Shown here piece after piece: positions 1 to 64,000 of a stretch of DNA of 64,000 nt. The stretch's first letter is position 1. Each line of letters opens with the position of its first letter. Location: NCBI RefSeq assembly GCF_025457425.1, contig NZ_JAMXIA010000001.1, positions 310,001-374,000 of the forward strand, written 5' to 3'. This DNA comes from Chryseobacterium foetidum. Its GTDB lineage: Bacteria > Bacteroidota > Bacteroidia > Flavobacteriales > Weeksellaceae. The position numbers were made by a program, and so were the translations under genes. The notes beneath the pieces were generated by a model. That model was not told where the DNA came from. It saw nothing but the letters and a program-made list of their open reading frames with translations, and searched no databases.

Positions 1-1011
1 AAAGAACTTCAGTACGCATTCTTTATTGAAGGCGGAGCTATGGGCGTTGAAAATGCCATGAAAGCGTGCTTCGACTGGAAAACGAGAAAAAATTTCGAAA
101 AAGGTTTAGACATTGAAGCAGGAATCTGCATCCATTTCAGACAGGCATTCCACGGAAGAAGCGGTTATACTTTAAGTTTGACCAACACTTCAGATCCGCG
201 AAAATATCAGTATTTCCCGATGTTTGACTGGCCAAGAATTTTAAATCCGAAACTGCATTTCCCAATCACGGAAGAAAATTTAGAGGAAACCATTAAAAAT
301 GAAAATCTTGCTTTAATTCAGATTGCAGAAGCGATAATTTCAAATCGTGATAAAGTGGCATGTATTATTATTGAACCGATTCAGGCTGAAGGTGGTGACA
401 ATCATTTCAGGGATGAGTTTTTTGTAGGTTTGAGAAAAATATGTGATGAGCATGAAGTCCTGTTAATTTTTGACGAAGTTCAGACAGGAATCGGAATCAC
501 CGGAAAAATGTGGGCTTTTGAACATTTAAGTGTAAGACCGGATATTATTTCTTTCGGTAAAAAAACTCAGGTTTGTGGTGTTTTGGCGAACAAAGAAAAA
601 TTTGACGAAATCCCGAATAATGTTTTCAGAGAGAGCTCAAGAATCAATTCTACTTTTGGAGGAAATTTAATTGATATGCTCCGTTTCCAGTTGGTAATGG
701 AAGTAATTGAAAAAGAAAATCTTTTGGAAAATGCCAATAGTGTTGGAGAATATCTTTTGGAAGGTTTACAGAAGCTGGCTCAGAAATTTCCTGAAAAATT
801 ATCTAACGCAAGAGGTAAGGGTTTGATGTGTGCAATAGATCTGCCATCCGGTGAGCGAAGAGATAAGATAAGAAACGAGCTGTACAACGATGGTTTAATC
901 ATACTTTCATGTGGTGACCAATCCATCAGATTCAGACCACATTTGAATGTTACAAAAGAAGAAATTCAGATTGCTTTGGATAAAATCGAAAACAATATTA
1001 ATAAAATTTAA
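1..1011 (+). CDS. lat: L-lysine 6-transaminase, 3' part (5' end outside window)
   Basis: This is a class III PLP-dependent aminotransferase that fits lysine 6-transaminase, which moves the epsilon-amino group of lysine to 2-oxoglutarate. The frame is open from base 1, so the N-terminal part lies to the left; about 336 residues are visible. The stretch IIEPIQAEGGDNHFRDEF and the following LIFDEVQTGIG are the cofactor-binding core (Asp of FDEVQ contacts the pyridine nitrogen). The Schiff-base lysine is in SFGKKTQVCG (codons 559-564). The C-terminal small domain ends in the usual SIRFRPHLNVT. Lysine 6-transaminase as opposed to another omega-aminotransferase is assigned from overall resemblance. 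No operon partner is visible; the next gene has its own promoter-like sequence. Confidence 0.85.
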   Translation, partial: KELQYAFFIEGGAMGVENAMKACFDWKTRKNFEKGLDIEAGICIHFRQAFHGRSGYTLSLTNTSDPRKYQYFPMFDWPRILNPKLHFPITEENLEETIKNENLALIQIAEAIISNRDKVACIIIEPIQAEGGDNHFRDEFFVGLRKICDEHEVLLIFDEVQTGIGITGKMWAFEHLSVRPDIISFGKKTQVCGVLANKEKFDEIPNNVFRESSRINSTFGGNLIDMLRFQLVMEVIEKENLLENANSVGEYLLEGLQKLAQKFPEKLSNARGKGLMCAIDLPSGERRDKIRNELYNDGLIILSCGDQSIRFRPHLNVTKEEIQIALDKIENNINKI

Positions 1012-1072
1012 AATACCCAGATTTGCTTTTTTATAATTTTTTCCCTAATTTTAGATATTCAAATCAAAGAAC

Positions 1073-1303
1073 ATGGAAAGAAGTACAAGAGTATCAGTTT
1101 TTGAAAGCGATAAACCAGCTGAAATTCAGTTAATTAAGTCTAAACTTGATGATGCTGATATTACCAACGAGACAGAAAACAATTATCTCACCTTTACAAC
1201 AACGCCTACAGCAACAACTTTAAAGGTGATGGTAGACCTTCAGGATGAGAAAAAAGCTTTTGAAGTGATTGATGCCTATTTGCAGCAAAATCAAAATCAA
1301 TAA
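1073..1303 (+). CDS. DUF2007 family small protein
   Basis: This 76-aa soluble protein resembles the DUF2007 family (putative signal-transducing protein, PII-like fold). It starts with a beta strand followed by EIQLIKSKLDDADI, where the family has an amphipathic helix, and ends with a second strand/helix unit (LKVMVDLQDEKKAFEVIDAY). There is no signal peptide or membrane segment. A Bacteroidota-type promoter may lie just upstream: TTG at 1022-1024 and TAATTTTA near 1047. A terminator follows, so it is probably monocistronic. The function of the family is not established. Confidence 0.7.
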   Translation: MERSTRVSVFESDKPAEIQLIKSKLDDADITNETENNYLTFTTTPTATTLKVMVDLQDEKKAFEVIDAYLQQNQNQ

Positions 1304-1340
1304 ATAAACAATTTCATAATTTTAAATTTTACTACTTCGG

Positions 1341-1378
1341 AACCGAAAATTAATTCATATTAGTTTTCGGTTTTTTAT
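1341..1378 (+). terminator. Rho-independent terminator after DUF2007 gene
   Basis: AACCGAAAA (1341-1349) pairs with TTTTCGGTT (1364-1372) and is followed by a T run. Confidence 0.75.
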
Positions 1379-1421
1379 GGGTAAAATATTTTCATACAAC
1401 CATTAAAACCAAATCAAAAGC

Positions 1422-1934
1422 ATGGAATCTAAAATTGAAATGAGAGAAGCCCAAATTACTGAAGTCGGGCAAATCTGGGAAATCATTCAGCAGGCGATTG
1501 AGAGACGCAGGAAAGAAGGAAGCACACAGTGGCAGAACGGTTATCCAAATAGAGATACCATCGAGTCTGACATTAAAAAACATTTCGGATACGTTCTGAC
1601 GGTTGATGATGAAATTGCTGTTTACACTGCGCTCATAATGAATGACGAACCCGCTTATTCTTCTATTGAAGGGGCGTGGTTGAGCGACGGAGAATTTGTA
1701 GTAATTCACAGAGTCGCTGTAAACGAAAAATTTGCAGGCAAAGGAATGGTAAAAATTCTCTTTGATAAAATTGAAGATTTTACAAGATCTCAAAACATTA
1801 AAAGTATAAAAGTGGATACCAATTTTGATAATCTTGCCATGCTTAAAATACTGGAATCTAAAGGATATTCTTACTGCGGAGAGGTGATGCTTGCAGGCGG
1901 AATGAGAAAAGCTTTTGAGAAGATTATATTTTAA
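1422..1934 (+). CDS. GNAT family N-acetyltransferase
   Basis: This 170-aa protein has the GNAT acetyl-CoA fold. The beta4/alpha3 motif is VIHRVAVNEKFAGKGMVKIL (residues 90-110), with the glycine-containing pyrophosphate-binding turn in the variant form FAGKGM. Strand beta5 is IKSIKVDTNFDNLAMLKILE, and the family-typical ESKGYSYCG follows. The substrate cannot be told. The N-terminal IWEIIQQAIERRRKEGSTQW is the variable substrate lid. The ATG start is preceded by an A-rich leader. It stands alone between a terminator and the efflux regulator gene. Confidence 0.8.
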   Translation: MESKIEMREAQITEVGQIWEIIQQAIERRRKEGSTQWQNGYPNRDTIESDIKKHFGYVLTVDDEIAVYTALIMNDEPAYSSIEGAWLSDGEFVVIHRVAVNEKFAGKGMVKILFDKIEDFTRSQNIKSIKVDTNFDNLAMLKILESKGYSYCGEVMLAGGMRKAFEKIIF

Positions 1935-2002
1935 GACAAAAGTTAAATTTTACTCTCATTGATTCTTTCTTAAACAATTGATTAAAAAAGTCTATCGTCT
2001 TT

Positions 2003-2035
2003 GTTCGTTTTGTTCCGAACCAATATCTAATTTTG
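2003..2035 (+). promoter_or_regulatory. Candidate promoter and operator of the RND efflux operon
   Basis: An inverted repeat GTTCG (2003-2007) N8 CGAAC (2016-2020) lies directly upstream of TAATTTTG (2028-2035), a perfect match to the Bacteroidota -7 box TAnnTTTG. The repeat would sit between the -33 and -7 positions, where a repressor such as the adjacent regulator could block transcription. The expected -33 TTG is only present at non-ideal spacing. Confidence 0.4.
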
Positions 2036-2515
2036 TCGAAAATTTTTAGTTTGGATAAACGCACACACTTTGATGAAAAGATTTTTCAGGATGCCGTAAG
2101 ATTTTACGGTACGGTTTTTAATATACCACCCTTAGCCTCAAAAATTTACGCGTACCTCCTTTTTGATTTTCAGAAGAAGGGAATTACGTTTGATGAATTC
2201 GTTGAAGTTTTTGGTGCGAGCAAAAGTTCGGTATCTACAAGTCTGGTTTTGCTTTTAAATGCAGAACTGATCGTAGATGTAAACAAAATTGATGAAAGAA
2301 AAAGATTCTTTTTTATCAATGACGATTACAAAAGGATAAGATTTGAAAAAATTGTTCAGAAAATGCAGGATGAACTGAAACTTCTGGATGAGCTCGATGC
2401 GTTTAATAAAAACAATAATGTGACCTACGAAGAATACAATGACAGGATCATCGCCTACAAAGATCTTCTCACAAAAAATATAGAAAACATACAGGAATCT
2501 CTTAATAAACTATAA
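2033..2515 (+). CDS. GbsR/MarR-family transcriptional regulator of the efflux operon
   Basis: This winged-helix protein of about 155-160 aa resembles GbsR-type MarR relatives. The helix-turn-helix is in FDEFVEVFGASKSSVSTSLV (about residues 60-80), followed by a wing with the usual RKRFFFINDDYKRI. A C-terminal helical stretch probably dimerises. It lies 2 bp upstream of the efflux adaptor gene, so it is very likely the local repressor. There is no in-frame ATG near the start. TTG at 2033 overlaps the -7 box, so transcription from that box would begin after it. TTG at 2051 (six residues later, LDKRTHF) would then be a better, nearly leaderless start. The start is unresolved. Confidence 0.8.
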   Translation: MSKIFSLDKRTHFDEKIFQDAVRFYGTVFNIPPLASKIYAYLLFDFQKKGITFDEFVEVFGASKSSVSTSLVLLLNAELIVDVNKIDERKRFFFINDDYKRIRFEKIVQKMQDELKLLDELDAFNKNNNVTYEEYNDRIIAYKDLLTKNIENIQESLNKL

Positions 2516-2517
2516 AA

Positions 2518-3702
2518 ATGAATAATAAACTTATACTCCTTTCTTTCGCTGCATTGTCGCTGGCGTCTTGCAAGAAAGAAGAGCCAAAACAGGATACCGC
2601 CAAATCCCTTCCCGTGGTGAAAGTTGAGAGCAGAAATATCACGGGCTACCAGACTTTTCCGGCAAGCATCGAAGGTAAAGTCAACAATGATGTGAGAGCT
2701 AAAATACAAGGGTACATTACTCAGGTTTTGGTTGACGAAGGCCAGCATGTAACTAAAGGTCAGCCTCTTTTCCGTTTGGAAACCAATACTTTAAATGAAA
2801 CTGCAGCCGCTGCAAAAGCTGGCGTGGGTGCAGCACAATCCAATATCGCAGCAGCACAGGCTGCTGTAAATGCCGCGCAGGTTGAAGTGAATAAACTGAA
2901 GCCCTTAGTCGACAAGAAAATCATCAGCAGTGTTCAGCTGCAGACTGCTCAGGCAAATCTTGCTCAGGCTCAGGCACAGGTTCAACAGGCAAAAGCTGCA
3001 AGAGAACAGGCAAACGCCAATTACAAAGGAGCTGCCGCCAATGTAGATTACTCGATTATCCGTGCTCCTATTTCCGGAGTCGTTGGTAAATTACCTTTAA
3101 GAGTGGGAAGTTTAGTTGGGCCAAATGATCAGGCTGCTTTAACGACAGTTTCAGACACCTCAGAAATCTACGCATACTTTTCGATGAATGAAAAAGAATA
3201 TTTTGATTTCCTTGAAAAATCAATGGGTTCAAGCATGCCTGAAAAGATCAAAAATATACCGATGGTCGAGCTTGAGCTGGCCAACGGAAGTTTATATCCT
3301 GAAAAGGGGAGAGTGGAAGCCATTACCGGACAGATTGATCCTACAACGGGAACCATTCAGTTCAGAGTTTCATTTACAAATGCTTCAAAGCTTCTGAGCA
3401 ACGGAAACAGTGGTAAAATAAGACTTCCAAAATATTACAATAACGTTTTGGTGGTGCCTGAAGGTGCTACTTACGAACAGCAGGGCATTGTTTACGTTTA
3501 CAAAGTAGACAAAGACACTGCAAGAAACGCTGTGGTGAATATCATCGACAGAATCGACAATTTAGCACTTATAAAAGACGGTGTAAAAGTGGGCGACCCT
3601 GTAGTGGCAGCCGGCACCGGAACTTTGAAAAACGGAACTCCTGTAAAATCACAGCCTACCACCACTGATCAGATTGTGAAATCCATAAAACCGAAATTCT
3701 AA
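2518..3702 (+). CDS. RND efflux periplasmic adaptor (membrane fusion protein), lipoprotein
   Basis: This 394-aa protein is the AcrA/MexA-type adaptor that links the inner-membrane pump to the outer-membrane channel. The signal peptide ends in the lipobox LASC (Cys at about residue 18), so it is lipid-anchored. The order is lipoyl-like half (YITQVLVDEGQHVTKGQPLF), a long Ala/Gln-rich alpha-hairpin (about residues 95-170), second lipoyl half with VDYSIIRAPISGVVGKL, then beta-barrel and membrane-proximal domains. Length is normal for the family. The stop codon overlaps the pump start by 1 base, indicating translational coupling. Substrates cannot be predicted from the sequence. Confidence 0.93.
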   Translation: MNNKLILLSFAALSLASCKKEEPKQDTAKSLPVVKVESRNITGYQTFPASIEGKVNNDVRAKIQGYITQVLVDEGQHVTKGQPLFRLETNTLNETAAAAKAGVGAAQSNIAAAQAAVNAAQVEVNKLKPLVDKKIISSVQLQTAQANLAQAQAQVQQAKAAREQANANYKGAAANVDYSIIRAPISGVVGKLPLRVGSLVGPNDQAALTTVSDTSEIYAYFSMNEKEYFDFLEKSMGSSMPEKIKNIPMVELELANGSLYPEKGRVEAITGQIDPTTGTIQFRVSFTNASKLLSNGNSGKIRLPKYYNNVLVVPEGATYEQQGIVYVYKVDKDTARNAVVNIIDRIDNLALIKDGVKVGDPVVAAGTGTLKNGTPVKSQPTTTDQIVKSIKPKF

Positions 3703-6700
3703 TGATAAAGAACTTTATTAACAGACCGGTTTTATCCACTGTAATCTCCATCCTTATTGTTATTCTTGGGGTTTTGGGACTGACAGCACTTCCGGTGACA
3801 CAGTATCCGGATATTGCACCGGCAACCGTGAGTGTAAGAGCAAACTATACCGGAGCCAACGCCGAGACCGTGATGAAAAGTGTTGTGGTTCCGTTGGAGG
3901 AACAGATCAATGGTGTTGAAGGAATGGATTATATTACTTCCACGGCAGGTAATGATGGTTCGGCACAGATTCAGGTGTTTTTTAAACAGGGAATTGATGC
4001 AGATATTGCTGCCGTAAACGTACAAAACCGTGTTGCGAGAGCGTCCCCGCTTCTTCCGAGTGAGGTTACCAGAGCCGGTGTTGTTACCCAGAAACAGCAA
4101 ACAAGTGCCTTGATGTACCTTTCTTTCTATTCTGAAAACAAAAATATTGATGACGTTTATCTTCAGAATTTTTTGAATATCAACGTTATTCCGGATCTTC
4201 AGAGGATTAACGGTGTAGGTGAAGCCAACGTTTTTGGTGGAAAAAACTATTCAATGAGAGTATGGCTGGATCCTGCAAAATTAGCAGCCTACGGAATCAC
4301 GCCTGCTGAAGTGACCAATGCCATTAATGATCAGAGTAGGGAAGCTGCTGCGGGATCTTTAGGCCAAAACAGCGGAAGTTCTTTTGAATATATTATTAAG
4401 TATGTAGGTAAATTCAGCGAAAAAGAGCAGTACGATGACATCATCATCAAATCACTTCCGGACGGACAGAATTTAATGCTGAAAGATGTTGCCAAAGTAG
4501 AATTGGGCGGGCTTTCTTATTCAGGAGTCGGTGAGAATGGTGATTATCCATCAATCAGTATGGGGGTTTTCCAGACTCCGGGATCGAATGCTCAGGAGAT
4601 TATTGAAAATATTAAAAAACAGCTTAAGGAAAACGAAAGTTCATATCCTGAAGGTGTAAAATATACTTTTAACTTTGATACCAACGAATTTTTGGATGCA
4701 TCGATTGAGAAAGTTATTCACACTTTGATTGAAGCCTTCATTCTTGTATTTATCGTTGTTTATATATTTTTACAGGATTTCAGATCAACTTTGATTCCGG
4801 CGATTGCAGTTCCGGTTTCGATTGTAGGAACATTCTTTTTCCTGAATTTATTTGGATATTCATTAAACCTTTTGACGCTTTTTGCCCTTGTATTGGCAAT
4901 TGGTATTGTGGTCGATGATGCGATTGTCGTCGTCGAAGCCGTTCACGCCAAAATGGAAAATGGTATTTCAGATGCCAAAAAAGCTACCGTTGAGGCGATG
5001 GACGAAATTACTGGAGCGATTATCTCAATTACTTTGGTAATGGCAGCGGTATTTATTCCGGTAACATTTATTACTGGTCCTACAGGTGTATTTTATCAGC
5101 AGTTTGGTATTACTTTAATTATTGCGATTATTATTTCTGCTGTTAACGCATTGACTTTGAGTCCGGTTTTATGTTCATTATTTCTAAAACCTCACGATGA
5201 GCATCACAAGGAATATAAAGATTTAAATTTCATTAAAAAATTCTTTTATAAATTTAATATTGGTTTTAAAACAGCCACAGACCGTTACGGAAGAGGATTT
5301 AATTTCCTGATTAAACACAAATGGGTGACTTTGGTTATTCTGATTGTAACAGGAGGAATTATCTACTGGGCCAACGGAAGCATGAAAAAAGGTTTCGTAC
5401 CAACCGAAGACAGAGGTATTATCTTTACAGACGTTCAGCTGCCACCGGGAGCTTCGATGGAAAGAACTTATACTGTTCTGAAAACTTTACAGAGAGAAGC
5501 TTTAAAAATTCCGGGAATTCAGAATGTGACGATTTCTACCGGTAGAGGACTACTTTCAGGAAACGGCAGCAACAATGGTCTTGCCTTCGTTAAACTGAAA
5601 CCGTTCGATGACAGAAAAGGTGATGGATTGTCTTCCGAAGAAATTTCAAAAAGATTATTTGGTCTTGCAGGAAAAGTTCCTGATGCGAAAGTAGTATTCT
5701 TCCAGCCGCCGAGTGTACCGGGATTCGGTAACAGTGCAGGTTTTGAGATGGTTCTTTTAGATAAATCCGGTGGCGATTTTGCTCAGTTGGATGCGAAGAC
5801 AAATGAATTTATTGGAAATTTAATGCAGAGACCGGAAATTGAATTTGCCCAAACATCATTCAATACAAAATATCCTCAGTATTTAATGGAAATCAATGTT
5901 CCTTTAGCCAAACAAAAAGGGGTTTCAGTAAATGATATTTTATCTGCCATGCAGGGTTATATTGGTGGAATCTACGGTGCTGACTTCACGAAATACGGAA
6001 AGCAGTTCAGGGTAATGATTCAGGCACTTCCTGAAGACAGAGCCGATGCTGCGAATCTTAATCAGTATTATGTGAAAACAAGTTCAGGGGAAATGTCGCC
6101 AATTTCACAGTTTGTGAGCTTGACTAAAACTTACGGACCGCAATCTGTCGGTCGTTACAACCTGTTTACCTCAGTAAAAATTACAGGTGCCAACAAAGCA
6201 GGATTTAGTTCGGGAGATGCAATCACAGCAGTTCAGGCTGTAGCTAAGGAAACTTTAGATCAGAATTATGATGTTGAATTTACAGGACTTACGAGAGAAG
6301 AATTAAGTTCAGGATCTCAGACCCTATTGATTTTTGCTTTGAGTTTGGTATTCGTTTATTTCATTCTTTCAGCTCAGTACGAAAGTTATATTTTGCCTTT
6401 GGTTGTGGTAATTTCACTTCCTCTTGGGGTAATGGGAGCTTATTTCGGACAGAAAATCATGGGTCTAGAAAACAACATTTATTTCCAGATCGCATTGATC
6501 ATGTTGGTAGGACTTTTGGCTAAAAATGCAATTTTGATTATCGAATTTGCGGTTCAGAGAAGACACCACGGCGAAACTATTGTAGACTCTGCGATTAATG
6601 CAGCCAAAGCGAGATTGAGACCAATTTTAATGACATCCTTAGCATTTATTTTCGGTCTTTTACCATTGGTTTTGGCAAGCGGAATCGGAGCGGTAGGAAA

Positions 6701-6848
6701 CAGATCAATTGCAACGGGAGCTGCAATAGGATTGTTGATCGGAACCATTTTAGGAGTGTTTGTTATCCCAGTTTTGTATGTAGTTTTCCAGACTTTACAG
6801 GAAAAAATCAAACCAATCAAACCGAAGGATATTAATCTTGCCGAGTAA
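3702..6848 (+). CDS. RND efflux pump, inner-membrane HAE1-family transporter
   Basis: This 1048-aa protein is an AcrB/MexB-type proton-driven multidrug exporter of normal length. TM1 is near residues 10-30. The large porter loop follows, then TM2-6 (about 340-500), a second porter loop and TM8-12 (about 870-1030). The proton-relay Asp pair is in GIVVDDAIVVVEAVHAKME of TM4. GFVPTEDRGIIFTDVQLPPG opens the second porter half, as in AcrB. The conserved TM10 lysine is in VGLLAKNAILIIEFA. It is expected to form a trimer with the adaptor and the channel encoded on either side. Confidence 0.95.
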   Translation: MIKNFINRPVLSTVISILIVILGVLGLTALPVTQYPDIAPATVSVRANYTGANAETVMKSVVVPLEEQINGVEGMDYITSTAGNDGSAQIQVFFKQGIDADIAAVNVQNRVARASPLLPSEVTRAGVVTQKQQTSALMYLSFYSENKNIDDVYLQNFLNINVIPDLQRINGVGEANVFGGKNYSMRVWLDPAKLAAYGITPAEVTNAINDQSREAAAGSLGQNSGSSFEYIIKYVGKFSEKEQYDDIIIKSLPDGQNLMLKDVAKVELGGLSYSGVGENGDYPSISMGVFQTPGSNAQEIIENIKKQLKENESSYPEGVKYTFNFDTNEFLDASIEKVIHTLIEAFILVFIVVYIFLQDFRSTLIPAIAVPVSIVGTFFFLNLFGYSLNLLTLFALVLAIGIVVDDAIVVVEAVHAKMENGISDAKKATVEAMDEITGAIISITLVMAAVFIPVTFITGPTGVFYQQFGITLIIAIIISAVNALTLSPVLCSLFLKPHDEHHKEYKDLNFIKKFFYKFNIGFKTATDRYGRGFNFLIKHKWVTLVILIVTGGIIYWANGSMKKGFVPTEDRGIIFTDVQLPPGASMERTYTVLKTLQREALKIPGIQNVTISTGRGLLSGNGSNNGLAFVKLKPFDDRKGDGLSSEEISKRLFGLAGKVPDAKVVFFQPPSVPGFGNSAGFEMVLLDKSGGDFAQLDAKTNEFIGNLMQRPEIEFAQTSFNTKYPQYLMEINVPLAKQKGVSVNDILSAMQGYIGGIYGADFTKYGKQFRVMIQALPEDRADAANLNQYYVKTSSGEMSPISQFVSLTKTYGPQSVGRYNLFTSVKITGANKAGFSSGDAITAVQAVAKETLDQNYDVEFTGLTREELSSGSQTLLIFALSLVFVYFILSAQYESYILPLVVVISLPLGVMGAYFGQKIMGLENNIYFQIALIMLVGLLAKNAILIIEFAVQRRHHGETIVDSAINAAKARLRPILMTSLAFIFGLLPLVLASGIGAVGNRSIATGAAIGLLIGTILGVFVIPVLYVVFQTLQEKIKPIKPKDINLAE

Positions 6849-6871
6849 GTAATTTTTTAGAGTTATTAAAA

Positions 6872-8287
6872 ATGAAAAATTTATCAATCTATATAAAAGG
6901 AACAGCTTTTTCGGTGCTTACTTTGGCGATGGTTACCTCGTGCAACATCAGAAAAGAGTACGAAAGACCGCAAAATATCGTTCCTGAAAATCTTTTCCGT
7001 ACAGACAGGCTTCCCAAAGATTCTTCATCGATTGCTGAAGTGTCGTGGCGTGAAATTTTCACCGATCCTATTTTACAGGGTTACATTGAAAAGGCGCTGC
7101 AGAATAATCTGGATATCAGAATTGCCATCCAGAATTATGAAGCAGCCGAAGCGTATTTAAAACAAAGCAAGGCCGCTTACCAGCCGACACTTTCGATTGG
7201 TCCGAACTATACTTTTCAGACGCAGTCTGTGAACACGCAGTTTGGGCAGATCATCGGGGAAAGAAGGTATGTCAATCAGTTTGACATCACAGCAAGCATT
7301 GGCTTTGAAGCAGATATCTGGGGTAAACTAAAAGCTCAGGAAAAGGCACAGCTTGCGGCATTCTGGGGAAGTATTGCGGCTCACAAAGCCGTGAAAAATG
7401 ATTTGGTTGCAGCTTTGGCTTCATCTTATTTTCAGCTATTGACTTTTGATCAGCAGAAAAGAATTATTTCTGAAACAATCAAAATCAGACAAACCAATCT
7501 GGAAACTACGAAAGCATTAAAAGAAGCCGGAATTCTTACTGAAGTTGCCGTGCAGCAAAGTGAGGCCTTGGTTTATAACGCTCAGGCATCATTAATAGAC
7601 ATCGAAACACAGATTCAGATTTTAGAGAATACGATGAGTCTGTTATTGGCAGAGCCCTCTCAGGCAATCAACCGTTCGACTCTTGAAGCGCAGAAAATTC
7701 CTGCTGATATTGCAGTAGGTTATTCCGCAAGTCTTTTGGCCAACAGACCCGACGTGATGCAGGCAGAATACAACCTGATGAATACTTTTGAACTTACCAA
7801 TTCTGCAAAAGCCCAGTTTTACCCAACATTCAGAATTACAGGATCGGGCGGGGTGCAGTCGGTGGATATTGACCATTTATTCAGTGTGAACTCTCTTTTT
7901 GCAAATATTGTGGGAGGCCTAGCCCAACCATTATTAAATAGAAGACAGATCAGAACCAATTATGATGTGAGTTTGGCCAACAAAGAAATTGCCTATCTGA
8001 ATTTCAGAAAAACTGTGCTGAGTGCCGGAAAAGAAGTTTCAGATGCCATCAGGGTTTTTACTGTGCAGGATGAGTTTATTGATTTAAAGAGAAAAGAGCT
8101 TACAGCATATAAAAACTCAGTTAGCTTTTCACAGGAGTTGGTAAACTATGGTATGGCAAATTATCTTGAAGTACTTACAGCAAATGTAAACGCTTTAAAT
8201 GCGGAACTGAATATTTCAAATGCCCAGTACAACAAAATGAAAGCGGCGGTAGACCTCTACAAAGCCTTGGGAGGCGGGTGGAGATAA
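6872..8287 (+). CDS. RND efflux outer-membrane channel (OprM/TolC type), lipoprotein
   Basis: This 471-aa outer-membrane factor of the NodT/OprM type completes the tripartite pump. The signal peptide ends with lipobox VTSC. Two outer-membrane efflux repeats follow, each with coiled-coil helices and a barrel hairpin. LANRPDVMQAEYNL is the usual signature at the start of the second repeat, and QAYNxL-like residues occur in the C-terminal helices (NYGMANYLEVLTANVNALNA). It lies 23 bp after the pump gene in the same operon, and a terminator follows. Confidence 0.93.
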   Translation: MKNLSIYIKGTAFSVLTLAMVTSCNIRKEYERPQNIVPENLFRTDRLPKDSSSIAEVSWREIFTDPILQGYIEKALQNNLDIRIAIQNYEAAEAYLKQSKAAYQPTLSIGPNYTFQTQSVNTQFGQIIGERRYVNQFDITASIGFEADIWGKLKAQEKAQLAAFWGSIAAHKAVKNDLVAALASSYFQLLTFDQQKRIISETIKIRQTNLETTKALKEAGILTEVAVQQSEALVYNAQASLIDIETQIQILENTMSLLLAEPSQAINRSTLEAQKIPADIAVGYSASLLANRPDVMQAEYNLMNTFELTNSAKAQFYPTFRITGSGGVQSVDIDHLFSVNSLFANIVGGLAQPLLNRRQIRTNYDVSLANKEIAYLNFRKTVLSAGKEVSDAIRVFTVQDEFIDLKRKELTAYKNSVSFSQELVNYGMANYLEVLTANVNALNAELNISNAQYNKMKAAVDLYKALGGGWR

Positions 8288-8324
8288 TCTTTCTTCCGTT
8301 GGATTTTTATATTAATCTTGTTTT

Positions 8325-8360
8325 AAACGCATACTTTTCGGAGTGTGCGTTTTCTTTTTT
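8325..8360 (+). terminator. Terminator of the RND efflux operon
   Basis: AAACGCATAC (8325-8334) pairs with GTGTGCGTTT (8343-8352), followed by a T-rich run to 8360. Confidence 0.8.
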
Positions 8361-8422
8361 GATGAATCTTAAGCATTTAGCAATTATTTTCAGAAGATCT
8401 TCAATAAATTTTAACAAAATAT

Positions 8423-8452
8423 TTGTATATATGGTTTAATTACTTACTTTTG
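8423..8452 (+). promoter_or_regulatory. Bacteroidota-type promoter of tRNA-Ala
   Basis: TTG at 8423-8425, 19 bp spacer, TACTTTTG at 8445-8452: a full match to TTG-N19-TAnnTTTG. Transcription would start near 8459, about 24 bp before the tRNA. Confidence 0.8.
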
Positions 8453-8482
8453 TACCGCTTCGTGTAAAAAGCACGGGATAAT

Positions 8483-8556
8483 GGGGAATTAGCTCATCTG
8501 GCTAGAGCGTTAGACTGGCAGTCTAAAGGTGACGGGTTCGATCCCCGTATTCTCCA
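8483..8556 (+). tRNA. tRNA-Ala, anticodon GGC
   Basis: A complete cloverleaf of 74 nt. The acceptor GGGGAAT pairs with ATTCTCC (one G-U). The anticodon stem TTAGA/TCTAA encloses loop CTGGCAG, giving anticodon GGC (reads GCC/GCU). The T arm is CGGGTTCGATCCCCG-like, and the discriminator base is A. CCA is not encoded (ACAAAA follows), so it must be added after transcription. Confidence 0.95.
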
Positions 8557-8585
8557 CAAAAAACTTTATCAAACCTTGTAATCTT

Positions 8586-8966
8586 ATGAAGAAATTTTTT
8601 TTACTTGCGTTAATGGCTGTAATGTTCATCGGTTGTAATTCTGATGACGAATTAACACTTATTGATTACGTCGGAACATGGTCTGGTACCTACACCGGAA
8701 CTAATGATAAAGGAGACTGGAACTTCATAGTTGCCGATGACGGAAAAGTAACCGGAACGATGCATTCCATCAACAGCAATCAAAACTTTGCCATTATCGG
8801 TCGCCTGGACAGATCCGGACAGTTGGTTGCAGAACTGGCTGTACCTGCAAAAGGAAATTTCAACGGTACGCTGACTGTAGAGAAAAAAGGTAACGGAGCG
8901 TGGGACATCAGTCTTCCAGCACCTGCAAGAAGCGGAAATTGGGAAGGTGTTAAGGATAAAAAATAA
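8586..8966 (+). CDS. Small secreted lipoprotein of unknown function
   Basis: I do not recognise this protein of about 126 aa. The start is ATG at 8586; reading further upstream would run back into the tRNA. The signal peptide MKKFFLLALMAVMFIGC ends in a lipobox, followed by NSDDE. The mature part looks like a small beta barrel, with repeated GTWSGTYTG-type and GTLTVEKKG strands. It starts 29 bp after the tRNA and may be co-transcribed with it. Confidence 0.75.
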   Translation: MKKFFLLALMAVMFIGCNSDDELTLIDYVGTWSGTYTGTNDKGDWNFIVADDGKVTGTMHSINSNQNFAIIGRLDRSGQLVAELAVPAKGNFNGTLTVEKKGNGAWDISLPAPARSGNWEGVKDKK

Positions 8967-8987
8967 TTCTTATCGAAATATAAAAGT

Positions 8988-9017
8988 AAACCACAGTTTT
9001 TCAGCTGTGGTTTTTTG
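8988..9017 (+). terminator. Terminator after the lipoprotein gene
   Basis: CCACAG (8991-8996) pairs with CTGTGG (9005-9010), followed by TTTTTTG. Confidence 0.8.
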
Positions 9018-9060
9018 TTTTTCAACAGGTTTTCTATACATTAAATTGTTTAAAATTCCG

Positions 9061-9068
9061 TATTTTTG
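9061..9068 (+). promoter_or_regulatory. -7 promoter element of uvrA
   Basis: TATTTTTG matches TAnnTTTG exactly, 36 bp before the uvrA start. No TTG is seen at the usual -33 distance, so the promoter is only half supported. Confidence 0.5.
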
Positions 9069-9103
9069 CCACTTGTGATTTTCATGTAAAGTCACTCCAA
9101 ATT

Positions 9104-11932
9104 ATGAGCGAATCTAAAGAATATATAGAAGTTTACGGAGCCAGAGAACACAATCTTAAAAACATTGATGTCAAAATTCCGAGAAACGAATTGGTCGTGA
9201 TTACAGGGCTTTCCGGAAGCGGAAAATCTTCACTGGCTTTCGATACGATTTTTGCCGAAGGACAGCGTCGTTATATCGAAACATTTTCTGCTTATGCTAG
9301 ACAGTTTCTAGGCGGTTTGGAACGTCCCGATGTCGATAAAATTGAAGGACTTTCTCCCGTAATCGCAATCGAACAGAAAACAACCAACAAAAATCCGCGT
9401 TCAACCGTAGGAACTGTTACTGAACTCTACGATTATCTGCGTCTTCTGTTTGCCAGAGTTTCCGATGCCTATTCGCAGACGACTGGTAAAAAACTGGTAA
9501 GCTATACTGAAGATCAGATTTTAGATGCCATCAAAGAAAACTACAAAGGCGAAAAAATCATGCTGATGGCGCCTGTTGTGCGTTCCAGAAAAGGTCATTA
9601 CCACGAACTTTTCGTGCAGATGGCAAAAAAAGGGTACGGACAGGCAAGAATTGACGGCGAACTGCAGGATATTGAATACGACTTAAAACTCGACCGTTAC
9701 AAAACCCACGACATCGACATTGTTGTAGACCGTTGGATTATCGGTGAATCTGCCTCCGAAGCCAGAATGGAAAAGTCTTTGCGAACCGCCATGGAAATGG
9801 GTGAAGGTTTGATTGGAATTCAAAAACTGGGAACAACAGATATTGAATATTTTTCTAAAAATTTAATGGATGCCGAAACTGGTCATTCACTGGCTTTACC
9901 GGAACCGAATACGTTTTCATTCAACTCTCCGAAGGGAAGTTGCCCAAGCTGTAAAGGTTTAGGAACGATCAAAAAAATCAACACTGATTATTTTGTTGAA
10001 AACCCGAAATTATCAATCAATCAGGGAGGTTTGCTGCCTTTGGAAGATATTAAATCTAATAAATACATTCTCACACAGATCAAAAATATTCTTGAAATAT
10101 TCGGTTTGGGACTTTCGACACCGTTTAAGGATATTCCGGCTGAAGCGCTGGACTATATCTACAACGGCTGTCATAAAGAATTTAATAAAGATTTAAAATA
10201 CGCAGGAATTACCAAGAAAATCAAAGTAAGTTTTGATGGTTTAATTCCTTTTATGGAAGAACTGATCGAGGAAAGAGAATCTTACGAAGCGATTTTACTC
10301 GAAAGACATTTCACCACAGAAGAAACCTGTCCTGAATGTAAAGGTGCACGTCTTCGGGCATCAAGTTTAAGTTTTAAAATTGACGGAAAAAATATCGCTG
10401 AAATCAACGGTTTAAGTTTATCTGATTTAAAAGACTGGTTAAGAGATGTAAAAGATAAATTTTCGGAGAAAAACGGAATTATCGCTCACGAAATTTTAAA
10501 GGAAATTGAAACCAGACTTCAGTTTTTACTGGATGTCGGTTTGGATTATCTGAGTCTGAGCAGAAGTTCAAAAACCCTTTCCGGTGGGGAATCCCAGAGA
10601 ATCCGTCTGGCAACACAGATTGGTTCTCAATTGGTCAACGTTCTTTATATTTTGGATGAACCAAGTATCGGTCTGCACCAAAGAGACAACGAAAGGCTGA
10701 TTAATTCATTGAAAAACCTTCGCGACATCGGAAACTCGGTTTTAGTGGTGGAGCACGACAAAGATATGATTATGGAAGCCGATGAAGTTTTGGATATCGG
10801 TCCAAGAGCAGGTAAATTCGGCGGTGAAATTCTTTGGCAGGGAAAACCGAAAGACTTACTGAAAGCGGATACCATCACAGCTGATTATATCAACGGTAAG
10901 AGAAAAATTGCCATTCCGGAAGTTCGTAGAGAAGGGAATGGAAAAAGTATTGTTTTAAAAGGCGCTACAGGGAACAATCTTAAAAATGTAACCCTTGATA
11001 TTCCGTTAGGAAAACTGGTGGTTGTCACCGGAATTTCAGGAAGTGGAAAATCGTCGCTGATCAACGGAACTTTGTACCCGATTCTGAACAAACATTTTTA
11101 CAGAGCCGTTCAGGAACCTTTGCCATTCAAAAAAATAGAAGGTCTTGATAATATTGATAAAATTGTAGACGTAGATCAGACTCCGATTGGAAGAACGCCC
11201 CGTTCAAACCCTGCAACCTACACAGGAATGTTTACCGACATCCGAAATCTGTTCTCCGAATTGCCTGAATCTAAAATACGTGGTTACAAGCCTGGAAGAT
11301 TTTCTTTCAACGTGAAAGGCGGAAGATGCGAAACCTGTCAGGGAGGCGGTTTGAAGGTGATTGAAATGAACTTTTTACCTGATGTTTACGTTCACTGCGA
11401 AACCTGCAACGGAAAACGTTTCAACAGAGAAACCTTGGAAGTACGTTACAAAGGAAAATCAATTTCTGATGTATTAGAAATGACCATTGATGAAGCCGTG
11501 GATTTCTTCCAGCCGATTCCGAAAATTTTTGCAAGAGTGAAAACTTTGCAGGACGTCGGTTTAGGTTACATCACGATGGGACAGCAGTCGACAACACTTT
11601 CCGGTGGGGAAGCACAACGTATCAAACTGGCAACCGAACTTGCAAAAAGACAAACTGGAAATACTTTATACATTCTAGACGAACCCACAACCGGACTTCA
11701 CTTTGAAGACGTGAAAATTTTAATGGATGCTATTAATAAATTAGTAGAATTAGGAAATTCATTCATCATCATCGAACACAATATGGATGTGATTAAACTG
11801 GCAGATCACATCATTGATGTTGGTCCTGAAGGTGGAAAACATGGTGGAGAAATTATTGCCAAAGGAACGCCTGAAGAGATTATAAAGTCTAAAAAATCTC
11901 TGACGGGGAAGTATCTGAAGAAGGAGATGTAA
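9104..11932 (+). CDS. uvrA: Excinuclease ABC subunit A (UvrA)
   Basis: UvrA is the damage-recognition ATPase of nucleotide excision repair. This 942-aa protein has the standard length and layout. Walker A of the first ABC half is [12 protein letters not shown] (near residue 35). A first zinc module carries CPSCKGLG and a further CPECKGARL element. The first ABC signature is [12 protein letters not shown] with Walker [17 protein letters not shown]. The second half has [14 protein letters not shown], zinc finger CETCQGGG...CETCNGKR, signature [12 protein letters not shown] and Walker [16 protein letters not shown]. All catalytic residues are present. It is transcribed alone or with the small lipoprotein that follows. 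Confidence 0.98.
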
Positions 11933-11972
11933 GTGGTATTATATTTGTGAGCGTAAGCACAAACATTGTGTT

Positions 11973-12155
11973 ATGAAATCAATTAAAATTTTTCTTGCAA
12001 TATTTGTATTTTCATTGACGTTCGCGTCATGTGAAGTCAGAACAGTAGGAAACGGCCGCGGGCACTCAAAACCAATGCCACCAGGACAGACAAAAAAGGT
12101 TTTTGGAACAAAATCTGCGAAACCCTTCGCACCCGGACAAAATAAACGGAAATAA
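11973..12155 (+). CDS. 60-aa basic lipoprotein
   Basis: A very small SPII lipoprotein: MKSIKIFLAIFVFSLTFASC then EVRTVGNG. The mature part (about 40 residues) is rich in Pro, Gly and Lys and holds two related units, PMPPGQTKKVFG and PFAPGQNKRK. Similar flavobacterial peptides are sometimes labelled quinol oxidase subunit 4 in databases, but nothing in the sequence supports that. It lies 40 bp after uvrA and is followed by a terminator. Confidence 0.65.
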   Translation: MKSIKIFLAIFVFSLTFASCEVRTVGNGRGHSKPMPPGQTKKVFGTKSAKPFAPGQNKRK

Positions 12156-12160
12156 CAACC

Positions 12161-12190
12161 AAACTGCAGCGAAAGTTGCAGTTTTTCTGT
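12161..12190 (+). terminator. Terminator after the 60-aa lipoprotein gene
   Basis: AAACTGCA (12161-12168) pairs with TGCAGTTT (12177-12184), followed by a T run. Confidence 0.75.
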
Positions 12191-12213
12191 TTAGAAAGTA
12201 AGATTAACAATTC

Positions 12214-12334
12214 CAATGTTAACTTTTCAATTATTTTAAAAATTTAAACAATTGAAAATCAACAATTTAATTTTCAATGTTAACCCAATGTTAACTAAAT
12301 GTAAAATTTATATGAATTTATTTATATATCTTTG
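12214..12334 (+). promoter_or_regulatory. Three CAATGTTAAC repeats upstream of a -7 box
   Basis: CAATGTTAAC occurs exactly at 12214-12223, 12275-12284 and 12286-12295. The last two are in tandem with an 11-bp period, the arrangement bound by OmpR/PhoB-family response regulators. TATCTTTG at 12327-12334 fits the -7 box, so the tandem pair would be centred about 50-60 bp upstream of the start of transcription. The regulator is unknown. Confidence 0.5.
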
Positions 12335-12383
12335 AATTAGACAATAAGATACAACAATAATTAACTCTAAAAATCAAAGACAT

Positions 12384-12785
12384 ATGAAAAAATTACAAAT
12401 ATTAGCAGCTTCAGTTTTCGTATTTGCATTTGCAGCAAATTTTAATACAGCAAAGGCTCAAATCTCTTCAGATCAAACCATAAAGGAAGTTCAGCTGAAT
12501 AAGGCAGACGCTTTTAATGAAATCAGAAATCAGCTGATGGCCAATTTTGATTTTACAAATCAGGATTACCAGCAGGGAATCGTTAATTCCGAAGTGAAAT
12601 TTGATATTTCTGAAGAAGGTAAAATAGTAAATGTAAAATCTAAAGGTGACTGCAAAGTAGTAAGCAAAGAAATTGAAAAAATCCTCAGCAACCTACACTA
12701 TAGAATCGATTCTTCAAAAATGAACGAAAAAATGCTGGCTTCAAGTTTTGTAATGCCGGTAAGAGTAGATATCAACAACAGATAA
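12384..12785 (+). CDS. Small secreted protein with a TonB-C-like tail
   Basis: This 133-aa protein has an SPI signal peptide, MKKLQILAASVFVFAFAANF with cleavage after TAKAQ. The rest has the pattern of a TonB C-terminal-like domain: strand VNSEVKFDISEEGKIVNVKS, a helix KVVSKEIEKILSNL, then strand SFVMPVRVDI. That assignment is from pattern only and is uncertain. No TonB membrane anchor is present, so it is more likely a free periplasmic protein than an energy transducer. It is monocistronic, with its own promoter region and terminator. Confidence 0.7.
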   Translation: MKKLQILAASVFVFAFAANFNTAKAQISSDQTIKEVQLNKADAFNEIRNQLMANFDFTNQDYQQGIVNSEVKFDISEEGKIVNVKSKGDCKVVSKEIEKILSNLHYRIDSSKMNEKMLASSFVMPVRVDINNR

Positions 12786-12805
12786 ATGACTTATCATATA
12801 TTTTT

Positions 12806-12833
12806 TTAAACTGCCTTCACAGGGCAGTTTTTT
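12806..12833 (+). terminator. Terminator after the 133-aa secreted protein gene
   Basis: AAACTGCC (12808-12815) pairs with GGCAGTTT (12823-12830), followed by T residues. Confidence 0.8.
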
Positions 12834-12875
12834 ATTGCCATCAATTGACTAAATTTGATTTTTAAAATATAGGTT

Positions 12876-13388
12876 TTGGAAGAGATACTGAATGTGGTTT
12901 TCCGCTCACTTTGCGTCTACCTTTTTATGGTCATAGCCATCCGTGTGTTTGGGAAAAACCAGTTGTCACAGCTTAATGCTGGCGATGTAGTTTTGCTTCT
13001 TCTCATTTCAAATGCCGTTCAGAATGCCATGGTTGGCCCGGATACTTCGCTTGAAGGAGGAATCATTGCTGCGCTAGTACTTTTCGCAGCCAATTTTATT
13101 CTGAAACGGTTGATGTTTAAAAATCCAAAATTCAAAAGTTTTATGGAAGAAGATCCTGTCGTTCTCATCAGAGACGGTAAGATTGATGAACCCGCACTGA
13201 ACAGGGTGAAAATCACTGAAGACGAGCTCGAAGAATCGATCAGAGAACATGGTGTGGACGGGATAAAGAATGTGAGACTCTCCGTCCTTGAGGTGGATGG
13301 CAACATCAGCGTTGTCTCGATGGACAGGACTGGCGAACAGACCCATTACACAAGAATCAAAAGAAAAAATAAAAGAAAATATCACTAA
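12876..13388 (+). CDS. DUF421 (YetF-like) membrane protein
   Basis: This 170-aa protein belongs to the DUF421/YetF group. Membrane helices are at about residues 7-25, 38-52 and 60-78, and a cytosolic or peripheral domain follows from about 85. The family motif is IRVFGKNQLSQLNAGDVVLLL after the first helix, and the second half starts with PVVLIRDGKID. The start is TTG at 12876; no ATG fits, and this start gives the usual N-terminus of the first membrane helix. The gene ends 3 bp before the next acetyltransferase gene, suggesting an operon. The cellular role is not established. Confidence 0.8.
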   Translation: MEEILNVVFRSLCVYLFMVIAIRVFGKNQLSQLNAGDVVLLLLISNAVQNAMVGPDTSLEGGIIAALVLFAANFILKRLMFKNPKFKSFMEEDPVVLIRDGKIDEPALNRVKITEDELEESIREHGVDGIKNVRLSVLEVDGNISVVSMDRTGEQTHYTRIKRKNKRKYH

Positions 13389-13391
13389 AAA

Positions 13392-13886
13392 ATGTATTAC
13401 GAATTACGGGAAATGCGTCCTGAAGATGGCAAAAGAGTTCTGGAAATTTTTCAGCAGGGTATCGACGGCGGAATCGCCACTTTTGAAACCACCGTACCTA
13501 CGGAAGAAGCATGGGGCATGGAATTTCTGAACGACTGCCGTTGGGTTCTTGAAAATGATAAAAGCGAAGTTGTAGGATGGTGCGCCTTGAAACCGATCAG
13601 CAAAAGAGACTGCTTCAGGGGAGTAGCTGAGATCAGCATCTACTTTGATGATGAGTATCAGGGAAAAGGTCTGGGTTCAATGTTGCTCAAAAAACTGATT
13701 GTCGACAGCGAGGAACATGGTTTCTGGACTTTGCAGGCCAATATTTTTCCGGAAAATGAAATATCCATCAGATTCCATCAGAAATTTGGGTTCAGAACAA
13801 TCGGTACAAGAAAGAAAGTAGGCAAACTTAACGGAGAATGGAAAGATTTGGTGATGCTTGAAAGAAGAAGCGAATTAATTTTTTAA
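13392..13886 (+). CDS. GNAT acetyltransferase, phosphinothricin acetyltransferase-like
   Basis: This 164-aa GNAT protein resembles the phosphinothricin/methionine-sulfone acetyltransferase subgroup. Evidence is the N-terminal IFQQGIDGGIATFETTVPT, the central VVGWCALKPIS, the acetyl-CoA loop YQGKGLGSMLL (about residues 94-104) and the tail IFPENEISIRFHQKFGFR. Subgroup members acetylate amino-acid analogues, but the substrate here is not shown. It lies 3 bp after the DUF421 gene and is probably translated from the same message. Confidence 0.82.
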   Translation: MYYELREMRPEDGKRVLEIFQQGIDGGIATFETTVPTEEAWGMEFLNDCRWVLENDKSEVVGWCALKPISKRDCFRGVAEISIYFDDEYQGKGLGSMLLKKLIVDSEEHGFWTLQANIFPENEISIRFHQKFGFRTIGTRKKVGKLNGEWKDLVMLERRSELIF

Positions 13887-13993
13887 CATAAAACATATTA
13901 AAGTTTCTTAAATATTGTTTTATTTGTAATCATAATCTGTTATTGGCATTTTCATTGTTGCGTATTTTTCAGAAATTTAAAAACAATGGAATT

Positions 13994-14284
13994 ATGAAGA
14001 GTTTTGTGAAAATTTTAGGAGCGTTTCTCCTGCTGGTTTTTTCTGCCAGCTTCAATACTGTAGATGCTCAAAGACATCATAAACATAAAAAACATCATTT
14101 TAAATCTGCCAAACATTATCATAAACGTGTAGCTCATCATCACAGAAGACCTGCCAGATATGTTACTCATTACAGAAAACCCGTTAGGCACAGGTATTAC
14201 CGTCCGGTAGTGCATCACAGACCTGTAAGGCATTATTACAGACACGTGCCGCCAAGACAGACTGTAATTGTTATTAATCGTTAG
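13994..14284 (+). CDS. His/Arg-rich small secreted protein
   Basis: I chose ATG 13994 because it begins a clean signal peptide, MKSFVKILGAFLLLVFSASF, with cleavage after VDAQ. The mature part is about 73 residues and has 16 His plus many Arg, Lys and Tyr, in imperfect repeats such as HHRRPAR, YRKPVRHRYYRP and HHRPVRHYYRH. This could bind metal ions or an anionic surface; that is inference. No known domain is recognised. A weak promoter (TTG 13940s, TATTTTTC near 13963) precedes it and a terminator follows. Confidence 0.7.
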   Translation: MKSFVKILGAFLLLVFSASFNTVDAQRHHKHKKHHFKSAKHYHKRVAHHHRRPARYVTHYRKPVRHRYYRPVVHHRPVRHYYRHVPPRQTVIVINR

Positions 14285-14287
14285 CAT

Positions 14288-14326
14288 AAAAAACCGACTG
14301 TTTCAGTGAAGCAGCCGGTTTTGTTT
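14288..14326. terminator. Shared terminator between convergent genes
   Basis: AAAACCG and CTG pair with CAG and CGGTTTT around a short loop (arms near 14289-14300 and 14311-14322), with A and T runs on either side, so it can serve both converging genes. Confidence 0.65.
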
Positions 14327-14329
14327 TTT

Positions 14330-14644
14330 CTATATTTTACTTTTAATGGGATCGAGAAAGGTATTGAAAATCATAATATCCTGCCCGAACTTCATTTCAA
14401 TTCTGTCTGCAATGTTCTGGAGTTCGCTCTTGATAAAATCTTCACGGAATTCAGAATCATCAAAAATCAAAAGAAGATTGTAGTTTTTGCCCTCTTCAAT
14501 AAAGTCGCTTTGTACTTCAGAAAGGATATATTTATTGACGTCAAGAAGGTTTTCTGTCATTAGAAACAACTCTTCATCTACATATTTTGTCCATTCTTCG
14601 AGGTTGTTTTTCGGGCAGTGAAAGGTAATACTGAGAACACTCAT
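14330..14644 (-). CDS. DUF4286 family protein
   Basis: This 104-aa cytosolic protein matches the DUF4286 pattern: an N-terminal strand (MSVLSITFHCP), a helix with NLEEWTKYVDEEL, a second strand in NYNLLLIFDDSE and the C-terminal KFGQDIMIFNTFLDPIKSKI. The shape suggests a ferredoxin-like alpha/beta barrel fold. Its function is unknown. It is divergent from gyrA, with about 150 bp of AT-rich sequence between the starts. Confidence 0.7.
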   Translation of the reverse strand: MSVLSITFHCPKNNLEEWTKYVDEELFLMTENLLDVNKYILSEVQSDFIEEGKNYNLLLIFDDSEFREDFIKSELQNIADRIEMKFGQDIMIFNTFLDPIKSKI

Positions 14645-14791
14645 ATTTTATGATTTATTTAATATTTTAGATGCAATTCTCAGGCAAAAATCGGTATTTT
14701 TTTCTTAAATTAGCACGTTATAATTTTACCGAAATAAATATTTTTCAGATGTGTGAATAACGCTCTGATTATCATAATAATAAACTTTTAT

Positions 14792-17374
14792 ATGCAAAAA
14801 GAAGGAGAAAGACTGATTCCTATTAACATCGTTGATGAAATGAAGTCATCTTACATCGACTATTCTATGTCGGTAATTGTTTCCAGAGCACTTCCGGACG
14901 TGAGAGATGGCCTTAAACCTGTACACAGAAGGGTATTGTACGGTATGTATGGATTAGGGGTTTTTTCAAACAGAAAATATTTAAAATCTGCCAGAATTGT
15001 AGGAGACGTTTTAGGTAAATATCACCCTCACGGTGACTCTTCAGTTTACGATGCCATGGTAAGAATGGCTCAGGACTGGAGCTTGCGTTATCCACAGGTA
15101 GACGGGCAGGGTAACTTCGGTTCAATGGATGGAGATCCGCCTGCAGCAATGCGTTACACCGAGGCAAGACTTAAGAAAATTTCCGACGAGATTTTATCTG
15201 ATCTTGATAAAGAGACGGTAGATTTTCAAAATAACTTTGACGACAGTTTAACTGAGCCAAGTGTAATGCCTTCAAAAATTCCTAACCTTTTAGTGAATGG
15301 AACTTCCGGTATTGCTGTTGGTATGGCGACAAACATGGCGCCGCACAATTTAACTGAGTCGATTAATGCAATCTGCGCTTACATCGATAACAGAGAAATC
15401 ACCATCGATGAACTGATGCAGCACATTATTGCTCCCGATTTCCCGACAGGTGGTATCATCTACGGTTACGACGGTGTGAGAGACGCTTTCCATACAGGAA
15501 GAGGACGTGTAGTTTTGAGAGCTAAAGTAGGTTTTGAAGAAGTTCACAACAGAAATGCGATTATTGTAAGCGAAATTCCTTATCAGGTCAACAAAGCAGA
15601 GATGATTGCCAGAACTGCAGAGTTGGTAAAAGACGACAAAATCCCCGGAATCTACGAAATCAGAGATGAATCTGACAGAAGAGGTATGCGTATCGTTTAT
15701 GAATTAAAGAATGATGCGATTCCGAATGTGGTTTTAAACATGCTTTATAAATATACGTCGCTTCAGACGTCTTTCAGTGTCAACAATATTGCATTGGTAC
15801 ACGGAAGACCGGAGCAGTTGAATGTAAAGGATATTATTCATCATTTTGTAGAGCACAGACATGAAATAATAGTAAGAAGAACTCAGTACGAGCTTAGAAA
15901 AGCGAAAGAAAGAGCTCATATTCTTGAAGGTTTCATGAAAGTGATTGGAACTCAGGATGCTTTGGATAAAGCCATTTCCATCATTCGTCATTCTGCCAAT
16001 CCGCAGGCTGCGAAAGAAGGTTTGATGACAGAATTTGAACTTTCTGATATTCAAGCTCAGGCTATTCTTGACTTGCGTCTTGCACGTCTGACAGGAATGG
16101 AGCTTGACAAAATCCGTGATGAGTACGATGCAATTATGAAAGAAATTGCAAACCTCGAAGATATTTTGGCTAATGAAGGAAGAAGATTCGAGATCATCAA
16201 GGAAGAATTGGTTGAAGTAAGAGAAAAATACGGTGACGAAAGAAGAACTGAAATCGACTATTCAGGTGGTGAAATGTCTATCGAAGATATCATCCCGAAC
16301 GAAGAGGTTGTTCTTACTATTTCTCACGCAGGTTATGTTAAGAGAACGTTGCTTTCAGAATACAAAGTTCAGAGCAGAGGAGGCGTTGGTAACAAAGCTG
16401 CTACTACAAGAGATTCAGATTTCCTGGAGTACATTGTTTCTGCAACCAACCACCAGTATATGTTATTCTTTACAGAAAAAGGAAGATGTTACTGGCTGAG
16501 AGTTTTTGAAATTCCGGAAGGATCAAAAATATCTAAAGGCAGAGCGGTTCAGAACTTAATTAATATTGAACCTGATGATAAAATTAAAGCTTACATCAGA
16601 ACCAATAATTTAAAAGATACAGAATACGTCAACCAAATGAGTGTGGTAATGGTTACTAAAAACGGTACCATCAAGAAAACATCTTTGGAAGCTTATTCAA
16701 GACCGAGAGTAAATGGTGTAAATGCTATTGAGATCAGGGATAATGACCAGTTGTTAGGTGCTTATCTAACGAATGGTACCTCTCAGATCATGATTGCTAC
16801 GAAAAACGGTAAATGTATCCGTTTCCCTGAAGAAAAGGTAAGAGAAGTTGGAAGAAGTTCTATCGGTGTACGTGGAATTACTTTGGAAGAAAATGATGAA
16901 GTAATCGGAATGATTGTTGCCAACGATCTTGAGAACGAAACTGTTTTGGTGGTTTCTGAAAAAGGTTATGGAAAAAGAACTGCGGTTTTAGACTACAGAG
17001 AAACCAACAGAGGTGGAAAAGGAGTTATCACTTTAAATATCACCGACAAAACAGGAAACCTGATCGCCATCCAGAACGTTACAGACGAAGACGGATTAAT
17101 GATCATCAACAAATCCGGAGTTGCCATCAGAATGGGAATGGATGAGATGAGAGTGATGGGTAGAAATACTCAGGGTGTGAGAATGATTAACCTGAAGAAA
17201 AATGACGAAATCGCTGCAATCGCGAAAGTAGCCATGGATAAAGATATTCCTGAGGATGAAGAAGCGGAAGGGGAAAACGAAAATATAGCTGATAACCCAG
17301 AAAACGATACAGAAAATTTGCCACAAAACGAAAACGAGGCAAATGAAACCGAGAATTCAGATTCTGAAGAATAA
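14792..17374 (+). CDS. gyrA: DNA gyrase subunit A
   Basis: GyrA is the DNA-cleaving subunit of gyrase. From ATG 14792 the protein has 860 aa and its N-terminal numbering coincides with E. coli GyrA: Tyr122 ([10 protein letters not shown]) is the catalytic tyrosine. The quinolone-resistance region reads GDSSVYD with Ser83 and Asp87, the sensitive-type residues. The C-terminal beta-propeller holds the repeats around [13 protein letters not shown] and a GyrA-box-like NRGGKGV, so gyrase fits better than ParC. The last 45 residues are an Asp/Glu/Asn-rich acidic tail. A GTG at 14753 would add 13 unlikely residues and was not chosen. Confidence 0.95.
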
Positions 17375-17397
17375 ATAAATAAATAATATAATATGAA

Positions 17398-17466
17398 ATC
17401 GCTGTGATTTGCAAAATAAACACGAATGTAGATAGCGATTCCATAACTAGTCCCGACAATTCGGGA
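17398..17466. repeat. Two successive inverted repeats downstream of gyrA
   Basis: AATCGCT (17398-17404) pairs with AGCGATT about 30 bp later, and TCCCGA (17451-17456) pairs with TCGGGA (17461-17466) across CAAT. No long T run follows. It could be a dispersed intergenic repeat or a stabilising stem between gyrA and the TPR gene. Confidence 0.45.
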
Positions 17467-17496
17467 TGACCAATTAAAAACAATAAATAATTCCAT

Positions 17497-18525
17497 ATGA
17501 AAAAGCTGATTTTAGGGATTACTATCCTGGCATCTTCTCTTTCGTTTGCACAGAAAGACGATGTGAATGCAAAACTTCAGGCTGCCAATAAAGCAGCAAT
17601 GGACGCTTTCAATGCAAAAAATTACGCAGTAGCTGCTCCCAAATTCGTAGAAGTTTATGACCTCTTAAAAGCAAGTGGACAGGACGATAAGACCTATCTT
17701 TACAACGCCGCAATTAGCTATGCAGTTAACAATAATATTCCTGAAGCTACAAAGCTTTACGAACAGTTAATTGCTGCAAATTACACAGGCGAGCAGATAA
17801 CTTATACTGCGAAAGATAAAAAAGGTGAAGTTCAGTCGTTTGATAAAACAATGTGGACAACCCTTAAAGTTAAGTCTAAGGACTACACAGATTTTAAGGA
17901 AGAAAAAACTCCGTCTGTAGAGCCTGAATTGTATGAAACTTTGGCAACACTGTATCTTAATTCTAAGCAGAATGACAAAGCAGTTGCTTTAATTGAAAAA
18001 GGTTTGGCTAAATTCCCAAACAATGCCAAGTTAAAAGATTTCCAGGGAACAGCGTATTACGCATCAGGAAATAATGACAAGTTTGCCTCTGTAATAAAAG
18101 AACAGTTAGCGAAAGATCCTAACAATGCCGAAAACTGGTACAACTTAGGAGTTCTTCAGTCTAAAAATCCTGCCAGTGCTGCAGAAGCAGAAGTATCTTT
18201 TAAAAAAGCGATTGAACTGAAGCCAGATTTCTCAAATGCTTATCTGAACCTGGTTTACAGCATCATCGGTGACGAAGACAATGCTGTAAAAAAGATCAAC
18301 GAGGCCAACAGAACCAACAAAGCTGAAGGTACAAAACTAATCGAAGAGAGAAGAGGACGTTTTGCTAAAGCATTGCCTTACGCAGAAAGCTGGTACAAAG
18401 TACAGCCGGAAAATATCGACGCCGTATCTACGCTGAAAGATATTTACACAGTTACTAAAAACACTGAAAAAGCGGCTGCTCTTAAAACAAAATTAGCTGA
18501 ACTTGAAGCTAAACAGACAAAATAA
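17497..18525 (+). CDS. Secreted tetratricopeptide-repeat protein
   Basis: This 342-aa protein has a signal peptide MKKLILGITILASSLSFAQ and then TPR units: about 30-65, 140-170, 172-205 (AKLKDFQGTAYYASGNN), 210-245 (ENWYNLGVLQSKNP, EVSFKKAIELKPDFSNAYLN) and near the C-terminus (AESWYKVQPENIDAVSTLKD). It probably acts as a periplasmic scaffold; its partner is unknown. It lies 122 bp after gyrA and ends at a strong terminator. Confidence 0.85.
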   Translation: MKKLILGITILASSLSFAQKDDVNAKLQAANKAAMDAFNAKNYAVAAPKFVEVYDLLKASGQDDKTYLYNAAISYAVNNNIPEATKLYEQLIAANYTGEQITYTAKDKKGEVQSFDKTMWTTLKVKSKDYTDFKEEKTPSVEPELYETLATLYLNSKQNDKAVALIEKGLAKFPNNAKLKDFQGTAYYASGNNDKFASVIKEQLAKDPNNAENWYNLGVLQSKNPASAAEAEVSFKKAIELKPDFSNAYLNLVYSIIGDEDNAVKKINEANRTNKAEGTKLIEERRGRFAKALPYAESWYKVQPENIDAVSTLKDIYTVTKNTEKAAALKTKLAELEAKQTK

Positions 18526-18542
18526 TCTTCAAAAGATTTCAT

Positions 18543-18577
18543 AAAAAAACCGAAGCAGAAATGTTTCGGTTTTTTTG
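18543..18577. terminator. Bidirectional terminator between TPR and DUF6261 genes
   Basis: AAAAAAACCGAA pairs with TTTCGGTTTTTT around a 9-nt loop; A and T runs flank it on both strands, serving both converging genes. Confidence 0.85.
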
Positions 18578-18579
18578 TT

Positions 18580-19308
18580 TTATTGAGCAAGTCTTCTCGA
18601 GACAATCACATCAGAAAAATACGCTCTTCCGTTATTGATCAGGGCCAGCATATCTTTGTAGTAAGATTCTTCATTTTCTTCCACAGAAGCCATTGCAAGT
18701 ATATAATTTGTAAGCCTTTTGTAATCTCCAGCCAATGCTTTCCTCAAAGATTTCATGTCTAAAACTGTTTTTTGAGAAGTTTTAAATGACCTTTGAGCGA
18801 AAAGACTGTTGAATGCCACATTAGAAACGGAGAGATGATTTACAAATTTTCCGATCGCCAACACAGCAACACCATTGCTGAAATCACTGCTTTCTAACCT
18901 GTTGATCAACTGTGTAATCTGGTTGGTTTCTGCTTCGTATGATGCGTTTTCCACATTTTTGTACTCCGAGAGCAATAGCTGTAATTTTTTGTAGGCATCA
19001 GCTTCTTCCTGATTTTTTGCATTTCGGTAGGGCTTTAAAGAATCCCTCAATGCCTGCATGCCAGAATCTCTTTCTTCATCAAGTCTGGCAATTGCTTCAG
19101 ACTCTTCACTGGCTTTTACCTGGTTCAGTCCGGCATTGTACATAGGAAGCTGATCTTGCAAAACCGTAAAAAGTTTTTTAGCTTTCAGATCATCGTCGGG
19201 GTTTAAGGTAGAAGATCCCAGATCTTCAAATAGTCTCACGATCAACTGCCCAAATTCTGAATGGTGCAGAGCCTTTGCATAAAGGCTTTTTAATTTAATT
19301 TTACTCAT
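18580..19308 (-). CDS. DUF6261 family protein
   Basis: This 242-aa protein resembles the Bacteroidota family DUF6261. It is nearly all alpha-helical, with no signal peptide or membrane segment. Recognisable stretches are the N-terminal IKLKSLYAKALHHSEFGQLI and the middle VLAIGKFVNHLSVSNVAFN. No catalytic motif is visible and the function is unknown. The upstream region is striking: a good promoter at 19342-19370 and three phased palindromes behind it, suggesting strong regulated expression. Confidence 0.7.
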   Translation of the reverse strand: MSKIKLKSLYAKALHHSEFGQLIVRLFEDLGSSTLNPDDDLKAKKLFTVLQDQLPMYNAGLNQVKASEESEAIARLDEERDSGMQALRDSLKPYRNAKNQEEADAYKKLQLLLSEYKNVENASYEAETNQITQLINRLESSDFSNGVAVLAIGKFVNHLSVSNVAFNSLFAQRSFKTSQKTVLDMKSLRKALAGDYKRLTNYILAMASVEENEESYYKDMLALINNGRAYFSDVIVSRRLAQ

Positions 19309-19341
19309 AACTGTGCTTTATTTTTATTGCATTTTTTATTT

Positions 19342-19370
19342 TAAATCTAAATATTGCGGGATTGAAGCAA
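19342..19370 (-). promoter_or_regulatory. Promoter of the DUF6261 gene
   Basis: Read on the minus strand: TTG (19370-19368), 18 bp spacer, TAGATTTA (19349-19342), one mismatch to TAnnTTTG. Transcription would start near 19335, about 27 bp before the ATG. Confidence 0.6.
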
Positions 19371-19390
19371 ACCATATTTAAAGGAAGTTT

Positions 19391-19485
19391 TCCCAAATTG
19401 GGACGGGGCAAAACTGTTTCGGGGGAAGCTGTCCCAAATTGGGACGTGAAGAATTTATTTTAGTTTAAACCATCCCAAACCGGGA
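19391..19485. promoter_or_regulatory. Three 13-bp palindromic operator-like sites with a 41-bp period
   Basis: TCCCAAATTGGGA lies at 19391-19403 and 19432-19444, and the variant TCCCAAACCGGGA at 19473-19485. Each is an inverted repeat with a 1-bp centre. The starts are exactly 41 bp apart, four helical turns, so all three face the same side of DNA. Their centres fall at about -62, -103 and -144 from the predicted start of the DUF6261 transcript, positions typical of an activator. Elsewhere in the 19309-19685 gap I see only AT-rich sequence and the leader of the rightward gene. Confidence 0.7.
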
Positions 19486-19644
19486 AAACGTAAACTAACA
19501 GTGGGGGAGCGGAACTCTGTTTTTTTTCATCGTAAATATTGTTTGTGTCTTTCAAATTTAATATAAATATCGATAGGGTGATAAAAAATATAAATAAATA
19601 TACCACATTTATTTATATTTAAAACTTATATAAAAACCTACTCA

Positions 19645-20618
19645 ATGATAAAAAAGTATTACTACTTATTTTTCTTTCGTCAACAGTGATCTTATTTGCC
19701 CAGAAAATTTTAGTTGAGGGCGTCGCAAGAGATACAGCAAAGACAACAAATTATGTACACATCACGGTGAATGATACTTTGCGTAAATACAAAGATATGG
19801 AAAAGAAAACTGGTTTAAACCGTGGAGATGAATATGTTAAACTTGCGAGAAATAAAGATTACGTAACAAATACCGATAGCTTAGGTAATTATAAAATTTA
19901 TGCTCGACCTACTGATACCTTATATTTTCAGCGTCCTCATTATTACAGTCAAAAATACAAAGTTGAAGATATTGTTCGGGATAAGATAGAGGTTGATCTT
20001 CTGCCAGAACCATGTGTTCCTTATGTTTCATGTGAACAAAAGGAACCTTTTGCATTTTACATTTTTGTTGGAGAACAGATTGCAATGACTTTTAAGTCTG
20101 ATCCTTACTACTGTAATGTTATAACTTTAGATGGAGGTGCTTTTGAATGTACATATAAAATAAATCAATCGTTGTATGGAAATTATCCTTCAGATAAAAT
20201 CAATTTTAAAGCTTATGATCATTACGGGCGACCAAAGTTTTCAAATTTTAAAAACGTTATGCTTTTTGTGGGCGAATATTGTGGAAGTCTGTATCATACA
20301 AAGTATCAGTTCTTTGATGTATATAAAACTAAAAAAGGCAAATGGGCAAGCCCAGGTGATCCTTATAAGTACAATAAATATGTTAAAGATAAAACAGTAA
20401 AAGCTCAGAAAATTAAGTTCGATAAAGATGTATGGATTGATTTATCAGAAATGTATAAAAAGGAAAAAGAGGAATATAAACTTCCTTACTATAAAGTCGT
20501 TGGAGACAAAGCTTTTCCACTAATGGGTACTTATGTAGATGAGCATATTGACATTAAGAAAAATACTGTTTTAAAAGAACTGAATATAAAACTTGATAAA
20601 AGTAAGTTTGGTCACTAA
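19645..20618 (+). pseudogene. Secreted protein of unknown function, frameshifted in the signal peptide
   Basis: The long frame (from 19686, about 310 aa) lacks a proper start. Reading it upstream gives KKVLLLIFLSSTVILFAQK, a textbook signal peptide without an ATG in frame. ATG 19645 is one frame off and stops after 14 codons. One extra A in the six-A run at 19650-19655 would join them as MIKKVLLL. The mature part starts with a carboxypeptidase-regulatory-like beta domain (VEGVARDTAK ... TDSLGNYKIYARPTDTLYF) and then an unrecognised Tyr/Lys-rich region with a C-rich stretch PEPCVPYVSC. The rest of the frame is intact, so a recent mutation, slippage switch or sequencing error are all possible. 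Confidence 0.6.
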
Positions 20619-20655
20619 TCATTAAATTTCCACCTAAATTTTCTGCTTAAATCCT

Positions 20656-20663
20656 TATCTTTG
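20656..20663 (+). promoter_or_regulatory. -7 promoter element of menB
   Basis: TATCTTTG matches TAnnTTTG, 17 bp before the menB ATG, so the leader would be only about 10 nt. No clear TTG at -33. Confidence 0.45.
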
Positions 20664-20680
20664 GGCAAAATTATTACAAA

Positions 20681-21517
20681 ATGATCGAGTGGAAAACCGT
20701 GAAGGAATACGACGATATTACCTATAAAAAGTGCAACGGCGTAGCCAGAATTGCCTTCAACAGACCGGAAATCAGAAATGCTTTCAGACCCAAAACAACT
20801 TCAGAACTGTATGATGCTTTTTATGATGCATCAGAAGATCCATCCATCGGTGTAGTTTTACTTTCAGGAGAAGGACCAAGTTCCAAAGACGGAGTCTGGG
20901 CTTTCTGCAGCGGTGGTGACCAAAAGGCGAGAGGTCAGCAGGGTTACGTAGGAGAAGATGGAAGACACCGTTTAAATATTTTGGAAGTTCAGCGTTTAAT
21001 CCGTTTTATGCCTAAAGCTGTGATTGCTGTTGTTCCGGGATGGGCTGTAGGTGGCGGTCATTCGCTTCATGTAGTTTGTGATCTCACTTTGGCAAGTAAA
21101 GAGCACGCCGTTTTCAAACAGACCGATGCTGATGTGACCAGTTTTGATGGCGGTTACGGTTCAGCGTACTTGGCAAAAATGGTGGGACAGAAAAAAGCAC
21201 GTGAAATTTTCTTTTTAGGCAGAAACTACTCTGCTCAGGAAGCTTTCGATATGGGAATGGTGAATGCTGTGATTCCTCACGATGAGTTGGAAGATACTGC
21301 TTACGAGTGGGCTCAGGAAATTCTGGCTAAATCTCCAACATCCATCAGAATGCTGAAATTTGCAATGAATTTAACCGATGACGGAATGGTTGGTCAGCAG
21401 GTATTCGCAGGTGAAGCGACGCGTTTGGCGTACATGACCGAAGAAGCAAAAGAAGGCCGAAATGCTTTCCTCGAAAAAAGAAAACCAGATTTCGGAAAAG
21501 ATCAGTGGATCTCTTAA
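20681..21517 (+). CDS. menB: 1,4-dihydroxy-2-naphthoyl-CoA synthase
   Basis: MenB closes the naphthoquinone ring in menaquinone synthesis by converting o-succinylbenzoyl-CoA to dihydroxynaphthoyl-CoA. The 278-aa crotonase-fold protein has the oxyanion-hole stretch WAFCSGGDQKARGQQGYVG, the second motif VPGWAVGGGHSLHVVCDLTL and the MenB-type TSFDGGYGSAYLAKMVGQ. Length and start agree with the family. The next gene is menA, the prenylation step two reactions later, only 67 bp away, so the two are probably one operon. Confidence 0.96.
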   Translation: MIEWKTVKEYDDITYKKCNGVARIAFNRPEIRNAFRPKTTSELYDAFYDASEDPSIGVVLLSGEGPSSKDGVWAFCSGGDQKARGQQGYVGEDGRHRLNILEVQRLIRFMPKAVIAVVPGWAVGGGHSLHVVCDLTLASKEHAVFKQTDADVTSFDGGYGSAYLAKMVGQKKAREIFFLGRNYSAQEAFDMGMVNAVIPHDELEDTAYEWAQEILAKSPTSIRMLKFAMNLTDDGMVGQQVFAGEATRLAYMTEEAKEGRNAFLEKRKPDFGKDQWIS

Positions 21518-21520
21518 AAT

Positions 21521-21584
21521 AATCGATAAATGATAATTGATGTTTGATTATACCATCATTTATCATTTATCACTTATCAATTAT
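21521..21584 (+). repeat. Inverted/tandem AT-rich repeat between menB and menA
   Basis: GATAAATGAT (21525-21534) is the inverse of ATCATTTATC (21555-21564), and the right arm continues as degenerate tandem TCATTTATCA/CTTATCAATTA units up to the menA start. It may attenuate or stabilise the men message. Confidence 0.5.
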
Positions 21585-22517
21585 ATGAAAGATTGGATAC
21601 AGGCCGCGAGGCTTAGAACTTTACCGCTGTCCCTGAGCGGAATCATCATGGGATCATTCATCGCAAAATGGCGACTCTACACCGAAGGCGGAACATGGGA
21701 CTGGAAAATATTTGCACTGGCACTTTTGGTGACATTACTGTATCAGATCCTGTCAAACTACGCCAACGATTATGGCGACGGAGTGAAAGGAACTGATGCG
21801 ATAAGAGCAACAGAAGCCGAAGCAAGAGCAGTTGCCTCCGGAAAAATTACGGCGAAACAAATGAAAAATGCGGTAATTCTGTTTTCTGCTTTATCGTTTG
21901 TAGCAACTTTAGCATTATTATACCTGGCATTTATCCCTGAACACATGAATGAATTCTACATATTCATCGGTTTGGGTGTGGCTTGTATTTTAGCTGCAAT
22001 TGGTTATACAGTTGGCAAAAAACCTTACGGTTACATGGGATTGGGCGATCTTTTTGTCTTCATTTTCTTTGGTTTGGTTTCGGTTTGCGGAAGTTATTTT
22101 CTGTTTACCAAAACCTTCAGCTGGGATATTTTACTTCCTGCAGCAGCTGTTGGAATGATGAGTATGGCAGTTTTAAACCTGAACAATATGAGAGATATCG
22201 AAAGCGACAGATTATCAGGCAAAAACAGTTTTGCTTTAAGAATTGGGTTTAAAAATGCGATGATTTACGAAATTGTACTTCTGCAACTTCCTGTAATCTT
22301 GATTTTTGTATTCCTTTGTCTTCAGGGATTTCTGCAGACGCAGCAATATTACGTATTTATCGTGATGATTTTACTTCTGCCAATGATGAAAATCAGAAGA
22401 CAAATTATGTCTGTAAAAACGCCAAGAGAGCTTGATCCTTTTCTAAAACAGGTAGGGATTTTGACGCTGATGATGGCAGTCTTAACGGTTTTGGGATTAA
22501 ATTATTTTAGTAACTAA
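21585..22517 (+). CDS. menA: 1,4-dihydroxy-2-naphthoate polyprenyltransferase
   Basis: MenA is the membrane UbiA-family enzyme that attaches the isoprenoid tail to dihydroxynaphthoate. ATG 21585 gives 310 aa starting MKDWIQAARLRTLPLSLSGI, the standard N-terminus; an upstream ATG at 21537 lies in the repeat and was not used. The Mg-diphosphate motifs are NYANDYGDGVKGTD (about 60-73) and NLNNMRDIESD (about 200-210). About eight membrane helices are visible. Confidence 0.95.
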   Translation: MKDWIQAARLRTLPLSLSGIIMGSFIAKWRLYTEGGTWDWKIFALALLVTLLYQILSNYANDYGDGVKGTDAIRATEAEARAVASGKITAKQMKNAVILFSALSFVATLALLYLAFIPEHMNEFYIFIGLGVACILAAIGYTVGKKPYGYMGLGDLFVFIFFGLVSVCGSYFLFTKTFSWDILLPAAAVGMMSMAVLNLNNMRDIESDRLSGKNSFALRIGFKNAMIYEIVLLQLPVILIFVFLCLQGFLQTQQYYVFIVMILLLPMMKIRRQIMSVKTPRELDPFLKQVGILTLMMAVLTVLGLNYFSN

Positions 22518-22522
22518 AGGTG

Positions 22523-22804
22523 ATGAAATTAAAATTAGTAAATATTATTTTTTCTGTTTTGATTTTAATTTCAAATATCTATTTTTTATACGGTACATTC
22601 ATAATTATCAAAGATGATGGTGGACCAATGGGATTTGGTTATGCGATTCTTCCTTTTTCTTTAATCGTTAACTTAGGAATTATTTCAGCGTTGCTAACTT
22701 TAATTGGGAAGAAATACAACAGTAAACTATTATTTAGCTTAAATTTATTTGTCGTGATTTTAATGTCATTTTTTCTCTATCTATCTTTAAGAAATATAAA
22801 ATGA
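22523..22804 (+). CDS. Small membrane protein of unknown function
   Basis: A protein of about 93 aa with three membrane helices (about 5-25, 37-60 and 70-88) and a few charged residues between them. I do not recognise a family. ATG 22523 follows GTG 22520 directly and is preferred. It is 5 bp after menA and so probably in the same transcript, but no link with menaquinone is shown. Confidence 0.6.
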   Translation: MKLKLVNIIFSVLILISNIYFLYGTFIIIKDDGGPMGFGYAILPFSLIVNLGIISALLTLIGKKYNSKLLFSLNLFVVILMSFFLYLSLRNIK

Positions 22805-22896
22805 ATTCACTATCTATTTATGGCAAAAAGGGTTATATCAAATCTGTCTATGAAGCTTTTGAAACGTTCTCTGGAATTGCAAATCAAAAACGTTAA
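22801..22896 (+). CDS. 31-aa ORF overlapping the previous stop (uncertain)
   Basis: ATG 22801 overlaps the upstream TGA in an ATGA junction, typical of translational coupling. The product MNSLSIYGKKGYIKSVYEAF and 11 further residues looks protein-like but matches nothing I recognise. It may be a real micro-ORF, a remnant or chance. Confidence 0.25.
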   Translation: MNSLSIYGKKGYIKSVYEAFETFSGIANQKR

Positions 22897-22939
22897 TCCC
22901 TCAGATAAAATTTAAATACTTTCAAGTTTCTCATTGAAT

Positions 22940-22947
22940 TATATTTG
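22940..22947 (+). promoter_or_regulatory. -7 promoter element of the UPF0173 gene
   Basis: TATATTTG matches TAnnTTTG exactly, 39 bp before the start codon. The -33 TTG is not clear. Confidence 0.5.
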
Positions 22948-22986
22948 TGAAATTCGAAAAAATTCGTGCAATAAAAAAATTTTAAA

Positions 22987-23673
22987 ATGAAAATACAATT
23001 CTTAGGACAAAACTGTTTTTTGTTCACCTATAAAGACAAAACGATTCTCTGTGATCCTTTTTACAACTACAAAAAAGCAGAATCAGGATTCGAAATTACA
23101 GCTCAGAAAATAGATTTTATTTTGCTGACACACGCACACGGAGATCACATTGCCGATGTGGAAGAGGTTTTGGAACATTATCCTGAAGCTACGATCATTG
23201 GAGTTCCTGAGATCTGTGGATATTTCAACAATGCAAAAAATACAATCGACGTCAACCTTGGAGGTTCGGCAAAAATTGATGATTTGAAAATCTCAATGGT
23301 TCCGGCTCATCACACAAGTTCGTTCCCCGACGGAAGTTACGGTGGCGTGCCTGTAGGATATATTTTCAGACTTCCTGAAGGTAAAAATGTATACTTGGCC
23401 GGAGATACCGGCGTGATGGCGGATATGCAGCTATTTCCTGCATTGTACGGGAATTTAGACCTTTCTATTCTTCCTGTTGGCGGTCATTACACGATGTGTG
23501 CAAGAAAAGCAGCTTTTGCAGCAGCAGAATTATTGAAAACTCCAAAAGTAATCGGTTGTCATTTTGATACTTTCGCTCCGATAGAAATTGATCATCATGA
23601 AGCACAAAAGCATTTTGCAGATAAAAATGTAGGATTGGTTTTACCGAAATTAGGAGAGACATTCGGGATATAA
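22987..23673 (+). CDS. UPF0173 metal-dependent hydrolase (metallo-beta-lactamase fold)
   Basis: This 228-aa cytosolic protein is a member of the UPF0173 group. The metal-binding motif is LTHAHGDHIAD (about residues 47-57), with further ligands in VPAHHTSSF, YLAGDTGVM (Asp) and IGCHFDTFAPIE (His). All expected ligands are present, so it should be an active hydrolase, but the natural substrate of the family is not established. It has its own promoter and a strong terminator. Confidence 0.9.
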   Translation: MKIQFLGQNCFLFTYKDKTILCDPFYNYKKAESGFEITAQKIDFILLTHAHGDHIADVEEVLEHYPEATIIGVPEICGYFNNAKNTIDVNLGGSAKIDDLKISMVPAHHTSSFPDGSYGGVPVGYIFRLPEGKNVYLAGDTGVMADMQLFPALYGNLDLSILPVGGHYTMCARKAAFAAAELLKTPKVIGCHFDTFAPIEIDHHEAQKHFADKNVGLVLPKLGETFGI

Positions 23674-23681
23674 CAAAAAAA

Positions 23682-23731
23682 AAATTAAGAGATTAAGTAA
23701 TTTAAATAAAATCATCTTAATCTCTTAATTT
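23682..23731. terminator. Long bidirectional terminator
   Basis: AAATTAAGAGATTAAG (23682-23697) and CTTAATCTCTTAATTT (23716-23731) form a perfect 16-bp stem between A and T runs. It ends the UPF0173 gene and the converging SRP RNA. Confidence 0.85.
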
Positions 23732-23744
23732 AAAAAAATAAAAA

Positions 23745-23840
23745 ATGGCAAGCTACCTAAATCACACCGCTCAACCAATTACCTTTGCTGCGTTCCCACC
23801 CTGGAGGATTCTCAGGAGCTGGTTGTTTAGGACTTGCCGT
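23745..23840 (-). ncRNA. ffs: Signal recognition particle RNA, small bacterial type
   Basis: Read on the minus strand, this stretch of about 96 nt folds as one long hairpin. The base stems are GGCAAG/CTTGCC and CCTAAA/TTTAGG, and the tip is the SRP domain IV element CCAGGGTGGGAACGCAGCAA with a GGAA-type apical loop and the conserved AGCA side. A full promoter lies just upstream and a T-rich stretch and hairpin follow. SRP RNA binds Ffh and targets membrane proteins to FtsY. The domain IV sequence differs from the E. coli form, as expected for the phylum. Confidence 0.8.
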
Positions 23841-23842
23841 TG

Positions 23843-23871
23843 CAAATATAGGAATTAATATTAAACCTCAA
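23843..23871 (-). promoter_or_regulatory. Promoter of the SRP RNA
   Basis: Read on the minus strand: TTG (23871-23869), 18 bp spacer, TATATTTG (23850-23843), a full match to the consensus, placing the transcript start at the base of the RNA hairpin. Confidence 0.8.
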
Positions 23872-23970
23872 AACTGTATAACAGAAAAATCGGATGAAAA
23901 CCTACTGAATTAAAGCTAATCTGCTGAAATTTAAGTTAATAATTTTTCATCTTTTTGTAAATTTTTAAAC

Positions 23971-24567
23971 ATGACTAAAAGTCCTACCACCTTCGGAATT
24001 ATCCTTTTTATTGCTACAATGATTGTCTTTTTTGTAGTTTATGTCTTTTTCTCAGGAATCAATTATTTTGATATCTCACTGAAAGTGAATGCTTTCGTTT
24101 TGCCCATTCTTTATGCCGGAACTGCTTTTTGGTCAGTAAAAACTTTTTGGAACAACAACAGATATGTAACTTTTAAAGATGCATTCAAAAGAGCATTTTA
24201 TCCGATGTTTATCGGTGGTTTTTTATCAGTAATCACTATTTTTCTTTTTTTAAATTTCGTTGATAAAGATGCCAAAAAACTTCTCAACTATCAATACGTT
24301 GAAAGACAGAGAACTGAATTAAATGCAGAATATACTTCTGCAAAAAAAGTTTTAAAACATCAGAAAGACATCGATGAACTGGAGAAAAAATATAAAGAAA
24401 CCCTTCAAAGAGTCAGTGACGAGGCAGTGAAAGGAAAAGATATGCTTACATCAAGTCATTTCGCAGGATATTTTGGAGGAATACTGATATTTTACTTAGT
24501 TTTGTCTTTGTTTTTCGGAGCATTTTTCAGAACAAAATCAAAGCCTGAAGACGACGAAGAAGCGTAA
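23971..24567 (+). CDS. DUF4199 membrane protein
   Basis: This 198-aa protein fits DUF4199. It has membrane helices at about 8-30, 40-58, 75-95 and 168-188. Between the third and fourth lies a charged helical region (residues 100-160) that could form a coiled coil (HQKDIDELEKKYKETLQRV). The tail ends in acidic residues. The function of the family is unknown. It is a single gene between the SRP RNA promoter and the toxin-antitoxin pair. Confidence 0.8.
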   Translation: MTKSPTTFGIILFIATMIVFFVVYVFFSGINYFDISLKVNAFVLPILYAGTAFWSVKTFWNNNRYVTFKDAFKRAFYPMFIGGFLSVITIFLFLNFVDKDAKKLLNYQYVERQRTELNAEYTSAKKVLKHQKDIDELEKKYKETLQRVSDEAVKGKDMLTSSHFAGYFGGILIFYLVLSLFFGAFFRTKSKPEDDEEA

Positions 24568-24571
24568 AATT

Positions 24572-24618
24572 TTGCGAATATATTTTACAATACGTATATT
24601 TGCTTAAAATACACGTGT
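24572..24618 (+). promoter_or_regulatory. Promoter and candidate operator of the DUF6364/PIN pair
   Basis: TTG (24572-24574), 20 bp, TATATTTG (24595-24602). Two palindromes with an ACGT core, ATACGTAT (24590-24597) and ACACGTGT (24611-24618), are centred 21 bp apart, two helical turns, with one on the -7 box and one in the leader. This fits self-repression by the antitoxin, as is usual for such pairs. Confidence 0.45.
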
Positions 24619-24619
24619 T

Positions 24620-24877
24620 ATGACAACTAAATTAACATTAACAATAGAAAAGAGCGTCATCGAAAAGGCTAAAAAATATGCAAAAGGTACGCAGAGAAGC
24701 CTTTCTGAGATGGTGCAGAAGTATCTGGAGAGCTTAGTAATTGAAAAAACAGATGAGGAAGAAATGTCTCCGATTGTTCGAAAACTTGCAGGAAGTCTAA
24801 AATTTCCAAAGGAAGTTAGCGATGAAGATTTAGACAATTACAGAAGAGAATATCTTGAAAAAAAACATTTACTCTAA
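24620..24877 (+). CDS. DUF6364 antitoxin
   Basis: An 85-aa protein of the DUF6364 type. The N-terminus KLTLTIEKSVIEKAKKYAK is a ribbon-helix-helix DNA-binding pattern (a strand, then two helices with GTQRSLSEMVQKYLESL). The C-terminal acidic and basic tail (about residues 45-85, with MSPIVRKLAGSL and EDLDNYRREYLEKK) is likely the part that blocks the toxin. It is immediately followed (0 bp) by the PIN gene, the normal order of type II toxin-antitoxin pairs. Confidence 0.82.
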   Translation: MTTKLTLTIEKSVIEKAKKYAKGTQRSLSEMVQKYLESLVIEKTDEEEMSPIVRKLAGSLKFPKEVSDEDLDNYRREYLEKKHLL

Positions 24878-25297
24878 ATGAAATTTTATATTGATACTAA
24901 CATTGTAATAGATTTCATTATTGAAAGAGGGAACTTTTTTTATGAGGCAAAAAAGATATTTGAATTAAGTGAGCTTAAAAAAATTTCAATCTTTATATCT
25001 TCCCATACAATTGCAACAGCACATTATATTTGCAAAAAGCATTTCAAAGAAAATGAGATTAGGCAGGTTTTGGATGATTTGCTTCTGATTGTAGATGTAA
25101 TTGCAGTTGATGAAGATATCATCAAAAAATCTCTAAAATCTCATCATAAAGATTTCGAAGATGCTATTCAGATTTTCTGTGCGCATCAGGTAAAAAATAT
25201 TACGGGGATTGTTACAAGAAATATCAAAGATTTTTCTACGTCAGAAATTCCGGTCTTTGCACCTGATGAAGCATTAGATTATATCCGAAATAATTAA
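24878..25297 (+). CDS. PIN-domain toxin (VapC-like ribonuclease)
   Basis: This 139-aa PIN-domain protein is the expected toxin partner of the preceding antitoxin. The acidic metal-binding residues are Asp6 in YIDTNIVIDF, Glu near FELSELKK, Asp in HHKDFEDAIQI and Asp in TRNIKDF, so the catalytic set seems complete. It should be a Mg-dependent RNA endonuclease; the RNA target is unknown. Confidence 0.82.
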   Translation: MKFYIDTNIVIDFIIERGNFFYEAKKIFELSELKKISIFISSHTIATAHYICKKHFKENEIRQVLDDLLLIVDVIAVDEDIIKKSLKSHHKDFEDAIQIFCAHQVKNITGIVTRNIKDFSTSEIPVFAPDEALDYIRNN

Positions 25298-25321
25298 TTT
25301 TAAAGCAAATAAAAATTCACT

Positions 25322-26281
25322 TTGAATAATATAAATTTATCTATAGTCATTCCGTTGCTGAACGAAGAAGATTCTTTGGAACAACTTTTTTCAAGAATTG
25401 ACAAAACGTGCGAAACCAGCAGTTTATCCTATGAAGTTTGGTTTGTAGATGACGGAAGCACAGATCTTTCGTGGAGCATTATTGAAAATCTGAAAGTACA
25501 GCATCCTCAGATTCACGCAATCAAATTTTCTAAAAACTACGGAAAATCTCAGGCGCTTCATGCTGCATTCGCAAGAACTCACGGCGATGTAATTATCACA
25601 ATGGATGCCGACCTGCAGGATTTTCCCGAAGAAATTCCGGAACTCTACAGAATGGTGATGGAAGAAAATTACGACATAGTTTCCGGCTGGAAAAGAAAGC
25701 GTTTCGACAATGTGATGACCAAAAATATACCTTCAAAACTCTTCAATGCTGCGGCAAGAAAGGTTTCGGGAGTTTATCTTCACGATTTCAACTGTGGTTT
25801 GAAAGCTTATAAAAAACAGGTTGTAAAGTCAATCGACGTCTATGGAGATATGCACCGTTATATTCCTGTTTTGGCTGCCAATGCAGGCTTCAGAAGAATT
25901 ACCGAGAAAGAAGTTCCGCATCAGGCAAGACCTTATGGGACCTCAAAATTCGGAACCGAAAGGTTTATCAGAGGTTTTCTTGATCTCGTAACACTTTGGT
26001 TTGTAAGCCGTTTTGGCGGAAGACCAATGCACTTCTTTGGAGCTGTAGGAACGATTATGTTTATCGTAGGTTTCCTTTCAGCATTTTGGCTGGGAGTTTC
26101 AAAATTAATCGATGTTGCAAGAGGAATTTATGGTCATCTTATCACCAATAATCCTTGGTTTTTCATTGCATTAACGATGATGCTGATGGGAACTTTGCTT
26201 TTTATCGCAGGATTTTTAGGCGAAATGATTATCAGAACAAATCGTGAGCATAAGAATTATAATATTGATGAAGTGATATAA
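25322..26281 (+). CDS. Glycosyltransferase family 2, DPM1/GtrB-like with two membrane helices
   Basis: This 319-aa GT2 enzyme resembles polyprenyl-phosphate sugar transferases. The N-terminal GT-A domain starts LSIVIPLLNEEDSLEQLF; the nucleotide-sugar motif is ITMDADLQDFPEEIPEL. HQARPYGTSKFG is the usual end of the catalytic domain. Two C-terminal membrane helices (about 232-255 and 275-300) anchor it. The start is TTG 25322, since no ATG fits and the protein begins at the first strand. The acceptor is probably undecaprenyl phosphate, by analogy. Confidence 0.88.
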   Translation: MNNINLSIVIPLLNEEDSLEQLFSRIDKTCETSSLSYEVWFVDDGSTDLSWSIIENLKVQHPQIHAIKFSKNYGKSQALHAAFARTHGDVIITMDADLQDFPEEIPELYRMVMEENYDIVSGWKRKRFDNVMTKNIPSKLFNAAARKVSGVYLHDFNCGLKAYKKQVVKSIDVYGDMHRYIPVLAANAGFRRITEKEVPHQARPYGTSKFGTERFIRGFLDLVTLWFVSRFGGRPMHFFGAVGTIMFIVGFLSAFWLGVSKLIDVARGIYGHLITNNPWFFIALTMMLMGTLLFIAGFLGEMIIRTNREHKNYNIDEVI

Positions 26282-26286
26282 ATTGT

Positions 26287-26670
26287 ATGAAGTTTAGCCT
26301 TGTCATTTTAAGTTTCTTATTATTTTCGTGTTCGGAAACAAAAACAAGTGAACCCATTACTTCCAAATGGGAATTCATCAGTATCAATGAAGGGAAAATG
26401 AATACTGTTGATGCTAAAATGTTGAGTAATATCAAAAAGGAGAACGGAACCGGCACGCTGGAATTTAAAAATGATCTGTCTTTTTCATCTCTGGGAAGCA
26501 AAACTAACAGTCAGGGGACTTACACTTTGAAAAACAGTACGGTCATCATGCAATATTCTGATCTGCCTGAACCCATTAAATTTAATTATTCTGTCGTCGA
26601 AAATAAATATCTCCTTCTTACAAATATAGAAGGTAAACCATTGACGTGGCTTTATAAAAAAAGTAAATAA
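26287..26670 (+). CDS. Small lipoprotein, lipocalin-like
   Basis: A 127-aa lipoprotein with signal MKFSLVILSFLLFSC and mature part of short beta strands (SKWEFISINEG, GTLEFKNDLSFSS, GTYTLKNSTVIMQY, KYLLLTNIEGKPLTWLYKK), which resembles the lipocalin-like proteins common in Bacteroidota. No ligand is known. Its stop overlaps the next ATG (ATAATGA), so the two are translationally coupled. Confidence 0.7.
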   Translation: MKFSLVILSFLLFSCSETKTSEPITSKWEFISINEGKMNTVDAKMLSNIKKENGTGTLEFKNDLSFSSLGSKTNSQGTYTLKNSTVIMQYSDLPEPIKFNYSVVENKYLLLTNIEGKPLTWLYKKSK

Positions 26671-27374
26671 TGAAAAAAGTTGCTTATTCAATCTTAATTT
26701 CAGCGTTGGTAATCTCGTGTGGAAAAATTTCACCTGAGGGCAACATCGAAAATAAGGAAGTAAATGTTGAAGAATTTGTAAATCTTGACATGGAAGGTAA
26801 ATTCCGTGTTTTTTACGCACGGGGAAACAAAAATTATGTTGAGATTGAAACTTATCCCAACATTGCCGATAATCTGGATGTGGAAGTGAATGATAAAACC
26901 CTTTCAATTAAAGAAAACAGAAAAACAAAAGGCGTGGATTTCTACAATGTCATCATTTATTCTAAATACAATCTTGAAAAAGTTTCTATTGCAGATTCTG
27001 TTGAGATGAATATTTCAAGTGAAATTAAAACAGATAATTTCAGATTAAATCTTAAAAACCATGCAACTTTCATGGGTTCTGTAAACACCAGAAGGGCCGA
27101 AGTGGAAATGCTGAACCGGAGCCGCGCCAACTTTTTAGGGCAAACCAAAGATGCAGTCATCAAAATTTCGGATACAGCAAGCCTGATTGCGCCGTACTGG
27201 AGAATTGAAAATTTAAAAATAGATTCCAAAAACGGAAATTACGCAGAGGTCAATGTGAAAGATTCTTTGAAAGGAAATATTCAGAATACTTCAAAATTTG
27301 TATATTACAACGATCCAATTCGTGCCTTTAAAGTGGAGAAAACAACGAAGGTGGAGAATAAAAAATTACAGTAA
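26670..27374 (+). CDS. GIN-domain (DUF2807) lipoprotein
   Basis: This 234-aa lipoprotein (signal ends ALVISC) carries a DUF2807/GIN domain, a right-handed beta-helix. The hallmark is VEEFVNLDMEGKFRVFYARG and the following VEIETYPNIADNLDVEVND, with repeated strand turns such as LEKVSIADSVEMNIS, RAEVEMLNRSRANF and VIKISDTASLIA. It is likely exposed on the cell envelope; no enzyme activity is expected. It overlaps the preceding lipoprotein gene by one base. Confidence 0.85.
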   Translation: MKKVAYSILISALVISCGKISPEGNIENKEVNVEEFVNLDMEGKFRVFYARGNKNYVEIETYPNIADNLDVEVNDKTLSIKENRKTKGVDFYNVIIYSKYNLEKVSIADSVEMNISSEIKTDNFRLNLKNHATFMGSVNTRRAEVEMLNRSRANFLGQTKDAVIKISDTASLIAPYWRIENLKIDSKNGNYAEVNVKDSLKGNIQNTSKFVYYNDPIRAFKVEKTTKVENKKLQ

Positions 27375-27406
27375 ATCGTAAAAGTTCAGATTTTATCAAC
27401 TTAATT

Positions 27407-27748
27407 ATGAAGAGATTTCTAATTTGTTCGTCACTGACAATGATTATGATAACATCTTGTGTATCAACAAAAGTCAGTTCTGAAACTAACTTTGATTATT
27501 CAGTTTTACAGCAGAACACAAATTATATCATAGAAACCAGAGATTATAAAAAGATAAGACAGTTTAAGTTCGTCAGTCAGACAAAGGATTCCATTATTGG
27601 AAAACAGAAAGATGATGAAATTAAGCTTAACAAAAATAAAGTATTACAGATAAAAAAACCAAGCACAGGAAAAACTGTAGGGCTGGTTGTAGGAATTTTA
27701 GCTGCTGTCGGACTCGCTGGTTTTATTCCTGCAGCAGTAAGTAATTAA
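27407..27748 (+). CDS. Small lipoprotein of unknown function
   Basis: A 113-aa protein with signal ending MITSC, then a beta-rich region (NYIIETRDYKKIRQF, KDSIIGKQKDDEIKLNKN) and a C-terminal hydrophobic helix (VGLVVGILAAVGLAGFIPAA) that could insert in a membrane. No family is recognised. It lies 32 bp after the GIN protein and may belong to the same operon. Confidence 0.65.
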   Translation: MKRFLICSSLTMIMITSCVSTKVSSETNFDYSVLQQNTNYIIETRDYKKIRQFKFVSQTKDSIIGKQKDDEIKLNKNKVLQIKKPSTGKTVGLVVGILAAVGLAGFIPAAVSN

Positions 27749-27767
27749 ATAAACACGAAAATATAAT

Positions 27768-29492
27768 ATGTCAGTACTTTCAACCGCAGAAAAAGCCCAA
27801 CTTTGGCTTAGCGACACATTCGATCAGGAAACAAAAGACGCCGTTCAGGCCTTGATTAACAGCAATTCTCCAGACCTTGAAGACTCTTTCTACCGTGAAC
27901 TGGAATTCGGGACAGGAGGAATGAGAGGCGTAATGGGTGTTGGAACCAACCGTTTAAATAAATACACCTTAGGTCAAGCTACACAGGGACTTGCGAACTA
28001 TATGTTAAAGCAGTTTCCAAATGAAGAACTTAGTGTTGCAATCGCTTATGACGTAAGAAATAATTCAAGAGAATTCGGAAAATTAGTGGCTGATGTTTTA
28101 ACGGCGAACGGAATTAAAGTTTTGCTTTTCAAAGATCACAGACCAACGCCGGAATTGTCGTTCACCGTTCGTGACAGAAAATGTACAGGAGGAATTGTTC
28201 TTACGGCTTCCCACAATCCACCGGAATACAACGGTTATAAAGTCTATTGGAACGACGGTGCACAAATCGTTCCACCACACGACGAAGCCATTATCAAGGA
28301 AGTGTATTCTGTAAAATTTGAAGAAATTAAATTTAACGGAAATGATGAGCTAATTGAATGGATCGGGGAGGAACAGGACGACGTTTACATCGATGCCTGC
28401 ATCGAAAATTCCACTTACCAGAATGTTGAAAAAGGAAATCTGAATATTGTCTTCACTTCTATTCACGGTACAACTTACACAACGGTTCCAAAAGCTTTGG
28501 AAAAAGCAGGTTTCAAAAAGATAGATTTGGTAAGAGAACAGATGATCCCAAGTGGAAATTTTCCGACAGTAGATTCTCCGAATCCGGAAGAGCCTGCAGC
28601 TTTGGAAATGGCGATGGATCTTGCAAAAATTACCAATGCAGACATCGTGATCGGTACAGATCCGGACGGCGACAGATTAGGAATTGCCGTTAGAAATTTG
28701 GAAGGCGAAATGCAGCTTTTGAACGGAAATCAGTGCAACACCATTCTAACTTATTACATCTTAAATGAGTGGAGAAAACTGGATAAAATCACAGGAAAAG
28801 AATTCATCGGTTCTACAATTGTAACTTCTGATATTTTCTTTGATATCGCTCAGAGATTCGGTGTTGACTGTAAAGTTGGACTGACTGGTTTCAAATGGAT
28901 CGGAAAAATGATCCGTGATTTTGAAGGAAAAGAAAAATTCATCTGCGGTGGAGAAGAAAGTTTCGGGTTTATGACCGGAGATTTCGTTCGTGATAAAGAT
29001 TCTTGCGGAAGTATTGTTTTGGCGTGTGAAATCGCAGCATGGTGCAAAGCCAATGGCAGAACGATGTACGAATATCTGATCGAAATTTATCAGGAATTGG
29101 GATTGTATTACGAAGGTTTAATTAACATTACCAAAAAAGGTAGAGATGGCGCAGAAGAAATTCAGAATATGATGAAGAATTTCCGTGAAAATCCGCCAAA
29201 ATCATTGGCAGGTTCGTTGGTGAAAGAGGTGAAAGATTTCAAGGAACAGACTAAACTTCTTGTTGCAGCCAATGTGACCAATAAAATGGAAGATATTCCT
29301 AAATCAAACGTTTTGATCTATTATACAGAAGACGGAACAAAAGTTTGCGTAAGACCTTCAGGAACTGAACCGAAGATTAAGTTTTATGTTTCAGTGAAAG
29401 ATTCTTTGGCTTCAAAAGAAGAGTTTGAAGATAAGATTAAGGCTTTGGAAGCAAAAATTCAGCAGATTAAAACAGATTTGCAGTTGGATTAA
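27768..29492 (+). CDS. Phospho-sugar mutase (phosphoglucomutase/phosphomannomutase family)
   Basis: This 574-aa alpha-D-phosphohexomutase interconverts sugar 1- and 6-phosphates. The phosphoserine loop is LTASHNPPEYNGYKVYW (Ser at about residue 147). The metal loop is GTDPDGDRLGIA, the sugar loop CGGEESFGF, and the phosphate loop RPSGTEPKIKFYVS. All four active-site loops are intact, and the length matches the longer PGM2-like branch. Glucose or ribose phosphate preference is not resolved by sequence. Confidence 0.95.
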   Translation: MSVLSTAEKAQLWLSDTFDQETKDAVQALINSNSPDLEDSFYRELEFGTGGMRGVMGVGTNRLNKYTLGQATQGLANYMLKQFPNEELSVAIAYDVRNNSREFGKLVADVLTANGIKVLLFKDHRPTPELSFTVRDRKCTGGIVLTASHNPPEYNGYKVYWNDGAQIVPPHDEAIIKEVYSVKFEEIKFNGNDELIEWIGEEQDDVYIDACIENSTYQNVEKGNLNIVFTSIHGTTYTTVPKALEKAGFKKIDLVREQMIPSGNFPTVDSPNPEEPAALEMAMDLAKITNADIVIGTDPDGDRLGIAVRNLEGEMQLLNGNQCNTILTYYILNEWRKLDKITGKEFIGSTIVTSDIFFDIAQRFGVDCKVGLTGFKWIGKMIRDFEGKEKFICGGEESFGFMTGDFVRDKDSCGSIVLACEIAAWCKANGRTMYEYLIEIYQELGLYYEGLINITKKGRDGAEEIQNMMKNFRENPPKSLAGSLVKEVKDFKEQTKLLVAANVTNKMEDIPKSNVLIYYTEDGTKVCVRPSGTEPKIKFYVSVKDSLASKEEFEDKIKALEAKIQQIKTDLQLD

Positions 29493-29554
29493 ACGGAATG
29501 TTAATACTTAATATTCTGTCAACAATATTAAAATAAATTTAAATAAAAAGTAAA

Positions 29555-30808
29555 GTGAAAGTTTCAAAATTAGCGGCGAACCTGATCGGTTCTGAGATTG
29601 TAAAAATCGGTAATGAAGTAAATGATTTAAAGGCAAAAGGAGCAGAGATTGCAAATCTTACGATTGGTGATTTAAATTCTAATATCTATCCGATTCCTGC
29701 AAAATTAAAGGAGGAAATTCAAAAAGCATATCAGAATAATTTAACCAACTATCCGCCCGCAAACGGACTTTTATCTTTACGAAAACAGGTTTCAAACGAC
29801 CTCAAAAGCAGATGGAATCTGGATTATGATGCCAACGATATTCTAATCACTGCAGGCTCAAGACCATTAATCTATGCCGTTTACAAAACCATCGTGGACG
29901 AAGGAGACAAAGTGGTTTATCCTACGCCATCATGGAACAATAATCACTATGCTTATCTTACTTCTGCAGATGCTATTGAGGTAAAAACAACGCCTGAAAA
30001 TAATTTTCTTCCTACAGCTGATGATTTAAGACCTCATTTGTCAGGTGCCGTTATGGTAGCGCTTTGTTCACCGCTGAATCCTACGGGAACGATGTTTACG
30101 AAAGAACAGCTGACAGAAATCTGCGAACTGATTATAGAGGAAAATAAAAGCAGAGGCGAAGATGAGAAACCATTGTATTTAATGTACGATCAGATCTATT
30201 CAAACCTTACTTTTGGTGCAGAACACGTAGATCCGGTTTCACTTTTTCCGGAAATGAGAGCATACACAATTTACATCGAAGGAATTTCAAAGTGCCTTGC
30301 AGCAACGGGAGTTCGTGTAGGTTGGGGATTTGGTCCGGCTCACATTATCGATAAAATGAAAGCGCTTCTTACCCACGTTGGAGCATGGGCGCCAAAACCA
30401 GAGCAGGAAGCTACGGCAAAATATTTTGAGGATACTTCTGATGTTAACGCATTTATCGAGGATTTCAAAGGAAAACTGGAAACAAGTTTAAAAGTTCTTC
30501 ATGCCGGAATTCAGGATTTGAAAGAAAAAGGTCTTGCGGTGGAATCTATCGAACCGATGGGTGCTTTGTATCTGACTATTAAATTAGATTACATCGGTAA
30601 AACAAAACCGGACGGAACAGTTATTGAAAATTCTTCAGATTTGGTATTCTATTTAATCAATGAAGCGGGAGTTGCTTTGGTTCCGTTCTCAGCATTTGGT
30701 GAGGCAAAATCTGAGCCTTGGTTCAGAGCTTCGGTAGGAGGTTTGGCAACAGAAGAAATTTCTCTGATGATGCCTAAACTTGAAAAAGCGTTAAATAATT
30801 TGAAGTAA
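29555..30808 (+). CDS. PLP-dependent class I/II aminotransferase
   Basis: This 417-aa fold-type I aminotransferase resembles aspartate/aromatic aminotransferases. Visible are ITAGSRPLIYAVYKT, the CSPLNPTGTMFTKEQL stretch, YDQIYSNLTFG (Asp and Tyr contacting the cofactor) and the Schiff-base lysine in EGISKCLAATGVRVGW. The carboxylate-binding Arg is in WFRASVGG near the end. The start is GTG 29555. Substrate is unknown. It has its own terminator. Confidence 0.92.
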   Translation: MKVSKLAANLIGSEIVKIGNEVNDLKAKGAEIANLTIGDLNSNIYPIPAKLKEEIQKAYQNNLTNYPPANGLLSLRKQVSNDLKSRWNLDYDANDILITAGSRPLIYAVYKTIVDEGDKVVYPTPSWNNNHYAYLTSADAIEVKTTPENNFLPTADDLRPHLSGAVMVALCSPLNPTGTMFTKEQLTEICELIIEENKSRGEDEKPLYLMYDQIYSNLTFGAEHVDPVSLFPEMRAYTIYIEGISKCLAATGVRVGWGFGPAHIIDKMKALLTHVGAWAPKPEQEATAKYFEDTSDVNAFIEDFKGKLETSLKVLHAGIQDLKEKGLAVESIEPMGALYLTIKLDYIGKTKPDGTVIENSSDLVFYLINEAGVALVPFSAFGEAKSEPWFRASVGGLATEEISLMMPKLEKALNNLK

Positions 30809-30834
30809 ATTCAAAAAATATTTATAAATTTATC

Positions 30835-30872
30835 AATGTTGATTCTATTCTTTAGAGTCAACATTTTTTTTA
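30835..30872 (+). terminator. Terminator of the aminotransferase gene
   Basis: AATGTTGA and TCT pair with AGA and TCAACATT (30835-30842 with 30858-30865), followed by a run of T. Confidence 0.85.
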
Positions 30873-30897
30873 TTTAAAATTTAAATCAAAATCACAA

Positions 30898-32238
30898 ATG
30901 AATAATGATCAGCACGAATCCGGTGAGGATTTTAAGGAAAACAGACAGCCTGAAAATAATTCTAAAAATAATGAGTTTTCAGAAACATCTGACTTGGAAA
31001 AGGAAATTCAGGATGGAAATTCAGAAAAACCCAGCGATGATGTTGTAGAAAATACAGCTTCTTCCCAACCAACCATTCCGGTAGAAAATAAAAAGAAAAA
31101 TCCCTACAAAATTGCTTTTTTCAGCCTCGGCGGAATCATCATTTTAGGTGGAATTTCCTTTTTCGGATACAAATTTTATAAAGAAAGTCAGACTGCTGAA
31201 CCCATCGTAGAAAATGTCTGTCTGGACAGTGATACCAAAATTTACGATGCCTACAAAGATGCCGTGGTGATGGTAAAACACCGTTACGGTTATTTCGCAA
31301 GAATCAAGGGCAAGGAAATTCAGCTCAGTGTGCCTGAAGCTACCGAAGAAACCCTTTACGGAACTGCGTTTTTCGTTGATGAAAACGGAAACATGATTTC
31401 CAACAGCCACGTTTTACAACCATGGAACACGGCAGAAAATAAAGAAAGAATTCTTACCAACACCAACAATTTCAAACTGAAAATCGCTTCAATTTTAACG
31501 ACAGATATTTCTGAAGACGGTTACGAAACTTTCATAGCCTCCAACTGGGGAAATGCTTCGTCAGAATATTATGAAGAAGGCGAAGATCGTGATTATGATG
31601 AAGGTTCTGAAGCGAACTCAGGTGAAGATTTTGTAACATCTACAGACTCTGCACCATCTGACCGCGTAGAAACTTCAGTGGACATTGCCGCTTCGATTCC
31701 TCAGAAAGATTACGTTTCTACTGAAGACATCGAAGTGTACATGAAAACTTTGGACATTGCCGTGGCACTGCACGATTCCACAGATGAGTGGTTGCCTTGT
31801 ACCGTCGAAAAAGTCGCTGATGAAGAAGGCGTAGATCTCGGAATTCTCCAACTTTCAAACAAAACAACGCCGAATACGGTGGTCAATATCGTCAATATTG
31901 AAAATTCCATCACCGACGACAGATCTTTGAAACCTGGCGAAAAAGCAGTGATGATCGCTTATCCTTTGGGTGAAGATTTGGCGCAGACCAATTCCGGAGT
32001 GAAAGTTCAGCTGTACAACGGTCAAATCAGCAAAGAATCTGATGGCACGAAAATTCAGTACAGCGTCACTTCTACACATGGCGCAAGCGGAGCCCCTGTT
32101 TTCAACCATTGCGGACAGTTGATTGCCGTCAATTTCAGTGGAGTAGAACAGATTCAGGGTTATAATTTTGGAATTGTGTCCAAACAGATTCGCTCGGCAT
32201 TTCCTTTTTTAAGTGTGAAATCTGAAACTGCCCGATAA
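30898..32238 (+). CDS. Membrane-anchored trypsin-like serine protease
   Basis: This 446-aa protein has a hydrophilic, Glu/Asn-rich N-terminus (1-60), one membrane helix (about 66-88) and then a trypsin-like domain outside the cytoplasm. Residues of the catalytic triad are His in MISNSHVLQPW, Asp in VDLGILQL or LDIAVAL, and Ser in THGASGAPVFN. About residues 210-275 form an acidic, Ser/Tyr-rich insertion (EYYEEGEDRDYDEGSE) between His and Asp that is not part of the usual fold. No PDZ domain follows, unlike DegP. Its 3' neighbour is 2 bp away. Confidence 0.8.
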   Translation: MNNDQHESGEDFKENRQPENNSKNNEFSETSDLEKEIQDGNSEKPSDDVVENTASSQPTIPVENKKKNPYKIAFFSLGGIIILGGISFFGYKFYKESQTAEPIVENVCLDSDTKIYDAYKDAVVMVKHRYGYFARIKGKEIQLSVPEATEETLYGTAFFVDENGNMISNSHVLQPWNTAENKERILTNTNNFKLKIASILTTDISEDGYETFIASNWGNASSEYYEEGEDRDYDEGSEANSGEDFVTSTDSAPSDRVETSVDIAASIPQKDYVSTEDIEVYMKTLDIAVALHDSTDEWLPCTVEKVADEEGVDLGILQLSNKTTPNTVVNIVNIENSITDDRSLKPGEKAVMIAYPLGEDLAQTNSGVKVQLYNGQISKESDGTKIQYSVTSTHGASGAPVFNHCGQLIAVNFSGVEQIQGYNFGIVSKQIRSAFPFLSVKSETAR

Positions 32239-32240
32239 TC

Positions 32241-33239
32241 ATGAGGTTTTACAGAATATTTTTTTTTCCGGCTTTTCTTTTTGTGATAAGTTGTGTAGAA
32301 AAAAGTAAGCCATTGCATATAACTGAAATAGACGAATTGCAGTCCGAGAAAGATGTGCAGGTTTTTATCAGAAAGACAGATTCTGCCTACAAAAACTATG
32401 AAGTTAAAAAAATTGCTGATTTCACTACAAAGGACATTGTATTTTTTGAAAATAAAAAACTTGCCGCAAAATTAAATGTCAGTGAAAGTTTTTATAAAAC
32501 TGATTTTGACAATAACGGGTACACAGACCTCCTCATTTTGGGGGATAATCATACCTGTTTTGAATCGGCAAATCAATCATGCAGTTACACACCAATTGCA
32601 CTGATGAATTTTGGAAATAATAATTATAAAATTGTTGGTCTTACGCAAGGATTCAATGATATAATTACTCCTAAAATTAAAAAAACAAACAGCAAAAATC
32701 TGCTCCAGATCTACAAACCTGTTGTAAAAGATTGGGAACAAAGGATATTCGAAAAAGAACCTTCTGTACAAATATTGGAATTTAAATTTGATGAATTTAT
32801 TGAGTATAATTCTAATGATAAAAACTACATCCCAATAAAAAATATTGAGTTTTCTACCTCAGGGTGTTTTGGAACTTGTCCTGTTTTTCAAATGAAAATT
32901 GATCAAAACCGAAATGCAACATTTATTGCAGAGCATTTTAATTTCACAGATGACATGGAAAACTGGTCTGAAAATATTGAAGGTAAATTTCACACCGTTA
33001 TTGATCAGAAAAATTATAACAAACTAATCAATACCTTGCAGTATATAGATTTTCCTTCGCTTAAAGAAAATTATTCTGTTAATTGGACGGATGACCAAAG
33101 TGTAAAGCTTAAAATCACTTATTCAGACAATAAAGTAAAAACAATAGATGATTACGGAGCAATAGGAACTTATGGTTTAAAAAGTGTATACGACCAATTG
33201 TTTAAGTTTAGGAAAAATCAAAAATGGATTAAATACTAA
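32241..33239 (+). CDS. Lipoprotein with an FG-GAP-like part and a DUF6438 domain
   Basis: This 332-aa lipoprotein (signal ends FVISC) has an N-terminal region with FDNNGYTDLLILGDN, typical of FG-GAP/VCBS calcium-binding repeats. Its C-terminal half begins FSTSGCFGTCPVFQMKI, the DUF6438 signature with a conserved Cys pair. The gene starts 2 bp after the protease gene, so both are probably exported and expressed together. Function is unknown. Confidence 0.75.
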   Translation: MRFYRIFFFPAFLFVISCVEKSKPLHITEIDELQSEKDVQVFIRKTDSAYKNYEVKKIADFTTKDIVFFENKKLAAKLNVSESFYKTDFDNNGYTDLLILGDNHTCFESANQSCSYTPIALMNFGNNNYKIVGLTQGFNDIITPKIKKTNSKNLLQIYKPVVKDWEQRIFEKEPSVQILEFKFDEFIEYNSNDKNYIPIKNIEFSTSGCFGTCPVFQMKIDQNRNATFIAEHFNFTDDMENWSENIEGKFHTVIDQKNYNKLINTLQYIDFPSLKENYSVNWTDDQSVKLKITYSDNKVKTIDDYGAIGTYGLKSVYDQLFKFRKNQKWIKY

Positions 33240-33270
33240 TCACAAATTTTTAATAAAAATAAAAAACAAT

Positions 33271-33792
33271 ATGAAAAAAGTTTTCAGTTTAGCAGCAGCA
33301 TTTGTTTTGACAGTACAATTAAGTGCCCAAACCAATGCATTCCAAAAAACAACCTGGAAAATTGAATCCATTTCAGCCGATGGTAAAGCAGTTTTGAAAA
33401 AAGCAAAGAAGATTAATTTGCCTACGGAACAAAGCAAATTCCATTTTCTGCAATTTGGTACTGATAAATTTGATACGGGAAATTCATGTTTCCACATGGA
33501 TGGACGGTACAGCATTTTTGAACCGAATACCATTGAGTTTTCTGCAGGTGCCGCAGATATGGCTGGTGACTGCAAAGAGCCGAAAAGCCTCACGGGTACC
33601 TACACTTTCATTTTTAAAAATGATACTGTAGAACTTACTCCCGCCGAAAAAATCGACTACGATGAACCAATGCCGGAAGTAGGAGGCTTCAACGAAAACG
33701 AATCTGTGGAAACTGCAGAAAAAGCCGCCACAGACACCCAAAAATCTCCAGACAAATCAAAAAAGAAATCAGCTGGCAAAACCAAAAAGTAA
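33271..33792 (+). CDS. Secreted protein with Lys-rich C-terminus
   Basis: ATG 33271 begins a signal peptide MKKVFSLAAAFVLTVQLSAQ; frames extending upstream were rejected. The 173-aa product has a beta-rich centre resembling a lipocalin-like fold (TTWKIESISADGKAV, HFLQFGTDKFDTG, LTGTYTFIFKNDTVELTP) and a C-terminal tail of Lys, Ser and Ala. Cys residues (NSCFHMDG, GDCKEPK) may form a disulfide. No family is recognised. Confidence 0.7.
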   Translation: MKKVFSLAAAFVLTVQLSAQTNAFQKTTWKIESISADGKAVLKKAKKINLPTEQSKFHFLQFGTDKFDTGNSCFHMDGRYSIFEPNTIEFSAGAADMAGDCKEPKSLTGTYTFIFKNDTVELTPAEKIDYDEPMPEVGGFNENESVETAEKAATDTQKSPDKSKKKSAGKTKK

Positions 33793-33871
33793 ATATTTTT
33801 TTTTGAAGTGAACTTTAATTTTCATTTCATATTTAAAAACATTTGATACATTAAAATTATAAAAACCAAAT

Positions 33872-36727
33872 ATGAAAAAAGCGATCAGTTTAATAGCAAC
33901 ACTTGCCTTCACAGCGGCATTTGCTCAGATTCCCAGTCTTGAAGTTTCAGGTGAAAAAAAACATCCGGTGATTCTTCAGGATGCAAAATTTGAAACAAAA
34001 ATCTTAGGGAATCTTGCGACCACGACAGCTACTTACACCTTTTACAATCCAAGCAACAGACTTCTGGAGGGAACACTTACATTTCCGCTTCCGGATGGGG
34101 TGAGTGTAAGCGGATATGCGTTGGACATCAACGGAAAACTCAGAAATGCCGTACCTGTGCCCAAAGAACGGGCGAAAGAGGTTTTTGAAAGTATTGAAAA
34201 ACGAAATGTTGATCCCGGAATTATCGAGAAAGTTCAGGGCAATAATTTCAGAACAAGAATTTACCCGTTGCCTCAAAAGGGTAGCAGAACCATTCAAATC
34301 ACATATCATCAGGAACTGAAAAATACTGCTTCTGAATATAAGTATTTTATGAGTTTTGCAAATGCTGTGAGCATTCCTAAATTTGAAATGAAAGTATGGA
34401 TCAATGACGGAGCATCCACACCAAAAATTATTGAAAACCCTGACGGAAGTTTTTCTTTTCAGAAGCAGAGAAATCAGTGGATTGCAGCAATTACCAAAGA
34501 GAATTTCACACCGAATGAAAGTTTGAAAATTAATATTCCGAAAACGAATCAGACCTCGAATGTTCTGTTGCAGAAAGCTTCGGGAGAACAATCTTATTTT
34601 GCCGCGAATGTGAATGTAGATTTTCCACAAAAAGAAAAACCAAAATCTCAGAAAATCGCCATTATTTGGGACAATTCTTACAGCGGATCAAAAAGAAACC
34701 GTGACAAGGAACTGGATTTTCTGAATGCTTATTTTGCAGATAATAAAAACGTAACTGTTTCTTTAGTTACATTAAATAACACTTTAGATACAGCACAGGA
34801 TTTTACCATTTCTCAGGGAAATTGGGCAGATTTAAAAGCAAAAATTTTAAATTTAAAATACGATGGTGGAACTGATTTCGGAGCTTTGAAAGAGGTGAAT
34901 GGAGTAGAGGAATATCTTTTGTTTTCTGACGGTATTTCTAATTTTGGAGATTTAAATATTAAATTTAAAAAGCCTTTGAACAGCATAACGAGTACGCCAA
35001 CATCAGATTTTAATTTGTTGAAAATGCTCGCCAATCAATCCGGTGGGAATTTTATTAATTTGAATGAGACTGATACGCAGTCGGCTTTGAAAAAGTTTAA
35101 AAAATTACCCGTAAGATTTTTAGGGTTTAAAGAAAATCCAAATATTCAGGAAGTTTTTCCAAATGTTGGTTCTGTAGTAAATGAGTCGGTGAATATTTTC
35201 GGAATCACATCAGGAAATTTAGGAAAACTGACTGCTGTCTTTTCAAATGGAAACGAAAAATTTGAAGTTCGTGTTGATTTTTCCAATGCTTCACCTACGG
35301 AAAACTGGCAGATTGCACAATTTTGGGCTCAGAGAAAAATTGATGAATTGGAAATCAATCCATCAAAGAACAGAGAGGAAATTAAAAACATCAGCGAGCA
35401 GTTCGGTATCGTGAGCAAAAATACCAGTTTGATTGTTTTGGATGATATTAATGACTACGTCCGTTATAAAATTATGCCACCACAGGAATTGAAAGCGGAA
35501 TATGAGAGGATCGTTTCTCAAAATAAAGGAAGAATTTTGGAACAGAGAAGAAACCTTTTATCTAAAGCTTTCGACAAAACAAGAGAATTAAAAACCTGGT
35601 GGAATACAGATTTTAAACCATCAGAAAAAAAGGAATATCCGAGAATTACAAATCAATCTACTATTCAGAGAGATTCTGTAAGTTCCGGAGATATTAGAGA
35701 TGTGATGGTTACCGGAGCACTTGGTATCAAACGAAGATCAGATATGGCAATAGAAGTTTCGTCTGCTAAAATGGAAGAAAAAGTATCAAAACCTAAAGGC
35801 AAAATCACTTTGGTTGACGTAGAAAGCACCGCAGAATACATGAAGGATTTCCAAAATCTGCAGTCTGCCGAAGTTATTTATCAAAAATATCTTGAGAACA
35901 GATCGAAGCACGAAAAGCAGGTAACTTATTACTTCGATATTTCAAAACTGCTGTTTAAAAAAGGAGACAAAGCTTTGGCTTTAAAAGTTTTAAGTACTTT
36001 AGCTGAGCTTGATCTTGAAAATGAAGAACTGTACAAAACCATTTCTTACCTTCTGAAGCAGCGTGGTCATTACGATAAAGAACTTTGGATTACTCAAAAA
36101 ATTCTGGAGTGGCGACCTTTTGATGCACAGAGTCACAGAGATTACGCTTTGGCGTTGGTAGATAACAAAAGACCACAGGAAGCTTTAAATATTTACAAAT
36201 CAATTTTATATCAGGAATTTACAGATGAAATAGCTGATCGTGACAACGGAATCGAGGAAATTTTGATTATGGAAATCAACAATATTCTCAAACAGAATAA
36301 AAATGTAGACGGAAGTAAGGTAGATGACCGTTTAAAAGCTGATTTACCCGTCGACATTCGTGTCGTGATCAACTGGAATAAAGACAATACCGACATTGAT
36401 CTTTGGGTAACAGATCCGAAAGGAGAGGATTGCTCCTATTCTCACAAATCTACACAGATTGGAGGTAGGCTAAGCAATGATTTTACGCAAGGTTTTGGTC
36501 CTGAACAGTTTTTACTGAAAAATGCCATTAAAGGAAAGTATAAAATCACAACCAATTTCTTTGGGGAAAGGCAGAATGTTTTATCTGGACCAACAACGAT
36601 TATGGCTGAAGTTTATCTGTATTATTCTGATGGAAGGCAGGAAAGAAAAATTGCTGTTTTCCAGAATCAAAAAGAAAACAAACCTGAAAGCGACAGCAAA
36701 ATTCTGATAGGAGAATTTGAATTTTGA
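33872..36727 (+). CDS. Large secreted protein: VIT, VWA-like, TPR and DUF2135 domains
   Basis: This 951-aa protein has a signal peptide (cleavage after AFAQ), then a VIT domain (about 20-150, with LLEGTLTFPLPDGVSVSGYA and GIIEKVQGNNFRTRIYPL). A von Willebrand A-like region follows (about 260-385) with MIDAS-type DNSYS and a second metal-site stretch LLFSDGIS. A Lys/Glu-rich linker (to about 640), TPR-like helices (about 655-790) and a C-terminal DUF2135 domain (about 825-905, NTDIDLWVTDPKGEDCSYSH) complete it. Adhesion or protein interaction on the cell surface is likely. Confidence 0.82.
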   Translation: MKKAISLIATLAFTAAFAQIPSLEVSGEKKHPVILQDAKFETKILGNLATTTATYTFYNPSNRLLEGTLTFPLPDGVSVSGYALDINGKLRNAVPVPKERAKEVFESIEKRNVDPGIIEKVQGNNFRTRIYPLPQKGSRTIQITYHQELKNTASEYKYFMSFANAVSIPKFEMKVWINDGASTPKIIENPDGSFSFQKQRNQWIAAITKENFTPNESLKINIPKTNQTSNVLLQKASGEQSYFAANVNVDFPQKEKPKSQKIAIIWDNSYSGSKRNRDKELDFLNAYFADNKNVTVSLVTLNNTLDTAQDFTISQGNWADLKAKILNLKYDGGTDFGALKEVNGVEEYLLFSDGISNFGDLNIKFKKPLNSITSTPTSDFNLLKMLANQSGGNFINLNETDTQSALKKFKKLPVRFLGFKENPNIQEVFPNVGSVVNESVNIFGITSGNLGKLTAVFSNGNEKFEVRVDFSNASPTENWQIAQFWAQRKIDELEINPSKNREEIKNISEQFGIVSKNTSLIVLDDINDYVRYKIMPPQELKAEYERIVSQNKGRILEQRRNLLSKAFDKTRELKTWWNTDFKPSEKKEYPRITNQSTIQRDSVSSGDIRDVMVTGALGIKRRSDMAIEVSSAKMEEKVSKPKGKITLVDVESTAEYMKDFQNLQSAEVIYQKYLENRSKHEKQVTYYFDISKLLFKKGDKALALKVLSTLAELDLENEELYKTISYLLKQRGHYDKELWITQKILEWRPFDAQSHRDYALALVDNKRPQEALNIYKSILYQEFTDEIADRDNGIEEILIMEINNILKQNKNVDGSKVDDRLKADLPVDIRVVINWNKDNTDIDLWVTDPKGEDCSYSHKSTQIGGRLSNDFTQGFGPEQFLLKNAIKGKYKITTNFFGERQNVLSGPTTIMAEVYLYYSDGRQERKIAVFQNQKENKPESDSKILIGEFEF

Positions 36728-36732
36728 CAATA

Positions 36733-36766
36733 AAAAATGCCGGAGACAGTTCTTCGGCATTTTCCT
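36733..36766. terminator. Shared terminator between converging genes
   Basis: AAAATGCCG (36735-36743) pairs with CGGCATTTT (36755-36763); flanked by A and T runs. Confidence 0.8.
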
Positions 36767-36780
36767 TTAATTAAAATTTG

Positions 36781-37431
36781 CTAAGCTTTGTCTGCGAAAG
36801 CAAAAATATTTCCAAGTTTAATGCTGGAATATCCACTGCTTTTAATTTTTGCAGAATTAATCATCGCTTTGGCCAGAATTTGTGTCGGTAAAGGTTTGTG
36901 ACTTTCCAAAAGTCCTATTTTATTGGCGAATTTAATGATTCGTCCGCCCAAAACTTCGCCGTTTCTTTCAGAATCTTTACGTTCAAGCATTCCAGGTTTA
37001 AAGATTGTAATTTTATTAAAATGAAGTTCTCTGACAGCGATTTCGAGCTCGCCCTTCATTCTTGAGTAAAATATTTTTGATTTCGGATCCGCACCATAAG
37101 CCGAAACCAAGACAAAATCTTCAACATCATTTTCTTTGGCAGATTTGGCAAAATTGTACTGATAGTCGTAATCAACCTTCCACTGTGCATCTTTGCTGCC
37201 TGCGTCTTTCAACGTTGTCCCAAGACAGGAAAAGGCAACGTCGCCTTTCACAAGATTTTTCCACCGATCGGGTTTGTTGAAATCCACCACATGAACCTTC
37301 AGTTTATCATTAAAAATTCCCAACGGTTTTCTGACGAAAATATCAACAGCTGAGTAATCCGGATCGTTGAGAAGTTGCTGTACCAGATCTTTGCCTGTGG
37401 CGCCCGTTGCACCAATAACTAATGCTTTCAT
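36781..37431 (-). CDS. NAD(P)-binding Rossmann protein (atypical SDR, NmrA/HTATIP2-like)
   Basis: This 216-aa protein has the Rossmann start MKALVIGATGATGKDLVQQL with the glycine-rich loop GATGATG. The segments DVAFSCLGTTLKDAGS and DFVLVSAYGADPKSKIFYSRMKGELE (SAYGAD, then Y-x3-K-type YSRMKGE) are typical of atypical short-chain dehydrogenases of the HTATIP2 branch. Cofactor binding is likely NADP(H); substrate unknown. It stands alone and diverges from the mreB-type gene. Confidence 0.85.
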   Translation of the reverse strand: MKALVIGATGATGKDLVQQLLNDPDYSAVDIFVRKPLGIFNDKLKVHVVDFNKPDRWKNLVKGDVAFSCLGTTLKDAGSKDAQWKVDYDYQYNFAKSAKENDVEDFVLVSAYGADPKSKIFYSRMKGELEIAVRELHFNKITIFKPGMLERKDSERNGEVLGGRIIKFANKIGLLESHKPLPTQILAKAMINSAKIKSSGYSSIKLGNIFAFADKA

Positions 37432-37690
37432 GTGTGGAAAAATTTTGCGATGACCTAATTTATGAAAAAAGATTCAAAATGGAGTAGAACCTCAGGACTT
37501 TTACTGCAATCTGTATTCCGAAATATCAGGTTTAATGCCGGATTGAGAAGAATATATATTTTAACTTAAATTTTCCGCGATTATAATAAACAGCAAAGTT
37601 TTTTAACTTATGTTTAACTACAACATAAAGCTGTTTCGGCAATTTGATAATTGTATTAGCCGTACCTTTAGCGATTATAAAAAATGATTG

Positions 37691-38716
37691 ATGGGGATAT
37701 TTGATATGTTTACGGAAGAGATTGCGATAGATTTGGGAACAGCCAACACGCTGATTATTCACAACAATAAAATTGTGATCGATGAACCTTCCATTGTAGC
37801 GATTGACCGTTTAACAGGTAAGGCACTTGCTGTAGGGACACAGGCAAAATTGATGCAGGGTAAAACCCACGAAGATATAAAGGTAATCAGACCGCTGAAA
37901 GATGGCGTTATTGCAGACTTTCATGCATCTGAACACATGATAAAAGAATTTATCAAACAGATTACTCAGATAAAAGGCAAACTGATACAGCCAGCATTGA
38001 GAATTGTAATCTGCATACCGTCCGGAATTACGGAGGTCGAGAAAAGGGCAGTACGTGATTCTGCACAGAAGGTTAACGCAAAAGAGGTTATTTTGATTTA
38101 CGAACCGATGGCAGCAGCCATAGGAGCAGGGATTGATGTTGAAAGCCCTGAAGGAAACATGATTGTAGATATTGGTGGCGGTACAACTGAAATTGCCGTC
38201 ATTGCTTTAGGTGGAATTGTAGTCGACAAATCACTGAAGATTGCCGGCGATGTTTTTACCAATGATATTTCATATTTTATCAGAACACAGCACAACCTGA
38301 ACATCGGTGAGCGCACTGCGGAAAGAATCAAAATTGAAGTAGGTTCAGCTTTGGAGGAATTGGATTTCGATTTAGACGATATTGCTGTTCAGGGAAGAGA
38401 TCTGATCACGGGTAAACCTAAAGAAATAATGGTGAGTTACAAGGAAATTTTCAGAGCGTTGGATAAATCCATAATGAGAATTGAAGATGCCATTTTGGAA
38501 ACGCTTTCAATAACCCCGCCGGAACTTGCAACCGACATTTACAAAACCGGAATTTTTCTCGCCGGCGGCGGCGCATTGCTGAACGGGCTTGCAGAAAGGC
38601 TTCACAAAAAAACGGAACTACCGGTTTTTGTTGCCGAAGATCCTTTGAGAGCAGTAGTTCGGGGAACCGGAATTGCACTTAAAAACAAAGATAAATTCAG
38701 ATTTTTGATGAAATAA
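37691..38716 (+). CDS. mreB: MreB-type bacterial actin (stand-alone copy)
   Basis: This 341-aa protein is an MreB/Mbl homologue. The phosphate-1 motif is IAIDLGTANTLI, phosphate-2 MIVDIGGGTTEIAVIALGG and the adenosine loop TGIFLAGGGALLNGL. The N-terminus MGIFDMFTEEIAID has the short amphipathic part found in membrane-bound MreB. No mreC, mreD, pbp2 or rodA gene lies beside it, so it is probably a second copy or a separately regulated cytoskeletal protein. The upstream TTG 37688 is less likely than ATG 37691. Confidence 0.9.
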   Translation: MGIFDMFTEEIAIDLGTANTLIIHNNKIVIDEPSIVAIDRLTGKALAVGTQAKLMQGKTHEDIKVIRPLKDGVIADFHASEHMIKEFIKQITQIKGKLIQPALRIVICIPSGITEVEKRAVRDSAQKVNAKEVILIYEPMAAAIGAGIDVESPEGNMIVDIGGGTTEIAVIALGGIVVDKSLKIAGDVFTNDISYFIRTQHNLNIGERTAERIKIEVGSALEELDFDLDDIAVQGRDLITGKPKEIMVSYKEIFRALDKSIMRIEDAILETLSITPPELATDIYKTGIFLAGGGALLNGLAERLHKKTELPVFVAEDPLRAVVRGTGIALKNKDKFRFLMK

Positions 38717-38826
38717 TAAATTTTGCAACAAGTTTTAAGACGAATTTATTTATATATTTTGGATAGAGAATAGTTTTACTTAAGAAATTTGTTTAAATTA
38801 TTTTTTTCGTATTATCTCAACCAACC

Positions 38827-39279
38827 TCAATTACACATCCAAATAATCTGATGTGCAGTGAATGCATGGTCTGGATTTTTGATTAAAACTTTCACCTGAT
38901 CCTTTTCATAAACATTAATTTCTTCACCATTCGCATCTTTTATGGTTTCAGCCTTAAATTTGTCCCGATGTAAAGTACTGTTGAACGTTGTAACCTGCTC
39001 CCGGTCATGTGAAACAATAGAAAATACATGGCATCCGCTGTTTTTCAGAATGACTGTCAATACTGTAAAAGCCGTATTTTCCAAATGTTGATTGCTGTAC
39101 ACTTTTACATTGGCCTCACTCGCTTCAGGATGATGTACAAGATCGAAATGTGCTGAAAGTTTGGTGTCAAGAATTTGTTCGTCAGATTGTGAAAGATGCC
39201 GAAGATTCTCAATAGTAAGTAATTGTGCTGATGACAAAAATGCCAAATGCATCAATACAAATGGTAATAATTTTGGCAT
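38827..39279 (-). CDS. Small secreted protein of unknown function
   Basis: A 150-aa protein with SPI signal MPKLLPFVLMHLAFLSSAQ. The mature part contains a helix (ENLRHLSQSDEQILDTKL) and alternating strands (AFTVLTVILKNSGCHVFSIV, EQVTTFNSTLHRDKF), with single Cys residues in the middle and at the end (WMCN). No family is recognised. A TGGTGCCCTAAAA element lies about 30 bp upstream of its start, the same 13-mer as in the leader region of the genes to the right. Confidence 0.55.
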   Translation of the reverse strand: MPKLLPFVLMHLAFLSSAQLLTIENLRHLSQSDEQILDTKLSAHFDLVHHPEASEANVKVYSNQHLENTAFTVLTVILKNSGCHVFSIVSHDREQVTTFNSTLHRDKFKAETIKDANGEEINVYEKDQVKVLIKNPDHAFTAHQIIWMCN

Positions 39280-39308
39280 AAAAGTTTTTCTGTAAATTAA
39301 ATAAATAA

Positions 39309-39321
39309 TTTTAGGGCACCA
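39309..39321 (-). repeat. Copy A of a 13-bp element (TTTTAGGGCACCA on + strand)
   Basis: Perfect inverse of the copy at 39865-39877. Here it lies upstream of the leftward secreted-protein gene, about 30 bp before its ATG. Confidence 0.6.
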
Positions 39322-39334
39322 GCTGATTCAGATC

Positions 39335-39366
39335 ATAAAAAATCCGCTTCCATGATGGAAGCGGAT
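39335..39366 (-). terminator. Terminator of the leftward DUF2383 gene
   Basis: ATCCGCTTCCAT (39342-39353) pairs with ATGGAAGCGGAT (39355-39366). On the minus strand the T run follows the stem. Confidence 0.85.
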
Positions 39367-39374
39367 GGTGGTTT

Positions 39375-39827
39375 TTAGTTGTTCAGATCTTCAAGATTTT
39401 TAAATTTATCATGTGAAGCTTTCAGATGATGAAGCTGGTCGAGTACCACTCTTGAGCTTTCCGGGCAAAGATCGCCACTGTCTAATGCGCTTTGATACGC
39501 ATCAATTGCAGCCTGCTCGCCATAGACTACATTTCCAAGACTTGCTTCGGCGTTGTCTCCTGAAAATGCATTTTTCACATCAATCCAGGCTCTGTGGATA
39601 GATCCTGCTGCAGAACCCGTCTGATCCAGCTCCCCGCCGCGCTCAGTGATTAGACCAGATAATTCATTTTTCATTGTAGCAGACTGTGCAACCATATTGT
39701 CGTAGTCGGCACGCAGGTGAGGATATCCTTCCCATACTTTGTCTTCCACTTTAGAAAATCCCTGAATTCTGTCGTTGGTAATTGTCAGTAGATCATTTAA
39801 TACTGAAACTGTTTTGGTGTTGTCCAT
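39375..39827 (-). CDS. DUF2383 (PA2169-type) four-helix-bundle protein
   Basis: This 150-aa protein (from ATG 39827; nine upstream residues were rejected) is a DUF2383 ferritin-like four-helix bundle. Typical stretches are LNDLLTITNDRIQGFSKVED, NELSGLITERGGELDQTGS and SIHRAWIDVKNAFSGDN. A close paralogue (40172-40636) lies in the opposite direction with an lmo0937-type gene between. In other bacteria the family is part of stress and stationary-phase gene clusters. Metal binding is possible but not shown. Confidence 0.87.
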   Translation of the reverse strand: MDNTKTVSVLNDLLTITNDRIQGFSKVEDKVWEGYPHLRADYDNMVAQSATMKNELSGLITERGGELDQTGSAAGSIHRAWIDVKNAFSGDNAEASLGNVVYGEQAAIDAYQSALDSGDLCPESSRVVLDQLHHLKASHDKFKNLEDLNN

Positions 39828-39864
39828 ATTGTTATATTTTTTGGTACTTGTCAATTTACAATAA

Positions 39865-40146
<282 letters not shown>

Positions 40147-40171
40147 ATCACATTCACCAAATCACATTATT

Positions 40172-40636
40172 ATGGAAACAAACGAAACTCAGGCAATACT
40201 GAAAGACCTCATCCAGATTACCAACGACAGAATTTCTGCATTTGCAAAAGTGGAAGGTCAGATTTGGGAGAGTTATCCTGATATCAAATCTGAATATGAG
40301 AAAATGATTTCCCACACGAACGTTATGAAAAATGAGCTCGTGAATATTCTAAGGGAAAATGATTCTGAAATGAATGAAGATTCATCATCTGTGCGCGGTA
40401 ACATTCACAGTACCTGGATTGATATTAAAAGTGCTTTCAATATAGATTCTGTCAACTCCACTTTAAACAGTGTGATTTCAGAAGAGGAAGCTGCTTATAA
40501 AGCGTATGAAAAAGCATTGGAGACAGAAGGTTTTTCAGTTGAAACAAAATCTGTTCTGGAAGATCATCTTTATCACCTGAAACAATCTCACAAACAGTTC
40601 AGGGAAATTCTGGAGTACAGACAAAATAAAGATTAA
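40172..40636 (+). CDS. DUF2383 (PA2169-type) four-helix-bundle protein, second copy
   Basis: A 154-aa paralogue of the leftward gene at 39375. LKDLIQITNDRISAFAKVEG, MKNELVNILREND and NIHSTWIDIKSAFNIDSVN align directly with it. The sequence is more acidic, and the two copies are clearly diverged, so it is an old duplication. It lies 25 bp after the lmo0937-type gene and 11 bp before the next gene. Confidence 0.87.
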   Translation: METNETQAILKDLIQITNDRISAFAKVEGQIWESYPDIKSEYEKMISHTNVMKNELVNILRENDSEMNEDSSSVRGNIHSTWIDIKSAFNIDSVNSTLNSVISEEEAAYKAYEKALETEGFSVETKSVLEDHLYHLKQSHKQFREILEYRQNKD

Positions 40637-40647
40637 AAATAAGCAGT

Positions 40648-40881
40648 ATGACATACGAAGAGGCTTTAAAACAAAAAAAAGAATCTGTAAAAAATGCAGA
40701 TCAATCTGTATTAAACTTATATCACATCCTGATTTCGCCCGAAAACACAAAAGAAAGTGTAGACTTTATTGATCACTATCTGAAAAACCCAGACAGCTGC
40801 AACGATGAATCCTGTAAAAAGTTCTCGTCATCAGACAACTACCAGATTGTAAGTATCAGAAAGGAAGATCAGGAAGTATAA
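40648..40881 (+). CDS. 77-aa hypothetical protein
   Basis: A small soluble protein, mainly helical in the first 50 residues (MTYEEALKQKKESVKNADQS, LNLYHILISPENTKESVDFI), then a Cys pair in DSCNDESCKK that could bind a metal. The family is not recognised. Position inside the rightward stress-gene group and the 11-bp gap upstream support it as real. Confidence 0.6.
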   Translation: MTYEEALKQKKESVKNADQSVLNLYHILISPENTKESVDFIDHYLKNPDSCNDESCKKFSSSDNYQIVSIRKEDQEV

Positions 40882-40904
40882 ATTTAGATAAAAACAAAAT
40901 TAAA

Positions 40905-41174
40905 ATGGAAATAAACGACCTGCTGAAAAAAGAGATTACAGGCCTTTCAGAAGAGATTAAAAACATTATTGTAAAATATCGGAAGAAAAAAACAGTAGAA
41001 GGAATGATTTCTGAATCACATCATAATCCATTCAAAGTAGAAATTTCGCAACGTGATGTAAAAGATCCTGAAGAAAAATTTCACGAAATCGATTTTGAAA
41101 AAGCAGTTGAAATTGCTATTTACTACTATAATGGCAAAATCAGTGTTCACGCCGACAGTAAATACACAGAGTGA
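40905..41174 (+). CDS. 89-aa hypothetical protein
   Basis: A charged soluble protein starting with a helix (INDLLKKEITGLSEEIKNII) and ending in strand-like VEIAIYYYNGKISVHADSK. No family is recognised. It is 23 bp after its neighbour and in the same direction. Confidence 0.6.
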   Translation: MEINDLLKKEITGLSEEIKNIIVKYRKKKTVEGMISESHHNPFKVEISQRDVKDPEEKFHEIDFEKAVEIAIYYYNGKISVHADSKYTE

Positions 41175-41204
41175 TGATGCTCTAAAAATTTTTGAATAAT
41201 TAAT

Positions 41205-41537
41205 ATGATTTCTTCAGACAACAAATTCAGCTGCTGTGCAATACTCAAAAAGAAAGATCGTGAGACTTTCGATTTCCTGTATGCCGAATTCAACAGCCAG
41301 TTTTACGGTATCGCCCTGCAGTGTCTTGGCGACAAAGATCTTGCAGACAACATTATGATCCTTACTTTTACGAATATCTGGAGAGATTTGGAAAAGTTTA
41401 AAGGAGATACCCATCAGTTAAAATCATTCTGCACTTGCATACTCATGCGTTCTTTGAGAAATCACTTTCCACCAGCATCATCGGCAGAAAACGAAGAAAT
41501 CAAAAATGAAAAACAGCTGAAAACAATTTCAATTTAA
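41205..41537 (+). CDS. Sigma-70 region-2-only protein
   Basis: This 110-aa protein aligns along its length with region 2 of ECF sigma factors: FDFLYAEFNSQFYGIALQCL, the region 2.2-like GDKDLADNIMILTFTNIWRD and a region 2.3/2.4-like SFCTCILMRSLRNHF. Region 4, the -35-binding helix-turn-helix, is absent; the frame stops after a short polar tail, and the next gene (41569) does not encode it in any frame I could see. It may bind RNA polymerase core without promoter recognition, or be a decayed sigma factor. It lies among stress-type genes. Confidence 0.7.
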   Translation: MISSDNKFSCCAILKKKDRETFDFLYAEFNSQFYGIALQCLGDKDLADNIMILTFTNIWRDLEKFKGDTHQLKSFCTCILMRSLRNHFPPASSAENEEIKNEKQLKTISI

Positions 41538-41568
41538 TATCCAACTCACTTAATAATACCCCAAAATA

Positions 41569-41997
41569 ATGTTTAATACCCCTATTGAAAAAATTGATTT
41601 CCTACGTTTCTTTTTAGGAAATGCCAACGGCAAAAGTGCCGAACTCATCATCGACAAAGGCTTTGTTTACATCAGTGAATATTTTGGCTACTTTAAAGAA
41701 ATTCTTCAGAATCCGGATAAAAAATTTTCGGAAATGAGCGAAAAGAAACTTATTTCTACATTTGAAGAAATAGGGATCACGGAATGGAAAGAAAATTATA
41801 GCAACAATGATATTTTTGAAGGAAAAGAGTGGGAGCTTGAGATGAAAATCAATAATGAACAGAAGCATTATTATTTCTTTGGTTATGAGGAATATCCATC
41901 TAAAACAGGTCATTCCAGCAGCATGAAATATTCTAATGAATTCAGAAAATTACTTCAGACTCTTAATTCCGTTTCACATTCCTCCTATTTTGCATAA
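41569..41997 (+). CDS. 142-aa hypothetical protein
   Basis: A soluble protein with alternating strands and helices (SAELIIDKGFVYISEYFGYF, FEEIGITEWKENYSNND, KEWELEMKINNEQKHYYFFG). No family is recognised. It is 32 bp after the sigma-like gene in the same direction. No signal peptide. Confidence 0.6.
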   Translation: MFNTPIEKIDFLRFFLGNANGKSAELIIDKGFVYISEYFGYFKEILQNPDKKFSEMSEKKLISTFEEIGITEWKENYSNNDIFEGKEWELEMKINNEQKHYYFFGYEEYPSKTGHSSSMKYSNEFRKLLQTLNSVSHSSYFA

Positions 41998-42039
41998 AAA
42001 CGGAATGACTTTTGAGAATTAAAAATAAAATAAACTATT

Positions 42040-42225
42040 ATGAACGTTAAGAGAACATTCGGAACCATTCTTACAGTTCTTGGCATTGCCGGTTTACTGT
42101 ACACAGGTTATCAGCTGATGCAAAAAAGTGAAGCCTACACCAATATGGCTGTGGTAGGAGTTATCGGATTGATCTTCTTTTTTGCAGGAATCGGTCTGGT
42201 ACAAAACACCAGAGACGAAAGCTGA
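42040..42225 (+). CDS. 61-aa two-helix membrane protein
   Basis: A very small membrane protein with helices at about 7-25 and 36-54 (TILTVLGIAGLLYTGYQL and MAVVGVIGLIFFFAGIGLV). It resembles DUF3185-like inner-membrane peptides, but assignment is uncertain. It is the last gene before a terminator. Confidence 0.65.
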   Translation: MNVKRTFGTILTVLGIAGLLYTGYQLMQKSEAYTNMAVVGVIGLIFFFAGIGLVQNTRDES

Positions 42226-42254
42226 AAAAAGATCTGAAATTGTAATGAAATGTA

Positions 42255-42292
42255 AAAAAGGCATCATCCAATTCGGGTGATGCCTCTTTAAT
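42255..42292. terminator. Bidirectional terminator
   Basis: AGGCATCA pairs with TGATGCCT (arms near 42259-42269 and 42275-42285), with A and T runs on both sides, for the converging genes. Confidence 0.8.
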
Positions 42293-42298
42293 TGCTCT

Positions 42299-42712
42299 CT
42301 ATTCATCTTTTATCTGATCATAAATCAGCTTCGTGACAATTGCTCCGAACAGATAATATCCTACAGTCATTATTTTCTTTTGATTCGTGCTCGCTACAGG
42401 ATCGGGATCAAGTCCTAATTTTTGAGGGAGGGCGATGGCTCCGACACCAGCCATCAGTCCACTTGCCAGATTGTGGGTTGTAGCTGTTGTTGCGTAGTAA
42501 ACTGCATTGCTGATTACGTCTCCTGCAAGTGTAGCTGCATAGAGTTGGTTTGGGTTGTTGATTTCCAAAGCAGTGCCATCGGTCATTTTAGCAAGAGCTT
42601 CTTCGCCAAGTTCGTTGATGTGCGGAACATCCTTACAGGTTTTCCTCACGATTTCGTGCAGCAGGTTGAGGGCGATTGCTCCTCCAAGTCCTGCGATCAT
42701 TTTTTTTAACAT
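42299..42712 (-). CDS. 137-aa hypothetical membrane-associated protein
   Basis: The protein begins with an Ala/Gly-rich hydrophobic helix (MLKKMIAGLGGAIALNLLHE) and has further hydrophobic segments (YAATLAGDVISNAVYYATT, LASGLMAGVGAIALPQKLG, IMTVGYYLFGAIVTKLIYD). It could have three to four membrane helices. I do not recognise a family. Its neighbours are all stress-type genes. Confidence 0.6.
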   Translation of the reverse strand: MLKKMIAGLGGAIALNLLHEIVRKTCKDVPHINELGEEALAKMTDGTALEINNPNQLYAATLAGDVISNAVYYATTATTHNLASGLMAGVGAIALPQKLGLDPDPVASTNQKKIMTVGYYLFGAIVTKLIYDQIKDE

Positions 42713-43048
42713 AATATTTTTGTTTTGGAGTTAAATTTAGATTTAATCTTAAGTATATCTGCTTAAAAGAAGTCAAGAATAGTACCAAGTAAGAACTTTT
42801 TTAACCTCAAATAATTTTGATTCAAACTATATCAAATTATAAAATTTTCTGTAAAAAAAACTTCTTTCAGAAAAATCAAAGTCATTTATATTTCACGGAG
42901 TAAAGTTTTATAAATTATGATGTGTGACAGTAATCATAAGTTTTACCCACATTTAAAGACTATCTTTGAAAAGACATCAAATAAACTTTTTTATCACAAA
43001 ATAATTTATGATAAATAAAGTGTTTTACCAAACCACAAAAAATTACAA
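42713..43048. other. 336-bp AT-rich gap with divergent promoters
   Basis: It holds the leader of the leftward gene (with a GTACCAAG/CTTGGTAC-type sequence at 42780s) and, for the rightward gene, TATCTTTG at 42961-42968, a perfect -7 box 81 bp before the ATG but without TTG at -33. No ORF of note. Confidence 0.5.
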
Positions 43049-43663
43049 ATGAAACCTAAAAATATTCATGGAGTTCCAAAACAGGTGAAAGGTGGCTTTC
43101 ACGATTCTGAAAGTATCCTCAATTTAGAAAATAATGACGAAATCGAAATTCAGTTTCATCATCTTAAAGAAAGATTTTTTGGAATAGGCGAATGGCACAA
43201 ATACTGTCCGGAAACCACAGCAGATTTTAAACTCTGCAACTTCAACGGAAATGTTGTAGACCGCCTGCCACAGTTGGGTGATTACATCAGGATTGATATT
43301 CCCGGTCCCGGCGGAACAGAAGGCCGGTCATTTGACTGGACAGTTATTGATAAAATTGATTTCGAATCTCCGGACAGACTTTTAATTCAATGCAGACCTT
43401 CGCCCGATCCGAAAAAAATGAACAGTAAAAAGATTGCCCATTTCTATTGCGACAAAGCAACTTCCACTTTCGTCATTGAGCGAAGAGAAAATTCTCTGAT
43501 AGCGGCTGTGTATGGCAGAAACGAATCTCCGAACTTGAAATCGGGCTTCATCAATTCGGCCAGAAATATTATGATTGCCATCGGCGGAATGTTCGGACTT
43601 TCAAAAATTCAGTGGGAATGTCTTGCGGAAGGAATGCTTAGGCCAGAAAAAACAGATCTTTAA
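43049..43663 (+). CDS. 204-aa hypothetical protein
   Basis: A soluble protein without signal peptide. Conserved-looking stretches are GIGEWHKYCPETTADFKLCN, DYIRIDIPGPGGTEGRSFDW and the C-terminal SARNIMIAIGGMFGLSKIQW. The His, Trp and Cys in the first could form an active or ligand site. I recall similar unannotated proteins in Bacteroidota but no function. Confidence 0.6.
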   Translation: MKPKNIHGVPKQVKGGFHDSESILNLENNDEIEIQFHHLKERFFGIGEWHKYCPETTADFKLCNFNGNVVDRLPQLGDYIRIDIPGPGGTEGRSFDWTVIDKIDFESPDRLLIQCRPSPDPKKMNSKKIAHFYCDKATSTFVIERRENSLIAAVYGRNESPNLKSGFINSARNIMIAIGGMFGLSKIQWECLAEGMLRPEKTDL

Positions 43664-43710
43664 TTACAAGGTAAGATTTCCGGATAAAATAATTCAAACA
43701 TCACAACAAA

Positions 43711-43741
43711 AAAAGGAGCAGTTTTTCAACCGCTCCCTTTG
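43711..43741 (-). terminator. Terminator of ccoG
   Basis: GGAGC pairs with GCTCC (arms near 43715-43719 and 43732-43736). On the minus strand a T run follows. Confidence 0.65.
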
Positions 43742-43756
43742 TATTTTCATACAGAT

Positions 43757-45211
43757 TTAAAATTGAAGTTTAAAAGGTCCTTCAAAATAAGTATCGTACG
43801 AGTCGACGAGGTTTCCTTTTAAATCAAATACTCCAATGGTTATATTCTGTTTGGAAAGATCCATCTCTTTTTCAGGAAATGTAATGGTAATGGTTCCTTT
43901 CGATATTTTGTCTTTAGGAATTATAATTTTATCAGATCCGCTGAAAATCACATTTCCATGTGATGGCTCAATAACTTTTATAGTGACTGTTTTTTTGTCT
44001 GTGGATTTGTTGAGAAACGTATAACTGTAGGTATTGGTAATTAAACCGTCCCTTACAAAATAAGTACTTCCTGCGGGCTTTATAAACTTAGCTTCCATAT
44101 CTCCGCGGCTGTAGAGCAAAAATCCGAGGAAAATCTGTAGTGCAATAAGAATGACCATAAAGATCTTCATCCTACCTGTGAATTTCGTTGGTTTTTCTGT
44201 TTCAATTTCTGTTTCAGAAGCGTATCTGATAAGACCTTTGGGCAAACCTACTTTTACCATTACTTCATCACATGCATCAATACACGCTGTGCAGTTCACA
44301 CATTCCAGCTGCTGGCCGTCACGGATGTCGATTCCTGTTGGACAAACCACAACGCACTGGTAGCAATCTATGCAGTCACCCTTGTTTGCAGCTTTTCTGT
44401 CTTCTCCTTTTCTCCATGTAGCCCTGTTTTCGCCTCTTTTATAATCATAAAAAACATTGATGGTATCTTTATCGATCAGTACGCCCTGCAGTCTCCCGTA
44501 CGGACAAACCAATGTACAAACCTGCTCACGAAACCACGCAAAAACAAAGTAAAATGCCGCTGTAAAAAGAATAATTACTATGAAATTGGTGGGATGGGCG
44601 AGTGGCCCTTCTGCGATGGTTCTGAAAACTTCTTCATAGCCCACAATCACCATCATCATAAAGTGAGTGAATATGAGAGAAAGAATAAAAAATATAGTCC
44701 ATTTCAGAGATCTTTTCCAGATTTTTTCTGCGTTCCATTCCTGACGGTCCAGTTTCATCTGACGGTTTCTGTCTCCTTCAATCGCAAATTCAATCTTACG
44801 GAAAACGCTTTCAAGAAAAATTGTTTGAGGGCAGATCCAGCCACAGAAGATTCTCCCAAATGCTATTGTGAAAATAATAATGCAGATTAAACCCACGATG
44901 GCACCTAAAGTTAAGAGAAAGAAATCCTGAGGATAAAAAGGTTGTCCGAAAATAAAAAATTCCCTGTCGATAACATTAAGCAGGAGGAAAGGATTTCCGT
45001 TAATGCGGATAAACGGCACAGCCAAATAAATTGCCAGCAGAATATAAGCTACTATTGTCCTGTAATTGGTAAATTTTCCTTTCGGTCTTTTGGGAAATAC
45101 CCATTTTCTTTTTCCGGACTGTTCCATTGTCCCGATCGAGTCGCGGTAGGATTCAGGATCTAAAACCTGACCTTGTCCGCCACGGATTTCTTCATTTTCA
45201 TTTAAAGCCAT
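43757..45211 (-). CDS. ccoG: Cytochrome c oxidase accessory protein CcoG
   Basis: CcoG (FixG/RdxA) is a polyferredoxin membrane protein that reduces copper for cbb3 oxidase assembly. ATG 45211 gives 484 aa; the frame extends 22 residues upstream but that part is unlike the family. It has about five membrane helices, the Cys cluster FCGWICPQTIF, VCPYGRLQGVLIDKD, the double ferredoxin motif (CIDCYQCVVVCPTGIDIR and CVNCTACIDACDEV) and a C-terminal Ig-like domain. No ccoN, O, P, S or H gene is beside it, so this is either a lone copy or separated from the oxidase operon. Confidence 0.93.
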   Translation of the reverse strand: MALNENEEIRGGQGQVLDPESYRDSIGTMEQSGKRKWVFPKRPKGKFTNYRTIVAYILLAIYLAVPFIRINGNPFLLLNVIDREFFIFGQPFYPQDFFLLTLGAIVGLICIIIFTIAFGRIFCGWICPQTIFLESVFRKIEFAIEGDRNRQMKLDRQEWNAEKIWKRSLKWTIFFILSLIFTHFMMMVIVGYEEVFRTIAEGPLAHPTNFIVIILFTAAFYFVFAWFREQVCTLVCPYGRLQGVLIDKDTINVFYDYKRGENRATWRKGEDRKAANKGDCIDCYQCVVVCPTGIDIRDGQQLECVNCTACIDACDEVMVKVGLPKGLIRYASETEIETEKPTKFTGRMKIFMVILIALQIFLGFLLYSRGDMEAKFIKPAGSTYFVRDGLITNTYSYTFLNKSTDKKTVTIKVIEPSHGNVIFSGSDKIIIPKDKISKGTITITFPEKEMDLSKQNITIGVFDLKGNLVDSYDTYFEGPFKLQF

Positions 45212-45383
45212 GATTATTATTTTTCGGTAAAAGAAAAATTTCAGAATAGAAATCTTCAATTCATCATTAAGGTACAACTATGAGACCAAAGACCATCTAA
45301 GTTGAGCCTATAGGATTGATATATTTAAACTTATGACTGTAATCACAACATACACTTTAAATAATTAAAATTGTAACACAGAA

Positions 45384-45410
45384 TAAAAAAAGACCCTTAT
45401 GCGGGTCTTT
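45384..45410 (-). terminator. Terminator of the DUF892 gene
   Basis: AAAGACCC pairs with GGGTCTTT (arms 45389-45396 and 45403-45410); on the minus strand T residues follow. Confidence 0.8.
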
Positions 45411-45422
45411 CAAAATTTTGAA

Positions 45423-46058
45423 TTATGCTTTAATCGCTTTCGAATTGAGATTGGTATCAGCAATTTTAGACAGCAAATCGTTGCAGTTTTTTTCTTCATT
45501 TAAAGTTAAAAGAAGATGCTTCAGACATTCCTTTTCTTTAAGAATTTTAGCATAAGCTGCCAGAGTTCCATAGGTTGCAATTTCGTAGTGCTCTACCTTT
45601 TGCGAAGCGGCTATAATACCTGCATCACGTACTGCTCCTGCTTTTGTTTCCTCCATGATTCCGGTTCCTTCGTCAAGAAGTCCCTGCATCGCATCACATT
45701 TTTTGGCTTCAGCTTTTTTATTTAAAGCTTTAAAACAAGCCTCAAGTCTTTTTACCTGCTCTTTTGTTTCTTCCAAATGTTGTCCGATTGCCTGTTTAAG
45801 CTTGGCATCAGTAGCATTTTTCTGCATTTTAGGAAGTGCTTTTGTCAAAGCTTTTTCAGCCCAATAGATATCTTTCAGAGAGTCTTCAAACAAATCATTA
45901 AGATTTTTGGCAGCATCATCCTTTGCCGGTGTCTTAGCAGATGCCTTCACAGCGTTTTTGGACGTTGATTTAGAAGTTACTTTTGGTGAAGATTTAGCAG
46001 AAGAAGCCGCTGTTTTTTTAGCCGGACTTTTTTTTGCGGTGGCTTTTTTGGTTTCCAT
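45423..46058 (-). CDS. DUF892 ferritin-like protein with histone-H1-like N-terminal tail
   Basis: From ATG 46058 the protein has 211 aa. Residues 2-55 are a Lys/Ala/Ser/Pro tail (ETKKATAKKSPAKKTAASSA and on, with TSKSTSKNAVKASAKTPAK) like histone H1 or Hc1 tails. The rest is a DUF892 (YciE/YciF-type) four-helix bundle: NLNDLFEDSLKDIYWAEKAL, HLEETKEQVKRLEACF and ASQKVEHYEIATYGTLAAYA with Glu and His typical of diiron sites. A role as stress protein that binds DNA through the tail is inference. A longer frame reaches 46208 (start MKCMSNKTAKLC, with an AAAAGGTGAAAT leader), so the start is not certain. Confidence 0.85.
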   Translation of the reverse strand: METKKATAKKSPAKKTAASSAKSSPKVTSKSTSKNAVKASAKTPAKDDAAKNLNDLFEDSLKDIYWAEKALTKALPKMQKNATDAKLKQAIGQHLEETKEQVKRLEACFKALNKKAEAKKCDAMQGLLDEGTGIMEETKAGAVRDAGIIAASQKVEHYEIATYGTLAAYAKILKEKECLKHLLLTLNEEKNCNDLLSKIADTNLNSKAIKA

Positions 46059-46396
46059 AAAATAATATTTGATTGGTTTTGTTACATCAGGAGTTACAAT
46101 TACCAGACCATCGGCAAAGGAAAAATCTGAATGTGGTATTTTATTTAAATTTTCCTCAGCAGATGATTGTAAGCATAGTTTCGCAGTTTTATTGGACATA
46201 CATTTCACCTTTTGATTACGTAATTTTCAATCTCAGACCATATTTTTTCAATCATTTTTTATCTTTTTTTAAATAAAAGTTCTGAATTTTCATATCTGGT
46301 TTTAATTGAAAGTCTTTAAAACTAATGTGGAAGCAAAATAGGCTTGAAATTTGAGATGACTGAATCACCAACATCAAATCTTAATATAACATTTCC
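46059..46396. other. 338-bp region between divergent DUF892 and CinA-like genes
   Basis: The left part may be coding if the longer DUF892 start is used. The right part is the leader of the CinA-like gene and holds CACCAACATCAAAT (46366-46379), a 14-mer that recurs exactly at 47822-47835. Otherwise AT-rich with no further signal I can support. Confidence 0.5.
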
Positions 46397-46894
46397 ATGG
46401 AAATTGAACGAAATTTATTGTATGAAGTAGCAAATTTGCTGAAGAATTCTAAAGAAACAGTTTCTGTTGCCGAAAGTGTAACATCCGGTTATCTGCAGTA
46501 TTCATTTTCACAGATGGCTGATGCTTCCAAATATTATCACGGTGGGATCACTGCCTACACTCTTGAAAAAAAGGTGAAATTTCTCAACATTAACAGTGAA
46601 GAGGCAGAAAAATGCGATTGTGTATCTGATAAAATCGCTGAAGAAATGGCCCGTAACATAGCAAAGTCTTTTGAAACCGACTGGGGAATTGCCGTGACAG
46701 GCTATTCTACGCCTGTGGAAGAATCTGATTTTAAAATCTATGCTTATTTCAGCTTCAGCCACAAAGATGAGATCGTCTTTACAAAAAAACTAGAACTTCA
46801 CCCGAGAACAAACCAACAGAATGCACAGATCTACTATTGTGAATTTATTCTGGGATGTTTCAAAACCAAACTGTCTGAACTTCAATCTGAATAA
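46397..46894 (+). CDS. CinA C-terminal family protein with altered active site
   Basis: This 165-aa protein has the PncC/CinA C-terminal fold (nicotinamide-nucleotide amidase in E. coli). The nucleophile motif reads AESVTSG (Ser27), compared with AESCTGG in the family. KYYHGGITAYTLEKKVKFLN and VSDKIAEEMARNIAKSF match well. The substrate loop TGIAGPxGG is replaced by TGYSTPVEE (residues 101-109). Catalytic activity may be lost or changed. It is in the stress region, not beside DNA uptake genes or an N-terminal CinA domain. Confidence 0.78.
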   Translation: MEIERNLLYEVANLLKNSKETVSVAESVTSGYLQYSFSQMADASKYYHGGITAYTLEKKVKFLNINSEEAEKCDCVSDKIAEEMARNIAKSFETDWGIAVTGYSTPVEESDFKIYAYFSFSHKDEIVFTKKLELHPRTNQQNAQIYYCEFILGCFKTKLSELQSE

Positions 46895-47064
46895 TTTTTA
46901 AGGAACAGACTTTGAATTGAGTTCGAAAATTCTTTTCTCCAAAACAAAGAAAATATCTTCTTCACAATCCTGTATCAAATGTATTTTCTTATGCCTATAG
47001 TCATAGTATTGATCGGCTTTATAAGGTTATTTTTACAGCCGATTTATTGCATGGTTAGGGAATT

Positions 47065-47084
47065 ATTTCTTCTTTCTAAGAAAT
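47065..47084 (+). promoter_or_regulatory. Inverted repeat upstream of the Crp/Fnr gene
   Basis: ATTTCTT (47065-47071) N6 AAGAAAT (47078-47084), 33 bp before the start codon. This could be an operator for the regulator itself. Confidence 0.35.
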
Positions 47085-47116
47085 TTTGCAATAGTTTTTT
47101 AAACTACTAATGATTT

Positions 47117-47713
47117 ATGATTATTGACGAAGAATTACTTTTTAAAAATGGAGCAGAAATTCAAAAATATAAAGCAGGTGAAACAATTTTTATAGAAGGT
47201 TCCGTACCGAAATATTATTATCAGATTCGCAGCGGACTTATTAAAATTAACGTTTACAAAGATGACGGAAGCGAGTTTATACACAGTTTGCCGTCTGATG
47301 GTCATTGCTTTGCCGAAACTTTTCTGTGGTACGATGTTCCCTACTGTGTGAATGCGGAAGTGATGAGCGACAGTGTGGTTTTGAGGGTTAGAAAAGAAAA
47401 TTTCATGGAGATTGTAAACTCAAATTCCGATTTGATGCACAAACTGATGTCTCACACTTCAGAACGCATGTTTTACCGCTATAAAATGCTTACCACTTTG
47501 TCTGTCAATAATCCGTCTCACAGAATTCTGAAGGTTTTGGAATTTTTGAAATCCCATCATCAAACCTTTGAACCGTTTGATTTTATCGTTCCTTTTTCAA
47601 GGCAGCAACTGGCGTCTTTAACCGGCTTGCGCGTGGAAACAGTCATCAGAACCGTTAAAAAACTCGAAAAGCAGAATCTGGTGAAAATATCCAACGGAAA
47701 AATCTGTTTTTGA
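47117..47713 (+). CDS. Crp/Fnr family transcriptional regulator
   Basis: This 198-aa regulator has a cyclic-nucleotide-binding-like beta-barrel (about 15-120, with KYKAGETIFIEGSVPKYYY) and a long dimer helix. Its HTH_Crp domain holds PFSRQQLASLTGLRVETVIR (about residues 157-177) followed by TVKKLEKQNLVKI. It lacks an Fnr-type N-terminal Cys cluster, so it probably does not sense oxygen through an Fe-S cluster. It is paralogous to the leftward regulator at 51625, and the two lie on either side of katE and the alcohol dehydrogenase. Confidence 0.88.
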   Translation: MIIDEELLFKNGAEIQKYKAGETIFIEGSVPKYYYQIRSGLIKINVYKDDGSEFIHSLPSDGHCFAETFLWYDVPYCVNAEVMSDSVVLRVRKENFMEIVNSNSDLMHKLMSHTSERMFYRYKMLTTLSVNNPSHRILKVLEFLKSHHQTFEPFDFIVPFSRQQLASLTGLRVETVIRTVKKLEKQNLVKISNGKICF

Positions 47714-47821
47714 TTCTGTAATTTGCTTCTTAGTACATATTATTTTGTTTACTTATATAATAAAAAATTAAGTATGATTACGGTCATAAGAAACGCCGAA
47801 TTATAAAGTTAAATTTGATAA

Positions 47822-47835
47822 CACCAACATCAAAT
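47822..47835 (+). repeat. 14-bp element CACCAACATCAAAT, second copy
   Basis: Exact match to 46366-46379 in the leader of the CinA-like gene. Here it lies 9 bp before ATG 47845. Confidence 0.5.
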
Positions 47836-47844
47836 TTAAATTTT

Positions 47845-48149
47845 ATGAAAACTTTTTTATGCAGTTGCCTCGCGACAGGGGCAGCATCTGTGAGCTTTTC
47901 CCAGGCTTGCAAAAATAATTATCTCAGGAGAAATCACAATATTATTTCATCTACAGGATTGACTTCCATCTTTCCACCGCATTCTGAACCGTCGATAAGT
48001 TTAACCTAAAAAACATCTCAAGTTCTGAAACTATTTCGCTGGAATTTCAGGCAGAAAAATTTCAACAGATATTGCATTACAGACAGAAATCTGCATGTAT
48101 TTACAATACATCAAACCTTATAATTCGACAAGTAAATAAAGGATTTTAA
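47845..48149 (+). pseudogene. Possible frameshifted small secreted protein
   Basis: From ATG 47845 a 54-aa peptide begins with a signal-peptide-like MKTFLCSCLATGAASVSFSQ and ends at 48009. A second frame from about 47988 to 48149 continues protein-like (KNISSSETISLEFQAEKFQQ, then ILHYRQKSACIYNTSNLI). One extra T in GTTT near 47999-48002 would join the two into one secreted protein of about 101 aa. I recognise no family. The rest of the 486-bp gap before katE is AT-rich leader. Confidence 0.35.
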
Positions 48150-48199
48150 ATTAATTACCCTTATTACTGATTTTTAAAACATTCACACAATTAAATAAT

Positions 48200-50365
48200 A
48201 TGGATACAAACAAAGAAAACAACGACAAGTTAGATCAGCTTGATCTTTACAAGACAGACAATTCCGGAGAGAAACTGACGACCAACCAAGGCCTTAAAAT
48301 TCGCAATAATCAGGATTCTCTTAAAGACGGTGAGCGTGGTGCTACACTTTTGGAAGATTTTATTCTCAGAGAGAAAATTACCCATTTTGACCATGAAAGA
48401 ATTCCGGAAAGAATCGTTCATGCAAGAGGTTCTGGTGCACACGGAGTTTTTAAGCTGAATAAAAATATGCAGCAGTTCACAAAAGCTAAATTATTCACAG
48501 ACCTTGAAAAGGAAACTCCTGTATTTGTAAGATTTTCTACCGTTGCAGGAAGCAGGGGTAGCACCGATCTTGCAAGAGATGTACGCGGCTTTGCGATCAA
48601 ATTTTATACTGACGAAGGAAACTACGATTTGGTAGGAAACAATATTCCTGTATTTTTTATTCAGGATGCGATGAAATTTCCGGATTTGGTACACGCCGTA
48701 AAACCAGAACCGGACAACGAAATTCCGCAGGCTGCCTCTGCACATGATACTTTCTGGGATTTCATTTCCCTGATGCCGGAAAGTATGCACATGATCATGT
48801 GGCTGATGAGTGACAGAGCTTTACCAAGAAGTTACAGAATGATGGAAGGTTTTGGGGTGCACTCATTCAGATTCATCAACAGTGAAGGCTCAGCATTTTT
48901 TGTGAAGTTTCACTTAAAACCAAAACTGGGTGTGCATTCAGTTGCATGGCCGGAAGCTCAGAAAATTTCGGGTGCAGATCCTGATTTCCACAGGAGAGAT
49001 CTTTGGGAAGCCATTGAAAACGGTGCTTTTCCGGAATGGGATCTAGGTGTACAGATTGTGCCTGAAGAAAATGAATTCGATTTCGATTTTGACCTTTTGG
49101 ATCCTACAAAAATTATACCTGAAGAAACCGTTCCGGTAGAAATTATGGGAACTTTAACCTTAAACAGAAATCCTGATAATTTCTTCGCAGAAACTGAGCA
49201 GATCGCTTTCCATCCAGGGCATTTAATTCCTGGTATAGATTTTACCAATGATCCTTTGTTGCAGGGACGTTTGTTTTCATATACAGACACACAGCTTTCA
49301 AGATTAGGTTCTCCAAATTTTCATGAGATTCCGATTAATAAATCTGTACCAACTGTTCACAACAACCAGCGTGACGGGCACATGAGACAGCAGATTGCCA
49401 AAGGAAAAGTAAGTTACGAACCCAATTCTATGGGCGGAGGTTGCCCTTATCAGGCTATGATGTCTGAAGGTGGTTTTGATACTTATGGTGAGAGAATCAG
49501 CGGTACCAAAATCAGAGCCAGAAGCGAATCTTTTGTTGAGCATTATTCTCAGGCAAAATTATTTTACAACAGCCAGTCTGCTCCGGAAAAAACGCATTTA
49601 CAAAAAGCATTGGTTTTCGAATTGTCTAAAGTAACGATTCCGGCAATCAGGGAAAGAATGGTTTCGCAGCTTAATTTTATCAATAAAGAATTGGCTCAAA
49701 TGGTGGCCGAAAAACTGGGAGTTGAGGTGAAAACTCTTGAACAGCCCAACGGAAGCATACCTGCGGACGCCGATGTAGAATCTCTGCAAAGCGAAGAACG
49801 TGAGACTTCATTGGATTCTTCAGATGCCCTGAGCATGAAAAATACGGTAAAGGATTCAATTGAATCGAGAATCATCGCTTTTGTGATTGCAGATGGTTGC
49901 AATGCGACACGTATTTCAGAATTAAAATCAGAACTTGAAGCAAAAGGCGCGGTAGTACAGTTTGTAGCGCCTGAAATGGCTACGGTAAAAGCTGACGATG
50001 GCACTGAACTCACGCCAAAACATTCAATATCAAGTACAATGAGTGTATGTTTTGATGCAGTTTACGTAGCTGCCGGAGCAGAATCCACGCAACAATGGCT
50101 TCAGCCTGATTATAAAAACAGCGTTATTGAATTTGTAAACGAAGCTTACCGTCATTGTAAGGCAATTTTCTTTGATAAGGAGACAGACGCGCTATTTAAA
50201 AAGACAGATGTCGCTGATTATCATTCTGAAGATCCAGCTGTTGTTCTGGAAAAAAACAATGATGCTGACAACAGTTTTATTACAGCAATAGCTTCTCACA
50301 GAGTCTGGGAATTTGAAAAACACAGAAACGGATTCACAGGTCACGACAACCAGCCAAAAAATTAA
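48200..50365 (+). CDS. katE: Large-subunit (HPII-type) catalase
   Basis: This 721-aa haem catalase of clade 2 decomposes hydrogen peroxide. The distal His is His74 in RIVHARGSGAHGVF. The Asn and following stretch read DLVGNNIPVFFIQDA, and the proximal Tyr is in RLFSYTDTQLSRLGS. A C-terminal flavodoxin/DJ-1-like domain (about 575-700, SRIIAFVIADGCNATRISEL) is typical of the large form. No signal peptide, so it is cytosolic. The alcohol dehydrogenase gene follows after 5 bp; the two are surely one message. Confidence 0.96.
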   Translation: MDTNKENNDKLDQLDLYKTDNSGEKLTTNQGLKIRNNQDSLKDGERGATLLEDFILREKITHFDHERIPERIVHARGSGAHGVFKLNKNMQQFTKAKLFTDLEKETPVFVRFSTVAGSRGSTDLARDVRGFAIKFYTDEGNYDLVGNNIPVFFIQDAMKFPDLVHAVKPEPDNEIPQAASAHDTFWDFISLMPESMHMIMWLMSDRALPRSYRMMEGFGVHSFRFINSEGSAFFVKFHLKPKLGVHSVAWPEAQKISGADPDFHRRDLWEAIENGAFPEWDLGVQIVPEENEFDFDFDLLDPTKIIPEETVPVEIMGTLTLNRNPDNFFAETEQIAFHPGHLIPGIDFTNDPLLQGRLFSYTDTQLSRLGSPNFHEIPINKSVPTVHNNQRDGHMRQQIAKGKVSYEPNSMGGGCPYQAMMSEGGFDTYGERISGTKIRARSESFVEHYSQAKLFYNSQSAPEKTHLQKALVFELSKVTIPAIRERMVSQLNFINKELAQMVAEKLGVEVKTLEQPNGSIPADADVESLQSEERETSLDSSDALSMKNTVKDSIESRIIAFVIADGCNATRISELKSELEAKGAVVQFVAPEMATVKADDGTELTPKHSISSTMSVCFDAVYVAAGAESTQQWLQPDYKNSVIEFVNEAYRHCKAIFFDKETDALFKKTDVADYHSEDPAVVLEKNNDADNSFITAIASHRVWEFEKHRNGFTGHDNQPKN

Positions 50366-50370
50366 TTATT

Positions 50371-51537
50371 ATGAAAGCAGCAGTTTTTCATTCTCCAGGT
50401 GTAATTACCTGTGACACTGTAGAAGACCCAACCATTCAGGATGAAAATGACATCATCCTGAAAGTAACTTCCACGGCGATTTGTGGCAGCGATCTGCACA
50501 TGTATTCCGGCGGAATCCCGCAAGCCAGACCCATGGTGATGGGACATGAATTTATGGGAGAGGTCGTGGAAAAAGGAAAAAACATTACCCATCTTCATCA
50601 GGGAGACAGGGTAGTGGTACCATTTCCCGTGGCCTGCGGTTGCTGTTATTTCTGTGAAAACGAACTTCCTGGAGGCTGCGAAAATTCCAATCCGGAAAAT
50701 TATGGACCCGAAGGTGGAATTATGACTGAAAAAGGAGGAGGAATGTTTGGCTACACAGATCTGTACGGAGGCTACACTGGCGGACAGGCTCAGTATGTGA
50801 GAGTTCCTTATGCCAATTTTGGCCCCAGAAAAGTACCGGATATTTTAACGGATGAGCAGGCATTATTCCTCACCGATATTTTCCCTACCGGATACACCGG
50901 AGTGATGTGGGGTGATTTGAAAGGTGGCGAATCGGTAGCAATATTCGGTGCAGGCCCTGTAGGATCAATGTCTGTAAAAAGTGCCATTTTGCATAATGCA
51001 GGAAAAATAATCGTAATCGATACTTTACAGTACAGATTGGATCAGATTAAAAAACTCACAGGCTGTGAAACGATTTTGTGGGAAGATGCAGAATCAACCG
51101 TAGAAAAAATAAGAGAAATGACTCATGGCAGAGGTGCAGATTTATGTATTGATGCGGTGGGATTTGAACCTGAAAGATCATTTTTAGACAGAGCAAAAGC
51201 TGTAGTTAATTTTGAAAAAGGTTCAATGAAAGTATTGGAAGCCTGTATGAGCGGCGTAAGAAGAGGAGGAACTGTTTCCGTTTTGGGAGTGTATGCTGTC
51301 AATTATGATAACTTTAGATTGGGCCAGATTTTCGATAAAGGAATTATCCTCCGAGCAGGTCAGGCGCCGGTTCACGCGATCATAGACAAGCTTCTGAAAT
51401 ATGTTGAGAGCGGACAGGTTCGTCTGGACGATATTATCACTCACCGTCTGTCTTTAAATGACGTGGCGAAAGGCTATCAGATTTTTGATAAGAAAGAAGA
51501 TGGTTGTGTAAAGGTGATCCTCGATCCATGGAGCTGA
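50371..51537 (+). CDS. Zinc-dependent alcohol dehydrogenase (formaldehyde-dehydrogenase-like)
   Basis: This 388-aa medium-chain dehydrogenase has the catalytic-zinc residues Cys in TAICGSDLHMYSGG and the His/Glu pair in MGHEFMGEV. The structural-zinc Cys set is in VACGCCYFCENELPGGCEN, and the NAD-binding loop is VAIFGAGPVGSMSV. The long form with a 110-140 insertion is like glutathione-independent formaldehyde dehydrogenase. Substrate is not proved. Being 5 bp after katE, it is co-expressed with catalase, as in other stress clusters. Confidence 0.93.
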   Translation: MKAAVFHSPGVITCDTVEDPTIQDENDIILKVTSTAICGSDLHMYSGGIPQARPMVMGHEFMGEVVEKGKNITHLHQGDRVVVPFPVACGCCYFCENELPGGCENSNPENYGPEGGIMTEKGGGMFGYTDLYGGYTGGQAQYVRVPYANFGPRKVPDILTDEQALFLTDIFPTGYTGVMWGDLKGGESVAIFGAGPVGSMSVKSAILHNAGKIIVIDTLQYRLDQIKKLTGCETILWEDAESTVEKIREMTHGRGADLCIDAVGFEPERSFLDRAKAVVNFEKGSMKVLEACMSGVRRGGTVSVLGVYAVNYDNFRLGQIFDKGIILRAGQAPVHAIIDKLLKYVESGQVRLDDIITHRLSLNDVAKGYQIFDKKEDGCVKVILDPWS

Positions 51538-51566
51538 AACAAACTGTTTTAGTGTTCATAATTAAT

Positions 51567-51606
51567 AAAAACAACAGCTTCGTAAATGAAGCTGTTGTTT
51601 TTATTT
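51567..51606. terminator. Bidirectional terminator after katE-ADH
   Basis: AAACAACAGCTTC (51569-51581) pairs with GAAGCTGTTGTTT (51588-51600) with T and A runs beside it, serving also the converging regulator gene. Confidence 0.9.
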
Positions 51607-51624
51607 TAATTTTCTGAGATTTAA

Positions 51625-52221
51625 TTAAACATAAATCTTCCGGTCAATAATTTTAAGGTAGTTTTCTTTCTCGAGTCTTTTTACTGTCCGGATTACAGTT
51701 TCTACGCGGAGTGCGGTCAGTGCAGCAATTTGCTGTCTTGTAAGCGGAATTTCATAGGAATATTTATCTTTATTGTCGCTGAAACTTTTATGGTATTCCA
51801 GTGTTCCTTTAATTCTTTTTTCGGGGCTCAGTGCTGAATTATTTTCCAACATAATGTATTTGTAGTACAGCCTTTCCGATAAAAATCTGCGGATATCAGC
51901 TGCTGCATCAGGATTTTCATCGAGAAGAAGATTAAATGCTTTCTTCGGCAGTTTCAGAACTGTGCATTTTTCGAAAGTGATTGCATTTACAGGATAAGTT
52001 TTGTCTATAAACAAAAGCAACTCGCACACGCTCAGTCCTTTATCTAAAATTGCGAGAATGAGCTCCTTACCTTCATCATTGTAATGATTTAGTTTTATTC
52101 TCCCTTCAGTGATCTGATAATAATTTTTTGGCGTATCGCCTTCATCAAAAATGGTTTCGCCACGTTTGTAGGTTTCTTCGGTAGCACCATATTTCAGTAA
52201 AATATCTTTGGGAATCAGCAT
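51625..52221 (-). CDS. Crp/Fnr family transcriptional regulator, second copy
   Basis: From ATG 52221 this 198-aa regulator has exactly the length of the regulator at 47117 and the same organisation: a cNMP-like barrel with TYKRGETIFDEGDTPKNYYQ, and a HTH_Crp domain with LTRQQIAALTALRVETVIRT, almost identical in the recognition helix. An Fnr-type Cys cluster is missing. The frame extends upstream to 52257, but that part is outside the common start. Because the recognition helices are so similar, both regulators may bind overlapping DNA sites. Confidence 0.88.
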   Translation of the reverse strand: MLIPKDILLKYGATEETYKRGETIFDEGDTPKNYYQITEGRIKLNHYNDEGKELILAILDKGLSVCELLLFIDKTYPVNAITFEKCTVLKLPKKAFNLLLDENPDAAADIRRFLSERLYYKYIMLENNSALSPEKRIKGTLEYHKSFSDNKDKYSYEIPLTRQQIAALTALRVETVIRTVKRLEKENYLKIIDRKIYV

Positions 52222-52370
52222 AATTATTAGTTTTTTAAAGTCAATAATATTTGTCAAAAATGCAGAAGTTTAGCAGGATAACTTTTTTAAATATACGTAC
52301 ATTTATAATTCAAACCTGCAAAAATTTAAGGTAAAAATTTTTCCGGATACAGACATTAAATTATCAATGA

Positions 52371-52401
52371 AAAAAACCAAAAACAAATGCGCTTTTGGTT
52401 T
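52371..52401 (-). terminator. Terminator of the response regulator gene
   Basis: AACCAAAA pairs with TTTTGGTT (arms near 52375-52382 and 52393-52400); T run on the minus strand. Confidence 0.75.
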
Positions 52402-52425
52402 ATAGGCTTAAAATTGATTTTAAAT

Positions 52426-52788
52426 CTATTTCTTCCGAATCAAATTTTCAATTTTTTCGATTACATCATCGATATCGAAAGGTTTGCTTACAAACACATC
52501 TGCATCACAACGTTCTGTAACCTCTGTATTTTTCGCATGAGCACTCATAATCATAACCGGAATTCCCGCGGTTGCAGAATCATTTTTGAGCTGATTACAG
52601 ACATCGGTGCCCAGACCGTCGGGCATCATCACATCCAGAATAAAAATATCCGGAACTTCAGACTCCTTTCTGCTGTTAAACGCTTCAATGGTAGAAAATG
52701 AGCGTACTTCATAATTTTCAAATGATAAGAGCAGTTGTAAAGCATCTCTGATGCCCGTCTCATCTTCAAGTATATAGATAGTTTTCAT
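52426..52788 (-). CDS. Single-domain response regulator
   Basis: This 120-aa protein is a receiver domain only. The acidic pocket is Glu8/Asp9 (ILEDE), the phosphorylation site Asp52 (FILDVMMPDGLG), the switch Ser82 (IMSAH) and Lys102 (VSKPFD). There is no output domain, so it must act through another protein, perhaps as in phosphorelays. It lies 156 bp downstream of the histidine kinase gene in the same direction and is probably its partner. Confidence 0.9.
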   Translation of the reverse strand: MKTIYILEDETGIRDALQLLLSFENYEVRSFSTIEAFNSRKESEVPDIFILDVMMPDGLGTDVCNQLKNDSATAGIPVMIMSAHAKNTEVTERCDADVFVSKPFDIDDVIEKIENLIRKK

Positions 52789-52944
52789 ATCCGTGGTTAA
52801 GCAAATCCGAAGCCAACCAAAATTTTTAAATCAAAATATTTTAAATTTAATTCTAAATTTCTTTTCTGATTAAAATTTGAATTATGAGAATTTATCATTG
52901 TCAGCTCATCGTTCCTGATTTTCATTCAGATAAAATAAGAGAAC

Positions 52945-54966
52945 CTAAACGGGAAGCGTAAACCAGAAAGTACTGCCGTTACCTTTCTTGCTTTCCACAC
53001 CGATCTCGCCGCCGTGTCGCTTGATAATTTCAGCGGAAATATAAAGCCCGAGTCCCAAACCTGAATAATGTTTCTCTTCATGATTGGCCCTGAAGTATCT
53101 TTCAAAAAGATACGGCTGTATTTCTTCATCGATGCCGTCACCGAAATCCTGCACCCCAATTTTTATAAAGTCATCAGTTTTTTCGATATTCAGATGAAAT
53201 TCCTTTGACTGAGACGCGTATTTCACAGCATTGTTGAGGAAATTCACCACCACCTGATCAATTCTGTCTTCATCTGCAAATGCCTTAATATTCTGATCTC
53301 CGGTAATTTTCACTTTATGGCTGTCGGTAAGTCTTGTAAATTCACAACAGGATTCCAGCATTTCAGAAACATTGAATTCAGTTTTTACCAGTTCCATTCT
53401 TCCTCCGCTTAATCTGTTCAGATTTAAAAGATCATCTACCAGACCTGTTAATTTTTCGATACTTTTTGTAGACTGCTCGATTAATTTCGGAATTTTTTCG
53501 TGTGTTGGTTTATTTTTAAGCCTGTCAAGAAGCTGAATGCTCGCTTTCAAACTTGTAATCGGAGTTTTCAGTTCGTGGCTTGCGATGCTGAGAAAATCGT
53601 CTTTTTGCGTCTCGTAATTTTTTCTCTTCGTTACATTGGAAGTTACACCTGTCATAAATGCGGGGTTGCCATCTGCGTCGTAACTTGGCAAACCGGAGGC
53701 ATTCATCCAGTGAAAGGAGCCGTCAGGCCTTTGTATCAGATATTCAGAGTTATAGGGCATCCCGCTTTTTATCGAATCATTTACCTTTTCACTGACCATT
53801 TTTCTGTGTTCGGGAACCACGGTTTCAATAAAATCGTCAAAATCAAATCTGTCACTGCTGGATCTTCCGTAATTACTTTTGCAAACATCGCTGCAGATCA
53901 TTTTACCCGTTTTCAGATCCAGAGTGTACGTTCCAAGCTGACCGGCTTTCAGTGCAAGTTCGTACCGTTGATTCAGGTTTTCCAGTTCTTCCTTTTTGTT
54001 GATTCTATCGGTCACTTCGTTGGCAATCACAATAATTGATGAGGTATTACCATTCTCATCCTTTAGAGGTTCGTAAATAAAATCAAACCAGCCTTCGTGC
54101 AAAACACCTTCATCCTCTAAAATTGCTTTGGCAGTATTACCAAAAAAAGGCTTCCCCGTTTTTAATACATTTGCCAAAATATCAAAATAGGGTTGGTCTT
54201 TCAGTTCAGGAAGTGCTTCGCGAATGGGCTTTCCAATAACATCCCTGTCTTTTCGCCATACTTTTAAGATCATCTCGTTGGCGGTTTCTACAATTAAATC
54301 ATCACCGCGCAAAATACCAAACGCAATTGGGGCCTTGGTAATAAAAGACTTTAACCTGAGCTCGCTCTGCTCCAGTTTTTTATTGGATAAATTTAATTTA
54401 TTGTTGTACTCACGTGATTCCTCATTGATTCTGGCCAACTTTTCAATTGTTTCAAGTGCAGAAAGCCGTAGTTCTATCTGATCCATCACAGTTTTGGCAA
54501 GTCCCTGCAGAATTTTACTATCGTGACTATCAAAAGTACGTGGTTTCTGATCGATGATGCAGAGGGTACCAATCATGTAGCCGTCCTGCGTTGTAAGTGG
54601 TGCTCCAGCATAAAACCGCAAACCAAAATCTCCGATAACATTAGGATTTGAAAGCAGACATGGCTCCTTCAAGGCATCTTCGAATACAGTAACATCCTTA
54701 TCAAGCACAGCAAGAGAACAAAGGCTTTTTCCGCGGTTGGCTTTTTTTGCATTTCCCATCCCAAAATTTGCTTTGAAGAAAACAGATTCTGCATCAACCA
54801 AAGAAATCAAAGCAACGGGCACATCAAAAATCTGAGCCGCCAGCCTGGCAATTCCGTCGAAACTTTCTTCAGACGGAGTATCTGTAATGCGGTACCGGTG
54901 CAGTGCCCTTAACCTCTCTTCCTCGTTATCAGGAATAATATTTTTACCAAAGGTATTGTCAATCAT
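52945..54966 (-). CDS. GAF/PAS sensor histidine kinase
   Basis: This 673-aa soluble kinase has no membrane segment. Its N-terminal GAF domain (about 20-160) contains FDVPVALISLVDAESVFFKA and the GAPLTTQDGYMIGTLCIID end. A short coiled coil (about 170-200) follows. PAS domains are at about 205-320 and 330-445 (the second with RPDGSFHWMNASGLPSYD). HisKA has FLSIASHELKTPITSLKASI, and the HATPase domain has the N box VVNFLNNAVKYAS, G1 VQDFGDGIDEEI and G2 YSGLGLGLYISAEIIKRHGG. All catalytic motifs are intact. The stimulus is unknown; cytosolic small molecules or redox are likely. Confidence 0.93.
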   Translation of the reverse strand: MIDNTFGKNIIPDNEEERLRALHRYRITDTPSEESFDGIARLAAQIFDVPVALISLVDAESVFFKANFGMGNAKKANRGKSLCSLAVLDKDVTVFEDALKEPCLLSNPNVIGDFGLRFYAGAPLTTQDGYMIGTLCIIDQKPRTFDSHDSKILQGLAKTVMDQIELRLSALETIEKLARINEESREYNNKLNLSNKKLEQSELRLKSFITKAPIAFGILRGDDLIVETANEMILKVWRKDRDVIGKPIREALPELKDQPYFDILANVLKTGKPFFGNTAKAILEDEGVLHEGWFDFIYEPLKDENGNTSSIIVIANEVTDRINKKEELENLNQRYELALKAGQLGTYTLDLKTGKMICSDVCKSNYGRSSSDRFDFDDFIETVVPEHRKMVSEKVNDSIKSGMPYNSEYLIQRPDGSFHWMNASGLPSYDADGNPAFMTGVTSNVTKRKNYETQKDDFLSIASHELKTPITSLKASIQLLDRLKNKPTHEKIPKLIEQSTKSIEKLTGLVDDLLNLNRLSGGRMELVKTEFNVSEMLESCCEFTRLTDSHKVKITGDQNIKAFADEDRIDQVVVNFLNNAVKYASQSKEFHLNIEKTDDFIKIGVQDFGDGIDEEIQPYLFERYFRANHEEKHYSGLGLGLYISAEIIKRHGGEIGVESKKGNGSTFWFTLPV

Positions 54967-55157
54967 TGGAGGGAAATTAAAAGTTTATAAAGGTATGGAT
55001 ATTTGCCTATCAAACAGTATGCTAATAAATTTTAAAAGAGGATGAAAAACTGCTCATAAGTGCAATAGGTACAGATTTTGTTCAAAGCAAATTGATCAAA
55101 GATTTTTAAGATTTTTTTCTGAAAATTCCTTCGGATCTCATCACCAAATTTCTTACA

Positions 55158-58046
55158 ATGAAAAAACTGAAAACCATAATCCTTAAGATATTTAAATGGA
55201 CGGGAATTGCCGTTGTCACGGTACTTTTTCTAATGTTCATTATTCCTGTCCTGTTTCCCGGAACCATTTCTAAGCAGGTGAAGTCTTTTGCCAACAAACA
55301 TCTTGCGGGCGAGCTTGATTATAAAAAAACGCATCTCACGTTTTTCAGACATTTTCCCTCGCTCACGGTTTCAGTGGATGATTTACTTTTAAAAGGTTCA
55401 AAACCTTTTCAGAAAGACACTTTGCTTGCAGCTAAGGAAGTTTCTGTGGGAATTAATCTTAAGAATCTGATTTTCGATGGTGAAGTAAAAATCGATGAAA
55501 TCTACGTTACAGATGCGGTTGCCAATGTTTTTGTGAATACAAAAGGTCAGGCGAATTACAACGTTTACGTTTCAAAACCTTCTGAAAAACCGAAAGATTC
55601 AACGGAAAGCGGAGCCTCAATAAAACTGGATTTAATAAAATTTAAAAACTGGAATGTAAAATACCATGACCTTTCTGCCAGAGTTTTGGTAGACGCAAAA
55701 GGTTTGAATTACACAGGTGAAGGTGGTCTCAGTGAAGATGTATTTGATCTTCAGACCGATTTGGATATTAATAAACTTGATTTCAGCTTAGACCGAATTT
55801 ATTACGCCAAACAGAAAACTTTACATGCAGATTTAATTACAAGAATCAATACCGATGCTTTGACTTTTGTTTTGAGGAAAAATGAATTGAGAATTAACGA
55901 ACTTCCTTTAAAGTTCACAGGTTTTTTGAGTATTCTTAAAGATGGATATGATCTGGACATTAAAGCTGCTTCAGAAAAAACAACAATTCGCGATATGATT
56001 TCAGTTTTGCCGCCACAATATCTGGAATGGGCAAAAGACACTAAAATTCAGGGGAACAGCGATCTGTTTTTCAGTCTAAAAGGTAAATTCAGTGAAGCCA
56101 GGAACCTGAAACCCAATTTAAATGCAAGACTTTTGGTAAAAGAAGGCTTTGTTTCCAATGCGAAAGCTCCGGTTCCGATGAACAATCTGAATATGGATTT
56201 AAATGTTGCTTTACCGGCTTTGAATACCGACATACTCACAATCGATCTTAAGAATCTAAGTTTTGACTTGGGTAAAAATAACAGTTTCCGCGCTGTGGTG
56301 AAGACCAAAGGTTTAGACGAGATATTAGTCAACGCAAAAATAAAAGGTGCTGTCAATCTTCAGACACTTGATGACGCTCTGGGATTGAACGAGATTGATA
56401 TGAAAGGCTTCATTGACACCGATATTCAATCCAACGGGATTTTTAATTTAGACAAAAAACTTTTTCCTAAAACGAAAGGTTATTTTAATCTTAAAAATGG
56501 CTGGCTGAAAACTTCATATTATCCAAATGCGATTCAGAATATCAACATTTTAGCGAACGTAAGCAATACCGATGGAACATTTAAAAGTTTAGGTGTAAAA
56601 CTCGACCCATTTAAATTTGATTTTGAAGGAAATCCGGTGTTCATCAATGCAGAACTGCAGAATTTTGAGGATTTGCTGTATAAAGTCCGTGCAAAAGGAA
56701 CGCTGAATGTGGGAAGAATTTATAAAGTATTTGCTAAAAAAGGTTTCGATGTTTCTGGTTTAATTATGGCAGATTTATCTTTAAAAGGAAGACAAAGCTA
56801 TGCAACAACAGGTCAGTACAGCAAGCTTGATAACAAAGGAACACTGATTCTGAAAAATATTAAAGCGACAACAGAAACGCTTCCAAAATCATTCTTCATC
56901 AGAGAAGGAAATTTCGAGTTTGAAAATGAAAAAATGTGGTTCAGAAAGTTCTTTGCCAATTATGGAAAGTCAGATTTTGCACTGAACGGGCATCTTTTAA
57001 ATACCATCAATTATTTTATTGAAAGAAAAGGAACACTGCACGGAAAGTTTAATTTAAATTCAAAATACATTCTTGTTGATGAATTTATGGCTCTGAAAAG
57101 TGGCGATAATTCCAAAAAATCCATCGATGTGGAATATGCCAAAGTTGAAAATCCCAACAGCAGTGGTGTGGTGGTTATTCCGAAAAATCTGGATGTATCT
57201 CTTGGTGTCAACGCACGTAAAGTAGAATTTCAGGGTTTAGGATTAAATAATGTGAAAGGAACGGCATCTGTAAATTCCGGTCAGGTCTATTTAAAAAACA
57301 CTACGTTCGACATTATTGGAAGCCGGATGGGTATCGACGCAAGATATCAGGATGAATCTCCGCTTACGGCTAATTATGATGTGGCGGTAAAAGTTCAGGA
57401 TTTCAATGTTCAAAGGGCGTACAAGGAAATTGACATGATTAAAGAAGTAGCAACATCTGCTAAAGATGTGAAAGGAATTGTTTCCATAGACTACAAACTG
57501 AAAGGTGATTTTGATAAAAACATGAACCCAATTTATCCGTCGCTTGAAGGCGGTGGTGTGATCAATCTCCGTGATGTGGAAGTAAAAAACCTGAAAATGC
57601 TCTCTGCAGTAGGAAATGGTATTGGTTCGAAAGGGTTTAATGATCCCGATATGAAAGGTGTTGACATTGAAACGCACATTAAAAACAATCTGATTCACGT
57701 AGATAAATTTACCTTTAAAGTTTCGGTTTTAAGACCTTCTGTGAGCGGAACCACGAGTTTTAACGGTCTTCTTGATCTATTAGTCAGAATCGGATTGCCA
57801 CCAGGAGGATGGATAGGTTTGCCAGTCGTGGTAACCGGAACACATGAGAAACCAAAAATCAAATTTCTGAGTAAAAACGGACAGGGAATTACAGAAGCAC
57901 TCTACAATAAAAAAATAAATAAAGTAATCAGACAGGAGCAAAGAGCAGAAAAGAAAACCCGCAGACAGCAGCGTTTAGATAAAAAAGCTCAGGAAGCCAA
58001 AGCCAAATCAGCAGAGAAACAGATTGATAAAAATCTAAAAAAATAG
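55158..58046 (+). CDS. AsmA-family protein
   Basis: This 962-aa protein has an N-terminal membrane helix (about 10-33) and a long periplasmic beta-rich part of AsmA type. The N-terminal AsmA stretch has HLTFFRHFPSLTVSVDDLLL and IKLDLIKFKNWNVKYHDLSA. The C-terminal AsmA-like domain has VMSGTTSFNGLL-like GTTSFNGLLDLLVRIG and a Gly/Pro-rich end. The last 45 residues are Lys/Arg/Gln-rich and possibly helical. AsmA-like proteins bridge the envelope and affect lipid transport or outer-membrane assembly in other bacteria. It has divergent orientation to the histidine kinase. Confidence 0.85.
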   Translation: MKKLKTIILKIFKWTGIAVVTVLFLMFIIPVLFPGTISKQVKSFANKHLAGELDYKKTHLTFFRHFPSLTVSVDDLLLKGSKPFQKDTLLAAKEVSVGINLKNLIFDGEVKIDEIYVTDAVANVFVNTKGQANYNVYVSKPSEKPKDSTESGASIKLDLIKFKNWNVKYHDLSARVLVDAKGLNYTGEGGLSEDVFDLQTDLDINKLDFSLDRIYYAKQKTLHADLITRINTDALTFVLRKNELRINELPLKFTGFLSILKDGYDLDIKAASEKTTIRDMISVLPPQYLEWAKDTKIQGNSDLFFSLKGKFSEARNLKPNLNARLLVKEGFVSNAKAPVPMNNLNMDLNVALPALNTDILTIDLKNLSFDLGKNNSFRAVVKTKGLDEILVNAKIKGAVNLQTLDDALGLNEIDMKGFIDTDIQSNGIFNLDKKLFPKTKGYFNLKNGWLKTSYYPNAIQNINILANVSNTDGTFKSLGVKLDPFKFDFEGNPVFINAELQNFEDLLYKVRAKGTLNVGRIYKVFAKKGFDVSGLIMADLSLKGRQSYATTGQYSKLDNKGTLILKNIKATTETLPKSFFIREGNFEFENEKMWFRKFFANYGKSDFALNGHLLNTINYFIERKGTLHGKFNLNSKYILVDEFMALKSGDNSKKSIDVEYAKVENPNSSGVVVIPKNLDVSLGVNARKVEFQGLGLNNVKGTASVNSGQVYLKNTTFDIIGSRMGIDARYQDESPLTANYDVAVKVQDFNVQRAYKEIDMIKEVATSAKDVKGIVSIDYKLKGDFDKNMNPIYPSLEGGGVINLRDVEVKNLKMLSAVGNGIGSKGFNDPDMKGVDIETHIKNNLIHVDKFTFKVSVLRPSVSGTTSFNGLLDLLVRIGLPPGGWIGLPVVVTGTHEKPKIKFLSKNGQGITEALYNKKINKVIRQEQRAEKKTRRQQRLDKKAQEAKAKSAEKQIDKNLKK

Positions 58047-58066
58047 AATATATCTTGTAACATTTA

Positions 58067-58112
58067 AAAGTCATCAAAGCTTTATTCATAACAGTTTTGA
58101 TGATTTTTTTAT
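58067..58112 (+). terminator. Terminator of the AsmA gene
   Basis: TCATCAAA (58071-58078) pairs with TTTTGATGA near 58095-58103, followed by T residues. Confidence 0.8.
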
Positions 58113-58134
58113 CTTTAAATTTAAATCAGACTCA

Positions 58135-59295
58135 ATGAAATACAATTTTGATGAAATCATCGAAAGACGAAATACCAATTCGGTAAAATGGGATTTTTTT
58201 GCTGACAATATTCTCCCAATGTGGGTGGCAGATATGGATTTTAAAATCGCTCCGGAAATTCAGAAAGCCGTTACAGATAAGGCATTGTCGGGAATGATGG
58301 GCTACCAGTTTCTCTCACCTGATTTTAAAACAAGCACAATCAATTGGTTAAAAAAGCATTATCATTTTACCGTTTCTGCAGATAAAATCCTGCCTGTTCC
58401 GGGAATGCTTTTGGGTGTTTCTGCCATCATCAGAACATTTTTGAAAACAGATGAAAAAATAATCCTGCAGCCACCGGTTTACGATCATTTTTTCGAAACT
58501 GTGAAAAACAGCGGTGCAGAAACTTTTTGCAACGATTTGATTTACAGAGAAAATTCTTACTCAATCGATTTTGATGATTTAGAGGAAAAAGCATCAGACC
58601 CATTGACAAAATTTTTACTGTTTTGCAATCCACACAATCCCATTGGGAAAGTCTGGAAGGAAGAAGATCTCAGGAAAATTGCTGAAATCTGTTCTGCAAA
58701 TAATGTGATCGTGATTTCGGATGAAATTCATTCTGATTTGGTTTTTGAAGGTTTTAAACATATTCCGTTTGCTAGAATTGCAGCTGATTATGATCTGATT
58801 TCGTTTACTTTGGGTTCGCCGTGTAAAACGTTCAATCTTTCAGGTTTGTCTGCAGCTTACATTATCTGTGATCAGGCAGAAAGTTTAGAAAAAGTTAGAA
58901 AAACGCTTCAACAGCAGGAAACCGAATGGCTCAATCCGTTTTCAGCAGAAGCTTTTACCGCAGCTTACACCTTTGGTGAAGACTGGATGATGGAAATGAA
59001 AAATTACATTTTTAAAAATTATCTTTTTGCTAAAAGTTATATTGAGGAGAAAATTCCTCAAATAAAAACAGTTCACGCTGAATCAACTTATCTGATGTGG
59101 CTGGACTGCAGAAATTTGAATTTAAACTCAACAATTTTAGAAGATAGATTAATCAATGAAGCTCAACTTAAACTCAATGCGGGAAACAGATACGGCCTGG
59201 CTGGCGAAGGTTTTATGCGGATTAATATTGCGTGCCCCAGAGAAATCCTGACGGAAGGTTTGAAAAGACTTGAAAATTTCGTGAATTCTTTATAA
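58135..59295 (+). CDS. MalY/PatB-family PLP-dependent cystathionine beta-lyase
   Basis: This 386-aa fold-type I enzyme matches MalY/PatB. The N-terminus has NFDEIIERRNTNSVKWDFFA and LPMWVADMDFKIAPEI, both typical of the group. The PLP Asp/His stretch reads ISDEIHSDLVF and the Schiff-base lysine is in LGSPCKTFNLSGLS. The C-terminal Arg contact is in GEGFMRINIACPRE. It should cleave C-S bonds of cystathionine or cysteine; aminotransferase activity is less likely. Confidence 0.93.
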   Translation: MKYNFDEIIERRNTNSVKWDFFADNILPMWVADMDFKIAPEIQKAVTDKALSGMMGYQFLSPDFKTSTINWLKKHYHFTVSADKILPVPGMLLGVSAIIRTFLKTDEKIILQPPVYDHFFETVKNSGAETFCNDLIYRENSYSIDFDDLEEKASDPLTKFLLFCNPHNPIGKVWKEEDLRKIAEICSANNVIVISDEIHSDLVFEGFKHIPFARIAADYDLISFTLGSPCKTFNLSGLSAAYIICDQAESLEKVRKTLQQQETEWLNPFSAEAFTAAYTFGEDWMMEMKNYIFKNYLFAKSYIEEKIPQIKTVHAESTYLMWLDCRNLNLNSTILEDRLINEAQLKLNAGNRYGLAGEGFMRINIACPREILTEGLKRLENFVNSL

Positions 59296-59363
59296 TTAAA
59301 AAATATTTCGGGCTGATTTGGCATTTTGATTGTTTAAAAGTAAATACATCAAAATTATTCGAT

Positions 59364-59561
59364 ATGAAAAATTCAACAAAGATCTATTCCGTACTTACGC
59401 TGGCATTTTTGTTGGCAGCATGCCATCCGCCACCAAGACCAAAAAGACCGGAACCACCACGCAGACCCGAAAGACCAAGACCTCCACACGGTATGATTGA
59501 AAAGAAAACGACAGATAAAATCGCAATCTTCCAAACAGTAAAAACTTCAAAAGAAGTCTGA
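59364..59561 (+). CDS. 65-aa Pro/Arg-rich lipoprotein
   Basis: A tiny lipoprotein: signal peptide MKNSTKIYSVLTLAFLLAAC, then a block of Pro, Arg and Lys in PxxP repeats (HPPPRPKRPEPPRRPERPRP) and a polar tail. The block would be extended and basic, likely interacting with a negatively charged partner. No family is recognised. Confidence 0.65.
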   Translation: MKNSTKIYSVLTLAFLLAACHPPPRPKRPEPPRRPERPRPPHGMIEKKTTDKIAIFQTVKTSKEV

Positions 59562-59564
59562 ATA

Positions 59565-59591
59565 TAAAGCTCCATTTCGGGGCTTTTTTTG
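59565..59591 (+). terminator. Terminator of the Pro-rich lipoprotein gene
   Basis: AAAGC and CC pair with GG and GCTTT around a short loop, followed by TTTTTTT. Confidence 0.8.
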
Positions 59592-59679
59592 TTTTAAAAA
59601 TGTAAATCTTGCTTTATTCACGAGTTTTGCAGAAATTGCAGTTAAGTTGAAGATTAAAATTTAAACTTTATCACATCGC

Positions 59680-60741
59680 ATGAACAAATTAATCTCAGAA
59701 GAATTCGGAAAAACAGCAAATGGCGAACCTATAAACAAATATATCCTTCGCAACGAAAACGGGATGCAGGTGGAAATCATCAATTTCGGAGCAATTATTA
59801 CTTCATTGAAAGTTCCCGATAGAGACGGGAAATTTGATGATGTGGTTTTAGGTTTTAAAAATTCTGAAGATTATTTCAATTCTAATCAATATACCTACGG
59901 TGCAGTGGTTGGAAGATATGCCAATCGTATTGCAAATGCCAGATTTTCAATTAAATGTAAGGAATATCAGGTGACAAAAAACGAAGGCAATAATCATATC
60001 CACGGCGGTAAACAGGGATTTTCCAACAAAATCTGGAATGCAGAAATTTTAGAAAATTCAGAATCCTGTTCTCTTGCTTTGCATTATTTAAGTGAAGATG
60101 GGGAAGAAGGCTATCCCGGAAACCTTTCTGTGAAGGTGCTTTACACTCTTACAGACGAAAACGCACTTGAAATTGAATATTCTGCGACAACAGATCAACC
60201 GACAATCATCAATCTCACGCAGCATTCTTATTTTAATCTTTCTGGGGATCATTCTCAGGAAATTACAGATCATCAACTGCAGCTCAACGCTGATCACTAT
60301 CTCCCAATTGATCAACATTCAATTCCAACCAGTGAGCTCTCTGATGTAAAAGAATCTCCATTTGATTTTAGCAGTATGAAGGAAATCGGCAAAGATATTA
60401 ATCTGGATCATAAGCAGCTTAAACTAGGAAAAGGCTACGATCATTGCTGGGTTTTGAATGGCAATGGTTTGCGAAGTGCAGGAAATTTGTTTCATCAGAA
60501 AACAGGTCGAAACATGGAAATTTTTACCACTGAACCGGGAATTCAGCTGTACACCGGGAATTTTCTGGACGGAAAATTTGAAACGAAGACAGGTGGGAAA
60601 AATAATTTCCGCACAGGACTCTGTCTTGAAACCCAACATTTTCCGGATTCACCAAATCGTAGCTCTTTTCCTTCAACTGTCTTAAATCCAGATGAAAAAT
60701 ATGAAAGCAAAACGGTTTATAAGTTTTCAGTAATATATTAG
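59680..60741 (+). CDS. galM: Aldose 1-epimerase
   Basis: This 353-aa galactose mutarotase interconverts alpha and beta sugars. The family motifs are FGAIITSLKVPDRDGKFDDV, the stretch VVGRYANRIANARFSI, NHIHGGKQGFSNKIW with the first catalytic His, LTQHSYFNLSG with the second, and the catalytic Glu near FTTEPGIQLYTGNF. The protein has no signal peptide and is cytosolic. It stands alone, without sugar kinase or transferase genes near it. Confidence 0.95.
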   Translation: MNKLISEEFGKTANGEPINKYILRNENGMQVEIINFGAIITSLKVPDRDGKFDDVVLGFKNSEDYFNSNQYTYGAVVGRYANRIANARFSIKCKEYQVTKNEGNNHIHGGKQGFSNKIWNAEILENSESCSLALHYLSEDGEEGYPGNLSVKVLYTLTDENALEIEYSATTDQPTIINLTQHSYFNLSGDHSQEITDHQLQLNADHYLPIDQHSIPTSELSDVKESPFDFSSMKEIGKDINLDHKQLKLGKGYDHCWVLNGNGLRSAGNLFHQKTGRNMEIFTTEPGIQLYTGNFLDGKFETKTGGKNNFRTGLCLETQHFPDSPNRSSFPSTVLNPDEKYESKTVYKFSVIY

Positions 60742-61049
60742 AATTTACATTGATTAATATAAAAAGGTAAATATTTTTAATTTCAAAAATTTAATTCTAA
60801 TAAAAAATTCTATTTAATTATATATTTTATTAATAATATACATTTTTGTTAATATATTAATGAATTTGATATTCACGATTTGGAGAAAATGCTTAACTTT
60901 TTTCTATCTATAATCATTTTTTACCAACTTTTTACAATAAACAATACTTTATGCTGTAATTTTATCAGAAAGATGGAAATATATGAACTAAACATTTTTT
61001 TTCTTGCTAATTGCAAAATTTTTATTAATTTTGGTGAAAAAATACAAAG
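60742..61049. other. 308-bp very AT-rich gap before a small ORF
   Basis: No gene or strong hairpin is seen. The last 50 bp hold the promoter of the 85-aa ORF. Confidence 0.6.
61004..61033 (+). promoter_or_regulatory. Promoter of the 85-aa ORF
   Basis: TTG (61004-61006), 19 bp, TAATTTTG (61026-61033): a full consensus match. The start codon lies only about 16 bp after the box, so the leader is about 10 nt. Confidence 0.75.
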
Positions 61050-61307
61050 ATGAAAAAGATCGAGTTCCTATCAGAGGCCGGCGAAATGCTTGGTGACATT
61101 GCAATAAAAGGTATCAGCGTTGCAGAAATTCAGAAATTTTTAGAAGAGATTGATAATGAAAGTTTTGAATACTTTTCACTTTATTATGACGAAGAAAATA
61201 AAATTCTTTGCATTGAGGAGGAGAGAGGTGTAATTTTCCCGCAATACGGCCATTTTATAACCAAAATTTCAGACAGTAAATACAGACATTGCTTTGATTT
61301 TGTTTAA
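61050..61307 (+). CDS. 85-aa hypothetical protein
   Basis: A small soluble acidic protein with an N-terminal strand, a helix (ISVAEIQKFLEEIDNESFEY) and strand-like tails (KILCIEEERGVIFPQYGHFI). The family is not recognised. It has a strong promoter and terminator, so it is well supported as an independent unit. Confidence 0.7.
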   Translation: MKKIEFLSEAGEMLGDIAIKGISVAEIQKFLEEIDNESFEYFSLYYDEENKILCIEEERGVIFPQYGHFITKISDSKYRHCFDFV

Positions 61308-61322
61308 ATCAATGTTTTGACA

Positions 61323-61355
61323 TAAAAAAACGGTACCGAAAAGTACCGTTTTTTA
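61323..61355. terminator. Bidirectional terminator
   Basis: AACGGTAC (61329-61336) pairs with GTACCGTT (61343-61350), with A and T runs on either side; shared with the converging M28 gene. Confidence 0.85.
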
Positions 61356-62753
61356 TTACCAGTTTTTGTCGATCATAAAAACCATCTGACTCATCACCAC
61401 CGCTCCCAGAAGCAGTTCGCGCCTGTTTACTTTATCAAAAGTATCCTCGGTGGAATGATGGTAATCAAAATATCGTTGAGTGTCAACCACCATTTCAGCC
61501 AGGGGAATGTCTATTTTTTTCAGTGGTAAAACATCCTGAATGGCTTCAGTCTGATCAAAATCGTAAACGCCGTAAGGCAGAAAATAATTTTTCCATTCAA
61601 AAATCAACCTTCTCCGTTGTGGAGACATATCTAGCCTGAAACCTCTCGGGGAATATCCACCAGAATCTGAACCTAATGCCAGAATATGTTTTTCTTCTTT
61701 CTTCTTAACATAAGCTGCGTACATATCGCGACCCTGACCGCCATTTTCGCTATTAGCATACAATACGACTCTGATTGTATGATTATTTTCCAAACCTAAA
61801 GCCTTAAAAGCACGCAAAACCTCAATGCATTGCACTACACCAGCACCGTCATCGTGTGCACCTTCAGCAAAATCCCATGAATCGAGCTGAGCTCCCAGTA
61901 AAATAATTTTCCCGTCTTTTTTTCCGGGAATTTCTGCGATAATATTTTGGTTAACTGTTTCGCCTTTAGACTGTGCAGACATATTCAGTTTTGCCTTAAC
62001 ACTTTGTTTAGACAATAATTTCTCCAGTTCATCAGCAGATTTTGCTCCAATGGTTACCGCAGGAATTCTTGCCTTGTCATCTGGTTCGTAGACAATCATT
62101 TTTGCATGTGGAACATCGTCATTAGCCGTGGTTAGAGATCTTATGATTAAACCTTTTGCTCCTTTTTGACCAATTACGGAAGCTGCAAGAAGTTTGTTTT
62201 TTGCGGCAGCTAAATAAGCATCAACAGTATTTACATACGTTTGATCCATCGGGTAATTAACGAAGATGATTTTATCTTTAACATCTGCGGAAGTGAGTTT
62301 GTTTAAATCTTTCACATCGTTAATCATCATCAGATCTGCAATCAGATCTTTTCCGCCTGTACCTTCAGAATTCCCGAAAGAAAGCATTCTGATGGATTTC
62401 CAGTCACCGTTGGATGTTTTAATTTGCAGAGATTCACGCCCACGGATCCAGACGGGAACTTTTACATCCTGTCTCCAGACTTTTTCTGCGCCTGCTTCTT
62501 TCAGATTTTTTTCTGCCCAATCTGCAGCTTTAGTGTAACCCGCAGTTCCGCTGAATCTTGCGCCAACACCTTTCGTCAGTTCGCCCAGATTGTTGTATGC
62601 AGTTCCGTTAATCATAATTTCATCTGATATTTTTTTGAATTCAGAATGATAATTAAACTTTTCAGCTGCCGGTTTGGGCTTCCTTACAGGTTTTTTCTGT
62701 GAAAATAAAAATCCACTCAGAAAGAGTGGAAGTATAATGAGAATTTTTTTCAT
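61356..62753 (-). CDS. M28-family secreted protein lacking key catalytic residues
   Basis: This 465-aa protein has a signal peptide (MKKILIILPLFLSGFLFSQ) and the layout of M28 carboxypeptidases: a PA-type insertion (about 130-250) inside the Zn-peptidase domain. Ligands Asp (GAHDDGAG), Asp (ALGSDSGG) and His (DYHHSTEDTFDK) are there. The first His ligand is Gln (GAQLDSW, codon 61887-61889) instead of the usual GGHLDSW. The catalytic Glu of the EE pair is Ser (NSENGG, codon 61749-61751). It may be a pseudo-peptidase with a binding or structural role. The assignment to the family is sure, the loss of activity is inference. Confidence 0.85.
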   Translation of the reverse strand: MKKILIILPLFLSGFLFSQKKPVRKPKPAAEKFNYHSEFKKISDEIMINGTAYNNLGELTKGVGARFSGTAGYTKAADWAEKNLKEAGAEKVWRQDVKVPVWIRGRESLQIKTSNGDWKSIRMLSFGNSEGTGGKDLIADLMMINDVKDLNKLTSADVKDKIIFVNYPMDQTYVNTVDAYLAAAKNKLLAASVIGQKGAKGLIIRSLTTANDDVPHAKMIVYEPDDKARIPAVTIGAKSADELEKLLSKQSVKAKLNMSAQSKGETVNQNIIAEIPGKKDGKIILLGAQLDSWDFAEGAHDDGAGVVQCIEVLRAFKALGLENNHTIRVVLYANSENGGQGRDMYAAYVKKKEEKHILALGSDSGGYSPRGFRLDMSPQRRRLIFEWKNYFLPYGVYDFDQTEAIQDVLPLKKIDIPLAEMVVDTQRYFDYHHSTEDTFDKVNRRELLLGAVVMSQMVFMIDKNW

Positions 62754-62807
62754 TTTAAAACTGCCCGAATCATTTCAGAGCATAAATTTAATTAAAAAAT
62801 AAAATAA

Positions 62808-64000
62808 TTACTGTTTCATGTCATACATTAACAATGCTGTAACCAATTTTGGTTCTATAAAAGTACATTTTGGTGGCATTCTTAACTTTAAATCTGAAAT
62901 TTTAATCATATCATTAAAACTTACAGGGAAAATCCCAAATCCTACTTTGCCTTCACCGTTATCTACTTTTTCTTTCAGAAGATTGATTCCTGCCAGATTG
63001 GAAGAACCTTTTACGTAAGAGATTTTATCGGAACTGTCTGAATCTTCGATATTTAAAATATCATTGATGATGTATTTGTCTAAAAGATGGTGATCCAGAT
63101 TGTCCAAAGACATTTCCTGAGAACGGAGATCATGTTTTACGTGGAGAGAGTAGTATTTCCCGTCCAAATACATAGAAATATGGAACTTTTGAGAAGGGTA
63201 GTACGGAGTTTCACCTTTTTCGTGAATCAAAAAGTATTTTTCGATTTTCTTTAAAAATTCCTCTGTCGAAAGACCATTGAGATCAGTGACGATACGGTTG
63301 TAATCGTGAATTTTGATAGATTGGTTTGAAACGATAAAGCTGTAAACAAAATTATACGCTTCGGTTCCTGTATGTCTTTTGTTTTTTTCCTTCAAACGCT
63401 GAGCGTGAAGCGCTGTAGAGCCAATTCTGTGGTGCCCGTCAGCGATGTAAAAAGAATCAATCTGGTCAATTACTTCTTTAAACTGCTGAAGTTTTAAACG
63501 GTTATCGATTCTCCAGATTTTATGTCTGATTCCGATGGTGTCTACATGGTTGAAAATTGGAACATTTTTTTCCTCATGATTCATCAGAAGCTCGATTTTC
63601 GGACTCGACTGATAGGTCAGTAAAACCGGTTCTGCCTGCAAATTAACTTTATCTAAATAATGAGCCAGTTTCTCTTTTTTCTGTGGAATGGTACTTTCGT
63701 GTCTTTTGATTTTTCCGTTCCAGAAATCTTCAATACTCGCAAGTCCCATTAAACCTCTGTAAACCTGTTTATTTGGATAAATCTGCTCGTAAAGATAAAA
63801 TGCAGAGCTGTCCTGCACCAAAATATTTTCCTCGAGAAGTTCTTCAAAAGTTGTGCGTATTTTCCTTAGATTCCTGTCTACATCTTTAGATTTGCTCACC
63901 ACATAGGGTTTGATCATATTGATATATGTATTTTCCTTCTGAGCTTTTTCTGTAATCTGAGCCTGAGTGAAATTGTCTAAAGGGTGCGTAGGGAAAGTAG
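62808..64000 (-). CDS. DUF1015 family protein, cut by the window edge
   Basis: About 396 residues of a DUF1015 protein are visible. The frame is open to base 64000 and starts outside the window; a shorter start at ATG 63917 would lose the conserved part PLDNFTQAQITEKAQKENTY. The motifs SFYIADGHHRIGSTALHAQR (about 160 residues after that ATG) and LRMPPKCTFIEPKLVTALLM are typical. The family is often called HTH-containing but has no known function. It lies in the same direction as the M28 gene, 54 bp upstream. Confidence 0.85.
   Translation of the reverse strand, partial: TFPTHPLDNFTQAQITEKAQKENTYINMIKPYVVSKSKDVDRNLRKIRTTFEELLEENILVQDSSAFYLYEQIYPNKQVYRGLMGLASIEDFWNGKIKRHESTIPQKKEKLAHYLDKVNLQAEPVLLTYQSSPKIELLMNHEEKNVPIFNHVDTIGIRHKIWRIDNRLKLQQFKEVIDQIDSFYIADGHHRIGSTALHAQRLKEKNKRHTGTEAYNFVYSFIVSNQSIKIHDYNRIVTDLNGLSTEEFLKKIEKYFLIHEKGETPYYPSQKFHISMYLDGKYYSLHVKHDLRSQEMSLDNLDHHLLDKYIINDILNIEDSDSSDKISYVKGSSNLAGINLLKEKVDNGEGKVGFGIFPVSFNDMIKISDLKLRMPPKCTFIEPKLVTALLMYDMKQ

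Follow-up and report, generated by a model that had tools for sequence, protein, structure and literature searches.

The sigma-like domain of PhyR folds like an ECF sigma factor, but its promoter- and core-binding regions are degenerate (PMC8103513); it sequesters the anti-sigma factor NepR (PMC8103513; PMC8999054). In Bacillus subtilis, RsoA is a stand-alone region 2 protein that works with SigO (PMC8103513). In Porphyromonas gingivalis, the response regulator PorX contacts the ECF sigma factor SigP (PMC4800418). Here, we compare with these systems a 110-aa protein encoded in a 64,000-nt stretch of DNA from Chryseobacterium foetidum, which is referred to as the window. The protein had been predicted to consist of sigma-70 region 2 only, and it was suggested that it could act as a decoy or modulator of core RNA polymerase in the stress response.

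Operon context, fold, and selection

The gene at positions 41205-41537, which starts with ATG, is one of six consecutive same-strand genes (40172-42225) with gaps of 11 to 42 nt between them. The gene itself is separated by 30 nt from its upstream neighbor and by 31 nt from its downstream neighbor. The run comprises the following genes:

40172..40636, + strand, four-helix-bundle stress-type protein (PA2169/DUF2383); opens the same-strand run
40648..40881, + strand, 77-aa protein of no family; conserved operon member (cluster 5), at 5 of 5 orthologous loci
40905..41174, + strand, 89-aa protein of no family (cluster 6); directly upstream of the sigma2 gene at 5 of 5 orthologous loci
41205..41537, + strand, sigma region 2-only protein of 110 aa; sigma2 fold at about residues 8 to 92, disordered and fast-evolving tail at residues 92 to 110
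41569..41997, + strand, 142-aa protein of no family, with no HTH or sigma4 (cluster 7); directly downstream at 5 of 5 orthologous loci
42040..42225, + strand, 61-aa membrane protein; closes the run, present at 3 of 4 other orthologous loci

Of the four other orthologous loci, only that of C. piscicola lacks the PA2169/DUF2383 gene. The downstream 142-aa protein is strongly constrained (dN/dS of 0.04 to 0.09).

The intergenic sequence 39850-39990, located between two divergent stress-type genes, is about 86% identical over four Chryseobacterium species and contains the conserved blocks GTGGTACCTAAAGTTTTT and AAAAAGGGCAGACTAATTGTAT. Judged from this sequence, it is likely a conserved regulatory region. 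A candidate shared promoter word, TGGTACCTAAA, was rejected, as its 24 occurrences in the window are no significant enrichment over the 16 expected (9 of 100 shuffles were as high).

The Pfam model Sigma70_r2 matched the 110-aa protein with an E value of 6e-4 over profile positions 1 to 65 of 71. Taken alone, the protein scores 19.9 bits, which is under the curated cut-off of 24 bits; its C. piscicola ortholog scores 27.7 bits and lies over it. Many NCBIfam ECF sigma models matched as well, in their region 2 part only (best E = 1.3e-5). An AlphaFold2 model built from five aligned sequences reached a mean pLDDT of 74, with about 90 across residues 20 to 85, and consisted of four helices (residues 10 to 14, 19 to 41, 44 to 64, and 69 to 87). 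When this model was compared with the PDB by Foldseek, the top rows were all sigma region 2 with a probability of about 1, and no E value was below 0.001. Structural re-alignment superposed it on ECF sigma2 domains with Z scores of up to 11.4. The best matches were ECF sigma factors, mostly anti-sigma-bound, namely, AlgU/MucA, SigW/RsiW, and SigK/RskA (Z = 11.3 to 11.4; 11.3 for Mycobacterium tuberculosis SigK in complex with RskA). Among the matches listed, both the PDB search and the re-alignment returned sigma region 2 only.

Region 4 was absent from the protein according to its ORF, Pfam, and NCBIfam. The adjacent 142-aa product had no Pfam or NCBIfam match to sigma4, and no reading frame continued a sigma factor past the stop of 41205-41537. 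The original prediction that region 4 is lacking from both the protein and the next gene is borne out, and the 110-aa protein is confirmed as a sigma-70 region 2 fold without region 4.

A search for relatives in 173 genomes of the genus yielded four close orthologs, from Chryseobacterium caseinilyticum, Chryseobacterium sp. Leaf394, Chryseobacterium sp. Leaf404, and C. piscicola. Their identities to the window protein are 65, 64, 59, and 49% over the matched stretch and 43 to 65% over the full alignment. All are 110 to 113 aa long and share the gene order 77-aa protein, 89-aa protein, sigma2, and 142-aa protein, which excludes chance as the source of the observation. Pairwise Nei-Gojobori comparison of the orthologs with the window gene gave dN/dS values of 0.09 to 0.25 for the sigma2 core (residues 15 to 88) and of about 0.75 for the loosely constrained last 22 residues, ratios that are approximate because some pairs approach saturation at their synonymous sites. 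Four syntenic orthologs of equal length and a low core dN/dS therefore indicate a functioning sigma2 domain with a loose tail, and a remnant or truncated gene was rejected on these grounds; relatives have no full-length gene at this locus, their orthologs being equally short. The frame described as intact is accordingly under purifying selection, and it sits in a stress-gene operon.

The sigma2-only family and its genomic neighborhoods

Profile searches recovered sigma2-only proteins of 110 to 148 aa, here termed the short family, in at least 24 of the 173 genomes of the genus. Short-family proteins were also found in a sister genus (g28) that belongs to the same taxonomic family, where several genomes encode them. 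Some genomes hold two copies. A further spread across the order was rejected, as all matches outside the short family in an order-wide sample were frames of full sigma size (180 aa or more; E < 1e-20). A phage origin was discarded, the window protein being without a phage match, as was a plasmid-borne family, for which there were only distant sigma factor matches (24 to 32% identity). The family is apparently undescribed so far: a literature search that mostly covered openly available papers found none that describes degenerate sigma2 proteins standing alone in Bacteroidota. In places the family decays, with copies in two species containing in-frame stops (G141:C3:937345, G125:C60:23552, and G125:C27:74428).

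The window's genome has a second sigma2-only gene on a 220-kb replicon (L031 5117-5464; G000:C2). At a distance of 218 nt, it faces the convergent gene of a single-domain response regulator, beyond which a Crp-type regulator and then a 612-aa protein resembling a ClC-type channel are encoded.

In a tree of 47 sigma2 domains, 28 of 28 short proteins fell into one clade (support 100/99), which branched next to the SigK-type ECF sigma factor found throughout the genus. The five window-type proteins formed a well-supported, long-branched subgroup of this clade; the inner branching was weak because only 87 columns were available. The tree demonstrates common ancestry of the short family with the SigK type. 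The full-length SigK relative in the window's genome (G000:C1:2878525) is directly followed by RskA, and a single RskA-type anti-sigma factor was present in each of the five genomes checked. There is no anti-sigma gene beside the window's sigma2 gene. All other sigma2 matches in this genome were full-size sigma factors with a sigma4 match, except for a primary-sigma-size protein that was not scored by the sigma4 model. A search with PF08281 found no convincing sigma4-only gene in this genome and four related ones, and a more divergent partner is possible; sigma4 matches other than full sigma factors had lengths that suggest ordinary HTH regulators.

A single-domain response regulator was encoded within 5 kb at 9 of 29 short-family loci, at six of them 108 to 577 nt from the short gene. 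About 2.5% would be expected per locus, given approximately 10 such regulators per approximately 4.1 Mb in two fully counted genomes. The binomial P value, which is approximate and post hoc, was 3e-8; collapsing near-copies, which left 7 of 20 loci, gave 4e-7. The remaining 20 loci, the window's among them, had no single-domain response regulator within 5 kb. PAS/GAF histidine kinases lie beside several short-family loci, and in C. piscicola (L074) the genes of a histidine kinase-response regulator pair are oriented divergently to the orthologous operon. A DUF4142 gene adjoins six other short-family loci. Adjacent response regulators belonged to several clades, in which they were interspersed with regulators encoded at other sites of the genomes; this argues against one dedicated partner, and a dedicated partner family was therefore rejected.

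Further genes of the window recur near the short family. A 204-aa protein without a Pfam match (43049-43663) has homologs in eight short-family neighborhoods and a CinA-type protein (46397-46894) in six, and both may belong to the same stress islands as well. A single-domain response regulator encoded at 52447-52779, 11 kb from the sigma2 gene, falls into a clade that also includes regulators beside short-family genes elsewhere.

Residues lost and kept

We aligned 33 full-length SigK proteins with 23 short proteins and numbered the positions as in Escherichia coli RpoE. Q51, D52, K56, A78, R79, and N80 were invariant in 33 of 33 full-length proteins. Of these residues, D52, A78, and R79 were missing from all 23 short proteins, and the D52 position was usually hydrophobic. 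Q51, the region 2.2 glutamine, was kept in 6 of the 23 and N80 in about 2, so that the -10 recognition residues of regions 2.3/2.4 were lost throughout at A78 and R79 and in about 21 of 23 proteins at N80. At least 22 of the 23 short proteins have F22, Y26, Y34, G35, F54, and W73, and 21 have E48; the acidic pair E48/E49 of region 2.2 is largely kept. Conserved residues specific to the short family are D23, A37, T53, N56, and L78, and most members show a trace of the linker motif (FPxFxF versus LPDFVY of SigK). Across this alignment, both the residues that read the -10 element and the Q-D pair of region 2.2 have demonstrably been lost in a systematic way.

Ten anti-sigma contact positions were taken from a table in PMC7406223, and -10 contacts were those of M. 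tuberculosis sigmaH (PMC6411747), mapped by offset. The short family retained the SigK residue at 64% at the ten anti-sigma contacts versus 36% elsewhere, with 32% at the DNA positions of the specificity loop and 16% at region 2.4 positions. The difference between anti-sigma contact and DNA sites gave a permutation P value of about 0.002. These data are strong for a loss of DNA reading and only moderate for anti-sigma binding, because several contacts also belong to the fold or the beta' clamp surface. The kept residues F22, Y26, F54, and W58 would fit core binding or fold stability too, since the faces for anti-sigma helix 4 and the beta' clamp (regions 2.1/2.2) overlap. Counting against mimicry, SigK has H and the short family D at position 23, which is one of the anti-sigma contacts; Q51, also a contact, is mostly changed; and the acidic residue E48/E49 is kept in most members.

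Proposed role and comparison with known systems

Our preferred reading, held tentatively as quite possible but short of probable, is that the short protein is a dedicated sigma-like domain, a region 2 mimic derived from a SigK-type ECF sigma factor that acts by protein contact in a stress circuit. Such a mimic would have arisen once, shedding region 4 and most promoter-reading residues, and would now work in the stress response through protein-protein contact. It may bind an anti-sigma factor on the real sigma factor's surface, displacing and hence freeing that sigma factor, as an anti-anti-sigma decoy whose logic would resemble that of the PhyR sigma-like domain. The best candidate for the target is RskA, because the short family is closest to its sigma factor. 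At some loci, a response regulator may gate the short protein. Anti-sigma displacement and regulator gating are both what we infer from the analysis. An extension that we consider improbable is that the sigma2 mimics of Chryseobacterium and its sister genus form the anti-anti-sigma output of two-component signaling, as a SigK-derived, PhyR-like switch that would have evolved independently in Bacteroidota with its receiver on a separate polypeptide.

The interpretation in the original prediction stood for the sigma2 fold, the missing region 4, purifying selection, and the stress operon, but the core RNA polymerase decoy was not supported. Under that explanation, the domain would still bind the clamp helices of beta' and either compete with ECF sigma factors or alter RNA polymerase. 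The fold is present, and E48/E49-type acidic residues and the aromatic scaffold are largely kept. However, anti-sigma contacts lie on the same faces, so this retention does not favor a core reading. Positions 51 and 52, which belong to the core-binding patch of sigma70 (Q406 and E407), weaken it, because D52 is absent from 23 of 23 short proteins and Q51 is retained in just 6 of 23. We therefore regard a core decoy as unlikely; sigma mimicry, toward either an anti-sigma factor or a two-component regulator, is at least as good a fit. A two-component output or adaptor that associates with a single-domain response regulator, in the manner of a two-polypeptide PhyR or of PorX-SigP, and acts on another target would suit the nine loci with a nearby regulator, the histidine kinases at several loci, and the direct binding of an ECF sigma factor by a response regulator in Bacteroidetes (PMC4800418). 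It is nevertheless doubtful, given that 20 of 29 loci, including the window's, have no regulator within 5 kb and that regulators of several clades may simply be colocated in stress islands.

Far less probable is one half of a split sigma factor pairing with a separate sigma4 protein into an active holoenzyme. Stand-alone sigma2 proteins of this type exist, as RsoA with SigO shows (PMC8103513), but promoter-reading residues are lost here, and the split sigma factor was disfavored because a sigma4-only partner was not found in the five genomes. A decaying remnant of a full-length sigma gene is the least probable explanation and is already refuted for the core by synteny and dN/dS: in-frame-stop copies in G141 and G125 and the nearly unconstrained tail would agree with it, yet the same length and operon recur in five species, the core is constrained (dN/dS of 0.09 to 0.25), and the family has conserved residues of its own (D23, A37, T53, N56, and L78).

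As a sigma2-only family that is under selection, has lost promoter-reading residues, and repeatedly lies near stress genes and genes for histidine kinases and response regulators, the short family is a concrete candidate for such a mimic. Annotation calls for caution here, as short proteins of this kind are likely to be labeled as sigma factors, and their residue pattern says that they probably are not.

SigK/RskA is the nearest homolog group and has the region 2 scaffold in common with the short family, which differs in having no region 4, no D52, A78, or R79, mostly no N80, and no adjoining anti-sigma gene. PhyR of the alphaproteobacterial general stress response is similar in its degenerate sigma-like fold and its stress and two-component context. 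In comparison with PhyR, the short family has clearly lost the DNA residues and partly the core residues. PhyR fuses sigma2-like and sigma4-like parts to a receiver, whereas the short family, in another phylum, is sigma2 alone; its 110-aa representative contains no receiver domain, and at some loci of the family a receiver is encoded by a separate neighboring gene. RsoA works with a sigma4 protein to start transcription, but for the short family no such partner was found and the DNA-reading residues are lost. PorX-SigP likewise links a response regulator with an ECF sigma factor in Bacteroidetes, although SigP is a full-length, active sigma factor, unlike the short family. EcfP (ECF43), an ECF sigma factor activated by phosphorylation, resembles the short family in its altered region 2.2; it is, however, full-length and without the acidic DAED motif, whereas the short family largely keeps the acidic pair and loses Q-D.
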